From contig JAFSPU010000007.1 in the NCBI GenBank assembly GCA_017451265.1, positions 1 through 64,000 of the forward strand: a DNA stretch of 64,000 nucleotides. The letters are read 5' to 3'. The translations under genes were made by a program, and so were the position numbers. Numbering within the stretch: the stretch's first letter is position 1; each line of letters begins with the position of its first letter. A model generated the notes under the pieces. The model had not been told where the DNA came from and searched no databases. It saw nothing but the letters and a program-made list of their open reading frames with translations. Shown piece by piece: positions 1 through 64,000 of the stretch. The stretch is from Clostridiales bacterium. Its GTDB lineage: Bacteria > Bacillota > Clostridia > Saccharofermentanales > Saccharofermentanaceae.

Positions 1-345
1 CATGCCGCCGTCTCTTATGAACTGTGCACGGCTGTTCTCCTCGAGGGTAACTATCTTGTGATCATCAAGTGCGATGGATGCAAGACTTGCTTCACCTGTG
101 CTTAAGGCATCACCGCTTGAGAATCTCATATTATCGACGATAGATTTCTCGTTGCCGTTGATATCCTCGAGAGTGACTATACCTTCCATACGAAGAAGTC
201 TCATCGTGGTGGCTCTTACACCGCTGTTAAGCATGATAATTACAACGACAGCCGCAATAACAACGACTGCGGGCACCGCTATAGTAAGTATCTTCTTAAA
301 CACGGGAAGGGATTTCCATTTAGTAGAGAGGCTGTTCGTGTTCAT
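1..345 (-). CDS. FecR-domain membrane-anchored protein (partial)
   Basis: The gene reads off the left edge of the window, so only the first 115 residues are visible. The start at 343-345 is preceded by AGGAG and a GGAA stretch. The protein has a short basic N-terminus, one membrane helix at about residues 18-40 (AVPAVVVIAAVVVIIML), and then an extracytoplasmic segment with the FecR-like pattern G-x-V, NGNEK, a 'GDALSTG' turn and 'IALDDHKIVTLEE'. FecR-like domains outside Gram-negative iron uptake are found in many anchored surface or signalling proteins whose ligand is unknown. The next gene upstream on the same strand is the lipoprotein at 496-2664, but a strong promoter lies between them, so this gene is probably transcribed separately. 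The FecR-like fold is moderately sure; the role is not known. Confidence 0.7.
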   Translation of the reverse strand, partial: MNTNSLSTKWKSLPVFKKILTIAVPAVVVIAAVVVIIMLNSGVRATTMRLLRMEGIVTLEDINGNEKSIVDNMRFSSGDALSTGEASLASIALDDHKIVTLEENSRAQFIRDGGM

Positions 346-393
346 AATACCGTTCCTTTTCTCCTAAGCAATTCATTATAGCTATCAGTTAAA

Positions 394-420
394 GGTGAGG
401 CAATGAACTTTACCCTCACC
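394..420 (-). other. Inverted repeat at the predicted transcript 5' end
   Basis: GGTGAGG at 394-400 and CCTCACC at 414-420 form a 7-bp perfect stem around a 13-nt loop. The repeat sits directly downstream of the TATAAT of the FecR-gene promoter, so it would be the first structure in the mRNA leader or a protein-binding operator. It has no following T-run, so it is not a standard intrinsic terminator. Confidence 0.5.
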
Positions 421-425
421 AAATG

Positions 426-454
426 ATTATACACATTTGTTAACGTCTGTTCAA
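426..454 (-). promoter_or_regulatory. Sigma-A-type promoter for the FecR-domain gene
   Basis: On the minus strand a TTGAAC -35 (449-454) and a perfect TATAAT -10 (426-431) are separated by 17 bp. Transcription would begin at about 418-420, immediately at the hairpin at 394-420. A second TATAAT-like hexamer lies closer to the gene, near 375-385. Confidence 0.75.
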
Positions 455-495
455 GATTTGTTTAAATTTTATTCACATTTTCTTTCCGACCCCTG

Positions 496-2664
496 TTATC
501 CGGGCATGACACCGAAGAAATAATCCGTTGTATATTCGTATGTTCCGTCATGTTCCGGATCGAATGTGTCCTGAAGTTCGTTGCTGGTATTCGGGTCAGG
601 ATCACTGTTCGGAAGATCTCCTTCATACTGATCATCAGCAGCATTAACCACGCTTATGCTGCAGTCAAAGTACTCATTGTTTCCGTAATTTGGCCAGTAA
701 GGGAAGAGGTCGTCTCCTTCAGCAAAATTATTAATGAGATCTCCCGATACATGGCAGTCATAGAACGATGTGGTTGATACATTGCCTGCCATGAGGTTAG
801 ATGAGCCTCCGTTGATCACGGCATCTTCGATGTTAAGTCCTATAACAGTGGCGAAGAATATGGATCCGAAGAATCCGTTATCCTGATAACGGTTCTGTAT
901 ATTCAGACCTGATATGGTATGTCCGTTGCCTGCGAAGATACCGCTGAACGGAACTTCCATACCGTAATACTCATCCATGCCCAGAGGTGCCCACTCATAT
1001 CCCGTAAGGTCGATGTCAGCCGTGAGATCTACCCAGATGCAGAATGCTGTATCAAACCCATCTCTCGGATAAGTGTTTACATAGTAGGTAAGTGAAGCGA
1101 GATCCTCTACACTGTCCACGACGAATACGCCGTTATGTGACTGCTCGATATATTCCATGTCGACCAGATCAAGGATATCTCCTGTATCTGAATTCCTTGC
1201 CCATGATGAATCTGCAGGATCGATATCGAAGTAGTTTTCCTCTGTCATCTGTTCCACTTCTTCCAGCTGTCCCAAGAAGTAATAGCCCGCATCACCGATA
1301 ACGGCAGAAGCCATTCCGTTCTCGTAAGTCGTATCAAGCTGTACGGGATCGATGAGCGTATTCTCATAAATGCAGTAGATATATGAATTCTCAGCAAGGT
1401 CACCGTCATACTGGAAGTAGATCACTGCCTCATCACAGCTGTGATCGATATGTATGTAGTAATAATCGGTATACGGATACGCTTCCCAGGTGTCCACATA
1501 ATCGGTAAAGTAAAGACTCTCTTCGCCTGTCAGGTGGACATAGTCATAAGGCCATTCATTCTCATAAATATTGATCGACACATATCCCTCAGGGAACTCC
1601 ACACGGTACTCGGACAGTTCTCCGGGATCGCTGTTAAGAACTTCCTGACGGCTGATCATCATGGAAGCATAAGGTGATTTCATATCGATGAGGTAAACGG
1701 TATCATCGGTTATTGAATCAGTGTACTGTTCGAAGACCTCATTGCCGATAAAGACTCCGGACATGTCATCATACTGAATGAATTCTCCTCGATCGCAGTG
1801 AATCTGGGCAAGGTATTCACTTGAAACTAAAGTCGGGATGCTTTCATCTATTGGTGTGCGTTCTCCCGTGAGAGGATCTTCACTGAAGAATTCATTGGAT
1901 TTGCCGGTATAGTCAAGAATCTCCAGACTCTCGAATGCCGCATCATAATAGAGCCATCTGTGAGGGTAATCGATCTCAGCTGTAGTAGCGTATCCTACCT
2001 GGCCGTCCATGGAGATGATCACATCGTCGCCTGACATCCAGAATATCATCTCTGATTCTTCTGAGCCTGTTCCGTATCCATGTAAGATAGATGCGCCCGT
2101 AAACTCGATATCAACAGTTTCACCCTGTCCGTAGATCGAACCTGCTGTAGCCTGTGTCAGATCGTTATTGAATTCCAGATAACCTCCGAGTACTGCCAGG
2201 GTCAGAGTATTGCCGGCCAGGCGGTCCCTGATGATGTCGGATACTTCCTGACCTTCATCGGAATCGATGCTGTAGGCCTCAGTTCCGAATGCATACAGCT
2301 TGCCGTCTGAATAAACTGCATTGACTGTTATCGTATCGCTGGAAGGAAGTGCCCATATGCTGTTAGGTGTTACTGAACCTTCTGCAGGGCTTACCGTGAA
2401 GCTGTCATCATCTATGCTGATAATATCGTATAAAGCTCCGTAGTGATCTGTGAAGGTATTATCGTCGAAGTCGAATCTGCATAAGAATCCCTCTTCATCT
2501 ACCCATAAGCCCTCAAGTATATCTTCGGTAAGAGGCTCTGCGCTGATCTCTTCATTAGCTTCTGTCTCATCTGAAACAGAAGTCTCATCCGTCTTTAATG
2601 TGCTGCATGAGCAAAGCAGGATAGATGCAGCTGTCAGTGCACATAGAAGTCTGGCTTTTCTCAT
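496..2664 (-). CDS. Large surface lipoprotein with C-terminal GLUG-type repeat region
   Basis: This 722-residue protein starts with a lipoprotein signal peptide (MRKARLL, a hydrophobic core, lipobox LCSC with the modified Cys near residue 20), so it should be anchored to the outer face of the membrane. Most of the chain is acidic and rich in Tyr, Asp and Ser with no domain I can name. From about residue 570 it carries the pattern 'DLTGYEWAPLG', 'FSGIFAGNGHTISGL', 'GFFG', 'VIGLNIEDA', which is typical of GLUG-type beta-helix surface proteins. The start is supported by GGGAG about 8 nt upstream of the ATG. It diverges from the HAD gene at 2723 and is probably monocistronic. The substrate is unknown; adhesion or glycan binding is an inference. 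Confidence 0.75.
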   Translation of the reverse strand: MRKARLLCALTAASILLCSCSTLKTDETSVSDETEANEEISAEPLTEDILEGLWVDEEGFLCRFDFDDNTFTDHYGALYDIISIDDDSFTVSPAEGSVTPNSIWALPSSDTITVNAVYSDGKLYAFGTEAYSIDSDEGQEVSDIIRDRLAGNTLTLAVLGGYLEFNNDLTQATAGSIYGQGETVDIEFTGASILHGYGTGSEESEMIFWMSGDDVIISMDGQVGYATTAEIDYPHRWLYYDAAFESLEILDYTGKSNEFFSEDPLTGERTPIDESIPTLVSSEYLAQIHCDRGEFIQYDDMSGVFIGNEVFEQYTDSITDDTVYLIDMKSPYASMMISRQEVLNSDPGELSEYRVEFPEGYVSINIYENEWPYDYVHLTGEESLYFTDYVDTWEAYPYTDYYYIHIDHSCDEAVIYFQYDGDLAENSYIYCIYENTLIDPVQLDTTYENGMASAVIGDAGYYFLGQLEEVEQMTEENYFDIDPADSSWARNSDTGDILDLVDMEYIEQSHNGVFVVDSVEDLASLTYYVNTYPRDGFDTAFCIWVDLTADIDLTGYEWAPLGMDEYYGMEVPFSGIFAGNGHTISGLNIQNRYQDNGFFGSIFFATVIGLNIEDAVINGGSSNLMAGNVSTTSFYDCHVSGDLINNFAEGDDLFPYWPNYGNNEYFDCSISVVNAADDQYEGDLPNSDPDPNTSNELQDTFDPEHDGTYEYTTDYFFGVMPG

Positions 2665-2694
2665 AACTAATCTCCCTTATTACATGTTAAAATG

Positions 2695-2723
2695 ATTTTA
2701 TCACCTTAAGGGCAGGTTACCAA
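2695..2723 (-). promoter_or_regulatory. Promoter for the GLUG lipoprotein gene
   Basis: The minus strand shows TTGGTA (2718-2723), a 17-bp spacer and TAAAAT (2695-2700), followed by a short leader with GGGAG. The -35 overlaps the first base of the start codon of the divergent HAD gene. Confidence 0.6.
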
Positions 2724-3229
2724 TGACAGATAAGATCTATTTGGATATGGACGGAGTCCTTGCCGATTTCGACGGGGCTGCCAGGGAGTTCTGCGGACTG
2801 GCGCAGCTTCAGCCCGGTTACAAGATGACGAAAGAAGAGGATGACCTCATGTGGGCAAAGCTTAAAGAGGTCCCTCATTTTTACGACCGTCTGGAGCCTA
2901 TGGAGGGTGCTGTGGAAATGTTCAGAAAGATTACTGAACGCTTTCCCGGAAAAGTCGAGATCCTAACGGGGATCCCGAAGCCTAAAAGAGGGTTAACGAC
3001 TGCGGGCGAGGACAAGATTAACTGGGCGCACCGTTATCTTTCTCCTGACCTTCAAGTGAACATCGTCTACCGCGAACAGAAGAAGGATTTCTGCCTTGGA
3101 CCTGCAAGCATCCTGATCGATGACCGTGAGGATAATATCGAACTTTGGAGAAGTGCGGGTGGGACCGGGATCGTTCATGTAAGTCCGGAAAAAACGCTGG
3201 AAGAATTATTCGGACTTGAAGGCTGTTAA
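2723..3229 (+). CDS. HAD-superfamily 5'(3')-deoxyribonucleotidase-like protein
   Basis: The 168-residue protein begins with the HAD motif I 'YLDMDGVLADFDG', in which the first Asp is the expected nucleophile and the second the acid/base. It ends with a motif IV-like 'ILIDDREDNIELW'. The length and the DMDGVLADF signature fit the NT5C-like family (pfam06941) that dephosphorylates deoxynucleoside monophosphates, but other small-molecule phosphatases of this family are possible. GGCAGG upstream of the ATG may serve as the ribosome binding site. A TATAAT at 3246-3251 just after this gene probably starts the next one. Further nucleotide-pool enzymes (dgt and a yfbR-like gene) lie elsewhere in the window but are not linked. 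Confidence 0.75.
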   Translation: MTDKIYLDMDGVLADFDGAAREFCGLAQLQPGYKMTKEEDDLMWAKLKEVPHFYDRLEPMEGAVEMFRKITERFPGKVEILTGIPKPKRGLTTAGEDKINWAHRYLSPDLQVNIVYREQKKDFCLGPASILIDDREDNIELWRSAGGTGIVHVSPEKTLEELFGLEGC

Positions 3230-3284
3230 TTAGTGAGTTTAACCGTATAATATTATTAGTTCTTTACATTAAGGAGCAGGGGAT

Positions 3285-3824
3285 ATGTCGTTTACATTCG
3301 GTGAGATCAAGCCTTATCTTGCACGTGATATGAAGTTATCCGTCAAGATGCTCAAGGGCGGCTACACAGACTATTTCATGGTATCTGATATTCCGCAGGG
3401 TAAGTACGACGACATGATCATTTACAGTCTCGCAGGTATCAAGTACATTGAGTTCCCCGAGTTAGGTGAGTATGTCTCGCCGGATTCTCCCGAGCTTTCC
3501 TGGATGGAGCCTAAACTGGACTTCGGATACGAGATCACACTGTGTGATCAGATCCCCGATTACGATGACCGTGATCACACTAGAACTAATACCGAGCATA
3601 TCATCCTTAAGGATCTAAGAAGCGTTCTTCCTCTGTTTGGTCACTGTGCGGTCAATTGTATCGGTGAGGGAAAAGAAGCCTTCAGATCTCCCGCTGATAT
3701 ACCTTCGACTTTCGATAATAAATTCCTGTTCGGCCTCGGCATGGAGCCGGATAAGACTGATATTACTGCCGGCGTCTATGAGAAGCGATTCGTCATAGTA
3801 CTCGCCAACAGACCAAAATCCTAA
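3285..3824 (+). CDS. Conserved-looking cytoplasmic protein of unknown function
   Basis: A 179-residue soluble protein with no signal peptide or membrane helix. It is rich in Asp, Tyr and Pro, and I do not recognise a domain. The start is supported by AAGGAGCAGGGG directly upstream, and a TATAAT at 3246-3251 offers a promoter. It ends 19 bases before the zinc-ribbon membrane protein at 3844, which has its own AAGGAGC site, so the two are probably co-transcribed. Codon use looks like that of its neighbours. No function is proposed. Confidence 0.7.
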   Translation: MSFTFGEIKPYLARDMKLSVKMLKGGYTDYFMVSDIPQGKYDDMIIYSLAGIKYIEFPELGEYVSPDSPELSWMEPKLDFGYEITLCDQIPDYDDRDHTRTNTEHIILKDLRSVLPLFGHCAVNCIGEGKEAFRSPADIPSTFDNKFLFGLGMEPDKTDITAGVYEKRFVIVLANRPKS

Positions 3825-3843
3825 AGCGCATTAAGGAGCAAGC

Positions 3844-4959
3844 ATGGCTGATACGATCAAGTGCCCGCATTGCGCTGCCAATCTTAAGTTCGAGGCAGGA
3901 GCCCAGAAGCTTCAGTGCCCGTTCTGCGGCAGTGTATTCGGAATAGATGAGATTGAGTCAAAAGTTGAAGAACTTACGTCAGAAAGCAAACCCGTAACTG
4001 AACCCGCAGAAGGTGAACAGGCACCGCAGGAGAAACGTGACCTGGAGCACCTGGAAGCCATCGAGGATGCCGCAGAGCATTCTTCGGATAATGTCGAATT
4101 TGTATGCAACTCATGCGGTGGAAAGATCCTCTCCGATTCTTCGACGTCCGCTTCATTCTGTCCGTTCTGCGGTTCGCCCGCGCTGATCGGCCAGAGACTT
4201 AACGGCCGGTTTGAGCCCAAGTACATCATCCCGTTCAAGTACAACCGCGAGAAGGCGGAGGCCGCTTTTATCAAGTGGTGCCATGGCGGAAAGTACACTC
4301 CGGTCAAGTTCGTGTCTAAAGAGAATATCGCCAAGCTCACGGGCCTTTATGTTCCGTTCTGGCTTTTCAATGTGGAAGGTGATGCCCACCTTACCGGTAC
4401 CGCAACTACTTCAAGATCCAGCGGCAACTATACCATCATCACAGATTACAGTTTCGGCCTGAACGGCAATGTAAAGTGGAACCGTATTCCTCTTGACGGC
4501 GAGACCAGGATCAACGACGAACTCATGGAGGCCATCGAGCCTTATAACTACAAGGAGCTTGTTCCTTACGATTACAAGTACCTGCCGGGTTTCTTTGCTG
4601 ACCGCTTCGATCAGTCTGAGGAAGACCTGCGCAAGCGTGCTGCCGACAGAGCCAGAGAGTACCTCGACGCCGACATCAGGCAGCTTCTTAAAAAGTACGA
4701 CAGCCACAAGTTCACTGCCAACACCACGAAATACCATGACATCACCGCAGAGTACGCGCTCCTGCCGGTGTGGTTCATGCAGTACAAGTACCTCGGAAAG
4801 TCTTACTATTTCGCAATGAACGGGCAGACCGGTGAGGTCGCGGGTAAGGCTCCCGTGAGCAAGGTCAAGCAGACGATGTTCTTCTCGGTTACGCTCGCCA
4901 TCGTGGCAGTAATCGCGAGGTTTATCACAGGTCTTGTTATGGGAGGTTTCGTAGGATGA
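3844..4959 (+). CDS. Double zinc-ribbon, C-terminally membrane-anchored protein
   Basis: The protein has 371 residues. It carries a first zinc ribbon at C7/C10 and C25/C28, an acidic Glu/Pro-rich linker, and a second ribbon at C88/C91 and C106/C109. A globular segment with many aromatic residues (about 120-335) follows, and one membrane helix lies at the extreme C-terminus. Proteins of this layout are usually annotated 'TFIIB-type zinc ribbon-containing'; the similarity is confined to the metal knuckles and does not imply transcription initiation. The stop overlaps the start of the TPM-domain gene by four bases (ATGA), so the two are translationally coupled and probably act together at the membrane. 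The biochemical role is unknown. Confidence 0.75.
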   Translation: MADTIKCPHCAANLKFEAGAQKLQCPFCGSVFGIDEIESKVEELTSESKPVTEPAEGEQAPQEKRDLEHLEAIEDAAEHSSDNVEFVCNSCGGKILSDSSTSASFCPFCGSPALIGQRLNGRFEPKYIIPFKYNREKAEAAFIKWCHGGKYTPVKFVSKENIAKLTGLYVPFWLFNVEGDAHLTGTATTSRSSGNYTIITDYSFGLNGNVKWNRIPLDGETRINDELMEAIEPYNYKELVPYDYKYLPGFFADRFDQSEEDLRKRAADRAREYLDADIRQLLKKYDSHKFTANTTKYHDITAEYALLPVWFMQYKYLGKSYYFAMNGQTGEVAGKAPVSKVKQTMFFSVTLAIVAVIARFITGLVMGGFVG

Positions 4960-5792
4960 GTACTTCCAAGAAAAACAATAACAAGATCAGTCTTTTCGGT
5001 GAGATGAGCATGATGTCGGTGACGGCATCCATCCTGCTTATCTTACTTGTAGTGGCTTGCGTGGCATTCTATATTTTCATGTCATCATCGCCGAAGAAAA
5101 AAGTGCGTGTTGATGACGACGCACAGATCTTCACTTCCTCTGAGGAAAGAGAACTGCAGGAGCTTGCCGAAGATCTTTCTGAGGATAAGGACATCAACGT
5201 CATTATCGTGACCACACGAGATAAGGGCAGGGGATACAGCAACAGCGATGAGGACTGTGCCAGATACGCCGGTGACTACTATGCCGACGCATGCATTAAG
5301 ACCAGCCTGGTGAATAACTCGGGTATATGTATCTTCATCGACCTGACTATCGACGAGCCCGGACAGAGATTCTTCTGGATATATACATACGGTACCGCTT
5401 ACTTTGCCATCGATGACGATGAGTGCACAGCGCTTTTCCAGTCGCAGAGAAGCCGCCTTTCCGAGGGCGATTACTACGGTGCACTGACACGTATCTTCGA
5501 TGACCTCGAGGACTACGACTATGAGTCGGTCGCTCCAATGACTTTCTTCTGCCTGATAATTCCGGCGATCCTCTCGCTGTTCATCACCTGGGTAGCCACA
5601 TCGCCGAAGGGACTTGATAAGAAGCCCGCTTCCAAGAACTATATGATACCCTGTGAGGGACTTAAGCTCAGCGACAAGGTGACCAAGACCAGAAAGATCA
5701 GACATGAGTCTTCATCCGGCGGCGGTTATTCAGGAGGCGGTTTCTCCGGCGGTGGCGGCGGTCATTCAGGAGGCGGCGGAGGCCGTTTCTGA
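4956..5792 (+). CDS. TPM-domain (YgcG-like) membrane protein with Gly-rich tail
   Basis: The 278-residue protein has an N-terminal membrane helix (about residues 18-42), then a TPM domain. The domain begins with 'VDDDAQIFTSSEE' and includes the 'INVIIVTT' strand and the 'YAGDYYAD' helix. A second membrane helix follows at about 198-218. The C-terminus is a cytoplasmic-type tail ending in repeated SGGGG/FSGGGGG units (about 5717-5790). Gly-rich tails of this kind are typical of the YgcG/TPM family, which has been linked to photosystem repair in plants and is mostly uncharacterised in bacteria. The ATGA overlap with the zinc-ribbon gene and a GGAGG upstream support the start. I infer a membrane-quality or envelope role; it is not shown. 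Confidence 0.8.
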   Translation: MSTSKKNNNKISLFGEMSMMSVTASILLILLVVACVAFYIFMSSSPKKKVRVDDDAQIFTSSEERELQELAEDLSEDKDINVIIVTTRDKGRGYSNSDEDCARYAGDYYADACIKTSLVNNSGICIFIDLTIDEPGQRFFWIYTYGTAYFAIDDDECTALFQSQRSRLSEGDYYGALTRIFDDLEDYDYESVAPMTFFCLIIPAILSLFITWVATSPKGLDKKPASKNYMIPCEGLKLSDKVTKTRKIRHESSSGGGYSGGGFSGGGGGHSGGGGGRF

Positions 5793-5807
5793 TCGTGAGG
5801 TGTAATA

Positions 5808-6986
5808 GTGTTAGGTAAGATATTTTTAGTTGTTTATCTGATCGCTCAGGTCGGCATAGCTTTGGTGACTGAGTATGTCTGGAACCGCAATGAGCTGATC
5901 CGCAAGATCGGAAAGAAGACGCGTGTCGTCAGAATAATTATCTATACGGTGCTTGCGGTCATACCGATGCTCGGAGCATATCTTCCGAGGTCTGCGTTAA
6001 AATACTACTGTCTCGGAATCGGCAATATATGGTTTGCGTTTTTCATGTACTATGCTCCGCTGGTGCTGATACTATCTTTGATCGCTGTCATCATCGCAAA
6101 GGTAAGAGGTAAGAAGAGATCCCGCCTGGTGGGCTTCTCCTTGTTCGCAGCTTTTATCCCTGCGCTGATAGGTTCTGCATACGGCCTATATCACGGACAG
6201 CAGATCAAGGTCGTTAATGAGCATATCTCCATCGAAGCGGCTGACAGTGATCTGGAGGACTTAAGAGTCGTTCTTATCGCGGATCTGCATATCAGTGTTA
6301 ATTCCCGTCCGGAACTGACCAGAAGAATGGTCGAGCTTGTTAACGAGCAGGATCCTGATCTGATACTCGTGGCGGGCGATATCTTTACAAGCAACATGGG
6401 TATGACACATCCCGAGCTTTATACCGATGCTTTAAGTCAGATGCATTCGACTTACGGAGTGTATGCAGTCGGAGGCAACCATGATGTCGATGAGAACCTT
6501 TTCGGAGGCTTCTCCGTGTCTCCTATATCGGAGGCTTTCCGTACGCAGGAGATGGATGATTTCCTTGACGCTGCCGGGTTCACGATGCTGTACGATGAAG
6601 GCGTGACGATTGCGGACGGACGCATTACGCTTCTTGGCCGACTCGATGAACGTAAAGCCGGTGACGGAACTTCCGACAGACTGAGTGTGGAAGATCTTAT
6701 TTCCGGAGTTGATCAGAATACACCGATACTTGTTATAGAGCATGAGCCGGTGGAGATGGATGAGCTGTCTGCAGCAGGTGTTGATGCCGTGTTCTGCGGA
6801 CATACTCATAACGGTCAGATATTCCCGGGTAATGTTATCGTGCCAATATTTAATGAGTACTGTTACGGTATCGAGGATGTTAACGGAATGTATGCGATAG
6901 TAACTGCCGGTGCAGGCTATTACGGACCTCCGATGAGAGTCGGTACAGATAATGAAGTTATGGTAATAGATATCTCATTTAACTAA
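5808..6986 (+). CDS. Membrane-anchored metallophosphoesterase (YkuE/YaeI-like)
   Basis: The start is a GTG at 5808 with GAGGTG just upstream. The first ~130 residues hold four hydrophobic helices. The remainder is a calcineurin-type metallophosphoesterase with all motifs visible: 'DLHIS', 'VAGDIF', 'GGNHDVDE', 'EHEP' and 'GHTHNGQ'. Related enzymes hydrolyse phosphoester substrates such as lipid-linked pyrophosphates (the YkuE/YaeI/LpxH group), and the membrane helices suggest a membrane-located substrate, but the exact one cannot be read from the sequence. It follows the TPM gene by 15 bases and precedes the next membrane protein by 12, so it is within an operon. Confidence 0.85.
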   Translation: MLGKIFLVVYLIAQVGIALVTEYVWNRNELIRKIGKKTRVVRIIIYTVLAVIPMLGAYLPRSALKYYCLGIGNIWFAFFMYYAPLVLILSLIAVIIAKVRGKKRSRLVGFSLFAAFIPALIGSAYGLYHGQQIKVVNEHISIEAADSDLEDLRVVLIADLHISVNSRPELTRRMVELVNEQDPDLILVAGDIFTSNMGMTHPELYTDALSQMHSTYGVYAVGGNHDVDENLFGGFSVSPISEAFRTQEMDDFLDAAGFTMLYDEGVTIADGRITLLGRLDERKAGDGTSDRLSVEDLISGVDQNTPILVIEHEPVEMDELSAAGVDAVFCGHTHNGQIFPGNVIVPIFNEYCYGIEDVNGMYAIVTAGAGYYGPPMRVGTDNEVMVIDISFN

Positions 6987-6998
6987 GGGGAAGGATTA

Positions 6999-8534
6999 AT
7001 GGATTCGGTTAACTGGAGTATTAAGCGCTTTTGGAAAGACTCGTTTAAGGCGGTCTTTGGAAGTGGCCTTAAGGCTTATGTCGTATTGGTAGGCGTAATA
7101 TTCATATTCTCATTTCTGGGTATTGCCAATAACTCGGCAACCGCGGATATTTATTCCGTGGACCTGTATATGATGACCGGTTGGGTGGATCCGGAGATTG
7201 TCGATGAAGTAGTTGATTATGCACGCGGTCTTAAAGTGGTTCAGATGCTCCCCGATGACATGGCGGAAGGATTCCTGATCCCGGTAATACGCGGTATTGC
7301 GGAAGATAACAGCAGGATCCTGTCGCTTCTTGAGACAAATAGAGCATATGTGCAGAGAAACCAGGGTGAAGTATTTGTCATTATCATCATACTTACTGTA
7401 ATAGGATCCGCCATACTCTTTTTTATTAAAGAGGCGTTCTCGATAGGACTGTTCCGTTTTATCACGGAACGAATGTATCACAAGGATACGAAGATCAAGA
7501 GAATACTGGCACCCCTTTCGAAAAAAAGATTCGGACATATATGCCTTGTTATGGCAATCTATGACTTTGTAATGCTGCTTTGGACGTTGACGATCATCGG
7601 AGGCGTTATTAAGTACTTTGAGTACTACTTTGTGCCGTATATTATCGCTGAGAATCCGGATGTAACCTGGAAAGAAGCGAAGAAGATGTCGTCAGATATG
7701 ACGCGCGGATATAAATTCAAAATGTTCCTTATGCTCCTTACCTGCAATCTGTTTGGAGTTATCACATTCATTCCTTTCGTTCCGCTGTTTATACTTACTC
7801 CGGTTCTATCTGCATGCGATGCCCATATGTATTTGGCTCTTCGTAAGCGTCAGGATATAGACCGTTCGCTGTTCATCGAGAAAGGCTATGATGACCCGCA
7901 AGAGGAGTATGTGCTTGAGGACTTTGCCATCACAGGCTCGTCGTTTAACAAGGCTGATAAGTATAAGTTTACTGACTTCGTCGCCATGTTCTTCCTGTTC
8001 TGTTTTGTCGGCTGGGTCTGGGAGGTTGCGCTGCACCTGGTAAGAGATCACGAGCTTCATAACCGAGGATTTATGTACGGCCCGTGGCTTCCGATATACG
8101 GTTTCGGCGGAGCACTGATCATCATCTTCTTAAGCAGGTTTAAAGGCAATAAGCCGAAACTGTTTGTCCTTACCATGGTCCTGTGCGGAATCCTTGAGTA
8201 TATTACGAGCTTCCTTCTGGAATTCATCAATAATTCCTCTTACTGGAACTACGATGAGATGTTCCTGAACCTTAATGGCAGAGTGTGTCTGGCAGGTCTT
8301 CTTGCCTTCGCTGTCGGAGGCTTCGTCGGCGTCTATCTTCTCGGCCCCATGATCAAGAGCTTTTTAAGGAAGCTCGGCCAGAAGAAGACTTATATACTCT
8401 GCGGTGTTCTGGGAGCATTATTCGCGCTCGATCTTATCTGCTGCCTTGTATTCGGTCCCAATTCGGGTAAGGGTGTAGGGCAGAAGTATGATGATACAAA
8501 TGAGACTGTGATCGAGTCAGTGCAGGCGGAGTGA
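6999..8534 (+). CDS. DUF975-like / CmpB-like (pfam06541) membrane fusion protein
   Basis: The 511-residue integral membrane protein appears to be a fusion. Residues 1 to about 285 resemble DUF975-type proteins: several helices, an amphipathic 'FIKEAFSIGLFRFITERMY' segment and a 'PDVTWKEAKKMSSDMTRGYK' loop. Residues about 325-475 match the putative ABC-transporter permease family pfam06541 with the hallmark 'FVGWVWEVA', 'NRGFMYGPWLPIYGFGG' and 'GILEYITSFLLE'. No ABC ATPase is adjacent, so transport is unproven. GGGGAAGG precedes the ATG. The stop codon abuts, with no intervening base, the stop codon of the convergent MFS gene. Confidence 0.75.
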   Translation: MDSVNWSIKRFWKDSFKAVFGSGLKAYVVLVGVIFIFSFLGIANNSATADIYSVDLYMMTGWVDPEIVDEVVDYARGLKVVQMLPDDMAEGFLIPVIRGIAEDNSRILSLLETNRAYVQRNQGEVFVIIIILTVIGSAILFFIKEAFSIGLFRFITERMYHKDTKIKRILAPLSKKRFGHICLVMAIYDFVMLLWTLTIIGGVIKYFEYYFVPYIIAENPDVTWKEAKKMSSDMTRGYKFKMFLMLLTCNLFGVITFIPFVPLFILTPVLSACDAHMYLALRKRQDIDRSLFIEKGYDDPQEEYVLEDFAITGSSFNKADKYKFTDFVAMFFLFCFVGWVWEVALHLVRDHELHNRGFMYGPWLPIYGFGGALIIIFLSRFKGNKPKLFVLTMVLCGILEYITSFLLEFINNSSYWNYDEMFLNLNGRVCLAGLLAFAVGGFVGVYLLGPMIKSFLRKLGQKKTYILCGVLGALFALDLICCLVFGPNSGKGVGQKYDDTNETVIESVQAE

Positions 8535-9872
8535 TCAGATATCCTCGAAGTTCTCAAGTCCCTTAAGCTGCTCGGCTTTTACGTCACCGTGCTTAACCTG
8601 TGTCATGGTGATAAAGCTCATAAGTGAGAATAATGTGGCATAGACGAACAGGATCTTATAAGAGACATTCTTCAGAAGGAAACCTGCAAGGATAGGTGTT
8701 ACTACCTGTCCTGCCATTGAGGCCGTATAGTAAAGGCCTGTGTATTTTCCGGCATCAGCGCCCTTACACATCTCGACAGCCATCGGCAGCGAGTTTACGC
8801 TTATTGAAGCCCATGCAACGCCTACAAGCGCGAATGTGACATACATGGGTATCGTTACTGAATCAGCTGTGGTGGTAAGAACATAACAGATTCCGAATGA
8901 CGCTGTAAGAAGGAGTGTGCCGAAGTAGATCATCTTCTTTCTTCCTACTCTTGCGGCCATCGCGCCTATGGGAATATACGAGATGATCGCGCCCACGTTG
9001 GCGATGAGGAAGCACGTGGAGGCGCCGCCTAAGCCCTCGCCCATAAGCACGCTGATATATGTCGTAAACCATGTGGTTACGGCGTTGTAGCCGATGTACC
9101 ACAATGCGATCGAAGCCAGCAGGAAGATCATGGACCTCATTACGGGCTTGGGAAGCCTGGCGCTGCCGGTGTCCTTATCCTCTACCGTAAGGTCCCACTC
9201 GGGGTGCTCCTTCTCGATGCGGGCGTTCTCCTCAGAAAGCTTGGGCTCATTTACCGTAAGCGTCATGATGATAACGCACGCCATCATGAAGACTGCCATG
9301 AAAACGAAAAGCAGCCAGTAGTCTACGTGCTCCAGGCCCTCTGTCTTGGACTTGGGGAAAGTGACTGCCGTGAATGCGAGGTAGATAATGCCTCCCGCGG
9401 CACCCATAAGGTTGATGATGGCGTTGGCACGCGCTCTTAAAGGCTTCGGGGTAACATCAGGCATGAGCGCAACTGCGGGTGACCTGTACACCGACATTGC
9501 GAAGAGTATCATGCCGAGCACTATAACGAAAGCGGGGAGGGAGTAGAAGAAGCCTTCCTTGCCTGCGTAGAAACCGTTGTCGATGATGGGCAGCAGCGAA
9601 AGCAGAACTGCGGTTACGGCAGTGCCGATGAAGATGTAGGGAGTTCTCTTGCCCCACCTGGTGTGTGTCTTGTCCGAGATCCTTCCGAAAAGCGGGAGCA
9701 GGAACAGCGCCAGCACGTTATCCGCCGCCATGATGACACCCGTGAGGCTCTCGTCCAGGTGGAATGTCCTCGTAAGAAGCAGCGGGACGACGTTGTCATA
9801 AAGCTGCCAGAAAGCGATGATGGACATGAATGCCAGACCGACGAGCAGGGTGTTTTTGTAATTAAGTTTCAT
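8535..9872 (-). CDS. MFS transporter, SLC45/GPH-like sugar permease
   Basis: The 445-residue protein has about 12 membrane helices and the MFS signature 'GRISDKTHTRWGKRTPYI' in the loop between helices 2 and 3, with a matching 'ARVGRKKM' in the second half. The 'TRWGKRTPYI' form is typical of the sugar:cation symporters related to SLC45 and GPH families, so a mono- or disaccharide is the likeliest substrate; no adjacent glycosidase confirms this. The start ATG at 9870-9872 has AGGAGC upstream and overlaps the end of the six-helix protein gene by 11 bases, which makes the two an operon. Confidence 0.85.
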   Translation of the reverse strand: MKLNYKNTLLVGLAFMSIIAFWQLYDNVVPLLLTRTFHLDESLTGVIMAADNVLALFLLPLFGRISDKTHTRWGKRTPYIFIGTAVTAVLLSLLPIIDNGFYAGKEGFFYSLPAFVIVLGMILFAMSVYRSPAVALMPDVTPKPLRARANAIINLMGAAGGIIYLAFTAVTFPKSKTEGLEHVDYWLLFVFMAVFMMACVIIMTLTVNEPKLSEENARIEKEHPEWDLTVEDKDTGSARLPKPVMRSMIFLLASIALWYIGYNAVTTWFTTYISVLMGEGLGGASTCFLIANVGAIISYIPIGAMAARVGRKKMIYFGTLLLTASFGICYVLTTTADSVTIPMYVTFALVGVAWASISVNSLPMAVEMCKGADAGKYTGLYYTASMAGQVVTPILAGFLLKNVSYKILFVYATLFSLMSFITMTQVKHGDVKAEQLKGLENFEDI

Positions 9873-10527
9873 GAGCGGCTCCTATATTTATGCTGCGTAT
9901 GTTGCTGAGCTTGCGGAACAGGCATGCGAATCCGAATGCGATCAGCGTGATGCAAATTAGGATTATGATGCCGACTGTCCAGCCCCAGTTTAAAAATGCA
10001 TAGAAATCGTTGCTGTCCGGCCAGGGACCGCCGATGCCGTTGATCAGGATGTTAAGAGCGTAGCCGATGCCGTACAGGAGTGTGGGAACAGCGGCATAGA
10101 CTGCATGTCTGAACGGGATGAAAGTTTTTCTTATTGCCAGAAATTCGACTGCTGCCACGATGGGTTCAAGCAGATGAAAGTAAAGGTTACCGCCCTGATA
10201 GAACTGCGGCCAACCGTAGAGAGGACCGAAGAAGAAAGCCACGACCACGAATGTGATGGTGGTGGCACAGACAGCGCCGAGCTTAAGCGGGATGAGCTTA
10301 GACGTGTCTTTCTTAAGTGCGGTGAGTATAAGTTGTACCAGTGCGACTGCACCGCAGAATACATTTGATAAAACCGTATAGAACTTGAAGTTCTCCAGTC
10401 CGGATGCCTGAAGTGAACCTTCTTCAGGGGATTTGGTCATCATGAGAACGATGCCGATCAGGCACAGAATGACCACGATCACATTAAGGATTATTCCGGT
10501 ACGGGATTTGTTTTCAGCTGATTTCAT
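9862..10527 (-). CDS. Six-helix membrane protein (Pr6Pr-like)
   Basis: I place the start at 10525-10527 (MKSAENKSR), giving 221 residues. The longer open frame to 10827 runs antisense through the DUF4214 gene and adds non-protein-like sequence. Six hydrophobic helices are visible. The 'FKFYTVLSNVF' pattern after helix 1 and 'HLLEPIVAAVEFL' mid-chain recall the Pr6Pr/FAR-17a-like family of unknown function. The start codon has no Shine-Dalgarno sequence; instead a TATAAT hexamer (minus strand, 10534-10539) lies 6 nt upstream, which suggests a leaderless mRNA. The following MFS gene overlaps its 3' end. Confidence 0.6.
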   Translation of the reverse strand: MKSAENKSRTGIILNVIVVILCLIGIVLMMTKSPEEGSLQASGLENFKFYTVLSNVFCGAVALVQLILTALKKDTSKLIPLKLGAVCATTITFVVVAFFFGPLYGWPQFYQGGNLYFHLLEPIVAAVEFLAIRKTFIPFRHAVYAAVPTLLYGIGYALNILINGIGGPWPDSNDFYAFLNWGWTVGIIILICITLIAFGFACLFRKLSNIRSINIGAAHET

Positions 10528-10533
10528 AAAATA

Positions 10534-10539
10534 ATTATA
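10534..10539 (-). promoter_or_regulatory. -10 hexamer 6 nt from the start codon (putative leaderless promoter)
   Basis: The minus strand reads TATAAT, 6 nt, then the ATG of the six-helix protein gene, with no purine-rich ribosome binding site possible in between. The -35 is weak (TTATTT at about 18 bp). A second TATAAT on the plus strand (about 10549-10554) with a normal leader probably serves the divergent DUF4214 gene. Confidence 0.5.
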
Positions 10540-10579
10540 ACATGCGGTATAATTAAAAAATAACAAGGGGGAATAAGAC

Positions 10580-11653
10580 ATGAAAGCTCTTACGAAGAAG
10601 TTAGTTTCGACCATTACGGGGATAATCACAGTTGTCTCGCTGGCTGGTGCTGTTCTGGCGGATAATCCGCCGGCAGTTGTAGTACAGCCTCCGGTTCCTG
10701 TACAGAACCTTCGTGATGATGGAGCATGGCATGAGCTCGTTACTCCCGGTACCGCTGAGGGCGGTTTCATGCAGTATTCCATCGACGGAGTTACATGGTT
10801 TTCCACGATTCCTGCCGCCACTGCCATCGGACACTATACCGTATTCTACAGAGCAGCAGGTGATGCCAACCACAGCATGTCTTCTGTAGGATCCGTTAAT
10901 GTTGATATTACCCGCCCTGATGCTGAAGCTTTTGCCGAGCACATCTATATGAACGCTCTCGGCCGTCACGCTTCGGATCAGGAGAAACTCAATTTCGTTA
11001 ATTCCATTAACGGCGGAGCTAATCCTGCTGACATCGTAAGAGCAGTATTCTCCAGCGGGGAGTTCCAGTGCAGAAATCTTAATGACTTCGACTTTATCAA
11101 TACCGTTTATGCTACTTTGTGCAGAAGAACTCCTGATTCTTCCGGAAGGATCTCATGGTCTAATGCGCTTCAGAGCGGTCTTCCCAGAATGTCTATGGTA
11201 GAGCAGGTAATCTCTTCTTATGAGTTCGCTGATACATGTCTAGTCTTCGGTATGTCCAGAGGCGGCAATGCCCAGCCTAATACCACTGTCAGTGCAGGTA
11301 CAAGTGTAAGAAACTTCGTCGGCAGACTTTACAGACTCTGCCTCGGAAGAACTCCTGACGGATCAGGAAGCGATTACTGGTCAAGCCAACTTCAGAATCA
11401 TGTTATCTCCGGAACAAACTGCGCATACGGTTTCTTTTTCAGCCGTGAGTTTATCAATGCAGGTTATTCCAATAACGAATATGTAACCAGACTTTACAGA
11501 GTCATGCTCGGAAGAGAACCTGATGCCGCAGGCCTTGCCAACTGGCTGGACGCCCTTAACAGAGGCGCATCAAGACAGGACGTATTCTACGGCTTTGCTC
11601 ATTCTGCCGAGTTTACACGCATCTGTGCTGAGTACGGTATCGTAAGAGGATAA
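10580..11653 (+). CDS. Secreted protein with three DUF4214 modules
   Basis: The 357-residue protein has a Sec signal peptide (MKALTKKLVSTITG..., cleavage likely near 'AVLADN'), a short beta-sandwich region (about 40-115), and then DUF4214-like modules. These are recognised by 'AEHIYMNALGRHASDQEKLNF', 'RRTPDSSG', 'LYRLCLGRTPDGSG' and 'LYRVMLGREPDAAGLANWLD', each followed by an 'F..S.EF' element. DUF4214 repeats occur in extracellular proteins such as S-layer-associated and glycosyl-hydrolase-linked proteins, with no settled function. An AAGGGGGAATAAG region precedes the ATG. The stop abuts the stop of the convergent DUF4190-like gene without any spacer. Confidence 0.8.
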   Translation: MKALTKKLVSTITGIITVVSLAGAVLADNPPAVVVQPPVPVQNLRDDGAWHELVTPGTAEGGFMQYSIDGVTWFSTIPAATAIGHYTVFYRAAGDANHSMSSVGSVNVDITRPDAEAFAEHIYMNALGRHASDQEKLNFVNSINGGANPADIVRAVFSSGEFQCRNLNDFDFINTVYATLCRRTPDSSGRISWSNALQSGLPRMSMVEQVISSYEFADTCLVFGMSRGGNAQPNTTVSAGTSVRNFVGRLYRLCLGRTPDGSGSDYWSSQLQNHVISGTNCAYGFFFSREFINAGYSNNEYVTRLYRVMLGREPDAAGLANWLDALNRGASRQDVFYGFAHSAEFTRICAEYGIVRG

Positions 11654-12196
11654 TTATCTTCTGTGTGTTGAGTAATAGGAATAAGAGTTTCCGTTACTTG
11701 CGATAAGGATGATGATGGCTACTATGATAGCCAGGATCGAAATTATCAGTCCGGCCACAGCCAGTCCGCGTCCCTTTTTACCGTTGGTTGAAGTGCGCAC
11801 GAGACCGATGATGCTCAGGATCAATCCGACGAAAGCCGGAAGTCCGCAGCAGAACATTCCTGTTAATGAGCAGATAAAACCTGCGATACACATGCCGTCG
11901 AACTCCATGCCTGAAGTGGTGGCGGGGTTGGGATTGTATGTGTACTCGGGCGGCATATCATAGGAACCTGACTGAACGGGTCCTGCCTGTACGGGCTCAT
12001 ATGCAGAACTGCTTGAAGAGTCGGATGAAGACTCGTAAGCCTGAGCCTCGGTTGCCGGATCAGAGTATGAGGAGCTGTCTGATACGTCTGTCTTTACCTC
12101 AGCTGAATCAGAAACAGTGGAGAGCAGTGAACCGCATCCCTCACAGTAGATTGCATAGTTGGAATTCTCACGCCCGCAGCAATTACACTTAATCAC
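11654..12196 (-). CDS. Zinc-ribbon protein with DUF4190-like membrane domain
   Basis: The 180-residue protein starts at GTG (12194-12196) with AAGGGG about 10 nt upstream. Residues 4-22 form a zinc ribbon (C4, C6/C7, C19, C22). A Ser/Glu/Pro-rich linker follows, and the C-terminal third has two hydrophobic hairpins with 'GLILSIIGLVRT' and 'GRGLAVAGLIIS', characteristic of DUF4190. It is the last gene of the minus-strand operon that starts with the acyltransferase at 16998, overlapping the EamA gene by eight bases. A role in stabilising or regulating that membrane machinery is only inferred from position. Confidence 0.75.
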   Translation of the reverse strand: MIKCNCCGRENSNYAIYCEGCGSLLSTVSDSAEVKTDVSDSSSYSDPATEAQAYESSSDSSSSSAYEPVQAGPVQSGSYDMPPEYTYNPNPATTSGMEFDGMCIAGFICSLTGMFCCGLPAFVGLILSIIGLVRTSTNGKKGRGLAVAGLIISILAIIVAIIILIASNGNSYSYYSTHRR

Positions 12197-13133
12197 TTTT
12201 TATATCCCCTTCCATGTCGATATGCTCTGATTCTATAGCAAATGCTTCTTTCTGCATAGATATTGACTCGAATACCTGTGACAGGATGATGGCTGCGAAC
12301 ATGACGGCGCATCCGGCTATCTCTCTTGCAGAGAGTGTCTCTTTAAGTATGAGCCATCCCGTCAGTGCCGCGAAAACAGATTCGAAGCACATTATGAGCG
12401 AGGCCACTACCGGGCTTGCATATTTCTGCCCGATGACCTGCAGCGTGTAGGCGATGCCGCAGCTCATGATGCCCGAATACATTATTGCGGGAGCGGCTGC
12501 TTTTACGCCCTCGGCTGTCGGGTGCTCGAAGATGAGCATCATAATGGAAGTGATCCCGGCGGCGGTGAAGAACTCCAGGAACGACAGCCTGATGCCGTTG
12601 ATGTTTTCGCCCGTAAATTTGTCGATGAGCATTATCTGGAAGGCATAGACGAAGCCGCATGAGATGGCCAGGATATCGCCCTTATTGATGGCGGTCATGT
12701 CCTCGGGGTTCATGCACAGCAGGAAAAGACCCGCGAGTGCCATGAAGATGGAGACCCATGTGGCGTGCAGTATCTTCTTGCCCAGAAAGATGCCTATGAT
12801 CGGCACGAAGAACATGTAAAGCGCCGTGAGGAACGCGATCTTGCCTGAAGTGGAGTAGTAGAAAGCGAACTGCTGCAGGTTCTGCGCCACCGCGAAAACA
12901 GTGCCGAGTATGATGCCTGCGCGCAGTGTCTTCTTTTCGAAAAGGGAGCGTAAGCCATCGCCCATGAAGAGCACGACCGGCAGGAGTATGAGCGAGCCGA
13001 GAATCGTCCTTAATGCCATGAAAGTGAAGGCGTCAACGGACTCGATACCGATACTTTGCGCCACAAAAGACGAGCCCCATATCAGAGCCGTCAGTACAAG
13101 CAGTACTATTCCTTTCGGCTTGGTCTTCCTCAT
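12189..13133 (-). CDS. EamA/DMT-family transporter
   Basis: I choose the ATG at 13131-13133 (MRKTKPKG, 314 residues). It forms a 4-base ATGA overlap with the stop of the upstream gene and has GGAGAAGG in place. An ATG 21 bases earlier is possible but lies inside the preceding gene with no ribosome binding site. Ten hydrophobic helices form two EamA repeats; the first has the signature 'ALIWGSSFVAQSIG' and the second starts near 'ISCGFVYAFQIML'. EamA proteins export or exchange small metabolites. In this operon a lipid or head-group precursor is a possible substrate, but that is inference. Confidence 0.85.
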   Translation of the reverse strand: MRKTKPKGIVLLVLTALIWGSSFVAQSIGIESVDAFTFMALRTILGSLILLPVVLFMGDGLRSLFEKKTLRAGIILGTVFAVAQNLQQFAFYYSTSGKIAFLTALYMFFVPIIGIFLGKKILHATWVSIFMALAGLFLLCMNPEDMTAINKGDILAISCGFVYAFQIMLIDKFTGENINGIRLSFLEFFTAAGITSIMMLIFEHPTAEGVKAAAPAIMYSGIMSCGIAYTLQVIGQKYASPVVASLIMCFESVFAALTGWLILKETLSAREIAGCAVMFAAIILSQVFESISMQKEAFAIESEHIDMEGDIKSD

Positions 13134-15718
13134 CCTTCTCCGTAATATTCCCATGCAGACTGAGTGTAGATGTTACCACTTGCTGGATCATATGTGAACC
13201 ACTCGCCTGGCTGGAATGTGTTGCCGTTGTTATCTGTTACATTATGTGCGCCTGAAACAAGGTAGCGGAAGCTATTCGGGTCATTAAGCTGGGATACGAT
13301 AGGATTACCTGTGAATGGATTAACAGGATTATCAATTAGCTCATCGAAAGCAAAAATCGGTGTTTCTGCATTAGTAATGAAATCGTCAGTAACTGTGAAC
13401 CCTGTATCACCGAAATCCTTTACCATAAAAAGACAATTGAAGCTATCTATGCTTATATAGTTACCGTTACGGTCATGTGTAGTTCCGAATAAATCATATA
13501 GACCTCCGTGATCAGATACGATAATTATTCTTGTATTATCATATACTCCCTGTTCACGAAGATAATCGAACCAATTGCCAAGAAGTTCAAAAGCAGCAGT
13601 CTGAGAATGATACTGTCCCATTTCCAGTGGATTTAATATCTCAAGATTGATTCCGTTAAAGTAGAATCTTGATGCATCATTGTCATAATCCGAATTATCA
13701 ATGACATGTGAAATCGAGTATGTTGGTTCTTCAAGTATTGTCGGTTCATGGGTTATACCATTGCTCATTATTACGAATGAGCCCGCATCAGAGTCGGTTA
13801 TATTGGTTATGGAAGTAAGGTTTACGAGAGAATAGTAGTAGTTAAGAAACCCATAATTCAAACCGGTAGCATGAGATAAATCATTTATAGTTTGAAAGAA
13901 TGAACCATGAGTTAATCTATTGTTAAGATCATTAAAGAAACCATCATCGTACAGAAGTCTTCTCAGACAAATTGGTGAAGCATACCTTAAACTGTAGGCG
14001 AAAAGATTTCGCTCAAATCGATTTTCCCAGTCATCAGTCATAATGTCATAATACGGGTTAAGGATGCCTTCTGTTATATATGCGTCGATGTATGGATAAT
14101 TATCAAAGATTGAAAGATTCGGAATATATTTGTACCCGGCAAAACTGGGGTCTAACACTGTAACATTATAACCGTTCTCTCCGAAGAGTACGGGCATTAC
14201 GCATACAGCCTCATTGTGTTTGTCTTCGAGCGAGACCTCTGATCTTGCGTTCATCTGTGCCGGTGTATACTCATAGCCTCCGTAAAGAGCAGGTATGGCC
14301 ATATTGGTATGTTGACCAAATGAAAGAGAATTGCTATACCAAGTGAATCCGTCAAATTGTTCGAGTATATCTGGATGTTCGTTAAATATATAAGGGGAGA
14401 TGCGTCCTATAGCTCTATCCAGCATAATAACAACAACATTGGGTTTATCGTATGACAAAGTGAGTGTCGGGTAATCGCGTTGGTTTTCCGTGAACGAATA
14501 AGAATTCATCTCTTTTACTATCAGGTTTGTATTGATGATTGAGACTGCGATGATTGTAACCAATGCCGGAAATGCAAGATATACGAATATTTTTATTTTG
14601 TTCCGTACTACGATAAAAATCAGAACAGCTGACAGTGCAAGAATAATGAGATTGTATGTACAGTCTGAGTAACTGTCATTATTGTAAAACAGAAAATGGT
14701 AATAGCGGTCAAGGTCTCCATTATTGCGGAAGAAAGCGAAATAGTTCAATAGTGCAAATCCCGTTAAACAGATCATTAAGCCTGCGACTATTCTTCTGTT
14801 TTCTAATACGAAGAAGTATATACTTCCCCAAACTAGAAATAATCCGAGACTGATCAAAAGAGAAACCTCAATATAGTGAAGGAGATTAATATTTCTGAAA
14901 TTTGTAAGTAAATCTCCGACTGATTGTTTGAGAAGATTAGAAGGAATCAAAAAACCGATGAAGAATGAAATGCAGAGTGCATAGAGAAAAAATACAATTG
15001 TGTCATTCTTATCTTTAATATAGACGTTATTTTTTCTTTTGACAGGAATTAGTTTCATTACTATGTTTTTGAGTAATGAAAATACGTTGTTTAATGTCCA
15101 GTATAGTACAAGTCCGGAAGGAGATCCGTACAGAAGGACGAGGAACACAAGTGCAGTAATGTATAGTTGGAGTTTGGGTTTTATTCCCATACCCTTGGTG
15201 TATATTGTTCCCGATAGGATGTTGATTGCTGTCATGAGTATAGGCAAAAGATTTATCGCAAACGATCCGATCTTAATCAGACCATCAGGGGCCCCGAGAT
15301 CACCTATGGGACCGAATGTTGCGCCGGAGAGTGCGACAGAAGAGGAGAGCATCCGATATGCCGTGATGAAGAACGGTATCTGCAGAAGAAGTGAGATCGA
15401 GGATCTGAGCATCATAAGGGGATGGTAATGATTCTCGCGGTAATATGCCTGAAGCATCATTACCTGCTCGTCGCCCCTAAATGATTTCTTGATCTTGGTC
15501 TTCCAAGTCTTAAGCTTGTTCTCAACCTCGTTGGATTCAGCCTGAAGGGCATCCGCTCTTGTGTACAAGGGAAGGCAGAGCATGCCGACGGTAATGCTTA
15601 AGAATACTATCGATAGAACGGAACTTCCGGTTAGCTTATAGCTTACCGAGAAGATGAACTCATAAATGAGCTCAAGGGGTCTTATAAGAAGATAATAAAG
15701 AACGGAAATGATACTCAC
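13130..15718 (-). CDS. YidC/Oxa1-like membrane domain fused to an alkaline-phosphatase-superfamily (sulfatase/LtaS-like) domain
   Basis: The 862-residue protein has three parts. Residues 1-220 are YidC/Oxa1-like: 'LCLPLYTRADALQAE' after the first core helix, 'LLLQIPFFITAYRML' and 'PSGLVLYWTLNNVFSLL' match the conserved core. The groove arginine expected before the 'xxxLPL' segment is Gly (ITVGMLCLPL). Residues about 235-415 add roughly six membrane helices. From about 425 an extracytoplasmic hydrolase/transferase domain follows with D434 in 'VVVIMLDRAIG', T471 in 'HTNMAIPALYGG' as the probable nucleophile, and D736/H737 in 'SDHGG'. This is an intact metal site of the family that includes LtaS, phosphoethanolamine and phosphoglycerol transferases. 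It overlaps the acyltransferase gene and the EamA gene by four bases each. Head-group transfer onto a membrane lipid or glycan is my inference. Confidence 0.85.
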   Translation of the reverse strand: MSIISVLYYLLIRPLELIYEFIFSVSYKLTGSSVLSIVFLSITVGMLCLPLYTRADALQAESNEVENKLKTWKTKIKKSFRGDEQVMMLQAYYRENHYHPLMMLRSSISLLLQIPFFITAYRMLSSSVALSGATFGPIGDLGAPDGLIKIGSFAINLLPILMTAINILSGTIYTKGMGIKPKLQLYITALVFLVLLYGSPSGLVLYWTLNNVFSLLKNIVMKLIPVKRKNNVYIKDKNDTIVFFLYALCISFFIGFLIPSNLLKQSVGDLLTNFRNINLLHYIEVSLLISLGLFLVWGSIYFFVLENRRIVAGLMICLTGFALLNYFAFFRNNGDLDRYYHFLFYNNDSYSDCTYNLIILALSAVLIFIVVRNKIKIFVYLAFPALVTIIAVSIINTNLIVKEMNSYSFTENQRDYPTLTLSYDKPNVVVIMLDRAIGRISPYIFNEHPDILEQFDGFTWYSNSLSFGQHTNMAIPALYGGYEYTPAQMNARSEVSLEDKHNEAVCVMPVLFGENGYNVTVLDPSFAGYKYIPNLSIFDNYPYIDAYITEGILNPYYDIMTDDWENRFERNLFAYSLRYASPICLRRLLYDDGFFNDLNNRLTHGSFFQTINDLSHATGLNYGFLNYYYSLVNLTSITNITDSDAGSFVIMSNGITHEPTILEEPTYSISHVIDNSDYDNDASRFYFNGINLEILNPLEMGQYHSQTAAFELLGNWFDYLREQGVYDNTRIIIVSDHGGLYDLFGTTHDRNGNYISIDSFNCLFMVKDFGDTGFTVTDDFITNAETPIFAFDELIDNPVNPFTGNPIVSQLNDPNSFRYLVSGAHNVTDNNGNTFQPGEWFTYDPASGNIYTQSAWEYYGEG

Positions 15719-16998
15719 TTTTCTTGATTGGCTTCTTTCTTATCGTTTTTGGCGAGGATGTACATCTCTTCTGCGGCGAGCCTTGTCTTGGCTACGATGT
15801 TGGCCTTCTTAGGAAAGCAGAAGTACAGGCAGTCGTTGGTGCCTATGGAAACGATGTCGCCGATCTCATACCAGTAGTAATCCGAGTTTACGCTGTAGCT
15901 TGCGGAAGGTGACTGCTCGTAATGAAGCTTGCCTTCGCACCCGTCCAGCACAAAGCCGTTGCTGTCATGGCGCAGCCTTCCTTTGCCCACCATGTACAAC
16001 GCCTTGGTGTCCTTAAGGATAGCAATGTCGCAGTCTGTGTCGAGCAGGTAAGTGCCGTCAATGATCTGCTGCCTTGTCTGCTCTCTTTCCCATGCAAACC
16101 AGTCGGGGATGTGCGTGAACTTGGTCTCGGCGTTAACAGCCTTGAGCCTGCCAAGCTCATCCATCTCGTACTCGGTGCCGCACTCGTGGCAGATCCACTT
16201 GGTGCCCTTGCCCTCGGTGCTGCCTTCGGCCATGCAGTGGGGACACTTGTATAGGATCCTGTGAAGTCCGTCCGCACGGAAAGCTTCCGTCACGCGCACT
16301 TCGTTTTCTTCTTGCCACTTGAAGTAGTCGAGAGTGAAAGCGTCTTCTATGATCTCGTCTAACTGACGGATCTTCAGCGACTCGACTTCTTCCTCGCTCA
16401 GGAGGCACTTCATAGTCGCGGATACTTTTACGTTTCTTTTCTGAAGATTGTTGTAAAGAGGGTCACGGGTGAAGGCTCCGTAGGCCGTGATCATGACTAC
16501 GGGTACCTTGAGCCTCTTAACGAGTATGCCGATCCTTTTGGGAATCCTGGTGGTGGTGCCGTCAAGTGAATAGCCTGCTTCCGGGTACATGAGCACGCTC
16601 GCGTTGTTCTTGTGGAGCACATGATCCATGTCCGCGATGAGAGTCATGTCAGATACGAACTTTCTCGTGGGGATGCAGCCGAGAGTCCTCATGAGCCACT
16701 CCTTGCCGACGAGCGCATCCGATGTGCACACAATGCTGAAAGGGTGTCCTTTAAGAACCTTGAAGGCTACCGCGAGGTCGGTGAAACTGCTGTGGTTCAT
16801 CAGTACGAGCCAGGGGCCGTTTCCGGCCTTTTCCATATCGATCTTCTCGTAAGTGAAATCCGTCTGCTTGAGCTCGCCTCCGAGAGCAAGCCTCGCGATG
16901 CCTGCCAGAAGTCCGGAAGGCTTATGAGGTTTCTGATGCTCCGCACTCGGAAGAGCAGCGGCTTCTTCGTAACTGATTGTCTTTGTCTTTATCTTCAT
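15715..16998 (-). CDS. PlsC-like acyltransferase with embedded zinc ribbon
   Basis: The 427-residue protein has the acyltransferase box HX4D as 'NHSSFTD' (H69, D74) and the block III glutamate in 'MYPEAGYS' (E140), as in 1-acylglycerol-3-phosphate acyltransferases. Typical PlsC enzymes are about 200-250 residues. Here a zinc ribbon (C252/C255, C270/C273) and a C-terminal beta-rich segment of about 150 residues are added. A soluble or peripheral membrane enzyme that acylates a lipid precursor is expected. It is the first gene of the four-gene operon. No Shine-Dalgarno sequence precedes the ATG; a TATAAT lies 7 nt upstream, so the mRNA may be leaderless. The family call is firm, the acyl acceptor is not. 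Confidence 0.85.
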   Translation of the reverse strand: MKIKTKTISYEEAAALPSAEHQKPHKPSGLLAGIARLALGGELKQTDFTYEKIDMEKAGNGPWLVLMNHSSFTDLAVAFKVLKGHPFSIVCTSDALVGKEWLMRTLGCIPTRKFVSDMTLIADMDHVLHKNNASVLMYPEAGYSLDGTTTRIPKRIGILVKRLKVPVVMITAYGAFTRDPLYNNLQKRNVKVSATMKCLLSEEEVESLKIRQLDEIIEDAFTLDYFKWQEENEVRVTEAFRADGLHRILYKCPHCMAEGSTEGKGTKWICHECGTEYEMDELGRLKAVNAETKFTHIPDWFAWEREQTRQQIIDGTYLLDTDCDIAILKDTKALYMVGKGRLRHDSNGFVLDGCEGKLHYEQSPSASYSVNSDYYWYEIGDIVSIGTNDCLYFCFPKKANIVAKTRLAAEEMYILAKNDKKEANQEK

Positions 16999-17005
16999 AA
17001 GGAAG

Positions 17006-17011
17006 ATTATA
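17006..17011 (-). promoter_or_regulatory. -10 hexamer 7 nt from the acyltransferase start (putative leaderless promoter)
   Basis: The minus strand reads TATAAT, CTTCCTT, ATG. The seven bases between are pyrimidine-rich, so no ribosome binding site exists, and RNA synthesis starting 6-8 nt after the hexamer would begin at the start codon. No good -35 is visible. It would drive the whole acyltransferase/YidC-sulfatase operon. Confidence 0.5.
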
Positions 17012-17026
17012 CATTATGGCAAACAA

Positions 17027-17054
17027 AAAGCGGACAGGATGTCCTGCCCGCTTT
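17027..17054 (-). terminator. Intrinsic terminator of the small membrane-protein gene
   Basis: In the minus-strand RNA a 13-bp stem (AAAGCGGGCAGGA paired with TCCTGTCCGCTTT, including one G-U pair) around a 2-nt loop is followed by TTTTTGTTT. It sits just after the stop of the gene at 17077-17418 and separates it from the acyltransferase operon. Confidence 0.85.
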
Positions 17055-17076
17055 GTTGTTCGTTTAGTTTTGTTAA

Positions 17077-17418
17077 TTACTTAACGATGATGAACTTGTC
17101 GCCGATGAGGGGGATTGTGAATGTCTGGCTCTGGCATGCAGCAACAAGACCCATGATAGCGAATACGAGAACTGCGATAGAAGCGATCCATCCGAGTACG
17201 GGGATGATGCCGCAAGCTACGCCGCAGATAGAAAGTACGATACCGTTGTTAACATGGTTCTTTACGAAGGGATCGTTCTTCTCAGGCTCAGCAAGAAGTC
17301 CGATGAGCCACAAGGGGCAGATGTAGCTCAGGATAGCGTAGAGCTTAGCATTGCCTGCAGGTGCAGAAGGATTGTTATCGATAACGGGTCCCTGATTGTT
17401 AATGTTCTCATTCTCCAT
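17077..17418 (-). CDS. Small membrane protein, DUF4870-like
   Basis: I start at the ATG at 17416-17418 (MENENINNQG, 113 residues) because GGAGG lies 11 nt upstream; the longer open frame begins inside the promoter. An Asn/Pro-rich N-terminus is followed by three to four hydrophobic segments with 'LYAILSYICPLWLIGLL', 'DPFVKNHVNNGI' and 'LGWIASIAVLVFAIMGLVAA', the layout of DUF4870/Tic20-like small membrane proteins. The gene has its own promoter and a strong terminator, so it is monocistronic. Function unknown. Confidence 0.75.
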   Translation of the reverse strand: MENENINNQGPVIDNNPSAPAGNAKLYAILSYICPLWLIGLLAEPEKNDPFVKNHVNNGIVLSICGVACGIIPVLGWIASIAVLVFAIMGLVAACQSQTFTIPLIGDKFIIVK

Positions 17419-17449
17419 TTGTATATATACCTCCAACAAAATATATACC

Positions 17450-17478
17450 ATATTAACAATACGGCGTTTTTTATACAA
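17450..17478 (-). promoter_or_regulatory. Promoter for the DUF4870-like gene
   Basis: The minus strand has TTGTAT (17473-17478), a 17-bp spacer and TAATAT (17450-17455), followed by a leader of about 25 nt with GGAGG. Confidence 0.6.
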
Positions 17479-17505
17479 TATTAAAGGCGAAAAGAAATCA
17501 AAGTG

Positions 17506-18741
17506 TTAAGAAGACTCGTGGTGCTTCTTCTTGACCTCGTACATGGATGCATCGGATTCCTTGATGCATGCGTTGAAATCATCGTGGTTGCTGCCCATGG
17601 TGTAACTTCCTACAGACATTCTGAGAGTGACACCCTTAACTTCGTTTTCGGATAATCTCTTCTCAAGGGCCTGAAGAACTTCGGTTGCCTTTGATGCTGG
17701 CATATCCGGCACCAGAGCCGTGAACTCGTCTCCGCCCATACGGAAGAGCTTTGAGCCTTCGGGCAGACTGTCTTTAAAACACTTGCAGCACAGCTTGATG
17801 TATTCGTCTCCGGCAGAATGACCGAATGTGTCGTTTACGTATTTCAGATGATCGCAGTCAGCCGAGAAGACGGTGACGGGAAACTTCATGTCCGCAAGAT
17901 CATTCATGATGAAGTTGTCGAATTTTGTCCTGTTATACACACCGGTGAGAGTGTCTGTGATCGATATCCTGGTGAGCTCCTGACGCAGAGTCTCCTGCTC
18001 AGTGACATCGTTTATGAGTGCGATGATACCCATAACGTGGCCGTCTTCGTGACATAGAGGCTCCTTAATCAGCTGGAGATACTGATCATTGCCGTCAGGT
18101 CCTGTTTCCTTGATTATGTAGGAAGTGCCCTGACCCGACTCGAGCATCTTCTGATCGGACTTCATAGCAAGTTCAGCATTATGCTTGTCCTTACGGATAT
18201 CCATGTCCGTCTTGCCTCTGATGGTCCAGTCCGGATCACCGCCTGTGTCGAGATGGTTCCATATCTGCGAACAGAATACATAGCGGCCTTTGTTGTCCTT
18301 AAGGTAAATGTTGGATGGAAGGGCCTTAAGCATCTTGGCGAATCCGTCGAAAGACATGGAGTCGAACTGCTTCTGGATTACTTTAAGTCTGTTGCTGACG
18401 ATGGCGGGTACGAACGGTCTTACCATTACGTCTGCCACAGGACCGCCGAGAAACTCCGAGTCCTCAAATTTCTTCTCCTGTGAAGTCAGTATGAGGATAG
18501 GAGTGTTAAAGACGGAGTGATTATATTTATCTACAAAGTCGATCAGCTTTTGTGCATCTGGTGTCTCTGTAGGGTAGTCGATCATTATTACTTCGATCCC
18601 GGAGTCGCTCGAGAGAATCTGCACAGCATCGGTATAAGAGAAGACATTAATGAGAGTATACGAATCTCCGAGGACCTCAATAAGGGCATCCCTCGCATCT
18701 GCATCAGGTTTGGAATAAAGCAGTATCTCATTCTTCTTCAT
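17506..18741 (-). CDS. Receiver-like/PAS/GGDEF diguanylate cyclase
   Basis: The 411-residue protein is cytoplasmic. Residues 1-125 resemble a response-regulator receiver (beta-strand 'VIMIDYP', 'PILILTSQE', and 'VRPF' in the place of the conserved Lys-Pro). Residues 130-235 are a PAS domain ('SNIYLKDNKGRYVFCS', ending 'GIIALINDVTEQ'). The C-terminus is a GGDEF domain with 'DTLTGVYNRTKFD' and an intact GGDEF at 336-340, so it should make cyclic di-GMP. The RxxD inhibitory site five residues before GGDEF is absent (PEGS). No Shine-Dalgarno sequence precedes the ATG. It is not linked to a partner kinase. Confidence 0.9.
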   Translation of the reverse strand: MKKNEILLYSKPDADARDALIEVLGDSYTLINVFSYTDAVQILSSDSGIEVIMIDYPTETPDAQKLIDFVDKYNHSVFNTPILILTSQEKKFEDSEFLGGPVADVMVRPFVPAIVSNRLKVIQKQFDSMSFDGFAKMLKALPSNIYLKDNKGRYVFCSQIWNHLDTGGDPDWTIRGKTDMDIRKDKHNAELAMKSDQKMLESGQGTSYIIKETGPDGNDQYLQLIKEPLCHEDGHVMGIIALINDVTEQETLRQELTRISITDTLTGVYNRTKFDNFIMNDLADMKFPVTVFSADCDHLKYVNDTFGHSAGDEYIKLCCKCFKDSLPEGSKLFRMGGDEFTALVPDMPASKATEVLQALEKRLSENEVKGVTLRMSVGSYTMGSNHDDFNACIKESDASMYEVKKKHHESS

Positions 18742-18748
18742 AATGTAG

Positions 18749-18754
18749 ATTATA
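18749..18754 (-). promoter_or_regulatory. -10 hexamer 7 nt from the GGDEF gene start (putative leaderless promoter)
   Basis: The minus strand reads TATAAT, CTACATT, ATG. A GGGGAG is present further upstream but is 18 nt from the ATG and on the far side of the hexamer, too distant for normal initiation. Confidence 0.5.
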
Positions 18755-18809
18755 GAACTCTCCCCTTATATAGAAATTATTAGTTCGTTAAAAATGTATT
18801 AAATGTTCC

Positions 18810-18837
18810 TTGACTCGCGGCCGCGTTAAGTGATAGA
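18810..18837 (+). promoter_or_regulatory. Promoter placing the trmH-like gene start at or next to +1
   Basis: TTGACT (18810-18815), a 16-bp spacer and GATAGA (18832-18837) lie 9 nt before the ATG at 18847. No ribosome binding site is present in AAACAACAT. The expected transcription start is within a few bases of the start codon. Confidence 0.5.
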
Positions 18838-18846
18838 AAACAACAT

Positions 18847-19584
18847 ATGAAAGTTGCAAGTTACAAGAAAGAAAGTGATATCACATATTCTCTCGGCGCC
18901 ACAGTAACCATGGAGTACCTGAATGTGTGCCCCGAGGTGATCGAGGGGGTCATTCTCCACCCGAAGTTTGACTCAGCCGATACGATCACGAAGATAAACG
19001 AGATCTGCGGCAGGCACGGCATTCCTGTGGAGACTTCCGAGAAACCTTTTAATATCCTGTCCAAGAAGGGCAACTGCTTCGTCATCGGCGTGATTAGAAA
19101 GCAGGCCGAGAAGATCACTTCCGGCTCGCATGTAGTTCTCGTGAACCCGTCTGACGCGGGTAACATGGGCACCATCATCAGAACCTGCGCAGGCTTCGGC
19201 ATCATGGACATCGCGGTCATTACTCCTGCGGTAGATACTTTTGACCCCAGGACCGTAAGGGCTTCCATGGGGGCGAGAGCACGTGTGAAAATGGAGCTTT
19301 TTGATGATTTCACCGGGTACGAGGAGCGTTTCCCCGAGAACAAGCTGTACCCGTTTATGCTTGACGGCAGCACTTTGCTGCAGGAGACGAAGATAGAAGG
19401 CCCCTTTGCGCTGATATTCGGCAACGAGGCCACGGGTCTTCCGGCTTCCTTCCAGCACAAAGGGCAGCCCGTAAGGATAGAGCACACACATAATATCGAC
19501 AGCCTGAATCTGCCTACAGCCGTCGGAATTGCCATATACGAGGCCACTAAATCGGCTTTCGGGGCAGAAAATGCACAAAAATAA
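18847..19584 (+). CDS. TrmH/SpoU-family RNA 2'-O-methyltransferase
   Basis: The 245-residue protein has the three SpoU motifs of the knotted SAM-binding fold: 'NPSDAGNMGTIIRTCAGFG' (motif 1), 'FALIFGNEATGLP' (motif 2) and 'IDSLNLPTAVGIAIYEA' (motif 3). An N-terminal extension of about 95 residues could be a substrate-binding domain. It should methylate a ribose 2'-OH in rRNA or tRNA; the target base cannot be deduced. It lies between the divergent GGDEF gene and rpsT, the latter having its own promoter. The start lacks a Shine-Dalgarno sequence. Confidence 0.85.
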   Translation: MKVASYKKESDITYSLGATVTMEYLNVCPEVIEGVILHPKFDSADTITKINEICGRHGIPVETSEKPFNILSKKGNCFVIGVIRKQAEKITSGSHVVLVNPSDAGNMGTIIRTCAGFGIMDIAVITPAVDTFDPRTVRASMGARARVKMELFDDFTGYEERFPENKLYPFMLDGSTLLQETKIEGPFALIFGNEATGLPASFQHKGQPVRIEHTHNIDSLNLPTAVGIAIYEATKSAFGAENAQK

Positions 19585-19588
19585 GCTA

Positions 19589-19617
19589 TTGCGCCTTAAA
19601 ACACTTCATGTTAAAAT
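19589..19617 (+). promoter_or_regulatory. rpsT promoter
   Basis: TTGCGC (19589-19594), 17 bp, TAAAAT (19612-19617). It begins directly after the stop of the methyltransferase gene and gives a leader of about 40 nt containing GGAGG. Confidence 0.7.
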
Positions 19618-19666
19618 CTTGCGGTGATTTAAGGAACATCCATTTTTTACGGAGGAAATAATTAAT

Positions 19667-19918
19667 ATGCCTAACATCAAGTCTGCGATCAAGCGCGTTG
19701 AAGTTACAAAGAAGAAGACAGTTGCTAACAAGACAAAGAAGACAGCTATCAGAACTGTTATCAAGAACTCCAAGGCTGCTGTTGCTGCAGGTTCTGTTGA
19801 TGCAGAGTATGTACAGAAGACACAGAAGTCTCTTGATCAGGCTGCTGCTAAGGGACACATCAGCAAGCAGGCTGCTGCGAGAGCTAAGTCCAGAGTAGCT
19901 AAGGCTGCAAACAAGTAA
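19667..19918 (+). CDS. rpsT: 30S ribosomal protein S20
   Basis: The 83-residue, Lys/Ala-rich protein starts 'MPNIKSAIKRVEV' and contains 'KTAIRTVIKNSKAAV' and 'GHISKQAAARAKSRVAKA', the standard S20 sequence and length. S20 binds 16S rRNA early in 30S assembly. GGAGG lies about 13 nt upstream of the ATG. The gene is monocistronic, with its own promoter and a strong terminator. Codon use is strongly biased, as expected for a ribosomal protein. The antisense open frame covering it is a shadow. Confidence 0.97.
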   Translation: MPNIKSAIKRVEVTKKKTVANKTKKTAIRTVIKNSKAAVAAGSVDAEYVQKTQKSLDQAAAKGHISKQAAARAKSRVAKAANK

Positions 19919-19946
19919 TTCAGCCTTTTGTAACATTGTTAAATAG

Positions 19947-19976
19947 AACTGCCCTGAGTTTTCAGGGCAGTTTTTT
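19947..19976 (+). terminator. rpsT intrinsic terminator
   Basis: An 11-bp perfect stem (AACTGCCCTGA at 19947-19957 with TCAGGGCAGTT at 19962-19972), a 4-nt loop and a TTTTTT run. The stem may also help to end minus-strand transcripts weakly, but the only gene converging on it, tmcAL, ends at 20003. Confidence 0.95.
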
Positions 19977-20002
19977 CGCGTTCTTGAGTAGTTTTTTCAG
20001 AT

Positions 20003-21184
20003 TTACTTTACCTTGATCGGGGGGACCTTCCACTCGTAGCCCTGCTCCATCGATGAGTAGCGGGCGTAGATGTCGTTGGCCAGAAGGTCGAGTTCAAACT
20101 GTGCCTTCAGCCTGGGCTTTTCCGAGTACAGCTCGAGTGCGTCGGAGGCGTTGCTTATGATAGGGAGCCTCGCGCACTTGCCCATGATCTTAAGGCAGTA
20201 TTTGCCTTCGTTATTAAATCCCAGCACACGTATATACTGGACATGCTTTTCCTGCTCCACGTAGGAAGCCTTCTGACCTGTCATGAGTGAAGCGATGGCG
20301 CGTCGTATCCTCGGCATCGTGAAATGCTTGGTCTGAAGGTCTTTATCTATGTTGTTTCTGATAAATCCGTCGAGTCCGTCCGTCATGTAGGCGTAAGGCT
20401 TCATGTCGTTCGTTCTTCTTACCAGAAGAGATGCGTCGGTCATGTAGGCGTCAAGGTCGGGTATCGTAAACTCCCTGCACGAAATGGAAGACAGCATTAC
20501 CGACAGAGCCTTGTCAGGAAGGATGCCGTTAAGAGCGTCAGCAATTGATGCAGTGCTTCCTGTGTCAGCTTTGTATATCAGCTCGCGCGCAGAAGTTGCC
20601 GAAGGGCCTTCCTGCCTCGGGATCATGTGTATCTTAAAGCCTGTGTTCATGCTGTTTACGGCTCTTATATAGTCGAGCGCCAGGATGGAGTTCGGTTGCC
20701 TTAAGGTGTCGGATATGAGCTCCTTGTCGGCATCGCCTTCGTACGCCGCAATGAGTGCCTCAGCTCTGGCGGCGGGGTATGACTTGCCTTGGCTTAAGGC
20801 TTCCTTGAGTACATTCTCGTCAGGCTCGAGCCCCGCAAGTTCCTTCAGAAGGGAAGGGTCCTTGCAGTCCACGCCGAATGCGAGATCAGTAACGACTCCT
20901 GTCCTGTACAGAAGCTCCACGGCGCCTGTCGCAAATCTCTCGGAAGGCGCGCAGGCAAAGGTGAAAGGCAGCTCAAGTGCAACGTCAACGCCGCTCACGA
21001 GAGCTTCTTTCGCTCTTACGTGCTTCGGCGACAGCGCAAGCGTACCCCTCTGTGTAAAAGGTCCGCTCATGACCGTTAAGGTGACGGCACGCGGATCCCC
21101 CACGAGACGCTTGGCCTCCTGTATCAGGTATTCATGTCCCTTGTGAAAAGGATTAAACTCAGCGATTATTCCGATAACTCTCAT
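20003..21184 (-). CDS. tmcAL: tRNA(Met) cytidine acetate ligase
   Basis: The 393-residue protein begins 'MRVIGIIAEFNPFHKGHEYLI', the nucleotidyltransferase-type HxGH signature of TmcAL (formerly YlbM), and has the family's usual length. TmcAL uses acetate and ATP to make N4-acetylcytidine at the wobble position of elongator tRNA-Met in Bacillus subtilis. 'GVDVALELPFTFACAPS' and 'PNSILALDYIRAV' are further family features. The start has no Shine-Dalgarno sequence; TATAAT is 6 nt upstream. It is divergent from the gene at 21239. Confidence 0.93.
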   Translation of the reverse strand: MRVIGIIAEFNPFHKGHEYLIQEAKRLVGDPRAVTLTVMSGPFTQRGTLALSPKHVRAKEALVSGVDVALELPFTFACAPSERFATGAVELLYRTGVVTDLAFGVDCKDPSLLKELAGLEPDENVLKEALSQGKSYPAARAEALIAAYEGDADKELISDTLRQPNSILALDYIRAVNSMNTGFKIHMIPRQEGPSATSARELIYKADTGSTASIADALNGILPDKALSVMLSSISCREFTIPDLDAYMTDASLLVRRTNDMKPYAYMTDGLDGFIRNNIDKDLQTKHFTMPRIRRAIASLMTGQKASYVEQEKHVQYIRVLGFNNEGKYCLKIMGKCARLPIISNASDALELYSEKPRLKAQFELDLLANDIYARYSSMEQGYEWKVPPIKVK

Positions 21185-21190
21185 TCGTCT

Positions 21191-21196
21191 ATTATA
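21191..21196 (-). promoter_or_regulatory. -10 hexamer 6 nt from the tmcAL start (putative leaderless promoter)
   Basis: The minus strand reads TATAAT, AGACGA, ATG. TCTACA, matching the -35 consensus at four of six positions, is 17 bp upstream of the hexamer. Confidence 0.55.
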
Positions 21197-21224
21197 ACTT
21201 ATAACGGATTAATGTAGAGTTGTG

Positions 21225-21230
21225 TATAAT
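21225..21230 (+). promoter_or_regulatory. -10 hexamer 8 nt from the start of the 21239 gene (putative leaderless promoter)
   Basis: The plus strand reads TATAAT, CAAATTCT, ATG. No ribosome binding site is possible in this interval. It faces the tmcAL promoter across about 28 bp. Confidence 0.5.
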
Positions 21231-21238
21231 CAAATTCT

Positions 21239-22456
21239 ATGAGGAAGAAGATCATAACAATAGTGATTATCGCGCTTGCCGCACTCATACTCGGAGGCGG
21301 GTATCTGCTGTACCAGAGGTACTACGGCGGTGCAGTGAAGTTTGATATACAGACGGCCCCTGCCGTTGGCTATGAGCACAGGCAGACTGCGTCTTCACAC
21401 GGGATCGTATCTAACTATCTTTGGATGAGGACGAAGAACCTCATGCTCGGACAGGACGGTGACAGCCTGTTTATACCTTCGTCTTACATGATCGAGGGAA
21501 GGCTCTCTTATCAGGACGCCGAGTCGAGTGGTGAATACAGGCTTGCGGACCAGGCCCTGCTTCTTGATATGTATGTGCGAAGCGGTGACAGGCTTTCTGC
21601 CATGAGACTTAAGGAGCAGATCCTGAATTACTATGACTTTGCGGCCGAGAGCAATGCCGGAGTTTCCGCTTTCCTTACGGCTTACCTGGATTACTACATT
21701 TCGTACGGCAGTGTTAATGACGGGGATAAGATACAGGAGCTTGTCGATGTGCTTTTCGATGAGGAAGGCAGCATGAGGACCGAAAGCTTAAGTGTAGCCG
21801 TGTATGAGCAGGGTTCTTTCTATTCTCTTGATGAGCCCGGTGACGGCTCCTACTCGTCCCTCGAGCAGATAGGAGAGGATGCCCCCGCGGAGTACACGGA
21901 TGTGACGGGCATCGAGATCTCATCGATAGACCTGAGGCTTATAAGAAACCTGGAGAACAACGGCCTTCTTCCTGAGGGCAGCTATGAGCGTAACCTGGAG
22001 CTTGTTCTGGGTTCACAGGTGTCGTCTTCGGTGCCGCTGTTTGCGTACGCTTATGCCGACGGCATCTATATCTACTCGCATAATGTAGCAGCGGCGGTCG
22101 ATGTGGAATCGGCGGTCGTTACCATGAGGCACCTGGCGCAGGTGGGTGAGCTCCCTGACGATGCCTATAACTGGCTTAAGATGCAGATAATCAATTCAGG
22201 CGTTATCAGGCAGCAGTATTACTATTCCTACGGAACTACCGAGGGCGCCGAAGCCGTCAATATCTACCCCGATATCATGCACATTGCACTTGAACTCGGG
22301 GACGACGACCTTTATGACCGCGCCTGTACCCTGGAGGGCAGCAGAGTGGCGACTTACACGAGCAGTCCCGCGCTGTCGATGATATACAGGGAAGAGGACG
22401 GAAGATTCGTCTTTTATGCCCGTGAGAATTTGGACGTTTGCCTTGCCGTGACTTAA
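21239..22456 (+). CDS. Membrane-anchored protein of unknown function, helical-toroid-like
   Basis: The 405-residue protein has one N-terminal membrane helix (about residues 4-24) and an extracytoplasmic domain. The domain has helix-pair periodicity and many Tyr/Leu residues ('ADQALLLDMYVRSGDRLSAMRLKEQ', 'ESAVVTMRHLAQVGELPDDAYNWLK'). The pattern recalls alpha/alpha-toroid folds such as GH8-type enzymes, but I cannot see a clear catalytic pair, so no activity is assigned. It is a single gene between tmcAL and pta; the pta promoter overlaps its last codons. The start lacks a Shine-Dalgarno sequence. Confidence 0.6.
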   Translation: MRKKIITIVIIALAALILGGGYLLYQRYYGGAVKFDIQTAPAVGYEHRQTASSHGIVSNYLWMRTKNLMLGQDGDSLFIPSSYMIEGRLSYQDAESSGEYRLADQALLLDMYVRSGDRLSAMRLKEQILNYYDFAAESNAGVSAFLTAYLDYYISYGSVNDGDKIQELVDVLFDEEGSMRTESLSVAVYEQGSFYSLDEPGDGSYSSLEQIGEDAPAEYTDVTGIEISSIDLRLIRNLENNGLLPEGSYERNLELVLGSQVSSSVPLFAYAYADGIYIYSHNVAAAVDVESAVVTMRHLAQVGELPDDAYNWLKMQIINSGVIRQQYYYSYGTTEGAEAVNIYPDIMHIALELGDDDLYDRACTLEGSRVATYTSSPALSMIYREEDGRFVFYARENLDVCLAVT

Positions 22457-22471
22457 CCTTGGGGGTATACT
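22443..22471 (+). promoter_or_regulatory. pta-ackA promoter
   Basis: TTGCCG (22443-22448), 17 bp, TATACT (22466-22471). The leader contains a weak 7-bp AU-rich inverted repeat (22473-22492) just before the AGGAGA site. The -35 lies inside the end of the preceding gene. Confidence 0.7.
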
Positions 22472-22508
22472 TCTTTATTGTAAATAATAAAGACAGGAGA
22501 TTACGTCT

Positions 22509-23606
22509 ATGGCAATTATTGATGATATCAAGGCTAAGGCAAAGTCAGACAAGCAGACTATCGTACTTCCCGAGTCAATGGACAAGAGAACATTCGAGGC
22601 AGCTGAGAAGATCCTTAAAGAGGACCTTGCTAACCTCATTATCATAGGAACACCCGAAGAGATTGAGAAGAACGGTGCTGGTTTTGATATCAGCGGCGCT
22701 ACGATCGTAGATCCTTTCAATGATCCCAACAAGCAGAAGTACCTCGACAAGTTCCTCGAGCTTCGCGGCGTTGATACAATGGTTGCTGCAGCTAAGGCTA
22801 AGGCAGAGAAGAAGGGCCTCTCCGCTGAGGAGACTGAGGCTGCTATTGCGAGCGCTACTAAGAAGGGCGTTACAGCCGAGAAGGCACAGCAGCTTATGGA
22901 GTCCGACTACATGTTCTATGCTTGCCTCATGTGCAAGTGCGGTGACGCTGACGGTGCCGTTTCCGGTGCATGCCACTCCACAGGTAATACAATCCGCCCT
23001 GCTCTTCAGCTGCTCAAGATGAAGAAGGGCGTTTCTTCTGTTTCCGGTTTCTTCCTCATGGAAGTTCCTAACTGCGACTTGGGTGATAACGGCACATTCG
23101 TGTTCGCTGACTGCGCTGTAAACACAGACTTCGATTCTCCTAAGCTCGCTGAGATCGCTAAGCTCTCCGCTGAGTCTTTCGAGCAGTTCACAGGACACCA
23201 GGCTAAGGTCGCAATGCTTTCTTACTCCACAATGGGTTCTGCTAAGCACGATGACGTTACCAAGGTTTCCGAGGCAGTTAAGATCGCACACGAGAACTGG
23301 CCCGAGCTCATCGTTGACGGTGAACTCCAGCTTGATGCTGCTCTTGACGAGACAGTAGGTAAGCTCAAGGCTCCTGACAGCAAGGTTGCAGGCCATGCTA
23401 ACACTCTCGTATTCCCGTCACTCGAGGCAGGTAACATCGGCTACAAGCTCGTACAGAGACTTGCTAAGGCTAACGCTTACGGTCCTGTTCTGCAGGGCCT
23501 CGCAATGCCTGTTAACGACCTCTCCAGAGGCTGCTATGCAGACGATATCGTAGGAACAGTAGCTATCACTGCTGTTCAGGCTCAGGCTGCTAAGGCTAAC
23601 GGCTAA
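22509..23606 (+). CDS. pta: Phosphate acetyltransferase
   Basis: The 365-residue enzyme interconverts acetyl-CoA and acetyl phosphate in the cytoplasm. Family features include 'IVLPESMDKRTFEAAEKI', 'GDADGAVSGACHSTGNTIRPAL', 'LSYSTMGSAKHDDV', 'DGELQLDAALD' and 'ANTLVFPSLEAGNIGYKLVQRL'. It is longer than the usual 325-335 residues because of a Lys/Ala/Glu-rich insertion at about residues 95-130 ('KAKAEKKGLSAEETEAAIAS' onward). AGGAGA precedes the ATG. ackA follows 28 bases later, so the two form the acetate/ATP-generating operon. Codon bias is strong, suggesting high expression. Confidence 0.95.
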   Translation: MAIIDDIKAKAKSDKQTIVLPESMDKRTFEAAEKILKEDLANLIIIGTPEEIEKNGAGFDISGATIVDPFNDPNKQKYLDKFLELRGVDTMVAAAKAKAEKKGLSAEETEAAIASATKKGVTAEKAQQLMESDYMFYACLMCKCGDADGAVSGACHSTGNTIRPALQLLKMKKGVSSVSGFFLMEVPNCDLGDNGTFVFADCAVNTDFDSPKLAEIAKLSAESFEQFTGHQAKVAMLSYSTMGSAKHDDVTKVSEAVKIAHENWPELIVDGELQLDAALDETVGKLKAPDSKVAGHANTLVFPSLEAGNIGYKLVQRLAKANAYGPVLQGLAMPVNDLSRGCYADDIVGTVAITAVQAQAAKANG

Positions 23607-23634
23607 TAACTGATTACTATTAAGGAGTTTAAAT

Positions 23635-24834
23635 ATGAAGATTTTAGTTATCAACTGCGGAAGTTCTTCCTGTAAGTTCCAGCTTTTCGACATGGAAACA
23701 GGTACTGTTCTTGCTAAGGGTAATGCCGACAGAATCGGTATCGACGGAAAGCTTTCCTACAAGAGTTCTAAGGGCGTTGAGCTTGAGAAGGATGTTGAGC
23801 TTCCTAACCACAAGGTAGCCGTAAAGCTCGTTCTTTCACAGCTTACAGATCCTGAGACAGGAGTTATCTCTGATGTTTCCGAGATCTCTGCTGTAGGCCA
23901 CAGAGTCCTCCACGGCGGTAAGTACTACAGCGAGTCTGTTATTGTAAATGACGATGTTAAGAGAGTAATAAAGGAGTGCTTCCCCTTAGGACCTCTTCAC
24001 AATCCCGCAAACCTTACAGGTATTGAGGCATGCGAGTCTGTTCTTCCTGCCGGTACTCCCCAGGTTGCAGTATTTGATACAGCATTCCATCAGACAATGC
24101 CCGCTAAGGCTTACACATATGCTCTCCCTTATGAGATCTCTGAGAAGTATGATATCCGTCGTTACGGTTTCCATGGAACTTCTCACAGATATGTAAGCCA
24201 TAGAGTTGCTGAGTTCCTCGGTAAGCCCTATGAGGATCTTAAGATCGTCACATGCCACCTTGGTAACGGATCTTCATTTGCTGCTGTCAAGGACGGCAAG
24301 TGCCAGGATACATCCATGGGTCTTACTCCTCTTGCAGGTATCTGCATGGGAACAAGAACAGGAGATATCGATCCTGCTATCGTTCCTTTCCTTATGCAGA
24401 GAGAGGGTCTTGCCCCTGAGGAGATCGATACTCTTCTCAATAAGAAGAGCGGTGTGCTCGGTGTATCCGGTGTAAGCTCCGACTTCCGTGATCTTGCTAA
24501 GGCTGAGAGTGAGGGAAATGAGAGAGCTCATCTCGCACTTGAGATGTTTGCATATCAGGGTAAGAAGATCATCGGTTCCTATGCAGCTGCTATGGGCGGT
24601 GTAGACGTAATCGTCTTCACAGCAGGTATCGGTGAGAATACAGATACTATGAGATCTGCTATGTGTAAGGATCTCGAGTTCCTGGGTGTAGAGTTCGACG
24701 AAGAGAAGAACGCAGGCTTGAGAGGTAAGGAGGCTATCATCAGCAAGCCTTCCTCCAAGGTAACAGTCTGCGTTATCCCTACAAACGAGGAGCTCGCTAT
24801 CGCGAAGGAGACAGAAGAGCTCGTAAAGGGCTGA
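23635..24834 (+). CDS. ackA: Acetate kinase
   Basis: The 399-residue protein has the ASKHA-fold signatures 'VINCGSSSCKFQLFDM' at the N-terminus, 'YGFHGTSHRYVSHRVAEFL', 'CHLGNGSSFAAVKDGKC' and 'DVIVFTAGIGENTDTMRSA'. It makes ATP and acetate from acetyl phosphate supplied by Pta. Length and motifs are standard. It has AAGGAG upstream and is followed by an intrinsic terminator. The enzyme pair points to fermentative acetate production. Confidence 0.97.
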   Translation: MKILVINCGSSSCKFQLFDMETGTVLAKGNADRIGIDGKLSYKSSKGVELEKDVELPNHKVAVKLVLSQLTDPETGVISDVSEISAVGHRVLHGGKYYSESVIVNDDVKRVIKECFPLGPLHNPANLTGIEACESVLPAGTPQVAVFDTAFHQTMPAKAYTYALPYEISEKYDIRRYGFHGTSHRYVSHRVAEFLGKPYEDLKIVTCHLGNGSSFAAVKDGKCQDTSMGLTPLAGICMGTRTGDIDPAIVPFLMQREGLAPEEIDTLLNKKSGVLGVSGVSSDFRDLAKAESEGNERAHLALEMFAYQGKKIIGSYAAAMGGVDVIVFTAGIGENTDTMRSAMCKDLEFLGVEFDEEKNAGLRGKEAIISKPSSKVTVCVIPTNEELAIAKETEELVKG

Positions 24835-24876
24835 TATTATCCGGAGTGATAATAGGTTATCAATTATGCGTATAAT

Positions 24877-24905
24877 AGCCGGCGGCGTTTTCCGCCGGTT
24901 ATTTA
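24877..24905 (+). terminator. pta-ackA intrinsic terminator
   Basis: AGCCGGCGG (24877-24885) pairs with CCGCCGGTT (24892-24900) as a 9-bp stem with one G-U pair and a 6-nt loop, followed by the AT-rich tract ATTTATT. Confidence 0.85.
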
Positions 24906-24934
24906 TTGACCGGGGTACAGGAGAGACATATAAT
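24906..24934 (+). promoter_or_regulatory. Promoter of the ECF S-component operon
   Basis: TTGACC (24906-24911), 17 bp and a perfect TATAAT (24929-24934), immediately downstream of the ackA terminator. The leader is only about 30 nt, too short for a riboswitch. Confidence 0.8.
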
Positions 24935-24969
24935 TCCTATCACTTAAGTATGAATAAGAGGTGTTAAAG

Positions 24970-25470
24970 ATGAGTAACAATGTTACAAAACTAAGAAAGG
25001 TGGCCATTTGCGGACTCATGGCAGCATTTGTTTTTGTTGCTACACAGATAAGAATTCCCACTGCCATCGGCTATATAAATCTGGGTGATCCGGTTATCCT
25101 GATCAGTTCTTTTATCCTCGGTCCCATAGCATTATTTCCTGCGGCCATCGGTTCGGCACTGTCTGACCTTATCGCAGGTTATGCACAGTACATAATCCCC
25201 ACTTTCCTGATCAAGGGCCTCATGGGTTATGTCGCAGGTGTCAGCCTGCGTAAGGTGAAGGTCACGGTAGTCAAGAAAGTTATTATCGGAATAATTGCCG
25301 AGATCATAATGATCGCGGGTTACTTCATATTCGAGGCTCTGCCTTTCATGTACGGCTGGCAGGCTGCCGCCGGGTCCCTGTTCTTCAACATGATCCAGGG
25401 CATTGCAGCTGTCGTTATATTCGTTCCGGTTACATCGATCCCTGCGGTTAAGAAGAATTCTGTTATATAA
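24970..25470 (+). CDS. ECF transporter S component (vitamin-uptake type)
   Basis: I start at the ATG at 24970 (MSNNVTK, 166 residues) because GAGGTG is 6 nt upstream; a GTG nine bases earlier overlaps that site. Six hydrophobic segments are present with the S-component pattern: 'VAICGLMAAFVFVATQI' near the N-terminus, 'GYINLGDPVILISSFILGP' and 'GSALSDLIAGYAQYI'. Such proteins bind a vitamin or related compound and share an EcfA/A'/T module encoded elsewhere; none is present here. The substrate cannot be read from the sequence (a riboflavin- or pantothenate-type ligand is possible). Confidence 0.85.
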   Translation: MSNNVTKLRKVAICGLMAAFVFVATQIRIPTAIGYINLGDPVILISSFILGPIALFPAAIGSALSDLIAGYAQYIIPTFLIKGLMGYVAGVSLRKVKVTVVKKVIIGIIAEIIMIAGYFIFEALPFMYGWQAAAGSLFFNMIQGIAAVVIFVPVTSIPAVKKNSVI

Positions 25471-25513
25471 TCTTCTCGTAGGTGAGTGATCACCAGAAGA
25501 AGAGGTTTAACAG

Positions 25514-26161
25514 ATGGCGTTTTCCCTAAGTGAAAAAGGTATAAGATACATCAAGTTCTTAAAGTCCGTGATACTGCCGTTTGATGAGATCAGGAGCATC
25601 ATCATAACGGAAGAGGGGACCTCTATCACCACCAATTCAGGGGAGAATTATTTTCAGAAGGAACTCATGCCCGTAAGCGTTAATGATGAGTTCTGTAATT
25701 ACATGGTGAAATACAACATAGAGTATCGTAACGATACCGAATGTGTTGAAGGCAGCAGACCTTATTCCCGTGAGGAACTCGAGCCGATTATAGAACGTGT
25801 TATAAGCAATGCGGAAGCGTACGCTGATGCGTTAATCAAAGAGCGCCTGGGCGCCGGATACGGAAGTAAGATTATCTTCAGGGAAGACATAAGATGGGGA
25901 AGCGCTTATTTTTGTCTTACGAAGGACGGAGCCATCATCGATGTTCCTGAAGAATGCATGATAGATGAGGATGAGGAAGTGCCTGAATCATACGATAATA
26001 TCCTTCTGTTTTTCATGACCGAATGGAGCCCTGTAAATCAGCGGGGATACTATGCCATAACGGAAGATGTTTATGACGAGGCCCTTCTTAAGTCTTATGT
26101 GGAAGACTGGAGCGGGAACCTGTGCGAAGAGTATCAGGATTATCTCGATGAAGAGGAATGA
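25514..26161 (+). CDS. Acidic cytoplasmic protein of unknown function
   Basis: A 215-residue soluble acidic protein with a Glu/Asp-rich C-terminus. The N-terminal 50 residues ('MAFSLSEKGIRYIKFLKSVI', a beta-rich 'EIRSIIITEEGTSITT') look like a small beta domain, perhaps PH-like. I recognise no family. AGAGG precedes the ATG. It overlaps the start of the BASS transporter by four bases (ATGA), so it is translationally coupled and may be regulatory or accessory to it. Confidence 0.65.
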   Translation: MAFSLSEKGIRYIKFLKSVILPFDEIRSIIITEEGTSITTNSGENYFQKELMPVSVNDEFCNYMVKYNIEYRNDTECVEGSRPYSREELEPIIERVISNAEAYADALIKERLGAGYGSKIIFREDIRWGSAYFCLTKDGAIIDVPEECMIDEDEEVPESYDNILLFFMTEWSPVNQRGYYAITEDVYDEALLKSYVEDWSGNLCEEYQDYLDEEE

Positions 26162-27111
26162 AGGCTTTAGGCGAATTTATCGGTAAGTATATGGCCCTTA
26201 TCATACTGGCAGTCTCGGTGCTTGCACTGTTTGTGCCGGGATCCTGCCTGTGGGTGCAGACTTCATGGATCAATTATCTTCTGATGGTCGTTATGTTCGG
26301 TATGGGCCTGACCCTTAAACCTGTTGACTTCGCTGTGGTTTTTAAACACCCGAAAGACATCTTGATCGGCTGCCTTGCGCAGTTTACGATCATGCCGCTG
26401 CTGGCATTCGGCCTGGGAAAGCTTTTCGGTCTGGATGCAGGTCTTCTGGCGGGCGTTATCCTCGTCGGCACTTGCCCCGGCGGCACCGCAAGCAACGTCA
26501 TCACTTACTTAAGTAAGGGCGATGTGGCACTTTCTGTGGGCATGACGGCAGTCAACACGCTTCTGGCTCCCGTGCTTACTCCCGCGATAACGTACGTTTT
26601 CTTGAAGACCACGGTGCAGGTCGATGTCCTGTCTATGTTCCTGTCTATCGTTAAAGTGGTCATCGTGCCTATCGTGCTCGGTTTTGTCATCAACCGCTTC
26701 CTGGGCAAGTATACTGCGCGTACCGCGGACGTTTTGCCTGTTATTTCAGTGGCAGCCATCGCGCTCATTGTAGCCTCAGTTGTCTCGCATAATTCGGAGA
26801 AAATAATGCAGACGGGCGCTGTCGTTTTCGTTGTGGTGGTGCTTCATAATGCCTTGGGTTACGCGGCAGGTTTTCTGCTGGGCCTTGTGCTTAAACTGCC
26901 CCTGGCGAAGAAAAAGGCACTCTCGGTCGAGATCGGCATGCAGAACTCCGGCCTTGCGACTTCTCTGGCGGGGACTGCTTTTCCGGATCTGACCCTTGCC
27001 ACGGTGCCCGGTGCTATCTTCTCCGTGTGGCATAACATCTCCGGAGCCATACTTGCCGGTATCTTAAGAAAGATCGAAGAAGAGGGCTCAAAAGACGCTG
27101 TGTCCCGTTAA
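26158..27111 (+). CDS. Bile acid:sodium symporter (BASS) family transporter
   Basis: The 317-residue protein has about nine to ten hydrophobic helices. Hallmarks of the BASS/YocS group are 'INYLLMVVMFGMGLTLKPVDF', 'GTCPGGTASNVITYLSKGD' (the crossover region that binds sodium), 'MTAVNTLLAPVLTPAITY' and 'EIGMQNSGLATSLAGTAF'. Bacterial members import organic anions such as pantoate or keto acids, or bile acids; the substrate here is not determined. An ECF vitamin transporter lies two genes upstream, so a vitamin precursor is an appealing but unproven possibility. Confidence 0.9.
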   Translation: MKALGEFIGKYMALIILAVSVLALFVPGSCLWVQTSWINYLLMVVMFGMGLTLKPVDFAVVFKHPKDILIGCLAQFTIMPLLAFGLGKLFGLDAGLLAGVILVGTCPGGTASNVITYLSKGDVALSVGMTAVNTLLAPVLTPAITYVFLKTTVQVDVLSMFLSIVKVVIVPIVLGFVINRFLGKYTARTADVLPVISVAAIALIVASVVSHNSEKIMQTGAVVFVVVVLHNALGYAAGFLLGLVLKLPLAKKKALSVEIGMQNSGLATSLAGTAFPDLTLATVPGAIFSVWHNISGAILAGILRKIEEEGSKDAVSR

Positions 27112-27180
27112 TGGGACTGCTCCTTAACCCCGGCGGCGTATTATTATAATATATGCGCGAATGAACACGCCTTTTAATGG

Positions 27181-27186
27181 TATAAT
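27181..27186 (+). promoter_or_regulatory. -10 element upstream of the pcrA operon
   Basis: A perfect TATAAT lies 38 bases before the GTG start at 27225. The -35 is not convincing. It is the only promoter-like signal I see ahead of the ten-gene run ending at 41244. Confidence 0.5.
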
Positions 27187-27224
27187 CATTCTTGGATTTT
27201 TGACCGGAATTATTGGAGTGAATT

Positions 27225-29645
27225 GTGACAGATTTTTATAACGACGACGGGCTCGACCTGTTGGATGAACTTAACTCGCTGTATGAAGAGGAACTTGCGC
27301 AGGAACAGCCTGTGAAGAGTGCCGATTCACTGCTTGAGGATCTTAATCAGGAGCAGAAGGATGCAGTTACGCATCTTGACGGACCTCTGCTTATACTTGC
27401 AGGCGCGGGCTCAGGTAAGACCAGAGTAATCACATACAGGATCGCTTATATGATGGAGCGTCATAACGTAGCTCCCGGTTCCATACTTGCGATCACTTTT
27501 ACGAATAAAGCTGCCAATGAGATGAAGGAGAGAATCACATCTCTTGTCGGAGACCGCTCGCAGTATATCTGGTGCGGAACATTCCACAGCATCTTTGCAA
27601 GAATTTTAAGACGTCATGCCGAAGACATCGGCTACGGTAAGAATTTCACCATCTTGGATACAGATGATCAGCTTAAGATCGTCAAGCAGGTCATGGAGAC
27701 TTTGGAGATCTCCGAGAAGACTTATAAGCCCAGGATGTTCCTGTATGAGATCACGAATTCCAAGAATCACATGATCGGTCACGGAGAGTATGAGGCTCTG
27801 GCCGGAAGTGATTCATTCAGAAAACTCGCATCTGAGGTCTATAAGGCTTATGACAGAAGGCTTATGGAGACCAATGCCATGGACTTCGATGATATTCTCA
27901 TTAACTTCGTAAAGCTCTTAAGAGAGAATGAGCAGATCGCAGAGTTCTACAGGAATAAGTTCCGCTACATAATGGTCGATGAGTATCAGGATACGAATAA
28001 GCCGCAGTATGAAGCGGTAATGCTTCTGGGAAAGACTCATGGTAATGTCTGCGTAGTAGGTGATGACGACCAGTCCATCTATGCGTTCAGAGGCGCCGAT
28101 GTGCGCATGATCCTTAACTTTGAGAAGGATTTCCCGGGTGCCAGGGTAATTAAACTCGAGCAGAATTACCGTTCTACTAGGACCATCCTCGAGGCTGCGA
28201 ATGAAGTAATTGCCAATAACAAGAACAGAAAGAGCAAGGCCTTAAGGACTGAGGGTGAAGAAGGTAACAAGATCATCGTCATGAATGCCGATAACGGTAA
28301 CCTCGAGGCCAGATGGACAGCCGATACCATCAAGAGGATGGTAGACAAGGGAAGATTAAGCTACAAGGACTGCGCTGTTCTATACAGAGTCAATGCATTA
28401 AGCCGTTCGATCGAGTCTGCGTTAAGAGAGAAGCAGATCCCGTTTAAGGTTTACGGCGGTATGCGATTCTACGACCGTAAAGAGATCAAGGACGTTATCG
28501 CTTATCTGCGTCTTATTAATGACGGCCTGGATGACCTGGCGCTGGAGAGGATCATCAATGTTCCTAAAAGAGGAATCGGTGATACCACCATAGACAGGAT
28601 AAGGCAGCTCGCTCAGGATAACGGAGTTTCCATGTTCGAAGTATGCAGCAGCTGTGAGAGTTATCCGGATCTTTCGAGGTCAGTCGGAAAGCTTCTGGAG
28701 TTTTCGGCTCTTATCAACAGACTGCGTAATTCACTTGAGTCCGAGATGTCATTCAAGGATTACATCGATTATGTGGAGAATGAATCAGGCATCATTCAGG
28801 AGATCATCGATCAGCGTGAGAAGAAGGGCGAGATAACCGACAGAGTCGAGAACCTGAAGGAACTTTTGTCTGAAGCCGCTGAATTCGAGAAGAATCACCG
28901 CACTTCGTCTGAGACAGAGCAGAAGAGCGTGGAGGAAGATCCCGATGATATCTATCTTGGAGATGAAGTGAAGACGGCTGATACCTTGGGCGGACTTCTG
29001 TCCATCTATCTTGAGAATGCAGCGCTCTATTCTTCCGGTGATGAATATGATGAAGGTGATGACTTCGTAAAGCTCATGACGGTTCACAGCGCCAAGGGAC
29101 TTGAGTTCGAGGCTGTGTTCATGATCGGCGTGGAAGACGGTATCTTCCCGGGTTATAAGTCGATCGCAGATTCATCCGCTCTTGAGGAAGAAAGAAGACT
29201 CATGTATGTTGCCATCACCAGAGCTAAGAGGGATCTGTTTATTGTTCTGACACGTCAGAGAATGCTGTTCGGTCAGACACAGTGTCTGCCTCCTTCAAGA
29301 TTTCTGAAAGAGATTAATCCCGAGCATTTGTATAAGATCGGAGGCGCCAGGGAGACCCGTAATGAGACGGCTTCCAAGACAGCTGTTTCATCACCTGCCA
29401 GAGAGCAGGCCAGAAGAGAAATCTCCACTGCGCTTAAGTCTTCATTCGAGAAGAAGCCGGAGAAGAAGGGCGGTCTTACTGCATCCGAGTTTACGCCCGG
29501 AATGAAGGTCACGCACAGAAGATTCGGTGACGGTGTTATCCTTAAGGTGGAGCCTGTGGCAGGAGATGCACTCGTTTCAGTAGATTTCGACGGAATGAAA
29601 AAGAATATGCTCGCGAATTCAGCGGGACTTATGAGGAGGGAATAA
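27225..29645 (+). CDS. pcrA: ATP-dependent DNA helicase PcrA/UvrD
   Basis: The 806-residue protein starts at GTG (27225) behind TTGGAGTG. All SF1A helicase motifs are visible: 'LAGAGSGKTRVITYRI' (I), 'ITFTNKAANEMKERI' (Ia), 'MVDEYQDTN' (II), 'VVGDDDQSIYAFRGAD' (III), 'LEQNYRSTRTIL' (IV), 'MTVHSAKGLEFEAVF' (V) and 'ERRLMYVAITRAKRDL' (VI). The C-terminus has the PcrA-type 'GMKVTHRRFGDGVILKVE' segment that contacts RNA polymerase in related proteins. It unwinds DNA in repair and replication restart. dgt follows after one base. Confidence 0.95.
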   Translation: MTDFYNDDGLDLLDELNSLYEEELAQEQPVKSADSLLEDLNQEQKDAVTHLDGPLLILAGAGSGKTRVITYRIAYMMERHNVAPGSILAITFTNKAANEMKERITSLVGDRSQYIWCGTFHSIFARILRRHAEDIGYGKNFTILDTDDQLKIVKQVMETLEISEKTYKPRMFLYEITNSKNHMIGHGEYEALAGSDSFRKLASEVYKAYDRRLMETNAMDFDDILINFVKLLRENEQIAEFYRNKFRYIMVDEYQDTNKPQYEAVMLLGKTHGNVCVVGDDDQSIYAFRGADVRMILNFEKDFPGARVIKLEQNYRSTRTILEAANEVIANNKNRKSKALRTEGEEGNKIIVMNADNGNLEARWTADTIKRMVDKGRLSYKDCAVLYRVNALSRSIESALREKQIPFKVYGGMRFYDRKEIKDVIAYLRLINDGLDDLALERIINVPKRGIGDTTIDRIRQLAQDNGVSMFEVCSSCESYPDLSRSVGKLLEFSALINRLRNSLESEMSFKDYIDYVENESGIIQEIIDQREKKGEITDRVENLKELLSEAAEFEKNHRTSSETEQKSVEEDPDDIYLGDEVKTADTLGGLLSIYLENAALYSSGDEYDEGDDFVKLMTVHSAKGLEFEAVFMIGVEDGIFPGYKSIADSSALEEERRLMYVAITRAKRDLFIVLTRQRMLFGQTQCLPPSRFLKEINPEHLYKIGGARETRNETASKTAVSSPAREQARREISTALKSSFEKKPEKKGGLTASEFTPGMKVTHRRFGDGVILKVEPVAGDALVSVDFDGMKKNMLANSAGLMRRE

Positions 29646-29646
29646 T

Positions 29647-30864
29647 ATGGACAGTCTGTTCGATATATTCGGAGATGCCCTCGGCAGTGTACCGGTAGAA
29701 CCTCATCTGATCAATAACTACAAGGATCTCAAGGAAATCGAGCTCATCCGTCAGGAGAGGGAGAAGATGTTGTCTCCTTTTGCCATGAGGACTGAGAACT
29801 CCAGAGGAAGAAGAACGCCGGAGGAACCCTGCACCATCAGAAGCCCTTATGAGAGGGACCTCGGAAGGATCATATTCTCGCAGTCATTCAGACGCCTTCG
29901 TCATAAGACACAGGTATTCTTTAATCCCGTGAATGATCATATCTGTTCGAGGATTGAGCATGTAATCTACGTTAACTATATCTCCACTATCATCGGTCGT
30001 GCGCTTAACCTGAATATCGATCTGATCCAGGCTATCGCTTTAGGTCATGATATCGGACATTCTCCGTATGGCCATACCGGTGAGAGGGTTCTCAATCAGT
30101 GCATTAAGTCAGTTGATCCGAGTTTGTACTTTGAGCATGAAGTGCACAGCCTAAGAGTACTGGATGTTCTTGAGGAGCACAGACCTAATGAGTACGGACT
30201 TAACCTCACCTTCGAGGTAAGAGACGGCATCGTTTCGCATTGCGGCGAGACATATGACGAGTACAGCCTTACGCCTTACCGTGACAAGACTGAAGCGGAA
30301 GTATCATCCAAGCCCGAGAAGGACAGGACGAGACCTGCCACGCTCGAGGGCTGCGTAGTCAGATTTGCAGATAAGATCGCTTATGTAGGAAGAGATATCG
30401 AGGATGCCAGAAGAGCCGGTATCATAGGAGGTAATGACCACGTCAGCTCTGAGGTTGCCAAGAGGCTCGGTACCACCAATGCTGAGATCATCAACATCCT
30501 TGTAGGTGATATCGTCCACAGCAGTCTTGATAAGGACGAGATCAGCATGAGTAAAGAGAATTTCGAAGCGCTGAACGAATACCTTAAGTCCAATCTGAAC
30601 GGTATCTATCTCGCTCCGAAGATCAAGACATATGAGGACATGGTAAAGCTTCAGATCGAGGCTATCTTCCATGCGTTTATGGAAGCTGTAGAAGACATCG
30701 AGAAGGCTGCCGCTTCACCGAATGAAGCCGTCAGGAGTTTTGCCAAGTTCTATATCAAGCACCCGGAGCCTGACTGCCTGCCCGTAAGGAAGGTAGTCGA
30801 TTATATCGCAGGTATGACCGATACATATGCGAATGCCTGCTTCGATGAACTGTACAGAGTATAA
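29647..30864 (+). CDS. dgt: Deoxyguanosinetriphosphate triphosphohydrolase-like HD protein
   Basis: The 405-residue protein has the HD-domain metal site: 'SFRRLRHKTQVF', 'RIEHVIYVNYI', 'ALGHDIGHSPYGHTGE' and a later Asp in 'FADKIAYVGRDIE'. This pattern is diagnostic of dGTPase/dNTPase-like hydrolases, which cleave dNTPs to deoxynucleosides and triphosphate. GGAGGGAATAAT precedes the ATG, one base after the pcrA stop. The yfbR-like HD nucleotidase follows after 14 bases, suggesting joint control of deoxynucleotide pools. Confidence 0.93.
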   Translation: MDSLFDIFGDALGSVPVEPHLINNYKDLKEIELIRQEREKMLSPFAMRTENSRGRRTPEEPCTIRSPYERDLGRIIFSQSFRRLRHKTQVFFNPVNDHICSRIEHVIYVNYISTIIGRALNLNIDLIQAIALGHDIGHSPYGHTGERVLNQCIKSVDPSLYFEHEVHSLRVLDVLEEHRPNEYGLNLTFEVRDGIVSHCGETYDEYSLTPYRDKTEAEVSSKPEKDRTRPATLEGCVVRFADKIAYVGRDIEDARRAGIIGGNDHVSSEVAKRLGTTNAEIINILVGDIVHSSLDKDEISMSKENFEALNEYLKSNLNGIYLAPKIKTYEDMVKLQIEAIFHAFMEAVEDIEKAAASPNEAVRSFAKFYIKHPEPDCLPVRKVVDYIAGMTDTYANACFDELYRV

Positions 30865-30878
30865 GAGAGGGATCGATT

Positions 30879-31493
30879 ATGGATAAGAATTACGCTTTTT
30901 TTGCTTTGTTAGACAGAATGCAGTATATCAACCGCTGGGCCCTTATGAGGAACAGCCGCTATGAGAATATCAAGGAACACAGCTTCGACGTAGCTATTGT
31001 GGCTGAGTCGCTTGCGATTATACATAATCGCCTGGTTGAAGAGGGGAAGACTACTGTAAAGGTTGACCCGTATAAGATTCAGGCTCTCGGTCTTTATCAC
31101 GACTGCACCGAGATCATCACAGGTGACATGCCGACTCCTATCAAATACAGGAACAGCACGATAAAGAGTGCATACAGGGAAGTGGAGCATGAAGCTGCAG
31201 AAAGCCTTGTATCACAGCTTCCTGACTATATGCAGGACTACTATATGTCTTTGCTTTCACCCGTGTACGAGGGAGACGAGGGGTATCTGTATAAGAGGAT
31301 CGTCAAAGCCGCAGATAAGATAAGTGCATATATCAAGTGCATAAGGGAGAAACTTGCGGGTAATACTGAATTTGATTCGGCTATGGCGACATTAAAGGAA
31401 ACTATTGATAAGATAGATTTACCTGAGGTCAGGATCTTTATGGATGAATTCATTCCTCCGTTCGGTCTGACCCTGGATGAACTTAATAACTGA
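30879..31493 (+). CDS. yfbR: HD-domain 5'-deoxynucleotidase, YfbR-like
   Basis: The 204-residue protein has an HD signature spread over 'NIKEHSFDVAIVAE', 'LGLYHDCTEIITGDMPTPIKY' and 'KAADKISAYIKCI', the pattern of YfbR, which removes the 5'-phosphate from deoxynucleoside monophosphates. Length (about 200) fits. It follows dgt by 14 bases. The neighbouring Dgt acts on dNTPs and YfbR on dNMPs, so the two cover both ends of pool turnover. GAGAGGG precedes the ATG. Confidence 0.9.
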   Translation: MDKNYAFFALLDRMQYINRWALMRNSRYENIKEHSFDVAIVAESLAIIHNRLVEEGKTTVKVDPYKIQALGLYHDCTEIITGDMPTPIKYRNSTIKSAYREVEHEAAESLVSQLPDYMQDYYMSLLSPVYEGDEGYLYKRIVKAADKISAYIKCIREKLAGNTEFDSAMATLKETIDKIDLPEVRIFMDEFIPPFGLTLDELNN

Positions 31494-31504
31494 CGAGGAA
31501 GAAA

Positions 31505-34081
31505 GTGGCAGCACCTGTAAAGAGGACAAAGGAATATCTTATGGCAGCTGCGGCAGTTTTTGCCGTATCGCTGATAGCCATCATCATCGGAGGAATATCT
31601 CTTTCCGGTATGAATGTTCCGTATAAAGATCCGTCTTCCGAAGAGGAGAATGTTGTCGTCCGTACATCTGAACTGATCGGTAATACGGATCTTAACAGAG
31701 TAGCTCTTTACCGCGTCGGCTCAGGCTTTTATACAGCCGGTGATTATGCGATCAATGCTTTCACAAGTTCTGACTATCTGATCAGAGGCAGGGATGATGC
31801 GGCATTTGCAAATGACTTGTCCACGATCATCAATGGATCAGCTGATCCCGATCAGGTTAATGAATCTCTTGCCATGCTTACAGGAAGCTCAAGAATGTAT
31901 GTCATTAATGAGATGCTTGCATCCGAGGACAGATCTCTTAAAGCATCATCATCTATCCCTGATACACCGGGTGACAGCTTTACGAACTGTGAACTCACTT
32001 CTTCTTTGGAAGGTGAAGGCGGCGTAACTCTCGGTATCAGAAAGGTTCAGGGAAGTTTCGTTACTACAGGAGACGGAATCAGGACTGATTTCTTTGTCGA
32101 TGGTATCTGCTATCAGGGAAATATCGTGATCAGTGATGCCGGTGACGGAGTTAAGAACTTCGTTATGTCCTGGAACAGTAATGGTGTATCTGCAGGTTCT
32201 CATGAGGTTCTGATCCTTCTGAGATCTTCTGACGGAAGAGGTACAGTTCTTACCGGAGGACAGATCTTCGTTCCGGATACGATGACGCTCGTAAATAATA
32301 ACGTTCAGCCGGGATCTATCGGTGAGAGCCATCAGGCTTCATGGTACGTTCTGAATGCCGGTGACAGCAATGCATATATCAACTTTGTCAATCTTTCAGG
32401 AGACATCAAGGTTTCGATCTTCGACGCTTACGGTACGCTCGTAGGTTATAACGATATTCCCGGAACTGACTGTGAGATCTTAAGAGCCGCGAGACAGGAT
32501 GTTATGACGATCTCCGAAGACACAGGTCTTCCCGGAGTTACGAACACATTCTATGTAAAAGTTGAACGAGGAGCTCTTAATGAGGATCATACGGGAGCTG
32601 TAAGCTATACCATGATACAGAGCAGGGAAGCGGCTTATTATGACGGCAGCTATGTCGCTGTTATCAATGATGATTCAAGTGATCCCAATGTCTCTGTGAT
32701 AGATATCACGGATGCGTCTAATTACAACCGTGAGATCGATGTACAGGACATGAACAATAACATCATGACAGTGGATTACGAAGACTTAACCTTCATTCCT
32801 CTTAACGGTGTCCTTGAAAATCTGGATCTCACATACACCGGAACAGGACTTGATGTCGGATATGTTCCTTCATATGAGGGCAGACTTATGGACTACGGAT
32901 ATATGTCTCCCGACCAGATAGCTGATGTTACTCTCAATGCTTCTGCACGTGAAGGAAACTTCGCCACTTTGACTGCCACACTTGAGACTCCTCTGAGAAC
33001 TGAACAGATACCCTTAGGAGGATCATTCTCATTGGATCAGGGCGAGAATACGATCACGCTGTCAGTTCATTCGTTTGACGGCATCACGAATAACTACCGC
33101 ATACATGTTCTTATCGGTGATGACGCGGGAACCTTCTGCGAGGACACGCTGTCTTTGTTCCCGGCAAGCTACGGAAGCGGATTATGGCTGCTTCATTCCG
33201 TGCATCCCAATTACATATTCACGCCTTATAACACCGGCCTGGATTTCTATACGGTTCTTGATTATGAGGACAGCGGATCCAGAAGCCTTGCCAATATCTA
33301 CTCGAATCCTTCATGGGCCGATTCTTCCAGCCCCGAGTATGACGGAGGCGGCTGGCATGCAGCTACCAATGAGACGGTTCGTTACTTCCTGGATCCAAGA
33401 AATTATCTTGATCAGGTTCACATATTCTCATTCGAGACTTTGTCCTTTAATGAGGCTGTACAGTCTGTTGACGGCGTAAGGACTATGGTATCCGGAAGCT
33501 TTATGGATACAACGGATCCTGATTATGCACAGATGATATACAATGCAGGTCAGACTGCAGGCGTATCTCCTTATCTGCTCTCCAGCAGAATCATACAGGA
33601 GATGGGTTATAACGGTCAGTCTCTGCTTTGTTCCGGAACGCTGCCGGGATATGAAGGATACTATAACTTCTACAACATAGGTTCCGTTCCGGATCCGACC
33701 ATCGAGAACGGTGCCCTCATCAATGGCGCCAGATATGCGATGTGGGGATCTAATCCCGAACTTGAGACCATCGATGAAGCTGAAGCTGCACTGCTTCTGC
33801 CGTGGGATAATCCTCAGGATGCGATAACCGGAGGCGCTCTCTGGATTGCCCAGAGCTATATCGGAATAGATCAGGATACTCTCTATTTCCAGAAGTTTGA
33901 TGTTATAAGTAATAACGACGGTCTATATAATCACCAGTATGCCCAGAATATCTCCATGGCATACACGGAAGGTCAAAGATATTTCAGAAGCTATGCTTCA
34001 AGCGGTATGCTCGACCAGGCGTTCGAATTCCAGATTCCTGTTTATACGAGTATCCCTGATACATACGGGCAGATGCCGTGA
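31505..34081 (+). CDS. Membrane-anchored N-acetylglucosaminidase (GH73-like) with cadherin-like domain
   Basis: The 858-residue protein starts at GTG (31505) behind GAGGAAG. An N-terminal membrane helix spans about residues 13-35. A long beta-rich extracytoplasmic region follows, with a cadherin-like beta-sandwich module near 440-540 ending 'GENTITLSVHSFDGITNNYRI'. The last 250 residues are a glucosaminidase domain: 'DPRNYLDQVHIFSFETLSFN', 'GVSPYLLSSRIIQEMG' with the probable catalytic Glu at residue 699, and 'YYNFYNIG'. It should cleave peptidoglycan glycan strands at the cell surface. The next gene encodes a related cadherin-like protein and is 11 bases away. Confidence 0.85.
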   Translation: MAAPVKRTKEYLMAAAAVFAVSLIAIIIGGISLSGMNVPYKDPSSEEENVVVRTSELIGNTDLNRVALYRVGSGFYTAGDYAINAFTSSDYLIRGRDDAAFANDLSTIINGSADPDQVNESLAMLTGSSRMYVINEMLASEDRSLKASSSIPDTPGDSFTNCELTSSLEGEGGVTLGIRKVQGSFVTTGDGIRTDFFVDGICYQGNIVISDAGDGVKNFVMSWNSNGVSAGSHEVLILLRSSDGRGTVLTGGQIFVPDTMTLVNNNVQPGSIGESHQASWYVLNAGDSNAYINFVNLSGDIKVSIFDAYGTLVGYNDIPGTDCEILRAARQDVMTISEDTGLPGVTNTFYVKVERGALNEDHTGAVSYTMIQSREAAYYDGSYVAVINDDSSDPNVSVIDITDASNYNREIDVQDMNNNIMTVDYEDLTFIPLNGVLENLDLTYTGTGLDVGYVPSYEGRLMDYGYMSPDQIADVTLNASAREGNFATLTATLETPLRTEQIPLGGSFSLDQGENTITLSVHSFDGITNNYRIHVLIGDDAGTFCEDTLSLFPASYGSGLWLLHSVHPNYIFTPYNTGLDFYTVLDYEDSGSRSLANIYSNPSWADSSSPEYDGGGWHAATNETVRYFLDPRNYLDQVHIFSFETLSFNEAVQSVDGVRTMVSGSFMDTTDPDYAQMIYNAGQTAGVSPYLLSSRIIQEMGYNGQSLLCSGTLPGYEGYYNFYNIGSVPDPTIENGALINGARYAMWGSNPELETIDEAEAALLLPWDNPQDAITGGALWIAQSYIGIDQDTLYFQKFDVISNNDGLYNHQYAQNISMAYTEGQRYFRSYASSGMLDQAFEFQIPVYTSIPDTYGQMP

Positions 34082-34092
34082 GGTGAAGATAG

Positions 34093-35541
34093 GTGAGCAG
34101 AAGGGGGCACAGAAGCATACTGATAAGAGTCATGACTGCGTTGTTTGCAGCTCTGGCAGTGCTTCCATATGCTTTCGGTATAGTTAGTGCTGATGGTACT
34201 GTAGTCCTTTCGCTCTCTTCTCAGACTCAGACGGTCAATCCCGGTGACACTATTACCATAAATGTCACATGTGATGAATTTGATTCCATCACTACCTTCG
34301 GACCTGTTCTGATTACTTATGATGATACGCAGTTTGATTTCGTTTCCGTAACTCCGGCAGATGTTCTGTCCGGATACAATTTCACGATAGATTCTGAAGA
34401 GCCGGGTTCAATCACGGTGTCTTCATCCTTTATCGAGGTCATTGATGAGGAGACGGGTAACACGATTGCTCCTTTCAGTGCGGCTGTAGAGACAACTCTG
34501 TTCCAGGTATCTTTGAGGGCGACTGTTGATGCTGATGGTGATACGACTGTAAACATTGCGTCTACGGGAACCTTCAAGAAGGCGGACGGATCCGTTCTGT
34601 CCTCGTATTCTTCAGGCGCTCTTACGATAAATATCGCTCATGGAGTATCCACCGATGCCACTCTTGCATCGCTGTCTATCGAGGGTATAACGATGACACC
34701 TGCTTTTGATCCTCAGGTGTTCGAGTATTCGGCCACAGTCAGCCGTGATGTTACGAGTATTGTTGTCAATGCCGTTCCTAATAATCTTCAGGCAACTGTC
34801 TCCATCGACGGCGCGGATGAGCTGTCATCCGGTGAGAACATAGTCTCCATCCACGTCCTCGCTCAGGATGGAATCAGATGGAAAGATTACCGCATTTTTG
34901 TTAACCGCCAGGAGAACTATATTCCTGAAGGTTCAGGCTTCGTCGATACATTCGGAGTAACTTATACATTCATGACTTTCCCTGCGAATCTTTCCATACC
35001 GGAAGGTTTCACGCAGACTACCAGGACCATCAACGGTTATTCTGTTCCGGTGTTTGCCAAGGACGGAGTAGTGAGTGTGCTTGTTTATGTTTATAACGGT
35101 ACTGATAATCCCGCTTTGTATTTCTACAATCCCGTCTCGGGTATCGCGGAGGCTTATACCCCGGAGAGCACTGTCGTCACTGTGGGAAGCGTTCTGACGG
35201 CTATCGAGCTGCCTGATGGTGTAACTCTGCCCAGAGGCTTCAGCGAGGGCACCGCGGAGATTGGCGGCGTGCAGATGCAGGGATATGTCAACCGTGACGG
35301 CAACTTTATCTGCTATATGCGTAACGACATGGGAGATGACAGTTTCTATTACTATGATCCAGATACCGGAACTTTTTATTTGTACAAGAGCGTAGAGCAG
35401 ACGGCTGAACGCGTATACAGGAATATGTTCTATCTGTTCCTCATGTTAAGTGTTCTCCAGTCGATATTTATCGTCATAATGACATATGCGATCAGAAAGG
35501 TCGTCAATAACAGAACGAATCCGAGGCCGAAGCGAGTCTGA
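34093..35541 (+). CDS. Cohesin-like and cadherin-like surface protein with C-terminal membrane anchor
   Basis: The 482-residue protein starts at GTG (34093) with GAGGTGAAGATAG upstream. It has a signal peptide (cleavage near 'IVSADG'), a cohesin-type domain at about 36-175 ('VLSLSSQTQTVNPGDTITI', 'ITYDDTQFDFVSVTPADVL') and a cadherin-like beta-sandwich at about 185-275 ('DATLASLSIEGITMTPAFDP', 'DYRIFVNRQ'). A further beta region follows, with a membrane helix near 447-468 and a basic tail. Cohesin domains bind dockerins in cellulosomes, but cohesin-like folds also occur in unrelated surface proteins; no dockerin is visible in the window. It probably works with the glucosaminidase next door. 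Confidence 0.8.
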   Translation: MSRRGHRSILIRVMTALFAALAVLPYAFGIVSADGTVVLSLSSQTQTVNPGDTITINVTCDEFDSITTFGPVLITYDDTQFDFVSVTPADVLSGYNFTIDSEEPGSITVSSSFIEVIDEETGNTIAPFSAAVETTLFQVSLRATVDADGDTTVNIASTGTFKKADGSVLSSYSSGALTINIAHGVSTDATLASLSIEGITMTPAFDPQVFEYSATVSRDVTSIVVNAVPNNLQATVSIDGADELSSGENIVSIHVLAQDGIRWKDYRIFVNRQENYIPEGSGFVDTFGVTYTFMTFPANLSIPEGFTQTTRTINGYSVPVFAKDGVVSVLVYVYNGTDNPALYFYNPVSGIAEAYTPESTVVTVGSVLTAIELPDGVTLPRGFSEGTAEIGGVQMQGYVNRDGNFICYMRNDMGDDSFYYYDPDTGTFYLYKSVEQTAERVYRNMFYLFLMLSVLQSIFIVIMTYAIRKVVNNRTNPRPKRV

Positions 35542-36110
35542 TGATGACAGTAAAGGAATTAGTTTTCGGCAGTGATGAAATCACGCCTAAGCAGGAGAAT
35601 CTGCGCCAGCTGATAATGTATCCGTTCGCGGGTGTATTTACTGCTCTTGCCAATTTCGTCTCTTTTGTAATCATGGACCTTATCATCACGGAGTCCATTG
35701 ATATCAGCTTTTTCGGGCACGCTTATGATGCGAGCCTTCTGATCAAGCAGCTGGTGTCATGGGTAGTCACCATAGTTACGGCTCATTACACCAACCGTCT
35801 GTTCGTTTTCAGATCACACGGCAATTATTTCCTTGAACTCCTCGGCTTCGCGGCTGCGAGGCTTCTGTCGTTTTTTCTGATTGAAGTATCATTGTTTTCG
35901 TTCATGGTCTACTGGGTTGAATCGCATATGGGACTTGAGCAGAGAACTGTTCTGTTTTCAATCTTTGGCTTTAAGTGCACATGTCTTTATGTTATAAAGA
36001 TCGTCAGCAATTGCGTGCTGATTCTTATGAACTACATCATGAGTAAGTGGGTAGTTTTCAAGGCCAGAAATAAGCGCGGTAAAAGTGAGGAAATAATAGA
36101 AGATGACTGA
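35541..36110 (+). CDS. GtrA-family membrane protein
   Basis: The 189-residue protein has four hydrophobic helices in the GtrA arrangement: 'QLIMYPFAGVFTALANFVSF', then 'QLVSWVVTIVTAHYTNRLFVF' and a last helix ending 'NYIMSKWVVFK'. GtrA proteins are thought to flip polyprenyl-phosphate-linked sugars. The ATG overlaps the stop of the previous gene (TGATG); a second ATG directly follows and either may be used. It lies in the envelope part of the ten-gene run, with a GT39-like glycosyltransferase at the end that could use the flipped donor. Confidence 0.88.
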   Translation: MMTVKELVFGSDEITPKQENLRQLIMYPFAGVFTALANFVSFVIMDLIITESIDISFFGHAYDASLLIKQLVSWVVTIVTAHYTNRLFVFRSHGNYFLELLGFAAARLLSFFLIEVSLFSFMVYWVESHMGLEQRTVLFSIFGFKCTCLYVIKIVSNCVLILMNYIMSKWVVFKARNKRGKSEEIIEDD

Positions 36111-37485
36111 CAGTGTTCCGGAGTTTATTAAGGATTCTGCTAAGTTCGGGATTAATCTCGGACTTGAGCGCATGATTGAGCTGGACAGACTTCTGGGGCA
36201 GCCTCAGAAGGATCTTAAGGTAGTTCATGTGGCAGGCACCAACGGTAAAGGATCGGTCGTTACATTTTTAAGTTCATGCCTGGCTCAGGCCGGATATAAA
36301 GTGGGTGTTTATACGTCTCCGTTCCTCGAGCGCTTTTCGGAAAGGCTCAGGATAATTGACGGTGCTGAAGGTTTGGACAGACTGGTCAGAGATGAAACTG
36401 AAGGCGAGATAAAAGATGACGATCTGGCAAGGCTTTCACAGATGGTCAAGGATGCTTCGGATAACATGACTTCAAGAGGCTTCGAGCATCCTACCGAATT
36501 CGAGCTTATGACGGCCTTGGGATATCTTTGGTTTAAGGAAAATGATACTGACATTGTGGTCCTGGAGACTGGGCTTGGAGGAAGACTTGATTCGACCAAT
36601 GTGTTCGACGATCCTCTTGCTGCAGTAATCACTTCGATCGGCTTTGATCATCAGGACAGACTCGGGGAGACCATCGAGCAGATAACCTCAGAGAAGGCCG
36701 GAATATTCAAGACAGGCGCACCTGTATTCGCTTCGGATCCTTCTTATATGCTTATCGATGAGGATTCCAAAGAGAAGATAAGGAAAACTCTTATCGAGCA
36801 TGCAGATGAAAAGAAAGTATCGGATCTCGTCTTTGTTAAGCCTTCTTCAGATACCGTGAGTTTCACGGAAGACGGACATATGCAGTTTTCGGCTTTCGGA
36901 GAAGTCTATGAGACAAGGCTTCAGGGTGAGCATCAGGTGCTTAATGCCACGCTCGCCTTAGCTGTTCTCAAGAATGTGTTTAAGCTGCCGTATGAAGTCC
37001 TTGCCGAGGGCATCAAAAAGGCAAGATGGAAGGGCAGAGCAGAACTTCTGTGCGCGGAGCCTGCCGTTATCCTTGACGGAGGACATAATGTGCAGTGCGC
37101 TCAGAGCCTTATCAGAACCCTGAAGCAGATGTGCGGGGGCAGGTTTAAGGATCTTAAGTTCCGTGTGGTGATGGGCGTTATGGCTGATAAGAATGTGGAG
37201 GGTATGATCAGGACCTTCCGTGAAGAGGGCCTGGACCCCGCTGAAGTCTACACCGTAAGGGTCAATAATGCGCGTTCCATGGCCCCGGACGAACTTTTAA
37301 AAATAATAAGAGTAGTGTATAATAACTCGATTATGCCTGCGGCTTATGAAGACGCCTCAGAAGCGGTGTCTGAAGCATGTCGCAAGACGAGGGAGGACGG
37401 CATCCCGTTGCTGGTTACCGGGTCCCTTTATCTTATAGGCGAAGTGAGGAAGGAATTATGCACGATTACAGACAACTGGCGTTGA
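36103..37485 (+). CDS. folC: Bifunctional folylpolyglutamate/dihydrofolate synthase
   Basis: The 460-residue protein has the Mur-ligase-type ATP loop 'HVAGTNGKGSVVTFL', 'VYTSPFLERFSERLRI', 'VLETGLGGRLDSTNVF' and 'SIGFDHQDRLGETIEQI', all diagnostic of FolC. It adds glutamate to folates. The gene starts eight bases inside the gtrA-like gene. Its last 28 bases overlap the start of the TPR-like gene, an unusually long same-strand overlap. No other folate gene is adjacent. Confidence 0.94.
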   Translation: MTDSVPEFIKDSAKFGINLGLERMIELDRLLGQPQKDLKVVHVAGTNGKGSVVTFLSSCLAQAGYKVGVYTSPFLERFSERLRIIDGAEGLDRLVRDETEGEIKDDDLARLSQMVKDASDNMTSRGFEHPTEFELMTALGYLWFKENDTDIVVLETGLGGRLDSTNVFDDPLAAVITSIGFDHQDRLGETIEQITSEKAGIFKTGAPVFASDPSYMLIDEDSKEKIRKTLIEHADEKKVSDLVFVKPSSDTVSFTEDGHMQFSAFGEVYETRLQGEHQVLNATLALAVLKNVFKLPYEVLAEGIKKARWKGRAELLCAEPAVILDGGHNVQCAQSLIRTLKQMCGGRFKDLKFRVVMGVMADKNVEGMIRTFREEGLDPAEVYTVRVNNARSMAPDELLKIIRVVYNNSIMPAAYEDASEAVSEACRKTREDGIPLLVTGSLYLIGEVRKELCTITDNWR

Positions 37486-38393
37486 TGCTTCGACCCATGG
37501 AGGAGAAAGATATGATCCTCTATGATATGAGTGCCGAAGATAAGACATATGCTGTAAAACAGTTTAACCGTGCCCTTCTTAACTGTCAGAAAGACGGAAC
37601 GGACGTAGCACAGATCATTTTGAAGCCGTTGATCACCAAGTATCCTACTTGGGGTGATACGGCTCTTGTTTACGGTTTGTGCCTTGCAAGGGAGAAGAGC
37701 TTTAAAAGAGCTGCTGATGCCCTTGAATATGCAGTTAACAATTCACTTGCTTCCGAGCAGCATCTCACAGTTGCGCAGGAAGCCATCAAGATGATAAGAG
37801 CTGATGAGAACGAGCCCGCTCCCGTGCCCGAGGTCAGAAGACACAAGAAGGACATCTCCTCAATGGTCGGTGACAGCGCCTCTGATCCTGCTGCAAGAGC
37901 AGGCATGCAGGCTCCTATCCTGATGCGTGCATCCTCCGGAAGAAACGATTTCAAGATGGCTTCCGATAAGGAGCGCCGCGATGTAATGATGAGATCCAGC
38001 TCCGGCGGTGACGAGCTCGCAGATGATGTAAATATCGAGAACGTACGAACTCCTGCCGACAACATGCGCCTTGCGGTTAAGGTCATAACAGGACTTCTTA
38101 TCGCAGGAGCTGTATGTGCACTGATAGTCTTCGTGATAATCCCCACCTGGGCGAAGGTTAAGAATGCGAACGACACCTCTTCAAGACTCGACTTCCTGAT
38201 TGCACAGCTTGATGAGAAGAAGAGTGATCCTGAGGTGGCATCGATAATAGAAGCTTACGCAGCTAACTACGAAGGAGGTACCGCGGCGCCCGATGTCACT
38301 CAGGTGACAGAAGCCGAACAGACTACAGCGGCACCGGCCGAGACGCAGGCAGCTGAACAGATTAATACGATTGAGAGTGAGGTAACACAATGA
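37458..38393 (+). CDS. TPR-like single-pass membrane protein of unknown function
   Basis: I start at the ATG at 37458 (MHDYRQLALML, 311 residues) since AGGAAGGAATT is upstream; a longer open frame exists but runs inside folC. The N-terminal 120 residues have TPR-like helix pairs ('AVKQFNRALLNCQKDG', 'YGLCLAREKSFKRAADALEY'). A low-complexity basic linker, one membrane helix (about 228-250) and a short extracytoplasmic coil follow. The tail is rich in Thr, Ala and Glu and could be wall-embedded. The stop overlaps the thrC start by four bases. It may be a scaffold; function unknown. Confidence 0.75.
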   Translation: MHDYRQLALMLRPMEEKDMILYDMSAEDKTYAVKQFNRALLNCQKDGTDVAQIILKPLITKYPTWGDTALVYGLCLAREKSFKRAADALEYAVNNSLASEQHLTVAQEAIKMIRADENEPAPVPEVRRHKKDISSMVGDSASDPAARAGMQAPILMRASSGRNDFKMASDKERRDVMMRSSSGGDELADDVNIENVRTPADNMRLAVKVITGLLIAGAVCALIVFVIIPTWAKVKNANDTSSRLDFLIAQLDEKKSDPEVASIIEAYAANYEGGTAAPDVTQVTEAEQTTAAPAETQAAEQINTIESEVTQ

Positions 38394-39895
38394 AGTATAT
38401 AAGCACAAGAGGTTTTGAAGGTAAGTTTACGGCCCAGGAGGCTATCATCAAAGGAATCGCACCTGACGGCGGTCTTTTCGTGCCCGAGTCTATCCCGGTC
38501 CTTACGGAAGACGACATCGAGCAGATGAAGAATATGCAGTTCTGCGAGATCTCCGCACGCGTCCTTTCCAAGTATCTTGATGACTTCTCTGAGGACGAGC
38601 TCCTCGGTTACACAAGAGAGGCTTACAGCGAGGAGAAGTGGGGAGAGAACCCTGTTCCGCTCGTACAGCTTAACTCCTACAACGACAGAGAGTATATCCT
38701 TGAGCTGTGGCACGGCCCTACGTGCGCTTTCAAGGACGTGGCACTCCAGATGCTGCCGCATCTCATGACAGCTTCCATGCGCAAGACAGGTGAGAACAAG
38801 AAGATCTGCATCCTCACGGCTACTTCCGGTGACACGGGTAAGGCTGCACTCGAGGGCTTCAAGGATCTTCCGGGAACAGAGATCATCGTCTTCTATCCCA
38901 CAGGCGGTGTATCCGAGGCACAGAAGCTTCAGATGGTTACGACAACAGGTGACAATACACACGTAATCGCAGTTAACGGCTGCTTTGATGATGCTCAGAC
39001 TGGTGTTAAGAACATCTTTGCAGATAAGGCGTTTAATGATGAGCTTCTCGCAGGCGGCATCAAGCTTTCTTCTGCCAACTCAATTAACTGGGGCCGTCTT
39101 GCTCCTCAGATCGCTTACTATGTTTACGCTTACATCGAGCTTCTTAGAACAGAGAAGATCGAGAAGGGTGAGGCTATCAACATCGTAGTTCCTACAGGTT
39201 ACTTCGGTAACATCCTCGCTGCATGGTTTGCTAAGCAGATGGGTATCCCGGTAAGAAAGCTTATCTGCGCTTCCAACAAGAACAAGGTTCTGTGCGATTT
39301 CTTTTCTTCCGGTAAGTATGACAGGAACAGAGAGTTCTTTAAGACAACTTCTCCTTCCATGGATATCCTCATCTCATCTAACCTCGAGAGACTCCTGTTC
39401 GAGATCACAGACGGTAACAGCGAGCAGGTTAAGGCTTGGATGAGCGAGCTTAACGGTGAAGGCGTTTATAAGGTAGACGAGAAGACTCTTAAGAAGATGC
39501 AGATGCTCTTCGTAGGCGGATTTGCCGATGATACGGGCGTTACAAAGACTATCCTCGATGTTTACGACAGAACGGATAATGTTGTTGATACACATACGGC
39601 TGTCGGCTTCAATATCTACAACCGCTATCACACAAGATCCGGTGATGAGACGAAGACAGTATTCGCTTCCACGGCATCTCCGTTCAAGTTCTCCGCGGCT
39701 GTTATGGATGCTATCAGAGGAGAGGGTTTCTCTGACGGTAAGTCTGTAGAGGAAGTTATCAAGGAGCTCTCTGACGAGAGCGGACTGGAGATACCTGAGG
39801 CCATCAAGGACCTTTCGAAAAAGCCTATTCTTCATACGGATGTGATCGACAAGGAGCAGATGGAAGATAAGGTAAGATCTATACTTCTCGGCTGA
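38390..39895 (+). CDS. thrC: Threonine synthase
   Basis: The 501-residue PLP enzyme converts O-phosphohomoserine to threonine. Family features are the N-terminal 'YISTRG' start, 'GIAPDGGLFVPE', the PLP lysine in 'GPTCAFKDVALQ', 'TATSGDTGKAALEGF' and 'VPTGYFGNILAAWFAKQMG'. The length fits the longer (fungal/Gram-negative-like) threonine synthase class. It is ATGA-coupled to the TPR-like gene. Codon bias is stronger than in adjacent membrane-protein genes, consistent with high expression. Confidence 0.95.
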   Translation: MKYISTRGFEGKFTAQEAIIKGIAPDGGLFVPESIPVLTEDDIEQMKNMQFCEISARVLSKYLDDFSEDELLGYTREAYSEEKWGENPVPLVQLNSYNDREYILELWHGPTCAFKDVALQMLPHLMTASMRKTGENKKICILTATSGDTGKAALEGFKDLPGTEIIVFYPTGGVSEAQKLQMVTTTGDNTHVIAVNGCFDDAQTGVKNIFADKAFNDELLAGGIKLSSANSINWGRLAPQIAYYVYAYIELLRTEKIEKGEAINIVVPTGYFGNILAAWFAKQMGIPVRKLICASNKNKVLCDFFSSGKYDRNREFFKTTSPSMDILISSNLERLLFEITDGNSEQVKAWMSELNGEGVYKVDEKTLKKMQMLFVGGFADDTGVTKTILDVYDRTDNVVDTHTAVGFNIYNRYHTRSGDETKTVFASTASPFKFSAAVMDAIRGEGFSDGKSVEEVIKELSDESGLEIPEAIKDLSKKPILHTDVIDKEQMEDKVRSILLG

Positions 39896-41244
39896 TGTTC
39901 GAAAAGCTAGAGAAAAACAGTGAGGCTATATGTCCTGCGATTCTGAGGATCAGTCTGCTGCTTAAGATCTGCTACGGCATTCTTGTGCAGTTTGATTTCT
40001 CGGGACACGATCTGTGGGATGTATCTGACTGGAATACCATAACCACGGGAAATCTCGGATATATCCAGTATCTTTATCAGTTCAGATGTCTGCCGGATTT
40101 CTACATCGGTCAGTTTTATCATCCTCCGCTGTTTTATATCCTGAGTGCAGTCATCATGGGCACGGTTTATGGTCCGACCAAGAATGTTGAACTGGCTTTT
40201 GATGTCATTCAGGAATTCAATCTTGTAATCGCTTTTCTGGTATCCGTATATTGCTACAGACTTCTGAAACTCTTTAATGTAAAGGGTACGAGACTTGTGG
40301 CAGGCACTGCTTTCTTCGCAGGAATTCCGCTCCTGTATAACATGGGTGCCTGCATTAATAACGACTGCCTCATGACTCTTCTGTGTGTGATGACTGTATT
40401 CTATGTCCTTAAGTGGGAGAAGCATTACGACTGGGTCGATATAATCAAGGCGGCGCTTTGCATGGGCCTTGCGATGTTTACCAAAACTTCGGCAGGACTG
40501 ATTGCGCCCGGCATTGCGCTGTTTTTCCTGTATAAGCTGTTTAAACCCGGCAGGGAAAAGATAAGAAAGAAGATCGTTTTTCAGTATCTGACTTTCGGTG
40601 TCCTGTCTGTCCCGGTAGGTATGTTCTGGCTTGTGTGGCAGCACTTCAAAACAGGGATGCCCTTTGACTACATCATGCCTTTGTATGGTAAGGAAGAGGA
40701 AGCTTCGGCTCTTGCGTCTGCCTCTATTATCAGTAGACTCGGACTTCCAAGCTGGCAGCAGATGACAGACGTATTCCCGGATTACGATAATTTTGATAAT
40801 TCGGTTAATATCTGGGGTCAGTTTATCCAGACGACGCTGTTCGATGAGGGCGTCTATAACTGTTCGGTAATCATCTTTAAGGTGATCGCCATAGCTCTTA
40901 TCTGGGTATTTGCTGTTCTTATGCTTGTACTTGTTTTAAGAACCGTCTCTTTTATCAAGTCAGGTAAGGCGGAAATCTCTCAAAAGATCCTTCTGATCGG
41001 CGTTTTTGCCGTGCTCCTTGGAAGCTTTGTAAAGTTTTGTTTCCAGTATCCCTATATTTGCACAATGCACACCAGATACATCTTCTGTATATTCCCGGTA
41101 ATGCTGATAGCCTACGGCGTCTCGCCCAAGATCTTCCTTGAGAAGTCGGCTGCTGCACTTAAAGTGGAAAGAGCGGAAGCCTGTCTGATGATCCTTTTCG
41201 GTATCTTAAGCGTGGTGCTTTATCTGGTCCCTGTGATCATCTGA
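39895..41244 (+). CDS. GT39/ArnT-like integral membrane glycosyltransferase
   Basis: The 449-residue protein has about ten hydrophobic helices. The first extracytoplasmic loop carries acidic residues ('GHDLWDVSDWN') and 'FYHPPLFYILSAVIMG', which match the PMT/ArnT-type family (GT39/GT83) that transfers sugars from polyprenyl-phosphate donors. The ATG overlaps the thrC stop by one base (TGATG). Together with the GtrA-like protein in the same run, it suggests glycosylation of a surface protein or polymer. Substrate unknown. Confidence 0.8.
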   Translation: MFEKLEKNSEAICPAILRISLLLKICYGILVQFDFSGHDLWDVSDWNTITTGNLGYIQYLYQFRCLPDFYIGQFYHPPLFYILSAVIMGTVYGPTKNVELAFDVIQEFNLVIAFLVSVYCYRLLKLFNVKGTRLVAGTAFFAGIPLLYNMGACINNDCLMTLLCVMTVFYVLKWEKHYDWVDIIKAALCMGLAMFTKTSAGLIAPGIALFFLYKLFKPGREKIRKKIVFQYLTFGVLSVPVGMFWLVWQHFKTGMPFDYIMPLYGKEEEASALASASIISRLGLPSWQQMTDVFPDYDNFDNSVNIWGQFIQTTLFDEGVYNCSVIIFKVIAIALIWVFAVLMLVLVLRTVSFIKSGKAEISQKILLIGVFAVLLGSFVKFCFQYPYICTMHTRYIFCIFPVMLIAYGVSPKIFLEKSAAALKVERAEACLMILFGILSVVLYLVPVII

Positions 41245-41295
41245 ATCAGCCCGGATTTCTGCGGTTCCAATATTATAATATAGGAATTCGTCATT

Positions 41296-41323
41296 TTGAC
41301 ATATATTTTAAGTTTATTATAAG
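41296..41323 (+). promoter_or_regulatory. carB promoter
   Basis: TTGACA (41296-41301), 16 bp, TATAAG (41318-41323). It starts the second long plus-strand run. The leader is about 50 nt. Confidence 0.7.
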
Positions 41324-41379
41324 CCCTCGGTATGATAAGATTTTTAGCAAGGATTTTATGACGACGGGGGTGCATGTAC

Positions 41380-44300
41380 ATGCCAAAGAAAGAAGACATT
41401 AACAAGATTCTCATTATCGGTTCGGGTCCGATCATCATCGGCCAGGCTTGTGAGTTTGACTATTCCGGAACTCAGGCATGTAAGGCACTGAAGAAGCTCG
41501 GATACGAGATCGTTCTCGTTAATTCCAATCCCGCTACGATCATGACAGACCCTGACGTGGCTGACAGAACTTATATCGAGCCTTTGAATGTTGCTCGTAT
41601 TGAACAGATTATTGCTAAAGAACGTCCTGATGCTTTGCTCCCCAACCTCGGCGGACAGTCAGGACTTAATCTTTGCTCTGAGCTTTCCAAGGCAGGCGTC
41701 CTTGATAAGTACGGAGTAAAGGTTATCGGTGTTCAGGTAGACGCCATCGAGAGAGGTGAGGACCGTATCGAGTTCAAGAATACAATGGATTCACTCGGTA
41801 TCGAGATGCCCAGATCTCATGAGGCTTACTCAGTTGAGGAAGCCCTAAAGATTGCAGAAGAACTTCATTACCCCGTAGTTTTGAGACCCGCTTACACCAT
41901 GGGCGGTGCCGGCGGCGGTCTCGTATATAACGTAGAAGAACTTAAGGTTGTCTGTGAGAGAGGTCTTCAGGCTTCACTCATCCACCAGGTACTCGTAGAG
42001 GAGTCCATCGCAGGATGGGAAGAGCTTGAGCTCGAGGTAGTAAGAGACGCTAAGAACAACAAGATCACAGTTTGCTTCATCGAGAACATCGACCCTATCG
42101 GCGTTCATACAGGTGACTCATTCTGTTCCGCTCCTATGCTCACGATCTCCGAGGAGGTTCAGCAGAAGCTTCAGGAGCAGTCCTACAAGATCGTCGAGGC
42201 CATCCAGGTTATCGGCGGATGTAACTGCCAGTTCGCACATGATCCCGTAACTGACAGAACAGTAGTTATCGAGATCAACCCCAGAACATCCAGATCTTCC
42301 GCTCTGGCTTCCAAGGCTACAGGTTTCCCGATCGCCTTCGTATCCGCACTTCTTGCATGCGGACTCTCACTTGATGAGATTCCCTGCGGTAAGTACGGCA
42401 CACTCGATAAGTACGTACCTGACGGCGATTATGTTGTTATCAAGTTCGCCAGATGGGCATTCGAGAAGTTCAAGGGTGCTTCAGACAAGCTCGGTACACA
42501 GATGCGTGCCGTAGGTGAGGTCATGAGCATCGGTAAGACATATAAGGAAGCTTTCCAGAAGGCTATCAGAAGCCTTGAGAAGGACAGATACGGCTTGGGC
42601 TTTGCCAAGGATTTCAATGAGCTTTCCAAGGAAGAGCTCCTCGCTCAGCTCGTATATCCTACTTCCGAGAGACAGTTCGTTATTTACGAGGCACTGCGTA
42701 AGGGCGCTACCATCGATGAGATCTTCGAGCTTACTAAGATCAAGCACTGGTTCCTCGAGCAGATGAAGGAACTCGTTGACGAAGAGAACGAGCTCATTGC
42801 CATGAAGGGCAGCGTTCCTTCCGAGGATGTACTGCGCAAGGCTAAGTGCGACGGTTTCGCTGATAAGTACTTAAGCAAGATCCTCGAGGTACCTGAGGAA
42901 GATATCAGAAATGCACGTTACAAGTACGGCATCAAGGAAGCTTGGGAAGGCGTACACGTAAGCGGAACACAGGATGCTGCGTACTACTATTCTTCCTACA
43001 ACATTCCTGAGGATAAGTCTCCTTCCTCCGACAAGAAGAAGGTCATGATCTTGGGCGGCGGCCCCAACAGAATCGGTCAGGGTATCGAGTTCGACTACTG
43101 CTGCGTACATGCGGCACTCGCACTTAAGAAGCTCGGCTTCGAGTCCATCATCGTTAACTGCAACCCTGAGACGGTTTCCACTGACTACGACACATCAGAC
43201 AAACTCTACTTCGAGCCTCTGACACTTGAGGATGTACTCGCCATCTACGAGAAGGAGAAGCCTTTGGGCGTTATCGCTTCCTTCGGAGGCCAGACACCTC
43301 TTAACCTCGCTGCTGACCTTAAGAAGTACGGCGTAAACATTCTCGGTACTTCACCTGAAACTATCGATCTTGCTGAGGACAGAGACCTGTTCCGTGCAAT
43401 GATGGATAAGCTTCAGATCCCCATGCCTGAGGCAGGTATGGCTTCCACAGTTGAAGAGGCAGTCGAGATTGCAAACAAGATCGGCTACCCCGTAATGGTT
43501 AGACCTTCCTATGTTCTCGGCGGACGCGGTATGGAAGTCGTTCATGACGACGACATGATGAGGATCTACATGGCTGCTGCTGAAGGTGTTACACCTGACA
43601 GACCTATCCTCATCGACAGATTCCTGCACCATGCTACTGAGTGCGAGGCAGATGCTATCTCCGACGGCGAGAACTGCTTCGTTCCTGCTGTTATGGAGCA
43701 CATCGAGCTTGCAGGTGTACACTCCGGTGACTCCGCTTGTATGCTTCCTTCTCAGAACCTTACAGAGGAGCAGGTAGCTACGATCAGAGACTACACCAAG
43801 AAGATCGCAGTGGAGATGAACGTAGTCGGTCTCATGAACATGCAGTACGCCATCGAGGACGGCGTTGTCTATGTGCTCGAGGCTAACCCCCGTGCATCTA
43901 GAACAGTACCGCTCGTATCCAAGGTTACATCCGTTAACATGGTACGCGTTGCAACTGATATCATGACAAGCTCTATCACAGGCAGACCTTCACCCGTTAA
44001 GGATCTTAAGAACAAGAAGATCAATCACTGCGGTGTTAAGGAAGCTGTATTCCCGTTCAATATGTTCCAGGAGGTTGACCCTGTCCTCGGACCTGAGATG
44101 AGATCTACAGGTGAGGTATTAGGTCTTTCCGACAATGTCGGTGAGGCTTACTACAAGGCTCAGGAGGCCACACAGACAGTTCTTCCTATGGAAGGCAATG
44201 TTCTTCTCTCTGTATGTGACAGAGATAAGGGTGATCTCCTCGAGGTTGCACGCGGATTTAATGATCTTGGCTTCAAGATCTTCGCTACAGGCGGCACATT

Positions 44301-44601
44301 CGACATGATCAACGAAGACGGCATCCCTGTTACTAAGGTTAAGAAGATTTATGAGGGCCGTCCTAATATCTCTGACATGATCACCAACGGAGAACTTGAT
44401 CTCATCATCAATACTCCTGCAGGTAAGACTTCTGTCTATGACGACTCCTACATCCGTAAGGAGTCCATCAGACATAAGGTTCCTTATATCACAACTATGG
44501 CTGCTGCCAAAGCTTCTGCTGACGGTATCAAGGCTGTGAAGAACAACACTCATATCGGAGTTAAGGCGCTTCAGGATTATCACGCTGAGATAACTGAATA
44601 A
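41380..44601 (+). CDS. carB: Carbamoyl-phosphate synthase large subunit
   Basis: I use the ATG at 41380 ([10 protein letters not shown], 1073 residues) because GGGGGTG is 7 nt upstream; the ATG six bases earlier is too close. Both ATP-grasp halves are complete: '[21 protein letters not shown]' and '[19 protein letters not shown]', each followed by '[16 protein letters not shown]' or '[15 protein letters not shown]'. The C-terminal allosteric MGS-type domain has '[13 protein letters not shown]'. It makes carbamoyl phosphate for pyrimidines and arginine. The small subunit carA is not adjacent, which is less usual. Codon bias is strong. Confidence 0.97.
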   Translation: [1073 protein letters not shown]

Positions 44602-44627
44602 GATACAAGCTTAACGGAGCAATAAAG

Positions 44628-46274
44628 ATGAAAAGAAGACTTCTTACGGATCTCAATCTTACGATTTGTGTCATCCTGGGATGTCTTCTTGTCTTTATGT
44701 TCTCATTTAAGCTCATCGGCGGTAATGTCGAGAGCTGGCAGATGGACTTCTCAGAGGGCTGGTATTACGAAGACGGAGCACAGGTAGACTTCGATAATCT
44801 TCGCCGCGATACGGGAGGCAACAGAATCTCGAGAATCGTATCTTCCGATATTGTGCGCGGTACCGATCTGTGCTTCGAGACGAGCAACATGCACTTCAAC
44901 GTTTATGTCAACGACAAGCTTGTCTATGAGTATCGTCCGGAGCTTCCCCGTATATGCGGTAAGTACTACGGCGAGTATATCCATACCGTTGACCTCGATG
45001 TAGATGAAGATGATTCCGTATTAACTATCGAATACGATCCTCTTCTTAATTCGCCGTGGACTACGTTCCGTTATATGGAACTTCATGACGGCGGTTCTTA
45101 TGTTACTTCGCTTATCGAGTCTAATCTCGGCAGCTTCCTTACGTCGTTCATCGTATTCATTATCGGTGCAACGATCGTAGTTGTCGGCTTTATGTTGAAC
45201 CAGAAAAGAGACAGGATCGTCGAGCCTGTATCACTTGGTACAACTGCGATAATCCTCGCTGCGTGGACGAGTTCAGGTTCGAGGATTCTCCAGCTAATAT
45301 CTGGTAATCCGGCGGTCGTCAGGGTTATGGATTATCTCGATCTCATATGGCTTCCTATCCCGGTAATTCTGTTCGTATCATCGGTTACGGGTATGCTTAA
45401 GTCCAAGCTTACAGCTGTTAATCTCTCACTTGTAGGAGTTAATACACTGCTTACGTTCACGTTCGTATTGAGTGGTATGGGCGACTATAACGATGTACTC
45501 ATATTCACACATCTGATCATCGCATTCGGCTCTGCATCTATCATCTACATGATCGTCGCATCCATCAGGAAGGCTAATAAGATCGGCAAGAGCATGCAGT
45601 CGATGCTCTGGGCCTTCGGTATCCTGATATTCACCGGACTGATCGATGCCGTCAGATACTACACATTCTCATCAAAGGATGCTGCCAAGTGTACAAGAAT
45701 CGGACTTATCATATTCGTCGTTATCCTCGCGACTTATGAGCTTAACAATATCCTCGATATCAATGCGAAGAGTGCAGAGGCCGAGATCAAGGATAAGTTA
45801 GCTCACGTCGACGGACTTACAGGTCTTTATAACAGACTGGCATTTAACGAGACTGAAGAGGAGATACGTAATCAGAACAGCGGCAAGTACGTTGTTATCC
45901 AGTTCGATATCAACTTCCTTAAGAAAGTAAATGATAACTATGGACACGCGGAAGGTGACCGATATATAATCTCCGCGGCCAATATAATCTCAGACAGCTT
46001 TGCAGACTATGGAAAGTGCTTCCGTATCGGCGGTGACGAGTTCTTCGCGATACTCGAAGGAGAGAAGTCTGACGAGGATTTCGAGAAGGCACTTGGTGTT
46101 TTCGAGGCGAAGGTAAAAGAGTTTAACGTGACTCATGATGACCTGCCTGTACCCCTTCAGATCGCACACGGCATGGCAGTATATGTGCCCGGAACAGGAT
46201 CACTCGAAGAGGCTGAGAAGAAGTCCGATAAGCTCATGTATGAGCATAAGAAATATCTGAAAGAAAATGCATAA
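44628..46274 (+). CDS. Membrane diguanylate cyclase (extracellular sensor, 7TM, GGDEF)
   Basis: The 548-residue protein has an N-terminal helix, an extracytoplasmic beta-rich region (about 35-165) resembling a 7TMR-DISM-type ligand domain, and about seven helices (about 170-375). The GGDEF domain starts at 'HVDGLTGLYNRLAF' and has the intact motif at 468-472. It should sense an external signal and make cyclic di-GMP. The RxxD inhibitory site is absent (ADYG at that position). ACGGAGC precedes the ATG. The gene is 26 bases after carB and may be co-transcribed. Confidence 0.88.
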   Translation: MKRRLLTDLNLTICVILGCLLVFMFSFKLIGGNVESWQMDFSEGWYYEDGAQVDFDNLRRDTGGNRISRIVSSDIVRGTDLCFETSNMHFNVYVNDKLVYEYRPELPRICGKYYGEYIHTVDLDVDEDDSVLTIEYDPLLNSPWTTFRYMELHDGGSYVTSLIESNLGSFLTSFIVFIIGATIVVVGFMLNQKRDRIVEPVSLGTTAIILAAWTSSGSRILQLISGNPAVVRVMDYLDLIWLPIPVILFVSSVTGMLKSKLTAVNLSLVGVNTLLTFTFVLSGMGDYNDVLIFTHLIIAFGSASIIYMIVASIRKANKIGKSMQSMLWAFGILIFTGLIDAVRYYTFSSKDAAKCTRIGLIIFVVILATYELNNILDINAKSAEAEIKDKLAHVDGLTGLYNRLAFNETEEEIRNQNSGKYVVIQFDINFLKKVNDNYGHAEGDRYIISAANIISDSFADYGKCFRIGGDEFFAILEGEKSDEDFEKALGVFEAKVKEFNVTHDDLPVPLQIAHGMAVYVPGTGSLEEAEKKSDKLMYEHKKYLKENA

Positions 46275-46300
46275 CAGCATGAAGATAGCAGGAGGAGCGT

Positions 46301-47869
46301 ATGCTTGATTTTTTGGCGAGGATTAACGATGTCGTTAATACTTTCGTATGGACTAAGACCGGTGTATGGTTGCTGATCATTACCGGTATTATCATGACGA
46401 TAATGACCGGTGGATTCCAGTTCTCCCATTTTGCTCATTGGTGGAAGAAGACAATCGGTTCGATACTCGATAAGAATGTAATATCCCATACTAAGGATAA
46501 GGCTACTATCTCACAGTTTCAGGCACTTTGTACTGCTCTGGCTGCGACGGTCGGTGTAGGTAATATCGCAGGTGTATCTGCAGCGATCATCACAGGCGGT
46601 CCCGGTGCAGTATTCTGGATGTGGTTCGCTGCCATCTTCGGTATGATGACGAACTATTCCGAGAACGTACTCGGTATCTACTTCAGACGTAAGAACCATG
46701 CTGACGAGTGGTCCGGAGGTCCTATGTATTACCTACAGGACGGTCTCGGCGGATACCCTCACATGAAGGGCTTCGGTAAGGTTCTTGCAGTAATCTTCGC
46801 GATCTGCGCCACACTTGCTTCATTCGGAATCGGCAATATGGGTCAGGTAAACAAGATTGTCATCAACTTTACTTCTTCTTTCGATATCAAAGCTTTATCA
46901 AGCAAGGTTCTTTATACTTCACGCGGAACTGACGTTACACTCTACATGCTCATCGCGGGAATCGTTCTCATGGTCCTCGTAGGCTTCGTAGTTATCGGCG
47001 GTCTCCAGAGAATCGCAAGTGTAGCTGAAAAGATCGTTCCTTTCATGGTAGTTGCGTTCATTGCAGGATCTCTCGTAATCATCCTTCTGAACATAAGAGC
47101 CGTTGGACCTGCTTTCAAGGCTATCTACTCTGGTGCTTTTAATGCTCCTGCCGTATGGGGCGGTGTCACGGGTATTACGTTTAAGACTATCATCACCCAG
47201 GGATGTAAGAGGGGCGTCTTCTCCAACGAAGCCGGTCTCGGTTCATCTGTTATGGTTCACAGTAACTCCAATGTTAAGGAGCCTGTTAAGCAGGGTATGT
47301 GGGGTATCTTCGAGGTGTTCGCTGATACTATTATCGTTTGTACAATGACAGCTCTCGTAGTCCTTACATCCGGTGTTGTAAATCTTGAGACCGGAGCTAT
47401 CGAGACTGATTCAGATGCGGTTCTTGTTGCTGATGCATTCAATACAATATTCAAGGTAGGCAATGTCAATATCGGAAGCATGTTCGTAGCACTTGCTATT
47501 CTGGTTTTTGCTTTCACTACTGTTCTTGGATGGTCACAGTACGGATCCAAGGCTGTTGAGTACCTTGCGGGTAAGCATGCTCCTATAGCTACAAAGGTCT
47601 ATAAGATATTCTTCGTACTGCTCATAGTATCCGGCGCTCTCATGACATCATCCATTGCATGGGATATATCCGATACATTCAACGGTATGATGATGATCCC
47701 TAACCTTATCGGTGTTCTTGCTATGAGTCCTCTCGTTACCAAGATCACCAGAAATTATTCAGACAGAAGGATCAGAGGTAAGAAGGATGTTGCTCCTCTT
47801 CTTTCATATGACCCCAAGATAAACGAAGAGAATGCCAAGGCTCTGGCTGAAGATCCTGACATGGATTAA
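46301..47869 (+). CDS. agcS: Alanine/sodium symporter, AGCS family
   Basis: The 522-residue protein has about 11 helices. The AGCS signature is in 'ALAATVGVGNIAGVSAAII' and 'TGGPGAVFWMWFAAIFGMM', followed by 'KNHADEWSGGPMYYLQDGLGG' and 'RGVFSNEAGLGSS'. Members import alanine or glycine with sodium. The start has GGAGGAG. A prepilin-peptidase-like gene follows after 15 bases. No amino-acid catabolic gene is adjacent. Confidence 0.93.
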   Translation: MLDFLARINDVVNTFVWTKTGVWLLIITGIIMTIMTGGFQFSHFAHWWKKTIGSILDKNVISHTKDKATISQFQALCTALAATVGVGNIAGVSAAIITGGPGAVFWMWFAAIFGMMTNYSENVLGIYFRRKNHADEWSGGPMYYLQDGLGGYPHMKGFGKVLAVIFAICATLASFGIGNMGQVNKIVINFTSSFDIKALSSKVLYTSRGTDVTLYMLIAGIVLMVLVGFVVIGGLQRIASVAEKIVPFMVVAFIAGSLVIILLNIRAVGPAFKAIYSGAFNAPAVWGGVTGITFKTIITQGCKRGVFSNEAGLGSSVMVHSNSNVKEPVKQGMWGIFEVFADTIIVCTMTALVVLTSGVVNLETGAIETDSDAVLVADAFNTIFKVGNVNIGSMFVALAILVFAFTTVLGWSQYGSKAVEYLAGKHAPIATKVYKIFFVLLIVSGALMTSSIAWDISDTFNGMMMIPNLIGVLAMSPLVTKITRNYSDRRIRGKKDVAPLLSYDPKINEENAKALAEDPDMD

Positions 47870-47884
47870 TAAAGGAGTTATACA

Positions 47885-48685
47885 ATGCCTCTTTTTGAAG
47901 TTAATTACATAGCCATATACACGATCGTTCTGGCGTTTATCTTCGGAACTGTACTGGCAAGCTTCATCACCTGCACAGCAGGTAGACTCCTTGCAGGTAT
48001 GGACTGGATCAATGAGCATTCTCACTGCGATACTTGCGGTCATCAGCTGGGCGCTTTAGATCTTTTCCCAATCTTTTCCTATCTGCTCCTCGGCGGTAAG
48101 TGCCGTTACTGCGGTGCCAAGGTTCCGATCAGATGCCTGATATCCGAGGTGCTTCTGGGCTTTGTTTTCGTTGCGGTTGTCGTTTTGCACGGCATGATCG
48201 ATGTCATCATGGTGCGTAATCTTCTTCTTGCCATGCTCATGATGGGAATCTCATTCTGCGAGATCGACGGTAAGGTGATTCACGGCGGCTTCATCACAGC
48301 CATCCTCGTTATCTGGATCGGCGCACTTCCTTTTGTTCCTGATCTACAGAACTATATCGCAGACGGCGTAATTGCATGCTTCCTTATCTGCGGTTTCTTT
48401 TTGGTTATTTCATATCTTCGCACTTCCAAGGGTAAGGGAGGTTTCAAGCCCGGCTTCATAAAGCTTATGGCTGTGTACCTTCTTTATACGGGCCTGTATG
48501 CGGGAGTCGCATTCCTTGCGGTATCCTTCATCCTTCACATGTTTGTTAAGCCCTTCAAGAAGACGATCGTACCTGCTATGTCTGTATGCTGCCTTATCTT
48601 CCTGTGCTGCATGACAGACCGCATGGATCCTACGCTCATTCACGGGTATATTGCGGCTGTTGCCGATTACATAAAAGTATTCTAA
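47885..48685 (+). CDS. Prepilin-peptidase-like membrane protein lacking the second catalytic Asp
   Basis: The 266-residue protein has the N-terminal methyltransferase-type segment of prepilin peptidases: 'GTVLASFITCTAGRL', then two CxxC knuckles (C48/C51, C73/C76) with 'FPIFSYLLLGGKCRYCG'. About six helices follow. The first catalytic Asp is probably D128 in 'CEIDGKVIHGG'. The second, expected in a GxGDxKL motif, is replaced: 'KPGFIKLM' has Phe191 where Asp should be. It may not cleave prepilins. AAAGGAG precedes the ATG. No type IV pilus gene is in the window. Confidence 0.75.
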   Translation: MPLFEVNYIAIYTIVLAFIFGTVLASFITCTAGRLLAGMDWINEHSHCDTCGHQLGALDLFPIFSYLLLGGKCRYCGAKVPIRCLISEVLLGFVFVAVVVLHGMIDVIMVRNLLLAMLMMGISFCEIDGKVIHGGFITAILVIWIGALPFVPDLQNYIADGVIACFLICGFFLVISYLRTSKGKGGFKPGFIKLMAVYLLYTGLYAGVAFLAVSFILHMFVKPFKKTIVPAMSVCCLIFLCCMTDRMDPTLIHGYIAAVADYIKVF

Positions 48686-48700
48686 TCAGAGGTATATTTA

Positions 48701-50320
48701 ATGGCATTGACTGATGTTGAACAGATAAAGAGAAGAAGAACATTTGCGATCATCTCGCACCCTGACGCGGGTAAGACGACCATGACAGAGAAGCTCCTGC
48801 TTTACGGAGGCGCTATCCACCTTGCAGGCTCCGTTAAGGCGCGTAAGGCATCCCGTCACGCTACTTCCGACTGGATGGAGATCGAGAAGCAGAGAGGTAT
48901 CTCCGTTACTTCGTCCGTAATGCAGTTCGAGTACGACGGCTACTGCATCAACATCCTTGATACTCCCGGACACCAGGACTTCTCCGAGGACACATACCGT
49001 ACGCTGTGTGCGGCCGATGCTGCTGTCATGCTTCTTGACGGCGCAAAGGGTGTCGAGGCACAGACAATCAAGCTTTTCGAGGTGTGCCGCAAAAGAGGCA
49101 TCCCGATCTTTACTTTCATCAACAAGATGGACCGTGCCGCAAAGAACCCGTTCGACCTCGTAGATGAGCTCGAGAAGGTGCTTGGCATCAGATCCACTCC
49201 TATTAACTGGCCTATCGGTACTGACGGTAACTTCGAGGGCGTGTACGAGAGAGCTACGGGTGAGGTTCTGCTTTTCGATGCGGACAACAGAGACCACGGT
49301 GCTTCCATGGTAACGCAGTCCACCTCGGGTATCGATGACCCCACTCTCAAGGACCACATGACCGCGGCCCATTACGAGCAGCTTCGAAATGACATCGAGC
49401 TCCTCGACATGGCAGGCGACGAGTTCGACCTGGAGAAGGTGCTTGCAGGACAGCTCACCCCCGTATTCTTCGGTTCTGCCATCACAAACTTCGGTGTGGA
49501 GCCGTTCCTTAAGAAGTTCCTTGAGATTGCACCCGAGCCCGCACCTCACCACGTATCTGACGACAAGGGCGATGTGCTGCCGACAGACGAGATGTTTTCC
49601 GGCTTCATCTTCAAGATTCAGGCTAACATGGATCCTAACCACAGAGACAGAATGGCATTCCTGCGTATCTGCTCCGGTAAGTATGAGAAGAATATGACCG
49701 TAAACCACATGAGACTTGGCAAGAAGATCACGCTTGCTCAGCCCCAGCAGTTTATGGCACAGGACAGAAATATCGTGGAACAAGCTTATGCCGGTGATAT
49801 CATCGGTATCTTCGACCCCGGTCACTTCAGAATCGGCGACACGCTGATCTCCAGCAACCGTAAGTTCGAGTTCGACCCGATCCCTGTATTCGCTCCTGAG
49901 AACTTCGCGAAGGTTTTTCCTAAGGACTCCATGAAGAGAAAGCAGTTCCTGAAGGGAATCGAGCAGCTTTCCGAGGAAGGCGCGGTGCAGCTTTATAAGC
50001 AGCCTGATATCGGTACCGAGACGTTCGTAATGGGTGTTGTAGGTATCCTCCAGCTCGATGTGCTTGAGTACAGACTTAAGACCGAGTACGGTGTCGATAT
50101 CGTAAGACAGCCACTGTCATACAATCTTGCCAGATGGGTTAAGTCCGATGCGGACGGTGCCTTCGATTATAAGGACATAACTTTGACATCCACGTCCATG
50201 ATCGTTCTTGATCGTGATGACGAGCCTGTCGTTCTCTTCGAGTCAGAGTGGGCTGTCGACTGGGTTGTACAGCACAACGAGGAGATGAAACTTCGATTCG
50301 AGGGTATTCACTCGAAGTAA
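48701..50320 (+). CDS. prfC: Peptide chain release factor 3
   Basis: The 539-residue GTPase has G1 'SHPDAGKTTMTEKLL', G2 region 'ARKASRHATSDWMEIEKQRG', G3 'DTPGHQDFSEDTYR' and G4 'NKMDRAAKNPFDL', the RF3 form of the EF-G-like family. RF3 recycles RF1/RF2 after peptide release. Length fits. AGAGGT precedes the ATG. The gene is in a run of otherwise membrane-related genes; its stop overlaps an ATG (TAATG) that may belong to the next protein. Confidence 0.96.
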   Translation: MALTDVEQIKRRRTFAIISHPDAGKTTMTEKLLLYGGAIHLAGSVKARKASRHATSDWMEIEKQRGISVTSSVMQFEYDGYCINILDTPGHQDFSEDTYRTLCAADAAVMLLDGAKGVEAQTIKLFEVCRKRGIPIFTFINKMDRAAKNPFDLVDELEKVLGIRSTPINWPIGTDGNFEGVYERATGEVLLFDADNRDHGASMVTQSTSGIDDPTLKDHMTAAHYEQLRNDIELLDMAGDEFDLEKVLAGQLTPVFFGSAITNFGVEPFLKKFLEIAPEPAPHHVSDDKGDVLPTDEMFSGFIFKIQANMDPNHRDRMAFLRICSGKYEKNMTVNHMRLGKKITLAQPQQFMAQDRNIVEQAYAGDIIGIFDPGHFRIGDTLISSNRKFEFDPIPVFAPENFAKVFPKDSMKRKQFLKGIEQLSEEGAVQLYKQPDIGTETFVMGVVGILQLDVLEYRLKTEYGVDIVRQPLSYNLARWVKSDADGAFDYKDITLTSTSMIVLDRDDEPVVLFESEWAVDWVVQHNEEMKLRFEGIHSK

Positions 50321-50372
50321 TGAGAAAAGCTCTAAGGCGGCATTCTATGCATGTGCAGCGGTCCTCGTTGTC

Positions 50373-51779
50373 ATGTTCTTTCTGTCGCTTTTGGGGATAA
50401 TCGATAACAACAGGGGAAACGCATTCGGCTTCATTTACAAGACCGATTATGTGAGTTTCCTGCTTACTATGGCAATGATCGCCATAGCCTTAACGGACGG
50501 CTGGTTTACATGGCTCGGCGAACTCGGACTGATATGCCTCGATGCCTATATGCTGTGGCTTCACGGTAAGACCGGATTCGCGAGTCTGTTCGTGCTGACT
50601 TTCGTTATCTTATGGCGTCATTACAGGCATAACGGCGGAGTGCCTTTCCAGGACAGGAAAGCTTACGGTGTGATCTCGTATGTGTTCCGTGTTGTATATC
50701 TTCCGGTAATTGCCGCAGATAAATGTGCAGGCGCATTAAAGCTTATGCGGATTAAGCCTGCAATGAGACGCGTTATGGTGTTCAGTTTCCCGATATGCTT
50801 TGCCGTTAACTGTCTTCTGGTATTTACATATCCGTCTCTGAAGTCATTCTGGGGGGCGGTTCCGGTACTTCGCACATTCAGGGACAGGATTATCTACGGG
50901 CTACTCGGACTACAGGAATACCCGGTCAAGTTGTTTGGTAATGAGATAGCTGTTACTCATATGGACAGGACTGAGTTTATTGACTCCCTGTATTATGCTT
51001 TGGACAGCAGCTATCTGAAGTTCCTTCTGGATTACGGTCTCATATGGTTTATTCTGTACTTTGGTGCTTTTACGCTCATGATGATATGGTTTTACAGGAA
51101 AAACTATAACCTTGGCTTGCTCATTATGAGCATAATAGCAGTAGATGCCATAGTTGAGCATCAGATTATAAACTGGGTACTTGTATCAATCTTCCTCATA
51201 ATGGCTTTGCTTTATCCCGCCAATGAAGAAGCAGAAAACTGTGACAGGCTGAGCTTCGAGCGCCTCACACCTCGAAAAAGGTGGATTGCAGGTATCGTCT
51301 TCATGTTATTGTTCGCGGTGTCCGCCTTGTGGTGTTTTACTGCGTACTCCATAACGAATTGGCGCGGCATAACTCCGGAGTACGGGGCTACGGTTGTAGT
51401 ACCCGGCGATTACCTCTCGTCCGGCAATGATCTCGTTGATGCTGCAGGAGACTATCTTCTTACACATCCGGATGCTGTATGTATCGTAAGCAGTGACAGC
51501 GGGCGTTCAAGACTGATCGAGCTCGGTGTCGATGAGGGCAGGGTCTATATCACGAACAGCTACAGCGTTGACGGGCTGCTTGAGTCCTCGCGCGTTCTTA
51601 TAGAGAGCGAAGGACTCCCGAACCGCCTGACGGTATGTGCTTACAGCATGCAGCAGGAACGTATATCCCGCCATGCGGCTAAGCTTCATATACCTGTAAA
51701 TGCGATCCCGGTAAAACCTGAGTCCGGTTACCTTATCCTGTTTGCAGTTGAGCAGTGGAGGCTACTATGCGGAGTCTGA
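50373..51779 (+). CDS. Polysaccharide-polymerase-like membrane protein with C-terminal DUF218/YdcF-like domain (start uncertain)
   Basis: From the first in-frame Met at 50373 the protein has 468 residues, but the reading frame is open upstream to 50289 and encodes a credible membrane helix (KAAFYACAAVLVVMFFLSLL) with no ATG, GTG or TTG start. An ATG at 50320 overlapping the prfC stop (TAATG) is in another frame and would join after a one-base shift at the AAAA run 50325-50328. About nine helices and a 'FLLDYGLIWFILYFGAF' loop resemble Wzy/O-antigen-ligase proteins. After about residue 310 comes a DUF218-like domain ('ATVVVPGDYL', 'AVCIVSSDSGRSRLIELGV'). It begins the polysaccharide locus and overlaps the next gene by 13 bases. 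Confidence 0.65.
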   Translation: MFFLSLLGIIDNNRGNAFGFIYKTDYVSFLLTMAMIAIALTDGWFTWLGELGLICLDAYMLWLHGKTGFASLFVLTFVILWRHYRHNGGVPFQDRKAYGVISYVFRVVYLPVIAADKCAGALKLMRIKPAMRRVMVFSFPICFAVNCLLVFTYPSLKSFWGAVPVLRTFRDRIIYGLLGLQEYPVKLFGNEIAVTHMDRTEFIDSLYYALDSSYLKFLLDYGLIWFILYFGAFTLMMIWFYRKNYNLGLLIMSIIAVDAIVEHQIINWVLVSIFLIMALLYPANEEAENCDRLSFERLTPRKRWIAGIVFMLLFAVSALWCFTAYSITNWRGITPEYGATVVVPGDYLSSGNDLVDAAGDYLLTHPDAVCIVSSDSGRSRLIELGVDEGRVYITNSYSVDGLLESSRVLIESEGLPNRLTVCAYSMQQERISRHAAKLHIPVNAIPVKPESGYLILFAVEQWRLLCGV

Positions 51780-52861
51780 AGGCGGTATCGTTGTTATTAA
51801 CCGCGGCTTTGCTTCTCCGAGGCTGCGCGAAGAGGAATCCCGATGATACTACTGTTGATATCAGCATACTTCAGGATGTCTGCATATCCTGGGAGGTTTT
51901 TCATGATGCTTTTTCACGGTGGCAGGAGGATTATCCTGGGCATAGGCTCATCGAAAGGGAGAGCGTAGGTCCCAATGATCTGGTCATCCTCGCTGTGATG
52001 GGAGAAGAGCATTTGCCCGATGTTTTCGTTGCGAATAGTCATACAGGAAGATTACTGGCAGAAGCCGGACTTGTAGTTGATCTTACGGGGGTGGCTCCGG
52101 ATGTTGATGCTTTTACTTACGGAGGTGAAGTATATGCGTATCCGGTGCCCGTGGATTCCGTTAGTGTAATCGTTTATGATCCGCTGGCATGGGACGGAAC
52201 TTCTCTGGTTGGGTTTGATTCTTCGGATCCGTATTCGTTAATTGATTGTTATGTGAGTTCTTTGATTGGGGATGTTGAGGGGCAGACGTGGCTGAGTCAC
52301 ATGGCTGACGGCGATAAGGAAGCTTCGTTTACGGATGCATATTTTGTTGACAGGATGAATGATGCACTGAATATGACGAATGAAGATATACCATATTCTT
52401 CTGAAAGGGAATTAATTGATGCTTTTGTTTCATGTGAGTGTCCTGCTGTTTTTGTTTCAGGATCGGCGGTCCGCAGTCTGCTTCAGACGGTAAGAACAGA
52501 TAATCCCGGGTTATACGACCGGATAGAGTTCTCAACACTAACGGATAGCTGTTTGCCTTATGGATATCCGTGTGGCGTATTTATCAGAGCCGGTTTGGAT
52601 GACGAAAGTCTGGTTGAATGTGTGCAGCTGGCAAGCGAGATGAGCTCGTATACGGCATTGGAGGAGAATGATGATACGCTTGCACGGTTAAACGGGCTTG
52701 TGGCAGGTTCCGTTCATTCCGATATTCTTTCCGGTCATTTTATCTACGATTTCTGGCATAACGCTTATGAGGAGAATTATGAACGGTTTGCAGATGGAGA
52801 CATAACTGCCGAAGAGTATGCCGGTATACTTCAAAATTATTACGAAATATATTATATTTAG
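51767..52861 (+). CDS. Solute-binding-protein-like lipoprotein
   Basis: I use the ATG at 51767 (MRSLKAV, 364 residues) since GGAGG is 5 nt upstream. A signal peptide with lipobox 'LRGC' anchors it outside. The chain looks like an ABC extracellular solute-binding protein of family 1 ('DVFVANSHTGRLLAEAGLVVDL', 'YPVPVDSVSVIVYDPLAW', 'CPAVFVSGSAVRSLL'). No permease or ATPase gene is adjacent. It lies inside the end of the polymerase-like gene, so it is co-translated with envelope genes. It may bind or tether an oligosaccharide rather than feed a transporter; that is inference. Confidence 0.7.
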   Translation: MRSLKAVSLLLTAALLLRGCAKRNPDDTTVDISILQDVCISWEVFHDAFSRWQEDYPGHRLIERESVGPNDLVILAVMGEEHLPDVFVANSHTGRLLAEAGLVVDLTGVAPDVDAFTYGGEVYAYPVPVDSVSVIVYDPLAWDGTSLVGFDSSDPYSLIDCYVSSLIGDVEGQTWLSHMADGDKEASFTDAYFVDRMNDALNMTNEDIPYSSERELIDAFVSCECPAVFVSGSAVRSLLQTVRTDNPGLYDRIEFSTLTDSCLPYGYPCGVFIRAGLDDESLVECVQLASEMSSYTALEENDDTLARLNGLVAGSVHSDILSGHFIYDFWHNAYEENYERFADGDITAEEYAGILQNYYEIYYI

Positions 52862-52896
52862 GCGAGAATACTTTAGTAAAGGTATCTATAGGGGAT

Positions 52897-53010
52897 ATGA
52901 AGGTTTGCTTAGTTTGTTCGTACGGAGGATCATCCTGTTATATCGGTATCGAAGATATCGGGGAGTTATGCTGCTCCTTAACGAAGAACATTGACCGGTT
53001 GTTCTCATGA
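52897..53010 (+). CDS. Small ORF, Alg14-like N-terminus, possibly a remnant
   Basis: A 37-codon frame begins 'MKVCLVCSYGGSS', which resembles the first strand and glycine loop of Alg14/EpsE-type glycosyltransferase subunits (usual pattern K-V-C-L-V-C-S-x-G-G-H). The rest (IEDIGELCCSLTKNIDRL) does not follow that family and it ends at TGA 53008-53010. That stop overlaps the ATG of the next glycosyltransferase by four bases (ATGA). The upstream GGGG is too close for a good ribosome binding site. It could be a coupling leader peptide or what is left of a decayed gene. Confidence 0.4.
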   Translation: MKVCLVCSYGGSSCYIGIEDIGELCCSLTKNIDRLFS

Positions 53011-53978
53011 ATCCCTGTCTTTCTGTCGTCATTCCCGTATATAATGCAGAAAAGTATCTGAGGGAATGTATAGATTCTCTGCTAGTGATTGAGTCTGATA
53101 ATGATATGGAACTGATTATCGTAGATGACGGTTCTTCTGACGGTTCCGGTGCTATTGCAGATCAGTATTCCCAGTCTCATTCCAATATCAAGGTTATCCA
53201 TAAAGAGAACGAAGGGCCTTCTGATGCCAGAAATACCGGACTTTTAAATTCGGAAGGGAAATATGTCTTCTTCTGCGATGCTGATGATATTATTGACAGC
53301 GGTAGATTTGTTAATGTGCTGAATCTGCTTTCACAAACAGATTCGGACATTATCGTTTGGGATGCCGCATTGACCGATGAGAATGGAATAAGAATAAAGG
53401 GTAAGGATGAGCGGTTCTATCTTAATGAAGACATAGGCGGTGATGCCGGAGTATTATCGGGTAAGGATTATCTGAATAAGAAACTGGCGACAGTTGGCAA
53501 TTATGCAACTGTAGTCTGGATGGGGGTATACCGAAGACAGTATCTTCTGGAGAATCAGCTGTTCTTTAAAGAAAAGTTGATGCACGAAGATGATCTTTGG
53601 ATTCCTTTGGTCTTTTTGAATGCAGGAAGCGTCAGATACTTTCCGGGTGTTGTTTATTGTTACCGTCAGCACAGTCAATCTCGTAATACATTATTTGGCG
53701 GGAATAGCTCTGCCTATATAGAATCACTTCTGTATATATACCCTTATCTGTTCAATTACTGTGATAATTCACTGGACCAAGGATATTTTAAAAAGAAGTT
53801 TGAGGCGAATCTTGTACGAAAATATCTTCACAAGATTTTCAAATATAGATTCTTCCACTATGGATATGGAGATAGGATCGACCTCGGAATGCTTTGGAGA
53901 AAGTCAGGCCGGTTTATTGATTATCTGAGGGTCGCTTATTTATACCTGTTGAGGATGATGAGGTGTCTTCATGGCTAA
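53007..53978 (+). CDS. Glycosyltransferase family 2 (first of a paralogous pair)
   Basis: The 323-residue GT-A enzyme has 'LSVVIPVYNAEKYLRECIDSL', 'IIVDDGSSDGSGAIADQYS', 'GPSDARNTGL' and the DxD-type 'FFCDADDII'. A 'KLMHEDDLWIPLVF' motif follows, typical of capsular GT2 enzymes. It transfers a sugar from a nucleotide donor to a lipid-linked glycan at the membrane. The next gene is a close paralog that starts eight bases inside its 3' end. The start overlaps the small ORF's stop. Confidence 0.93.
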   Translation: MNPCLSVVIPVYNAEKYLRECIDSLLVIESDNDMELIIVDDGSSDGSGAIADQYSQSHSNIKVIHKENEGPSDARNTGLLNSEGKYVFFCDADDIIDSGRFVNVLNLLSQTDSDIIVWDAALTDENGIRIKGKDERFYLNEDIGGDAGVLSGKDYLNKKLATVGNYATVVWMGVYRRQYLLENQLFFKEKLMHEDDLWIPLVFLNAGSVRYFPGVVYCYRQHSQSRNTLFGGNSSAYIESLLYIYPYLFNYCDNSLDQGYFKKKFEANLVRKYLHKIFKYRFFHYGYGDRIDLGMLWRKSGRFIDYLRVAYLYLLRMMRCLHG

Positions 53979-54936
53979 GTGTATGTCAGTGGTAATACCA
54001 TTCTTCAACAGCGAAAAACACCTGGATGAGTGTATAGAGTCTCTTCTTAAAACGAGAGGGATAGAAGATACTGAGATCATACTTGTGGATGACGGATCGA
54101 CTGACAGGTCTGCCGGTATTGCTGATGATTATTCGTCTGACTATTCTTTTATAACGGTTATCCACAATGATAATAAGGGGCCGTCAGCGGCAAGGAATAC
54201 CGGATTAAGATACACCTCAGGGAAATACATCTTTTTCTGTGATTCCGATGACCGGGTCAATCCGGATTATTTAAGCGAGATAATCCAATTGGCCGTAACA
54301 GAAGATTTGGACGTAATCCTTTGGAACAGTGAGTTGATCGATGAGGATGGCCAAGTGATCGAAGGGGATGATGTTTACCGATATGTTATTGAAGGCTTGG
54401 ACGGGCAGGAAGGGATAATAACCGGTAAGGAAGCTATTAAGCGGCAGTTGTTAAGCCGTGGCGATTATGTGCCTACAGTATGGATAGGAGCTTTTCTGAG
54501 AAGCTATCTGACTGATAATAATCTGTATTTTGAAGAGGGGATTATTCATGAAGATGAATTGTGGTTCCCTAAAGCTCTGCTGAATGCCCAAAGGGTGCGG
54601 TTTTTCCCGGTAGATTTATATCAGTACAGGATTCATACGGGTTCGATCACAAGGCCTGAGATAGTCAACTGGAAAGAGCATATAGAATCGCTTCTCTGCA
54701 TTTATCCTGCTCTTTATGAGTATTACGATGAAGTGTTAGCGGGAGATCCGCTCAAGGATCTTATTGAGGAGAACCTGACGAGAAGATTCCTTCGTAAGAT
54801 ATTCCAATATGATTTCTGCAGTTATGGTTATGCAGACAGACTGGATCTTAATCTGCTATGGAAGAAATCAGTAAGGATCAAAGATAAAGTTAAAGTCTGT
54901 TGCATCTGGTTCAGAAGACTAATAAGACGGACATAG
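53971..54936 (+). CDS. Glycosyltransferase family 2 (second of a paralogous pair)
   Basis: The 321-residue enzyme parallels its neighbour along the whole length: 'MSVVIPFFNSEKHLDECIESL', 'ILVDDGSTDRSAGIADDYS', 'GPSAARNTGL', 'FFCDSDDRV' and 'IIHEDELWFPKALL'. The pair looks like a tandem duplication that has diverged to add different sugars. It overlaps the upstream gene by eight bases and is seven bases from the flippase gene. Acceptor and donor are unknown. Confidence 0.93.
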   Translation: MAKCMSVVIPFFNSEKHLDECIESLLKTRGIEDTEIILVDDGSTDRSAGIADDYSSDYSFITVIHNDNKGPSAARNTGLRYTSGKYIFFCDSDDRVNPDYLSEIIQLAVTEDLDVILWNSELIDEDGQVIEGDDVYRYVIEGLDGQEGIITGKEAIKRQLLSRGDYVPTVWIGAFLRSYLTDNNLYFEEGIIHEDELWFPKALLNAQRVRFFPVDLYQYRIHTGSITRPEIVNWKEHIESLLCIYPALYEYYDEVLAGDPLKDLIEENLTRRFLRKIFQYDFCSYGYADRLDLNLLWKKSVRIKDKVKVCCIWFRRLIRRT

Positions 54937-54943
54937 CATTGAT

Positions 54944-56428
54944 ATGAAAGTGAAGAGTAATAACGAGAAGAACAGCTTGGTATTAAACGCCGTGTTCAAT
55001 GTAGTATACAGGATGCTTAACATTCTGTTTCCGTTGATCACTGCGGGTTATGTTGCAAGGGTGCTTACGCCGGTCGGAGTCGGTTTGAATTTTACTGTGC
55101 AAAATAATGTCTCATACTTCGTGATATTTGCAATGCTTGGTATTCCGGCTTATGCGATAAGGGAGATTGCGAAGATACGGGATGACAGACAAAAGACAGA
55201 TAAGCTTTTCTCTGAACTTCTTGTATTGAATGCTATTCTTACGACTCTATCCTTGTTGCTCTTTTTTGTATGTGTCTTCACGATAGATTATCTTCATAAA
55301 GAATTGGTTTTATACCTTATCTGTGGAATAACAATACTGACCAACTACATAAACTATGACTGGTATTATCAGGCTGTAGAGGAGTACAGATTCATTGCCG
55401 TAAGAAGTATTATCATTAAGGTCATATCAATGACGGCAGTTTTCATTTTTGTCCGGGAACCTGATGACTTGTACATTTATGCCTTTATCTACTCTATGGC
55501 TAATTGCGGTCAATATCTGATCAATATTATCCGGGCAAGAAAAAATGTCAGTCTAAGGCTCAGGGAACTGGAGTTATGGTCTCATATAAAGCCTCTTGTT
55601 TATCTGACTTTATATGTAATATCGATAGAAATATATTCCCATGTAGATATTACTATGCTGGGAATAATTGGCGGGCAAACAACTGTTGCTTTCTATAGTT
55701 GTGCTCAGCGGGTAATCTCTCTGGTAGTTACTTTTATTATATCCGTAACGGCGGTTTTTCTTCCCAGATTAAGTTACTATTATGCGAATGAGAGGGATAG
55801 GTTCTATCGGCTTACCAAATTCGGTGTAGATCTGATGATCTTTATATCAGTTCCGGCGTGCATCGGTATAGCAAGCATTGCAGGTCCGCTTATTAGAATC
55901 TGGCTTGGCAGTGAATATGAAGAATCGATTCCTTGTCTGATAATTCTTTCTTTCATAATACCTTTGAAATGTATAGGCGATATGGCGTGTTTTCAGGTTA
56001 TGATCTGTGCAGGGAAGGAGATGAGCCTGATGGTCTCAAACTTTGCTGCTTTGTTTGTAAATATCGTGCTTAATGTGCTGCTGATTCCGAGGTATGGAGC
56101 TTTCGGTGCATCGGTTGCATCTTTGATTTCTGAAGTCTTTGTCTTTATATTAGTTCTTTATTTGTCGAGAAAGCTCCAGCTATATAAAGCTGATTACAGG
56201 AATCTGTTTTCTGTCATGATTTCATCTGCCGTTATGTCAGTGACTGTGTTGATCATCGAATCAGTGGTCAGCCCGGTCCTGCTTGCCTTTATTATAGGAA
56301 TGGCGGCAGGCGTATTGATTTTTGTTGTTATGAATCTGATAATGAGTAACTCTTTTTTCAGCGTTTTGCTGATAAACAGAATAAGAGGTATGCTTATAAA
56401 GTATGAGAAAGATAAAGAACTGTCTTAA
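54944..56428 (+). CDS. Wzx-type polysaccharide flippase
   Basis: The 494-residue protein has about 12-14 helices and the polysaccharide-biosynthesis/MATE-like features 'YRMLNILFPLITAGYVARVL', 'ITMLGIIGGQTTVAFYSCAQR' and 'IPRYGAFGASVASLISEVFV'. It should flip undecaprenyl-linked oligosaccharide repeat units across the membrane. It lies between the GT2 pair and two methyltransferases; its last 26 bases overlap the first methyltransferase gene. AT-rich composition is typical of such loci. Confidence 0.92.
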   Translation: MKVKSNNEKNSLVLNAVFNVVYRMLNILFPLITAGYVARVLTPVGVGLNFTVQNNVSYFVIFAMLGIPAYAIREIAKIRDDRQKTDKLFSELLVLNAILTTLSLLLFFVCVFTIDYLHKELVLYLICGITILTNYINYDWYYQAVEEYRFIAVRSIIIKVISMTAVFIFVREPDDLYIYAFIYSMANCGQYLINIIRARKNVSLRLRELELWSHIKPLVYLTLYVISIEIYSHVDITMLGIIGGQTTVAFYSCAQRVISLVVTFIISVTAVFLPRLSYYYANERDRFYRLTKFGVDLMIFISVPACIGIASIAGPLIRIWLGSEYEESIPCLIILSFIIPLKCIGDMACFQVMICAGKEMSLMVSNFAALFVNIVLNVLLIPRYGAFGASVASLISEVFVFILVLYLSRKLQLYKADYRNLFSVMISSAVMSVTVLIIESVVSPVLLAFIIGMAAGVLIFVVMNLIMSNSFFSVLLINRIRGMLIKYEKDKELS

Positions 56429-57236
56429 AAGGATAACGCCTCGTCCTCTGTGGCTGATTATGGCTAATGCTGACAGGGTTCTTATGAAGGTGCCATATAA
56501 AATGGATATGATACTTCATCCGGATAAGATGGTTTATTACTGCCCCTGCTGTAAAATAAGGCTAAGATCATTTGAGCAAGGGGATTTTGATGATTATCCG
56601 GATTACTATGATCTTAATGCTTTTATGAATGTAAGGCAGGATCTTCAGTGCCCTTTTTGTTACTCGTGGCCCAGACATAGGATTCTGGGATATTGGAGTG
56701 AGGGACATAAGGATTTATTTAAGGCAAAGAGAATCCTGTATTTTGCGCCTGAGAAGAGTATGATCACCTGGTTATACGGCAACTATTATAACTGCACTTG
56801 CGCCGATTTGGATGGGAGTACTGATATAAGACTTGATATTCAGAATATGAATCTTCCGAATTGTTCATACGATATGATCATTTGTAATCATGTCCTCGAA
56901 CATGTCGACGATTATAGAGTTGCTTTGAGTGAGGTATACAGAGTATTGACACCCGGCGGATACTTTATATGTTCATTTCCAATGGATCCACGTGTTGATC
57001 TTGTCGATGAAGACAGGGGGATAACAGATGATTCGGAACGAAGGTCAAGATATGGCCAGAGTGATCACAAGAGGATGTTCGGAATGCGGGCAGATGTGCT
57101 TTTGAGTGAAGCCGGTTTTGAGGTAACCGTAATCGATGGTAATGATTGTCCTTCGGATATACTGCCTGTTATAGGTCCATCGAAGTATGATATGAACCGT
57201 CTGTTCCTGTGTCATAAGAGATCCGGACAGGCATGA
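56403..57236 (+). CDS. SAM-dependent methyltransferase with Cys4 knuckle
   Basis: The 277-residue protein has an N-terminal CxxC pair region (CPCC and CPFC, about residues 48-85) resembling a zinc knuckle. A class I methyltransferase domain follows: 'ILYFAPEKSMITWL', 'CADLDGSTDIRLDI', 'YDMIICNHVLEHVDDYRVAL' and 'VYRVLTPGGYFICSFP'. Such enzymes methylate sugars in surface glycans. It overlaps the flippase gene by 26 bases. The acceptor is unknown. Confidence 0.85.
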   Translation: MRKIKNCLKRITPRPLWLIMANADRVLMKVPYKMDMILHPDKMVYYCPCCKIRLRSFEQGDFDDYPDYYDLNAFMNVRQDLQCPFCYSWPRHRILGYWSEGHKDLFKAKRILYFAPEKSMITWLYGNYYNCTCADLDGSTDIRLDIQNMNLPNCSYDMIICNHVLEHVDDYRVALSEVYRVLTPGGYFICSFPMDPRVDLVDEDRGITDDSERRSRYGQSDHKRMFGMRADVLLSEAGFEVTVIDGNDCPSDILPVIGPSKYDMNRLFLCHKRSGQA

Positions 57237-57279
57237 TATAATTATCGGGAAAGTTTCAATATAGATAAAGGAAAGTCAG

Positions 57280-58176
57280 ATGGGTTTGATAAGCAGAATC
57301 GGTAAGAAATTATTATTAAGCCTTTCTGACTTGAAATTGCTGGGGCTTGCCCGTGAAAGGATGCCATTTGTCAGTGTTCAGGCTGACGGGCTCGTGTTCT
57401 TTTTTAAGAATACTGATCATTCGATTATTGATTCTATGGTAGTTGACAAGAGAATCTGGTCGCGTGATGAGATGGATTATGTGCTAGGGTACTGTAAGTC
57501 TGTTTCTATCTCCCCGGAGACCGTTATTGATATAGGCGCCAACGTAGGCACCTCCATTATTTATTTCAGGGACAAGATTGGTGAAGACAGCCGCTTCTAT
57601 GCTTTGGAGCCTGTCGAAGAGAATTATGATCTTCTTGTAGCCAATTGTGCGGTAAATGGATTTCATGACATTAACACTTATAATCTTGGGATATCTGATA
57701 CCCCGAAAGAATGCAGGCTTGAGATCAACCCCGGCAACATGGCAACCTGCAGGATAGCAGGGACAGATGACGAAGGGCTTGTTTTCAGAAAAGATGATGA
57801 ATCATATGTAGGTGAGACGGCTTCATTTACTACGATTGATGAATTCGTTTCAGAGAATATTATAAAGCCTGATTCAACAATTCTTTTCTGGATAGATGTT
57901 GAAGGGCATGAGCCTGAAGTGTTCCAAGGCGGTTTGGGCACTTTCCGTAATTACGATGCCATTCTTTTTATGGAGTTTAATCCAAAGCTCTATAAGCACA
58001 ATGGTACATACGACAGTTTTATCAGAATTATCAAAGAATGCTTTAGCGCCTTTATTTGTTATGAGAAGACTGATCATCAGAAATACTCTTTCCGAGATAT
58101 TGAGGAGATTGGCAAAGTGGCTTATGAGACAGGGATGGAGCAGTGTAATCTGATTTTGGTAAAGCGTGCTTTATAG
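57280..58176 (+). CDS. FkbM-family methyltransferase
   Basis: The 298-residue protein has the FkbM pattern: 'VIDIGANVGTSIIYFRDKIG', 'FYALEPVEENYDLLVANCAVNG', 'TIDEFVSEN' and 'FWIDVEGHEPEVFQGGLGTF'. It would O-methylate a sugar or its precursor with SAM. AAAGGAAAG precedes the ATG. A TATAAT at about 57236-57241 could provide an internal promoter. It is the last plus-strand gene of the polysaccharide locus and converges with the GT-B gene at 58200. Confidence 0.92.
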   Translation: MGLISRIGKKLLLSLSDLKLLGLARERMPFVSVQADGLVFFFKNTDHSIIDSMVVDKRIWSRDEMDYVLGYCKSVSISPETVIDIGANVGTSIIYFRDKIGEDSRFYALEPVEENYDLLVANCAVNGFHDINTYNLGISDTPKECRLEINPGNMATCRIAGTDDEGLVFRKDDESYVGETASFTTIDEFVSENIIKPDSTILFWIDVEGHEPEVFQGGLGTFRNYDAILFMEFNPKLYKHNGTYDSFIRIIKECFSAFICYEKTDHQKYSFRDIEEIGKVAYETGMEQCNLILVKRAL

Positions 58177-58199
58177 ATTAAGCTGCATGCTATGAGGAA

Positions 58200-59543
58200 T
58201 CACCATCCGTAAACGTATCTTTCTATCGATTCGGCTACTTCATTCATCAGCATAATATGTTGGTGCTTTACGATATGATCATTACACTCAGCGAGTTGAT
58301 TGGCATCGAGTTTATCCAAGATCTTATAAAGATCCTCTTTGTCAGAAAGATCAACTACGATTCCGGATCCCTCCGACAAAAGATCCTTTGCTCCGACGCG
58401 ATCGGTAATAATGACCGGTACGCCAAAACTCAGCGCTTCCAAAACTGTGAATCCGAACGTTTCATACCAAAGACTTGGAACGATGAGAATATCTGTACTA
58501 TCAAATATCGATTCAAAATCTGAATAGGTGTATCTGTCGTTTGTTGTGATATATTCATTCTCCCCGGGGCAATCAAAATGAATATCCAGGTGAAAGTTCT
58601 TTTTTGTCTCCCAAAGTCTGTCCAATGTTTGTTTAAGGAAGGGAAACCCTTTCGCTCCGCTATAATTACCCAAATATCTCATACGTATCATATCATCAGA
58701 GAAATTCTTCTTTTTTCTCTTATCTTTGATGTCTGAATGAGACAGCCCTATAACACATCCTTTGATATCTCCAAAGTATTTGGTGTAAATATCTTGCGCG
58801 ACTGTACTGTTAAAATGAACAATATCTGAATATTCCAATAATCTCTTATAGTATTCTCTTAGTTTTTGGTAGTCACAATTACTATCAGTTTTTACATATG
58901 CACTCTCTTTATTATCATCCATAAAGAAACTGTTCCTGTGCTGTTTTCTGAGAGGTTTAATAACCGAAGTGTCTTTGATCAGTCTATACATTGGTGACTG
59001 AAGTATCTTTATCTCATTCAGATTTAAAGCAGTTTTATTGCAGCTGCTGCATTCTTTGCACGAATCAACACAGGTGCATAGACCGCCTTTTCTGAACATG
59101 GTTACTTTAGGACAGATAGGAAAGTAATCATGAGTTGTATATGTCATCCTGATTCCCATTTCTTTTGCCGCTTTAAAGAAACTCTCATGCAGACCCATAA
59201 ATGTGTGAATATGAATAACATCAGGCGCAAATGAATTAAGGAAAGCTCTGTATATGCTTTCATCACAATTCGCAGTAAATCTTTCATAATCAGTAATCCC
59301 TTCGTCGTAAGGAACAGGCAAAGGATTAATCAATTCAAAACTGCAGATTTTGGCACCGTTATATTGTTTCGTGCCCCTGTAAGCTACTCTGACTTCACTT
59401 GATAATAAGCTTATCTTACCGGGCCACAGCAAACCAACATCATGACCATTAGAAACCTGTTGCCTCATCAGATCCATGCAAAACTTGGTAAGTCCGCCGG
59501 ATCTATATGGAGGGAACCCTAGTGAATAGTGAAGTATACGCAT
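58200..59543 (-). CDS. GT4-type glycosyltransferase with Cys-rich insert
   Basis: I start at the ATG at 59541-59543 (MRILHYSLGF, 447 residues), one base after the stop of the upstream gene; the longer frame runs inside that gene. The GT-B fold shows 'GFPPYRSGGLTKFCMDL' (N-domain glycine loop) and the C-domain 'ILIVPSLWYETFGFTVLEALSFGVP' with an E-x7-E motif. An insert with six Cys ('CPKVTMF' onward, to CSSCNK) may bind zinc or iron-sulfur. It completes a surface glycan together with the upstream membrane glycosyltransferase. Confidence 0.88.
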   Translation of the reverse strand: MRILHYSLGFPPYRSGGLTKFCMDLMRQQVSNGHDVGLLWPGKISLLSSEVRVAYRGTKQYNGAKICSFELINPLPVPYDEGITDYERFTANCDESIYRAFLNSFAPDVIHIHTFMGLHESFFKAAKEMGIRMTYTTHDYFPICPKVTMFRKGGLCTCVDSCKECSSCNKTALNLNEIKILQSPMYRLIKDTSVIKPLRKQHRNSFFMDDNKESAYVKTDSNCDYQKLREYYKRLLEYSDIVHFNSTVAQDIYTKYFGDIKGCVIGLSHSDIKDKRKKKNFSDDMIRMRYLGNYSGAKGFPFLKQTLDRLWETKKNFHLDIHFDCPGENEYITTNDRYTYSDFESIFDSTDILIVPSLWYETFGFTVLEALSFGVPVIITDRVGAKDLLSEGSGIVVDLSDKEDLYKILDKLDANQLAECNDHIVKHQHIMLMNEVAESIERYVYGW

Positions 59544-59544
59544 A

Positions 59545-61188
59545 TCAGATTGAGAATATTTCTTCGTATTTGTCAGCCACGGACTTCCAGCTGTATGCAT
59601 GTCTCATGCGCTGCTTGGCACGTTTCCCGTAGTCTTCGGAATCTATACTGTCAAGGCTGTTAAGAAGTCCGGCAAGACTTCCGGCTTCCTTCGTCCAGTA
59701 TAGTGCAGCATTCTCAGCTACCTCGCGGTTGAACTCGACATCAAGAAGCAGGTTAACATTCGTCTTACCCATGCTCTCGAGAAGGCTGGGGTTTGTTCCT
59801 CCGACCTCATGACCATGAATATACGCCGCTGCATTCTCACGGATCTTAGCAAGCAATTCCGCATCGTATACAGTACCAACGAATTTGATTCTCGGATCGG
59901 ATTTGTAGTTAAGCTTTTGCTGGATTTCAGCAGCCAAGGCCGAGTTCTCAGTAGTTAAGATTGCATAGTCCATATCGATATCACTCTTCATAAACTCGCG
60001 TATCATTAATACATGATTGTTCTCAGGAACAAATCTTCCGACACTTATTATGAACTTTCTGTCATGAAGGTTGTGATCTGCCAGCCAGTTAACATACTTC
60101 GGATCATCATCCTTGAGAGTGGCTCCGGCAACATCAGAACCATATGGAATGTAAGCAGTACTAGGATGATAACTGTCATATTCTTCTTGAATATACTCTT
60201 CAATTCTTTTGCTGTCGCACACGATCAGATCTGCATTTCTGACAGCAAATCTCTCGGATATCTTCCAATAGATACGTACAGGCAAAGACCACTTTTTGCG
60301 CCAGTTCTCATGCCCGTCGGGATTCTGTATAAGTTGGCCCCCGGCTTTCCTTATGCTTCTTGCATATCTCCCTTCGAAAGGCCCGATCCTGCATGCGAGA
60401 ATATAGACTGTAGGATGCGGTATGTGGTTCTTCTCTATATGATCGCATACCCATTTTAAAGCCTTGAGGTCATAGAATATTGCCTGAGCGGATCCCGCCC
60501 ACTTGGGAACACTGACCATAAAGCAATGAACGCCGTAATAATTAAACTCAATATCATTAATACTAACGGTCCCGGGGACCTTATTAAGTTCCATACTGCC
60601 CTGTCCGTTTGCTTTGTTGGCGATATGATACTTAATATGAACATTCCCGCTGTGCTGTTGCAAAAGATTCATCAGGAAAGTCTCATATCCGCCGTATAAT
60701 CCAATAGACTTCGCTCCGATAATGTAAACATGTTGAGTGTCTGTATATCGGTTTAATTTCGTGTTTTTGTCTGAATTGCTTAATCGTCTTACGCAGTAAC
60801 AGCGATACAATATTTGTAATCCTGAGATAATAGCAATGCTTATCACATAGAATACTCCCATAAGAGAAAGAGAAGGCATAAATACCTGAGGAAATACTCT
60901 GGTGATAATTGATATTAAAAGAACAAATATAGTTTGTTGTTGGGTTGTATCTATTATTTCTCTGTTGGAAAGATTCTCAATTGAGATGTACTTCCGTACA
61001 ATTGAATATAAAAAATATACCCCCAAAGATAATGCCAGATTATTCCGGTATGTACCTGACGGGCTGACATTTCCAAATATCTCGTTAAGCAAAAGGAACC
61101 TTATGCCCATTGAGACCACAAAAGACAGTACAAGTCCAATCAGGTCAATTATCACAAATACGGTTTCCTTGCTCTTGAAACTATACAT
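59545..61188 (-). CDS. Rhamnosyltransferase-like (DUF1972) GT-B enzyme with polytopic membrane N-terminus
   Basis: I choose the ATG at 61186-61188 (MYSFKSKE) since AAGGA is just upstream; a GTG four codons earlier is possible. The first ~145 residues have four to five helices like the N-terminal domain of undecaprenyl-phosphate sugar phosphotransferases. The remainder is a GT-B enzyme of the DUF1972 type: 'IIGAKSIGLYGGYETFLMNLL', 'FIISVGRFVPENNHVLMI' and 'HGHEVGGTNPSLLESMGK'. The catalytic phosphotransferase domain normally following such helices is missing. It has its own promoter and drives the gene at 58200. Confidence 0.85.
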   Translation of the reverse strand: MYSFKSKETVFVIIDLIGLVLSFVVSMGIRFLLLNEIFGNVSPSGTYRNNLALSLGVYFLYSIVRKYISIENLSNREIIDTTQQQTIFVLLISIITRVFPQVFMPSLSLMGVFYVISIAIISGLQILYRCYCVRRLSNSDKNTKLNRYTDTQHVYIIGAKSIGLYGGYETFLMNLLQQHSGNVHIKYHIANKANGQGSMELNKVPGTVSINDIEFNYYGVHCFMVSVPKWAGSAQAIFYDLKALKWVCDHIEKNHIPHPTVYILACRIGPFEGRYARSIRKAGGQLIQNPDGHENWRKKWSLPVRIYWKISERFAVRNADLIVCDSKRIEEYIQEEYDSYHPSTAYIPYGSDVAGATLKDDDPKYVNWLADHNLHDRKFIISVGRFVPENNHVLMIREFMKSDIDMDYAILTTENSALAAEIQQKLNYKSDPRIKFVGTVYDAELLAKIRENAAAYIHGHEVGGTNPSLLESMGKTNVNLLLDVEFNREVAENAALYWTKEAGSLAGLLNSLDSIDSEDYGKRAKQRMRHAYSWKSVADKYEEIFSI

Positions 61189-61232
61189 ACTATCCTTCAC
61201 TATAAAAGTAAATCTCTATCCCTCAAAATATT

Positions 61233-61261
61233 ATTATAAATCAATTGTAGATCTGTTTGAA
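61233..61261 (-). promoter_or_regulatory. Promoter of the minus-strand glycosyltransferase pair
   Basis: The minus strand has TTCAAA (61256-61261), 17 bp and TATAAT (61233-61238), about 45 nt before the start codon. Confidence 0.7.
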
Positions 61262-61304
61262 AGCTTATAGTTTACTTTCCGTTCAATTTTGCCATATTCA
61301 TTAG

Positions 61305-61313
61305 TGTTATAAT
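61305..61313 (+). promoter_or_regulatory. Extended -10 promoter of malQ
   Basis: TGTTATAAT (TGnTATAAT) at 61305-61313 with no strong -35, 49 bases ahead of the malQ ATG. An extended -10 can replace the -35. Confidence 0.65.
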
Positions 61314-61361
61314 TTTGAAGTGCCTTTATAAGGTATATTTGATTTTTGGAGGAAATTGATT

Positions 61362-62933
61362 ATGCAACGTGGCGGCGGAGTACTTATGCATATCGCATCT
61401 TTACCCGGACCCTTTGGTATAGGAGTGTTGGGCGAGGAAGCTGTGGCTTATGCCAAGCAGCTTAAGAAACAGGGGATGAAATACTGGCAGATCCTGCCTT
61501 TGTCTTACCCCGGCATGGGAGACAGCCCGTATCAGAGCTTCTCTGCATTTGCTGGTAACTGGCTCCTGATCGATCCGAGAAGCCTCATGAAGATGGGTCT
61601 TCTTACGGCTGAAGATGTCGTTAAGGCTGAGTACAGTGAGAATAAGTGGAGAGTTAACTACGACTTTTTAAGAGTGGACCGCGAGGCCCTCTTAAGAAAA
61701 GCTTATTCCAGAGCAGACAAGGAACTCCTTAAGAAGGTAGATAAGTTCCTTAAGGAAAATAAGTGGGCAGATGACGTGGCTTTGTACCAGGCTGCCAAAG
61801 ATAAGTTCGACCAGAAGGCTTGGTGGCAGTGGGAAGACAAGGCCCTCGCTTCTTATGACGAGAAGGCTGTAGCCAAGTTAAGAGGCACCGAGGACTATCA
61901 GTTCCACGGCTTCGTACAGTATCTGTTCATGACAGAGTGGACTGACATCAGGTCCCAGATCAATGCTGAAGGTGTTCAGATAATCGGCGACATGCCTATC
62001 TATGTATCCGGCGATTCGGCTGATGTATGGGCTGCAAGAGACCTGTTCAAGATGGCGACAGCGGCTCAGAAGAAGTCCTGCCGCGCAGCATGGATCAAGG
62101 AGAATCCCGACAAGGATCCCGATAAGGACTACGAGGACGTTGAATTCGCTTGCGGCGCCGGCGTACCTCCGGACTATTTCTCTGCTGACGGACAGCTGTG
62201 GGGCAACCCCATCTACGACTGGAAGAAGCACAAGGAGACAGGTTACGCCTGGTGGATGGAGAGATTAAGAGAGAACTTCAAGCTTTACGACATCATCAGG
62301 ATCGACCACTTCAGAGCATTCTCTTCCTACTGGGAGATCCCTGCAGGCTCCAAGACAGCCAAGACAGGTAAGTGGGTCGACGGTCCCAAGATGGACTTCT
62401 TTAAGGTCTTCGACAAGACCTTCGGCGACAGATCCAAGCTCATTGCGGAGGACCTGGGTGAGGTGACACCTGACCTTGAGAGCTTCCTCGAGGAAGTGGA
62501 CCTTCCCAGAATGAAGGTAATGCAGTTCGCATTTAACCCTGACGACAACAGCTCTTACCTTCCTCATAACTACGTTCAGAACTGCGTGGCCTACACAGGC
62601 ACACACGATAACAACACACTTCTGGGCTGGCTTTGGGAGGCCAAGGACAATGAGCGCAGGGAGTGCCTCAAGTATTGCGGCTTCGAAGGCGATAACTGGG
62701 GCGACGGAGGCGTGAAGTCTGCGTCCTGCCGTGCTATTATTAAGACACTCTGGGCAAGCTGCGCCAACACGGTCATCATTCCTATCCAGGATATGCTGGG
62801 TTACGGCGGAGACACGAGAATGAATATTCCCGGCACGCCCGAGGGTAACTGGAGAGTCAGATTTTCCAAGGAGGATCTGGATTCCATCGATAATGATTGG
62901 TACAAGGAGCTTAACAGGCTTTACAGAAGGTGA
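61362..62933 (+). CDS. malQ: 4-alpha-glucanotransferase
   Basis: I use the ATG at 61362 (MQRGGGVLMHI, 523 residues) with GGAGG 9 nt upstream; a TTG two codons earlier lies too close to that site. The GH77 signatures are 'LPGPFGIGVLGEEA', 'YWQILPLSYPGMGDSPYQSFS', 'IIGDMPIYVSGDSADVWA', 'IIRIDHFRAFSSYWEIP' (nucleophile Asp in RIDHF), 'LIAEDLGEVTPD' (acid Glu) and 'GTHDNNTLLGW'. It redistributes maltodextrins for starch or glycogen use. glpK follows directly, an unusual partner. Confidence 0.96.
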   Translation: MQRGGGVLMHIASLPGPFGIGVLGEEAVAYAKQLKKQGMKYWQILPLSYPGMGDSPYQSFSAFAGNWLLIDPRSLMKMGLLTAEDVVKAEYSENKWRVNYDFLRVDREALLRKAYSRADKELLKKVDKFLKENKWADDVALYQAAKDKFDQKAWWQWEDKALASYDEKAVAKLRGTEDYQFHGFVQYLFMTEWTDIRSQINAEGVQIIGDMPIYVSGDSADVWAARDLFKMATAAQKKSCRAAWIKENPDKDPDKDYEDVEFACGAGVPPDYFSADGQLWGNPIYDWKKHKETGYAWWMERLRENFKLYDIIRIDHFRAFSSYWEIPAGSKTAKTGKWVDGPKMDFFKVFDKTFGDRSKLIAEDLGEVTPDLESFLEEVDLPRMKVMQFAFNPDDNSSYLPHNYVQNCVAYTGTHDNNTLLGWLWEAKDNERRECLKYCGFEGDNWGDGGVKSASCRAIIKTLWASCANTVIIPIQDMLGYGGDTRMNIPGTPEGNWRVRFSKEDLDSIDNDWYKELNRLYRR

Positions 62934-62938
62934 TCGGT

Positions 62939-64000
62939 TTGGACGAATGCATACTGGCCGTAGACCAGGGTACGACGTCTACTAAGGCGTTTCTCTTAGG
63001 AGCAGACGGGAATCTTATCAAGTCCCGTCCTGTCACTATCACGCAGCATTACCCTGCGCCCGGCTTTGTCGAGCATGATGCAACTGAGATATATCTGTCC
63101 GTGCTGAAGACGATGGCGGACGTCATCCTCGATAACCCTTGCATCAACATCGACTGCATTGCCATAACCAATCAGCGTGAGACCACAATAGCATTTAACA
63201 AAGACAGCGGGGAGCCTTACTGCAATGCCATCGTATGGCAGTGCAGAAGGACCGCTGATATCTGCAGAAGAGAACAGATCCAGGCGAAGAAAGATGACAT
63301 TGCCCGCATTACGGGACTTCGTGTGGATCCTTATTTTTCTGCCACCAAGATGAGATGGATACTTGAGAACATCCCGGGCACCGAGAAGGCTGCGCTTTCA
63401 GGCGAGCTTAAGTTCGGTACGGTAGACGGTTACCTGGTCTACATGCTGACCGGCAGGCAGAGTTTCTTAAGTGACTATTCCAACTGTTCCAGAACCATGC
63501 TGTTCGACATCACAAAGCTCGATTATTCCGAGCAGATGCTCGAGCTTTTCGGTATACCTCGCAAGGCCCTGGCTGACCCCGTGCCGTCCTGCTTCGATTA
63601 CGGCAAGATCGCGCTCGAGGAGAAGGACCTCAAGGCCTTAGGCTTCAAGGAAGATGAGTGCAAGGCTCTGCTGTCGCTTAACGGCAAGCACATCAATGCC
63701 GTGGCGGGAGACCAGGCTGCAGCACTTTTCGGGCAGACCTGCTTCGAGAAGGGCTCTGCCAAGACCACTTACGGCACCGGCTGCTTCACGCTCATGAACA
63801 TAGGTGACAAGCCGCAGTTCTCCGAGAACGGGCTCCTCACGTCAGCTGCGTGGTCCTTTAACGGCAAGACCGTTTACGCCCTCGAGGGAAGTGTCTTCCA
63901 GGGCGGCTCCGTGATCACGTGGCTCAAGGACAGCATGAGGCTTATAGACGATCCGTCCGAGTGCGACCCCGTGTGCACCTCCATTGAAGACAACGGCGGC
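62939..64000 (+). CDS. glpK: Glycerol kinase (FGGY family, partial)
   Basis: The gene runs off the right edge; 354 codons are visible. I start at TTG (62939) with AAGGTG 6 nt upstream; an in-frame GTG at 62930 overlapping the malQ stop is possible. FGGY motifs are 'LAVDQGTTSTKAFL', 'ITNQRETT', 'AIVWQCRRTADIC', 'VDPYFSATKMRWIL', 'DYSNCSRTMLFDI', 'VAGDQAAALFGQ' and 'GTGCFTLMN'. It phosphorylates glycerol for lipid and carbon metabolism. It is nearly contiguous with malQ, so probably co-transcribed. Confidence 0.93.
   Translation, partial: MDECILAVDQGTTSTKAFLLGADGNLIKSRPVTITQHYPAPGFVEHDATEIYLSVLKTMADVILDNPCINIDCIAITNQRETTIAFNKDSGEPYCNAIVWQCRRTADICRREQIQAKKDDIARITGLRVDPYFSATKMRWILENIPGTEKAALSGELKFGTVDGYLVYMLTGRQSFLSDYSNCSRTMLFDITKLDYSEQMLELFGIPRKALADPVPSCFDYGKIALEEKDLKALGFKEDECKALLSLNGKHINAVAGDQAAALFGQTCFEKGSAKTTYGTGCFTLMNIGDKPQFSENGLLTSAAWSFNGKTVYALEGSVFQGGSVITWLKDSMRLIDDPSECDPVCTSIEDNGG

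Follow-up and report, generated by a model that had tools for sequence, protein, structure and literature searches.

We describe a family of clostridial proteins in which a YidC/Oxa1-type module is joined in one chain to an alkaline phosphatase–superfamily (AP) domain, giving a membrane enzyme whose probable role is to add phosphate-linked groups to polymers of the cell surface. The YidC fold may here have been turned to a new, lipid-handling use. One member is encoded on the minus strand of the window, the whole 64,000-nucleotide stretch of Clostridiales bacterium DNA that was analysed, at positions 13130–15718 (862 residues, with a GTG start at roughly the same position as the starts of its homologues). 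Our working interpretation, held tentatively and with somewhat less than even confidence, is that the fusion is a membrane phosphotransferase of teichoic-acid-like surface phospho-glycopolymers with a repurposed YidC module as a polar lipid path. The reading of the catalytic half is better supported than the role of the YidC module, which we infer.

The chain begins with a YidC/Oxa1-fold module of five predicted transmembrane helices and a cytoplasmic C1 hairpin (residues 1–226; 15041–15718, minus strand), continues with five more predicted transmembrane helices as a second block (residues 237–405; 14504–15010, minus strand) whose loop charges fit a start inside and an end outside, and closes with the modelled extracytoplasmic AP domain (residues 419–862; 13133–14464, minus strand). 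The loop charges and the model both agree with a total of ten helices and an outward AP domain. The first-pass annotation had described a single fused chain with an extracytoplasmic AP domain, and this architecture holds on both counts.

That annotation had also called the N-terminal part an insertase-type core. In a Pfam profile search, the check it had proposed, the window's fusion matches PF02096 at 83.1 bits (cut-off 35); the match to NCBIfam TIGR03592, at 84.4 bits, is barely above the cut-off of 84.3. The YidC fold and C1 hairpin are kept, and derivation from YidC/Oxa1 stands; the label of a working insertase does not, as the conserved groove charge is missing. At the position that aligns with R366 of Escherichia coli YidC, the 119 fusions carry Asn (114), Gly (3), or Ser (2), and none carries a positive charge; the window's fusion is one of the three with Gly (G45, codon 15584–15586, minus strand). 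Ordinary clostridial YidCs have Lys or Arg there in 30 of 30 cases, and the available part of a 2022 paper (PMC8920935) describes a positive groove residue as strictly conserved in all YidC homologues. The position of E. coli residue 517 is Trp in all 119 fusions and all 30 ordinary YidCs. According to the same partial text, the E. coli Arg can be dispensable if residue 517 is aromatic or hydrophilic, but the charge is essential in Streptococcus mutans YidC2, although its 517 equivalent is Trp (PMC8920935). The lost charge thus speaks against an ordinary insertase function but is no proof, and our reading is that the module no longer acts as a general insertase.

Polar residues have been kept or gained in the core of the module (S41, N45, Q or E113, T163, N166, N210, and N211), and N45, T163, N166, and N210 are invariant or nearly so in fusions and not typical of ordinary YidCs. 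These residues would line the groove, judged from the alignment and not from coordinates. At the cytoplasmic helix ends of the predicted topology, K217 is found in 119 of 119 fusions and R54 in 112 of 119. Judged by sequence divergence, the module is not decaying, because it is the most conserved section of the chain, with a mean pairwise distance among fusions of 0.375, compared with 0.491 for the AP part and 0.668 for the middle helices. Divergence is correlated between the parts (r 0.80 to 0.85). In a tree, all 119 fusion modules group as a single clade, set off by a branch of 2.17, and the 30 ordinary YidCs all fall outside it; support is 0.643 for the node of 119 fusions and 0.952 for the node of 118. 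The ordinary sample consisted of 30 loci of best-scoring matches and the genome's own L001, 31 in all, and was reduced to 30 when L127 gave no usable hit; because its members were picked as best-scoring matches, it leans to typical ones. Duplicates were kept, so that 117 of the 119 fusions in the YidC alignment are distinct, as are 103 of the 104 in the AP alignment and 115 of the 116 in the locus set described below.

The AP domain combines the AP fold with five catalytic residues that are invariant in 104 of 104 fusions: D434 (14417–14419), T471 (14306–14308), H657 (13748–13750), and D736-H737 (13508–13513; all codons on the minus strand). The catalytic residues named by the first-pass annotation, D434, T471, D736, and H737, are all among them. 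By analogy, T471 is the predicted nucleophile, D434, D736, and H737 are predicted metal ligands, and H657, to judge from LtaS, may bind phosphate. The available part of a study of LtaS (PMC4192460) gives its phosphate-binding residues as His353, Trp360, and Arg362 in Listeria monocytogenes numbering; in an unreliable alignment, H657 as the counterpart of His422 is the one plausible correspondence with such residues. In a Foldseek search with the whole chain, the first six matches listed were MCR-1, LtaP, LtaS, and PbgA/YejM, with low TM-scores (0.21–0.26 by query length) and 11–14% identity in the alignments with MCR-1 and PbgA. Ranked by Z in a structure search, the nearest folds among the matches listed were phosphonate monoester hydrolases and sulfatases. 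GacH was not named among the 50 matches listed in either search, which excludes nothing. In the model, and in agreement with the loop charges, the AP domain lies outside the membrane after five helices, a layout like that of EptA, MCR, and LtaS.

The AP half had earlier been called LtaS-like. It has the AP fold and predicted threonine nucleophile in common with LtaS, but membership of the LtaS family by sequence is unsupported, as the NCBIfam LtaS model matched neither the full fusion at E ≤ 1 nor, at E ≤ 0.001, any of three AP pieces taken from fusions. Other AP proteins of the window's genome have matches below cut-off to the models for LtaS and phosphoglycerol transferase I. In single-sequence profile comparisons, a weak test, the fusion AP domain had no link to L142, an AP protein from the window's genome, and its link to L143 was weak and partial; LtaS-like L144 was left out. 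A type I sulfatase was rejected, as all 104 fusions have Thr at the nucleophile position and not the Cys or Ser that such sulfatases convert to formylglycine.

The window's genome (1.96 Mb, 69.5% complete) has a single gene for an ordinary YidC and six for fusions, of which three stand in tandem. Across the order, 108 of 188 genomes match a six-sequence profile at E ≤ 1e-10, and 100 remain once eight weak cases are set aside; these eight (best E 6.6e-14 to 2.7e-11), one of which, G137, belongs to the window's genus, were presumed to hold ordinary YidCs without individual inspection and are counted among the 88 others. Up to five candidates per genome were scored, which makes any count of five copies a minimum; G109 has at least five fusions end to end (C49:5684-19578). 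When named genomes were scanned with the AP domain, at least 593 stretches matched, 552 of them encoding a relative, and the best 77 of these at least 593 come from clostridial taxa, many of them metagenome-assembled genomes from rumen or gut and one named only "Bacterium." An even sample of the class has the AP domain in 9 of 291 genomes (seven of the window's genus and two of another family), and a sample of the phylum has it in 3 of 398. The matches listed, 27 from the class and 7 from the phylum, were identified by their AP part and lie in fusion-sized open frames of 847–944 residues. One of the three phylum genomes, G776, lies outside the class; its match (L151) is fusion-sized, and lateral transfer between lineages may account for it.

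The same loci bear on whether an assembly or annotation artefact has joined two genes, an error the first-pass annotation had asked to be checked. Among the best 77 loci, which were chosen for the presence of a fusion, 116 open reading frames hold both parts, eight hold the AP part only, and four hold the YidC part only. The locus end cuts seven of the eight AP-only and three of the four YidC-only frames, and the other two come from one gene split in half in L031, the single observation in favor of an artefact. With 116 two-part frames across the 77 loci and 100 genomes of the order giving strong matches, recurrence refutes such a joining, to which we give practically no credence. No intact stand-alone form of the fusion's AP domain was seen in these 77 loci.

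The dominant neighbor of the fusions is a TagF-like protein of about 430 residues, here called c0. It matches PF04464, the family of the TagF/TarL CDP-alditol phosphotransferases, in two of two cases scanned, and in a PDB search at E ≤ 1 its profile found only TarL (E 0.0033) and, more strongly, the TagF-like Cps3D (E 5.4e-8). Compared with TagF/TarL, c0 is a short form with a conserved hydrophobic N terminus of the YIDPGTGSM type; R-P-H-P and S-D-x-S-G are invariant in an alignment of 45 sequences. It lies on the fusion's strand in 81 of 81 adjacencies, often with an overlap of 1 or 4 bases. In the best 77 loci, at a 200-bit cut that left out one 183-bit match (a fragment at the locus end of L040), c0 is present in 42 of 58 complete fusion runs, or 52 of 85 when cut runs are included, and 16 of the 58 have none beside the fusion. 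Across the order, c0 was found at E ≤ 1e-60 in 98 of the 100 fusion genomes versus none of the 88 others. In the first gene calling, longer antisense frames hid the fusions of L066 and L084 and the c0 of L065; this loss affects the 119-fusion alignment, the tree, the adjacency and neighbor-cluster counts, and alignments A3–A6 and leaves the run counts and the count of two-part frames in the 77 loci unaffected.

Further neighbors include a cluster of LicC-like nucleotidyltransferases and choline kinase–like (LicA-like) proteins, whose genes are at most five genes away from a fusion in 13 of the best 77 loci (four members checked). In L065, L081, and L091, the order is LicC-like, LicA-like, LicB-like EamA transporter, c0, fusion, the c0 of L065 lying behind the antisense frame of the first layout. 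An LCP-ligase cluster (c7) is near a fusion in seven of the 77 loci and LicD in two (one member checked for each). Together, c0, the Lic-like genes, and the LCP ligases point to phosphate-rich surface polymers, which perhaps carry choline. A separate observation is a protein of about 600 residues (L099:13068-14819) in which nucleotidyltransferase (NCBIfam) and choline-kinase (Pfam) matches fall in one chain behind an N-terminal stretch resembling a winged-helix regulator; proteins of similar length occur in L073, L078, L082, L089, and L090, the double match being established for L099.

The window's own fusion has no adjoining TagF-like partner; instead, a PlsC-like acyltransferase (PF01553; 15715–16998, minus strand) lies upstream with a 4-nucleotide overlap. 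Downstream, an EamA transporter gene (12189–13154, minus strand) overlaps the fusion by 25 nucleotides and is itself overlapped, by 8 nucleotides, by the next gene, which encodes a zinc-ribbon DUF4190 membrane protein (11654–12196, minus strand). The order of acyltransferase, fusion, EamA, and DUF4190 recurs in L023, the closest named relative, with a similar gene at the DUF4190 place. The acyltransferase, whose pairing with the fusion is thus kept in L023, has a weak rubredoxin/zinc-ribbon–like match at its C terminus. DUF4214 occurs as four stretches in a window protein near the fusion (10580–11653) and as one in L008:6900-8561, inside the fusion cluster of contig C2. Elsewhere on the window's contig, positions 53007–61200 hold an apparent surface-glycan cluster, its glycosyltransferase-like genes judged by eye, with a Wzx-type flippase (54944–56428, PF01943 match). 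With membrane proteins of the Wzx and ABC-2 types encoded in the genome, there may be exporters besides the fusion.

We propose that the second half of the fusion, five helices and an outward AP domain, would act like enzymes of the EptA/MCR-1/LtaS class. Metal-activated T471 would take a phospho-group from a membrane lipid and hand it, outside the cell, to an acceptor on the polymer. The transfer is assigned by analogy, and its donor and acceptor are likewise surmised. Counting against our reading are the window's fusion itself, which sits with an acyltransferase and not with c0, and the presence of other AP proteins in the genome. In the available part of the LtaS study, a metal-bound Thr is proposed to attack phosphatidylglycerol, with loss of diacylglycerol and passage of glycerol-phosphate to the chain, and the T300A enzyme of Staphylococcus aureus is inactive (PMC4192460); GacH is reported, in the available part of another paper, to place glycerol phosphate on a streptococcal rhamnose polymer before wall attachment by LCP enzymes (PMC8807736). 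The YidC-derived module, its charge lost and its polar core kept, would most likely let a lipid or lipid-linked substrate cross the membrane along a polar path. The cargo would be either a lipid-linked precursor that is synthesized inside (by c0 where present) and moves out, or a phospholipid donor that moves out while the spent lipid returns. E. coli YidC and relatives scramble lipids in vitro according to the accessible part of a preprint (PMC10491306), so a chargeless polar groove could carry the donor, the spent lipid, or the c0-made precursor. The earlier suggestion that a lipid-linked substrate is flipped or held while its head group is modified would fit the TagF-like partner, the Lic-like genes, the LCP ligases, and the published scrambling. 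A bolder version, an Oxa1-superfamily module dedicated to moving lipids or lipid-linked precursors and fused to their user, with the TagF-like partner in most loci, we regard as doubtful. No Oxa1-superfamily member is known to us to have lipid scrambling as its actual job.

The strongest rival to a lipid-path role is the docking of c0, in which the YidC module is a scaffold that moves no lipid and its C1 hairpin holds the TagF-like partner, coupling the inner and outer steps of polymer synthesis. The tight operon pairing and the shared presence pattern with c0 agree with a scaffold, as do the kept hairpin and the conserved K217 and R54, but the strong conservation of the transmembrane core (S41, N45, T163, N166, N210, and N211) exceeds what docking would need, and neither the 16 of 58 complete runs noted above nor the window has an adjoining partner; we consider a scaffold rather unlikely. 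That the module is still an insertase or chaperone, serving either the long chain it belongs to or membrane enzymes that act as its partners, is improbable. The absence of a groove charge from all 119 fusions and the ordinary YidC gene in the window's genome weigh against it, whereas the kept fold and hairpin and the TIGR03592 match just above cut-off are in its favor. The Trp at position 517 cuts both ways, as the E. coli Arg is dispensable with such a residue and S. mutans YidC2, also with Trp, needs its charge (PMC8920935, available part).

For the catalytic half, the alternative is a hydrolase, either a phosphodiesterase or a phosphonate esterase, which would trim lipids or polymers of the surface and transfer nothing. 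In its favor is the Z ranking, with phosphonate monoester hydrolases and sulfatases nearest among the matches listed. The domain is, however, joined to a five-helix membrane block as in MCR-1 and PbgA, and its invariant predicted nucleophile is Thr and not the sulfatase Cys or Ser; we consider a hydrolase quite improbable. A phosphotransferase of surface polymers is the reading we prefer.

The fusion combines features of several known systems. With YidC/Oxa1/Alb3 proteins (PF02096, TIGR03592), it has in common the domain, fold, C1 hairpin, and predicted C-in topology, and it differs in the missing groove charge, the added membrane enzyme, and the occurrence of several paralogues beside an ordinary YidC. 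EptA/MCR-1 and PbgA/YejM likewise have helices followed by an outward AP domain, and EptA and MCR have a Thr/metal site that can be likened to that of the fusion, but the fusion has an extra YidC module and a Gram-positive-type polymer context, and its first metal ligand is Asp, where EptA has Glu. The AP fold, threonine nucleophile, D-H metal pair, and surface-polymer context are common to LtaS/LtaP and GacH, but Asp replaces the Glu of LtaS in the metal-ligand set, and we know of no YidC module in LtaS or GacH.

Both halves thus belong to known superfamilies, and as far as could be found, the joining of the two, the loss of the charge, and the pairing with c0 in an operon are undescribed. 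No published description of a YidC-AP fusion was found among the papers covered by literature searches, and the words "sulfatase," "fused," and "fusion" are absent from the accessible part of a 2009 survey of the YidC family (PMC2706819). Because the fusion passes the family cut-off of TIGR03592, it could be named an insertase in annotation, and a warning is in order. The family offers a testable case in which a YidC module has dropped its signature charge, is more constrained than the catalytic domain joined to it, and is tied to polymer-building genes, and it suggests that Clostridia of gut and rumen have a class of surface-polymer enzymes that seems not to have been studied.
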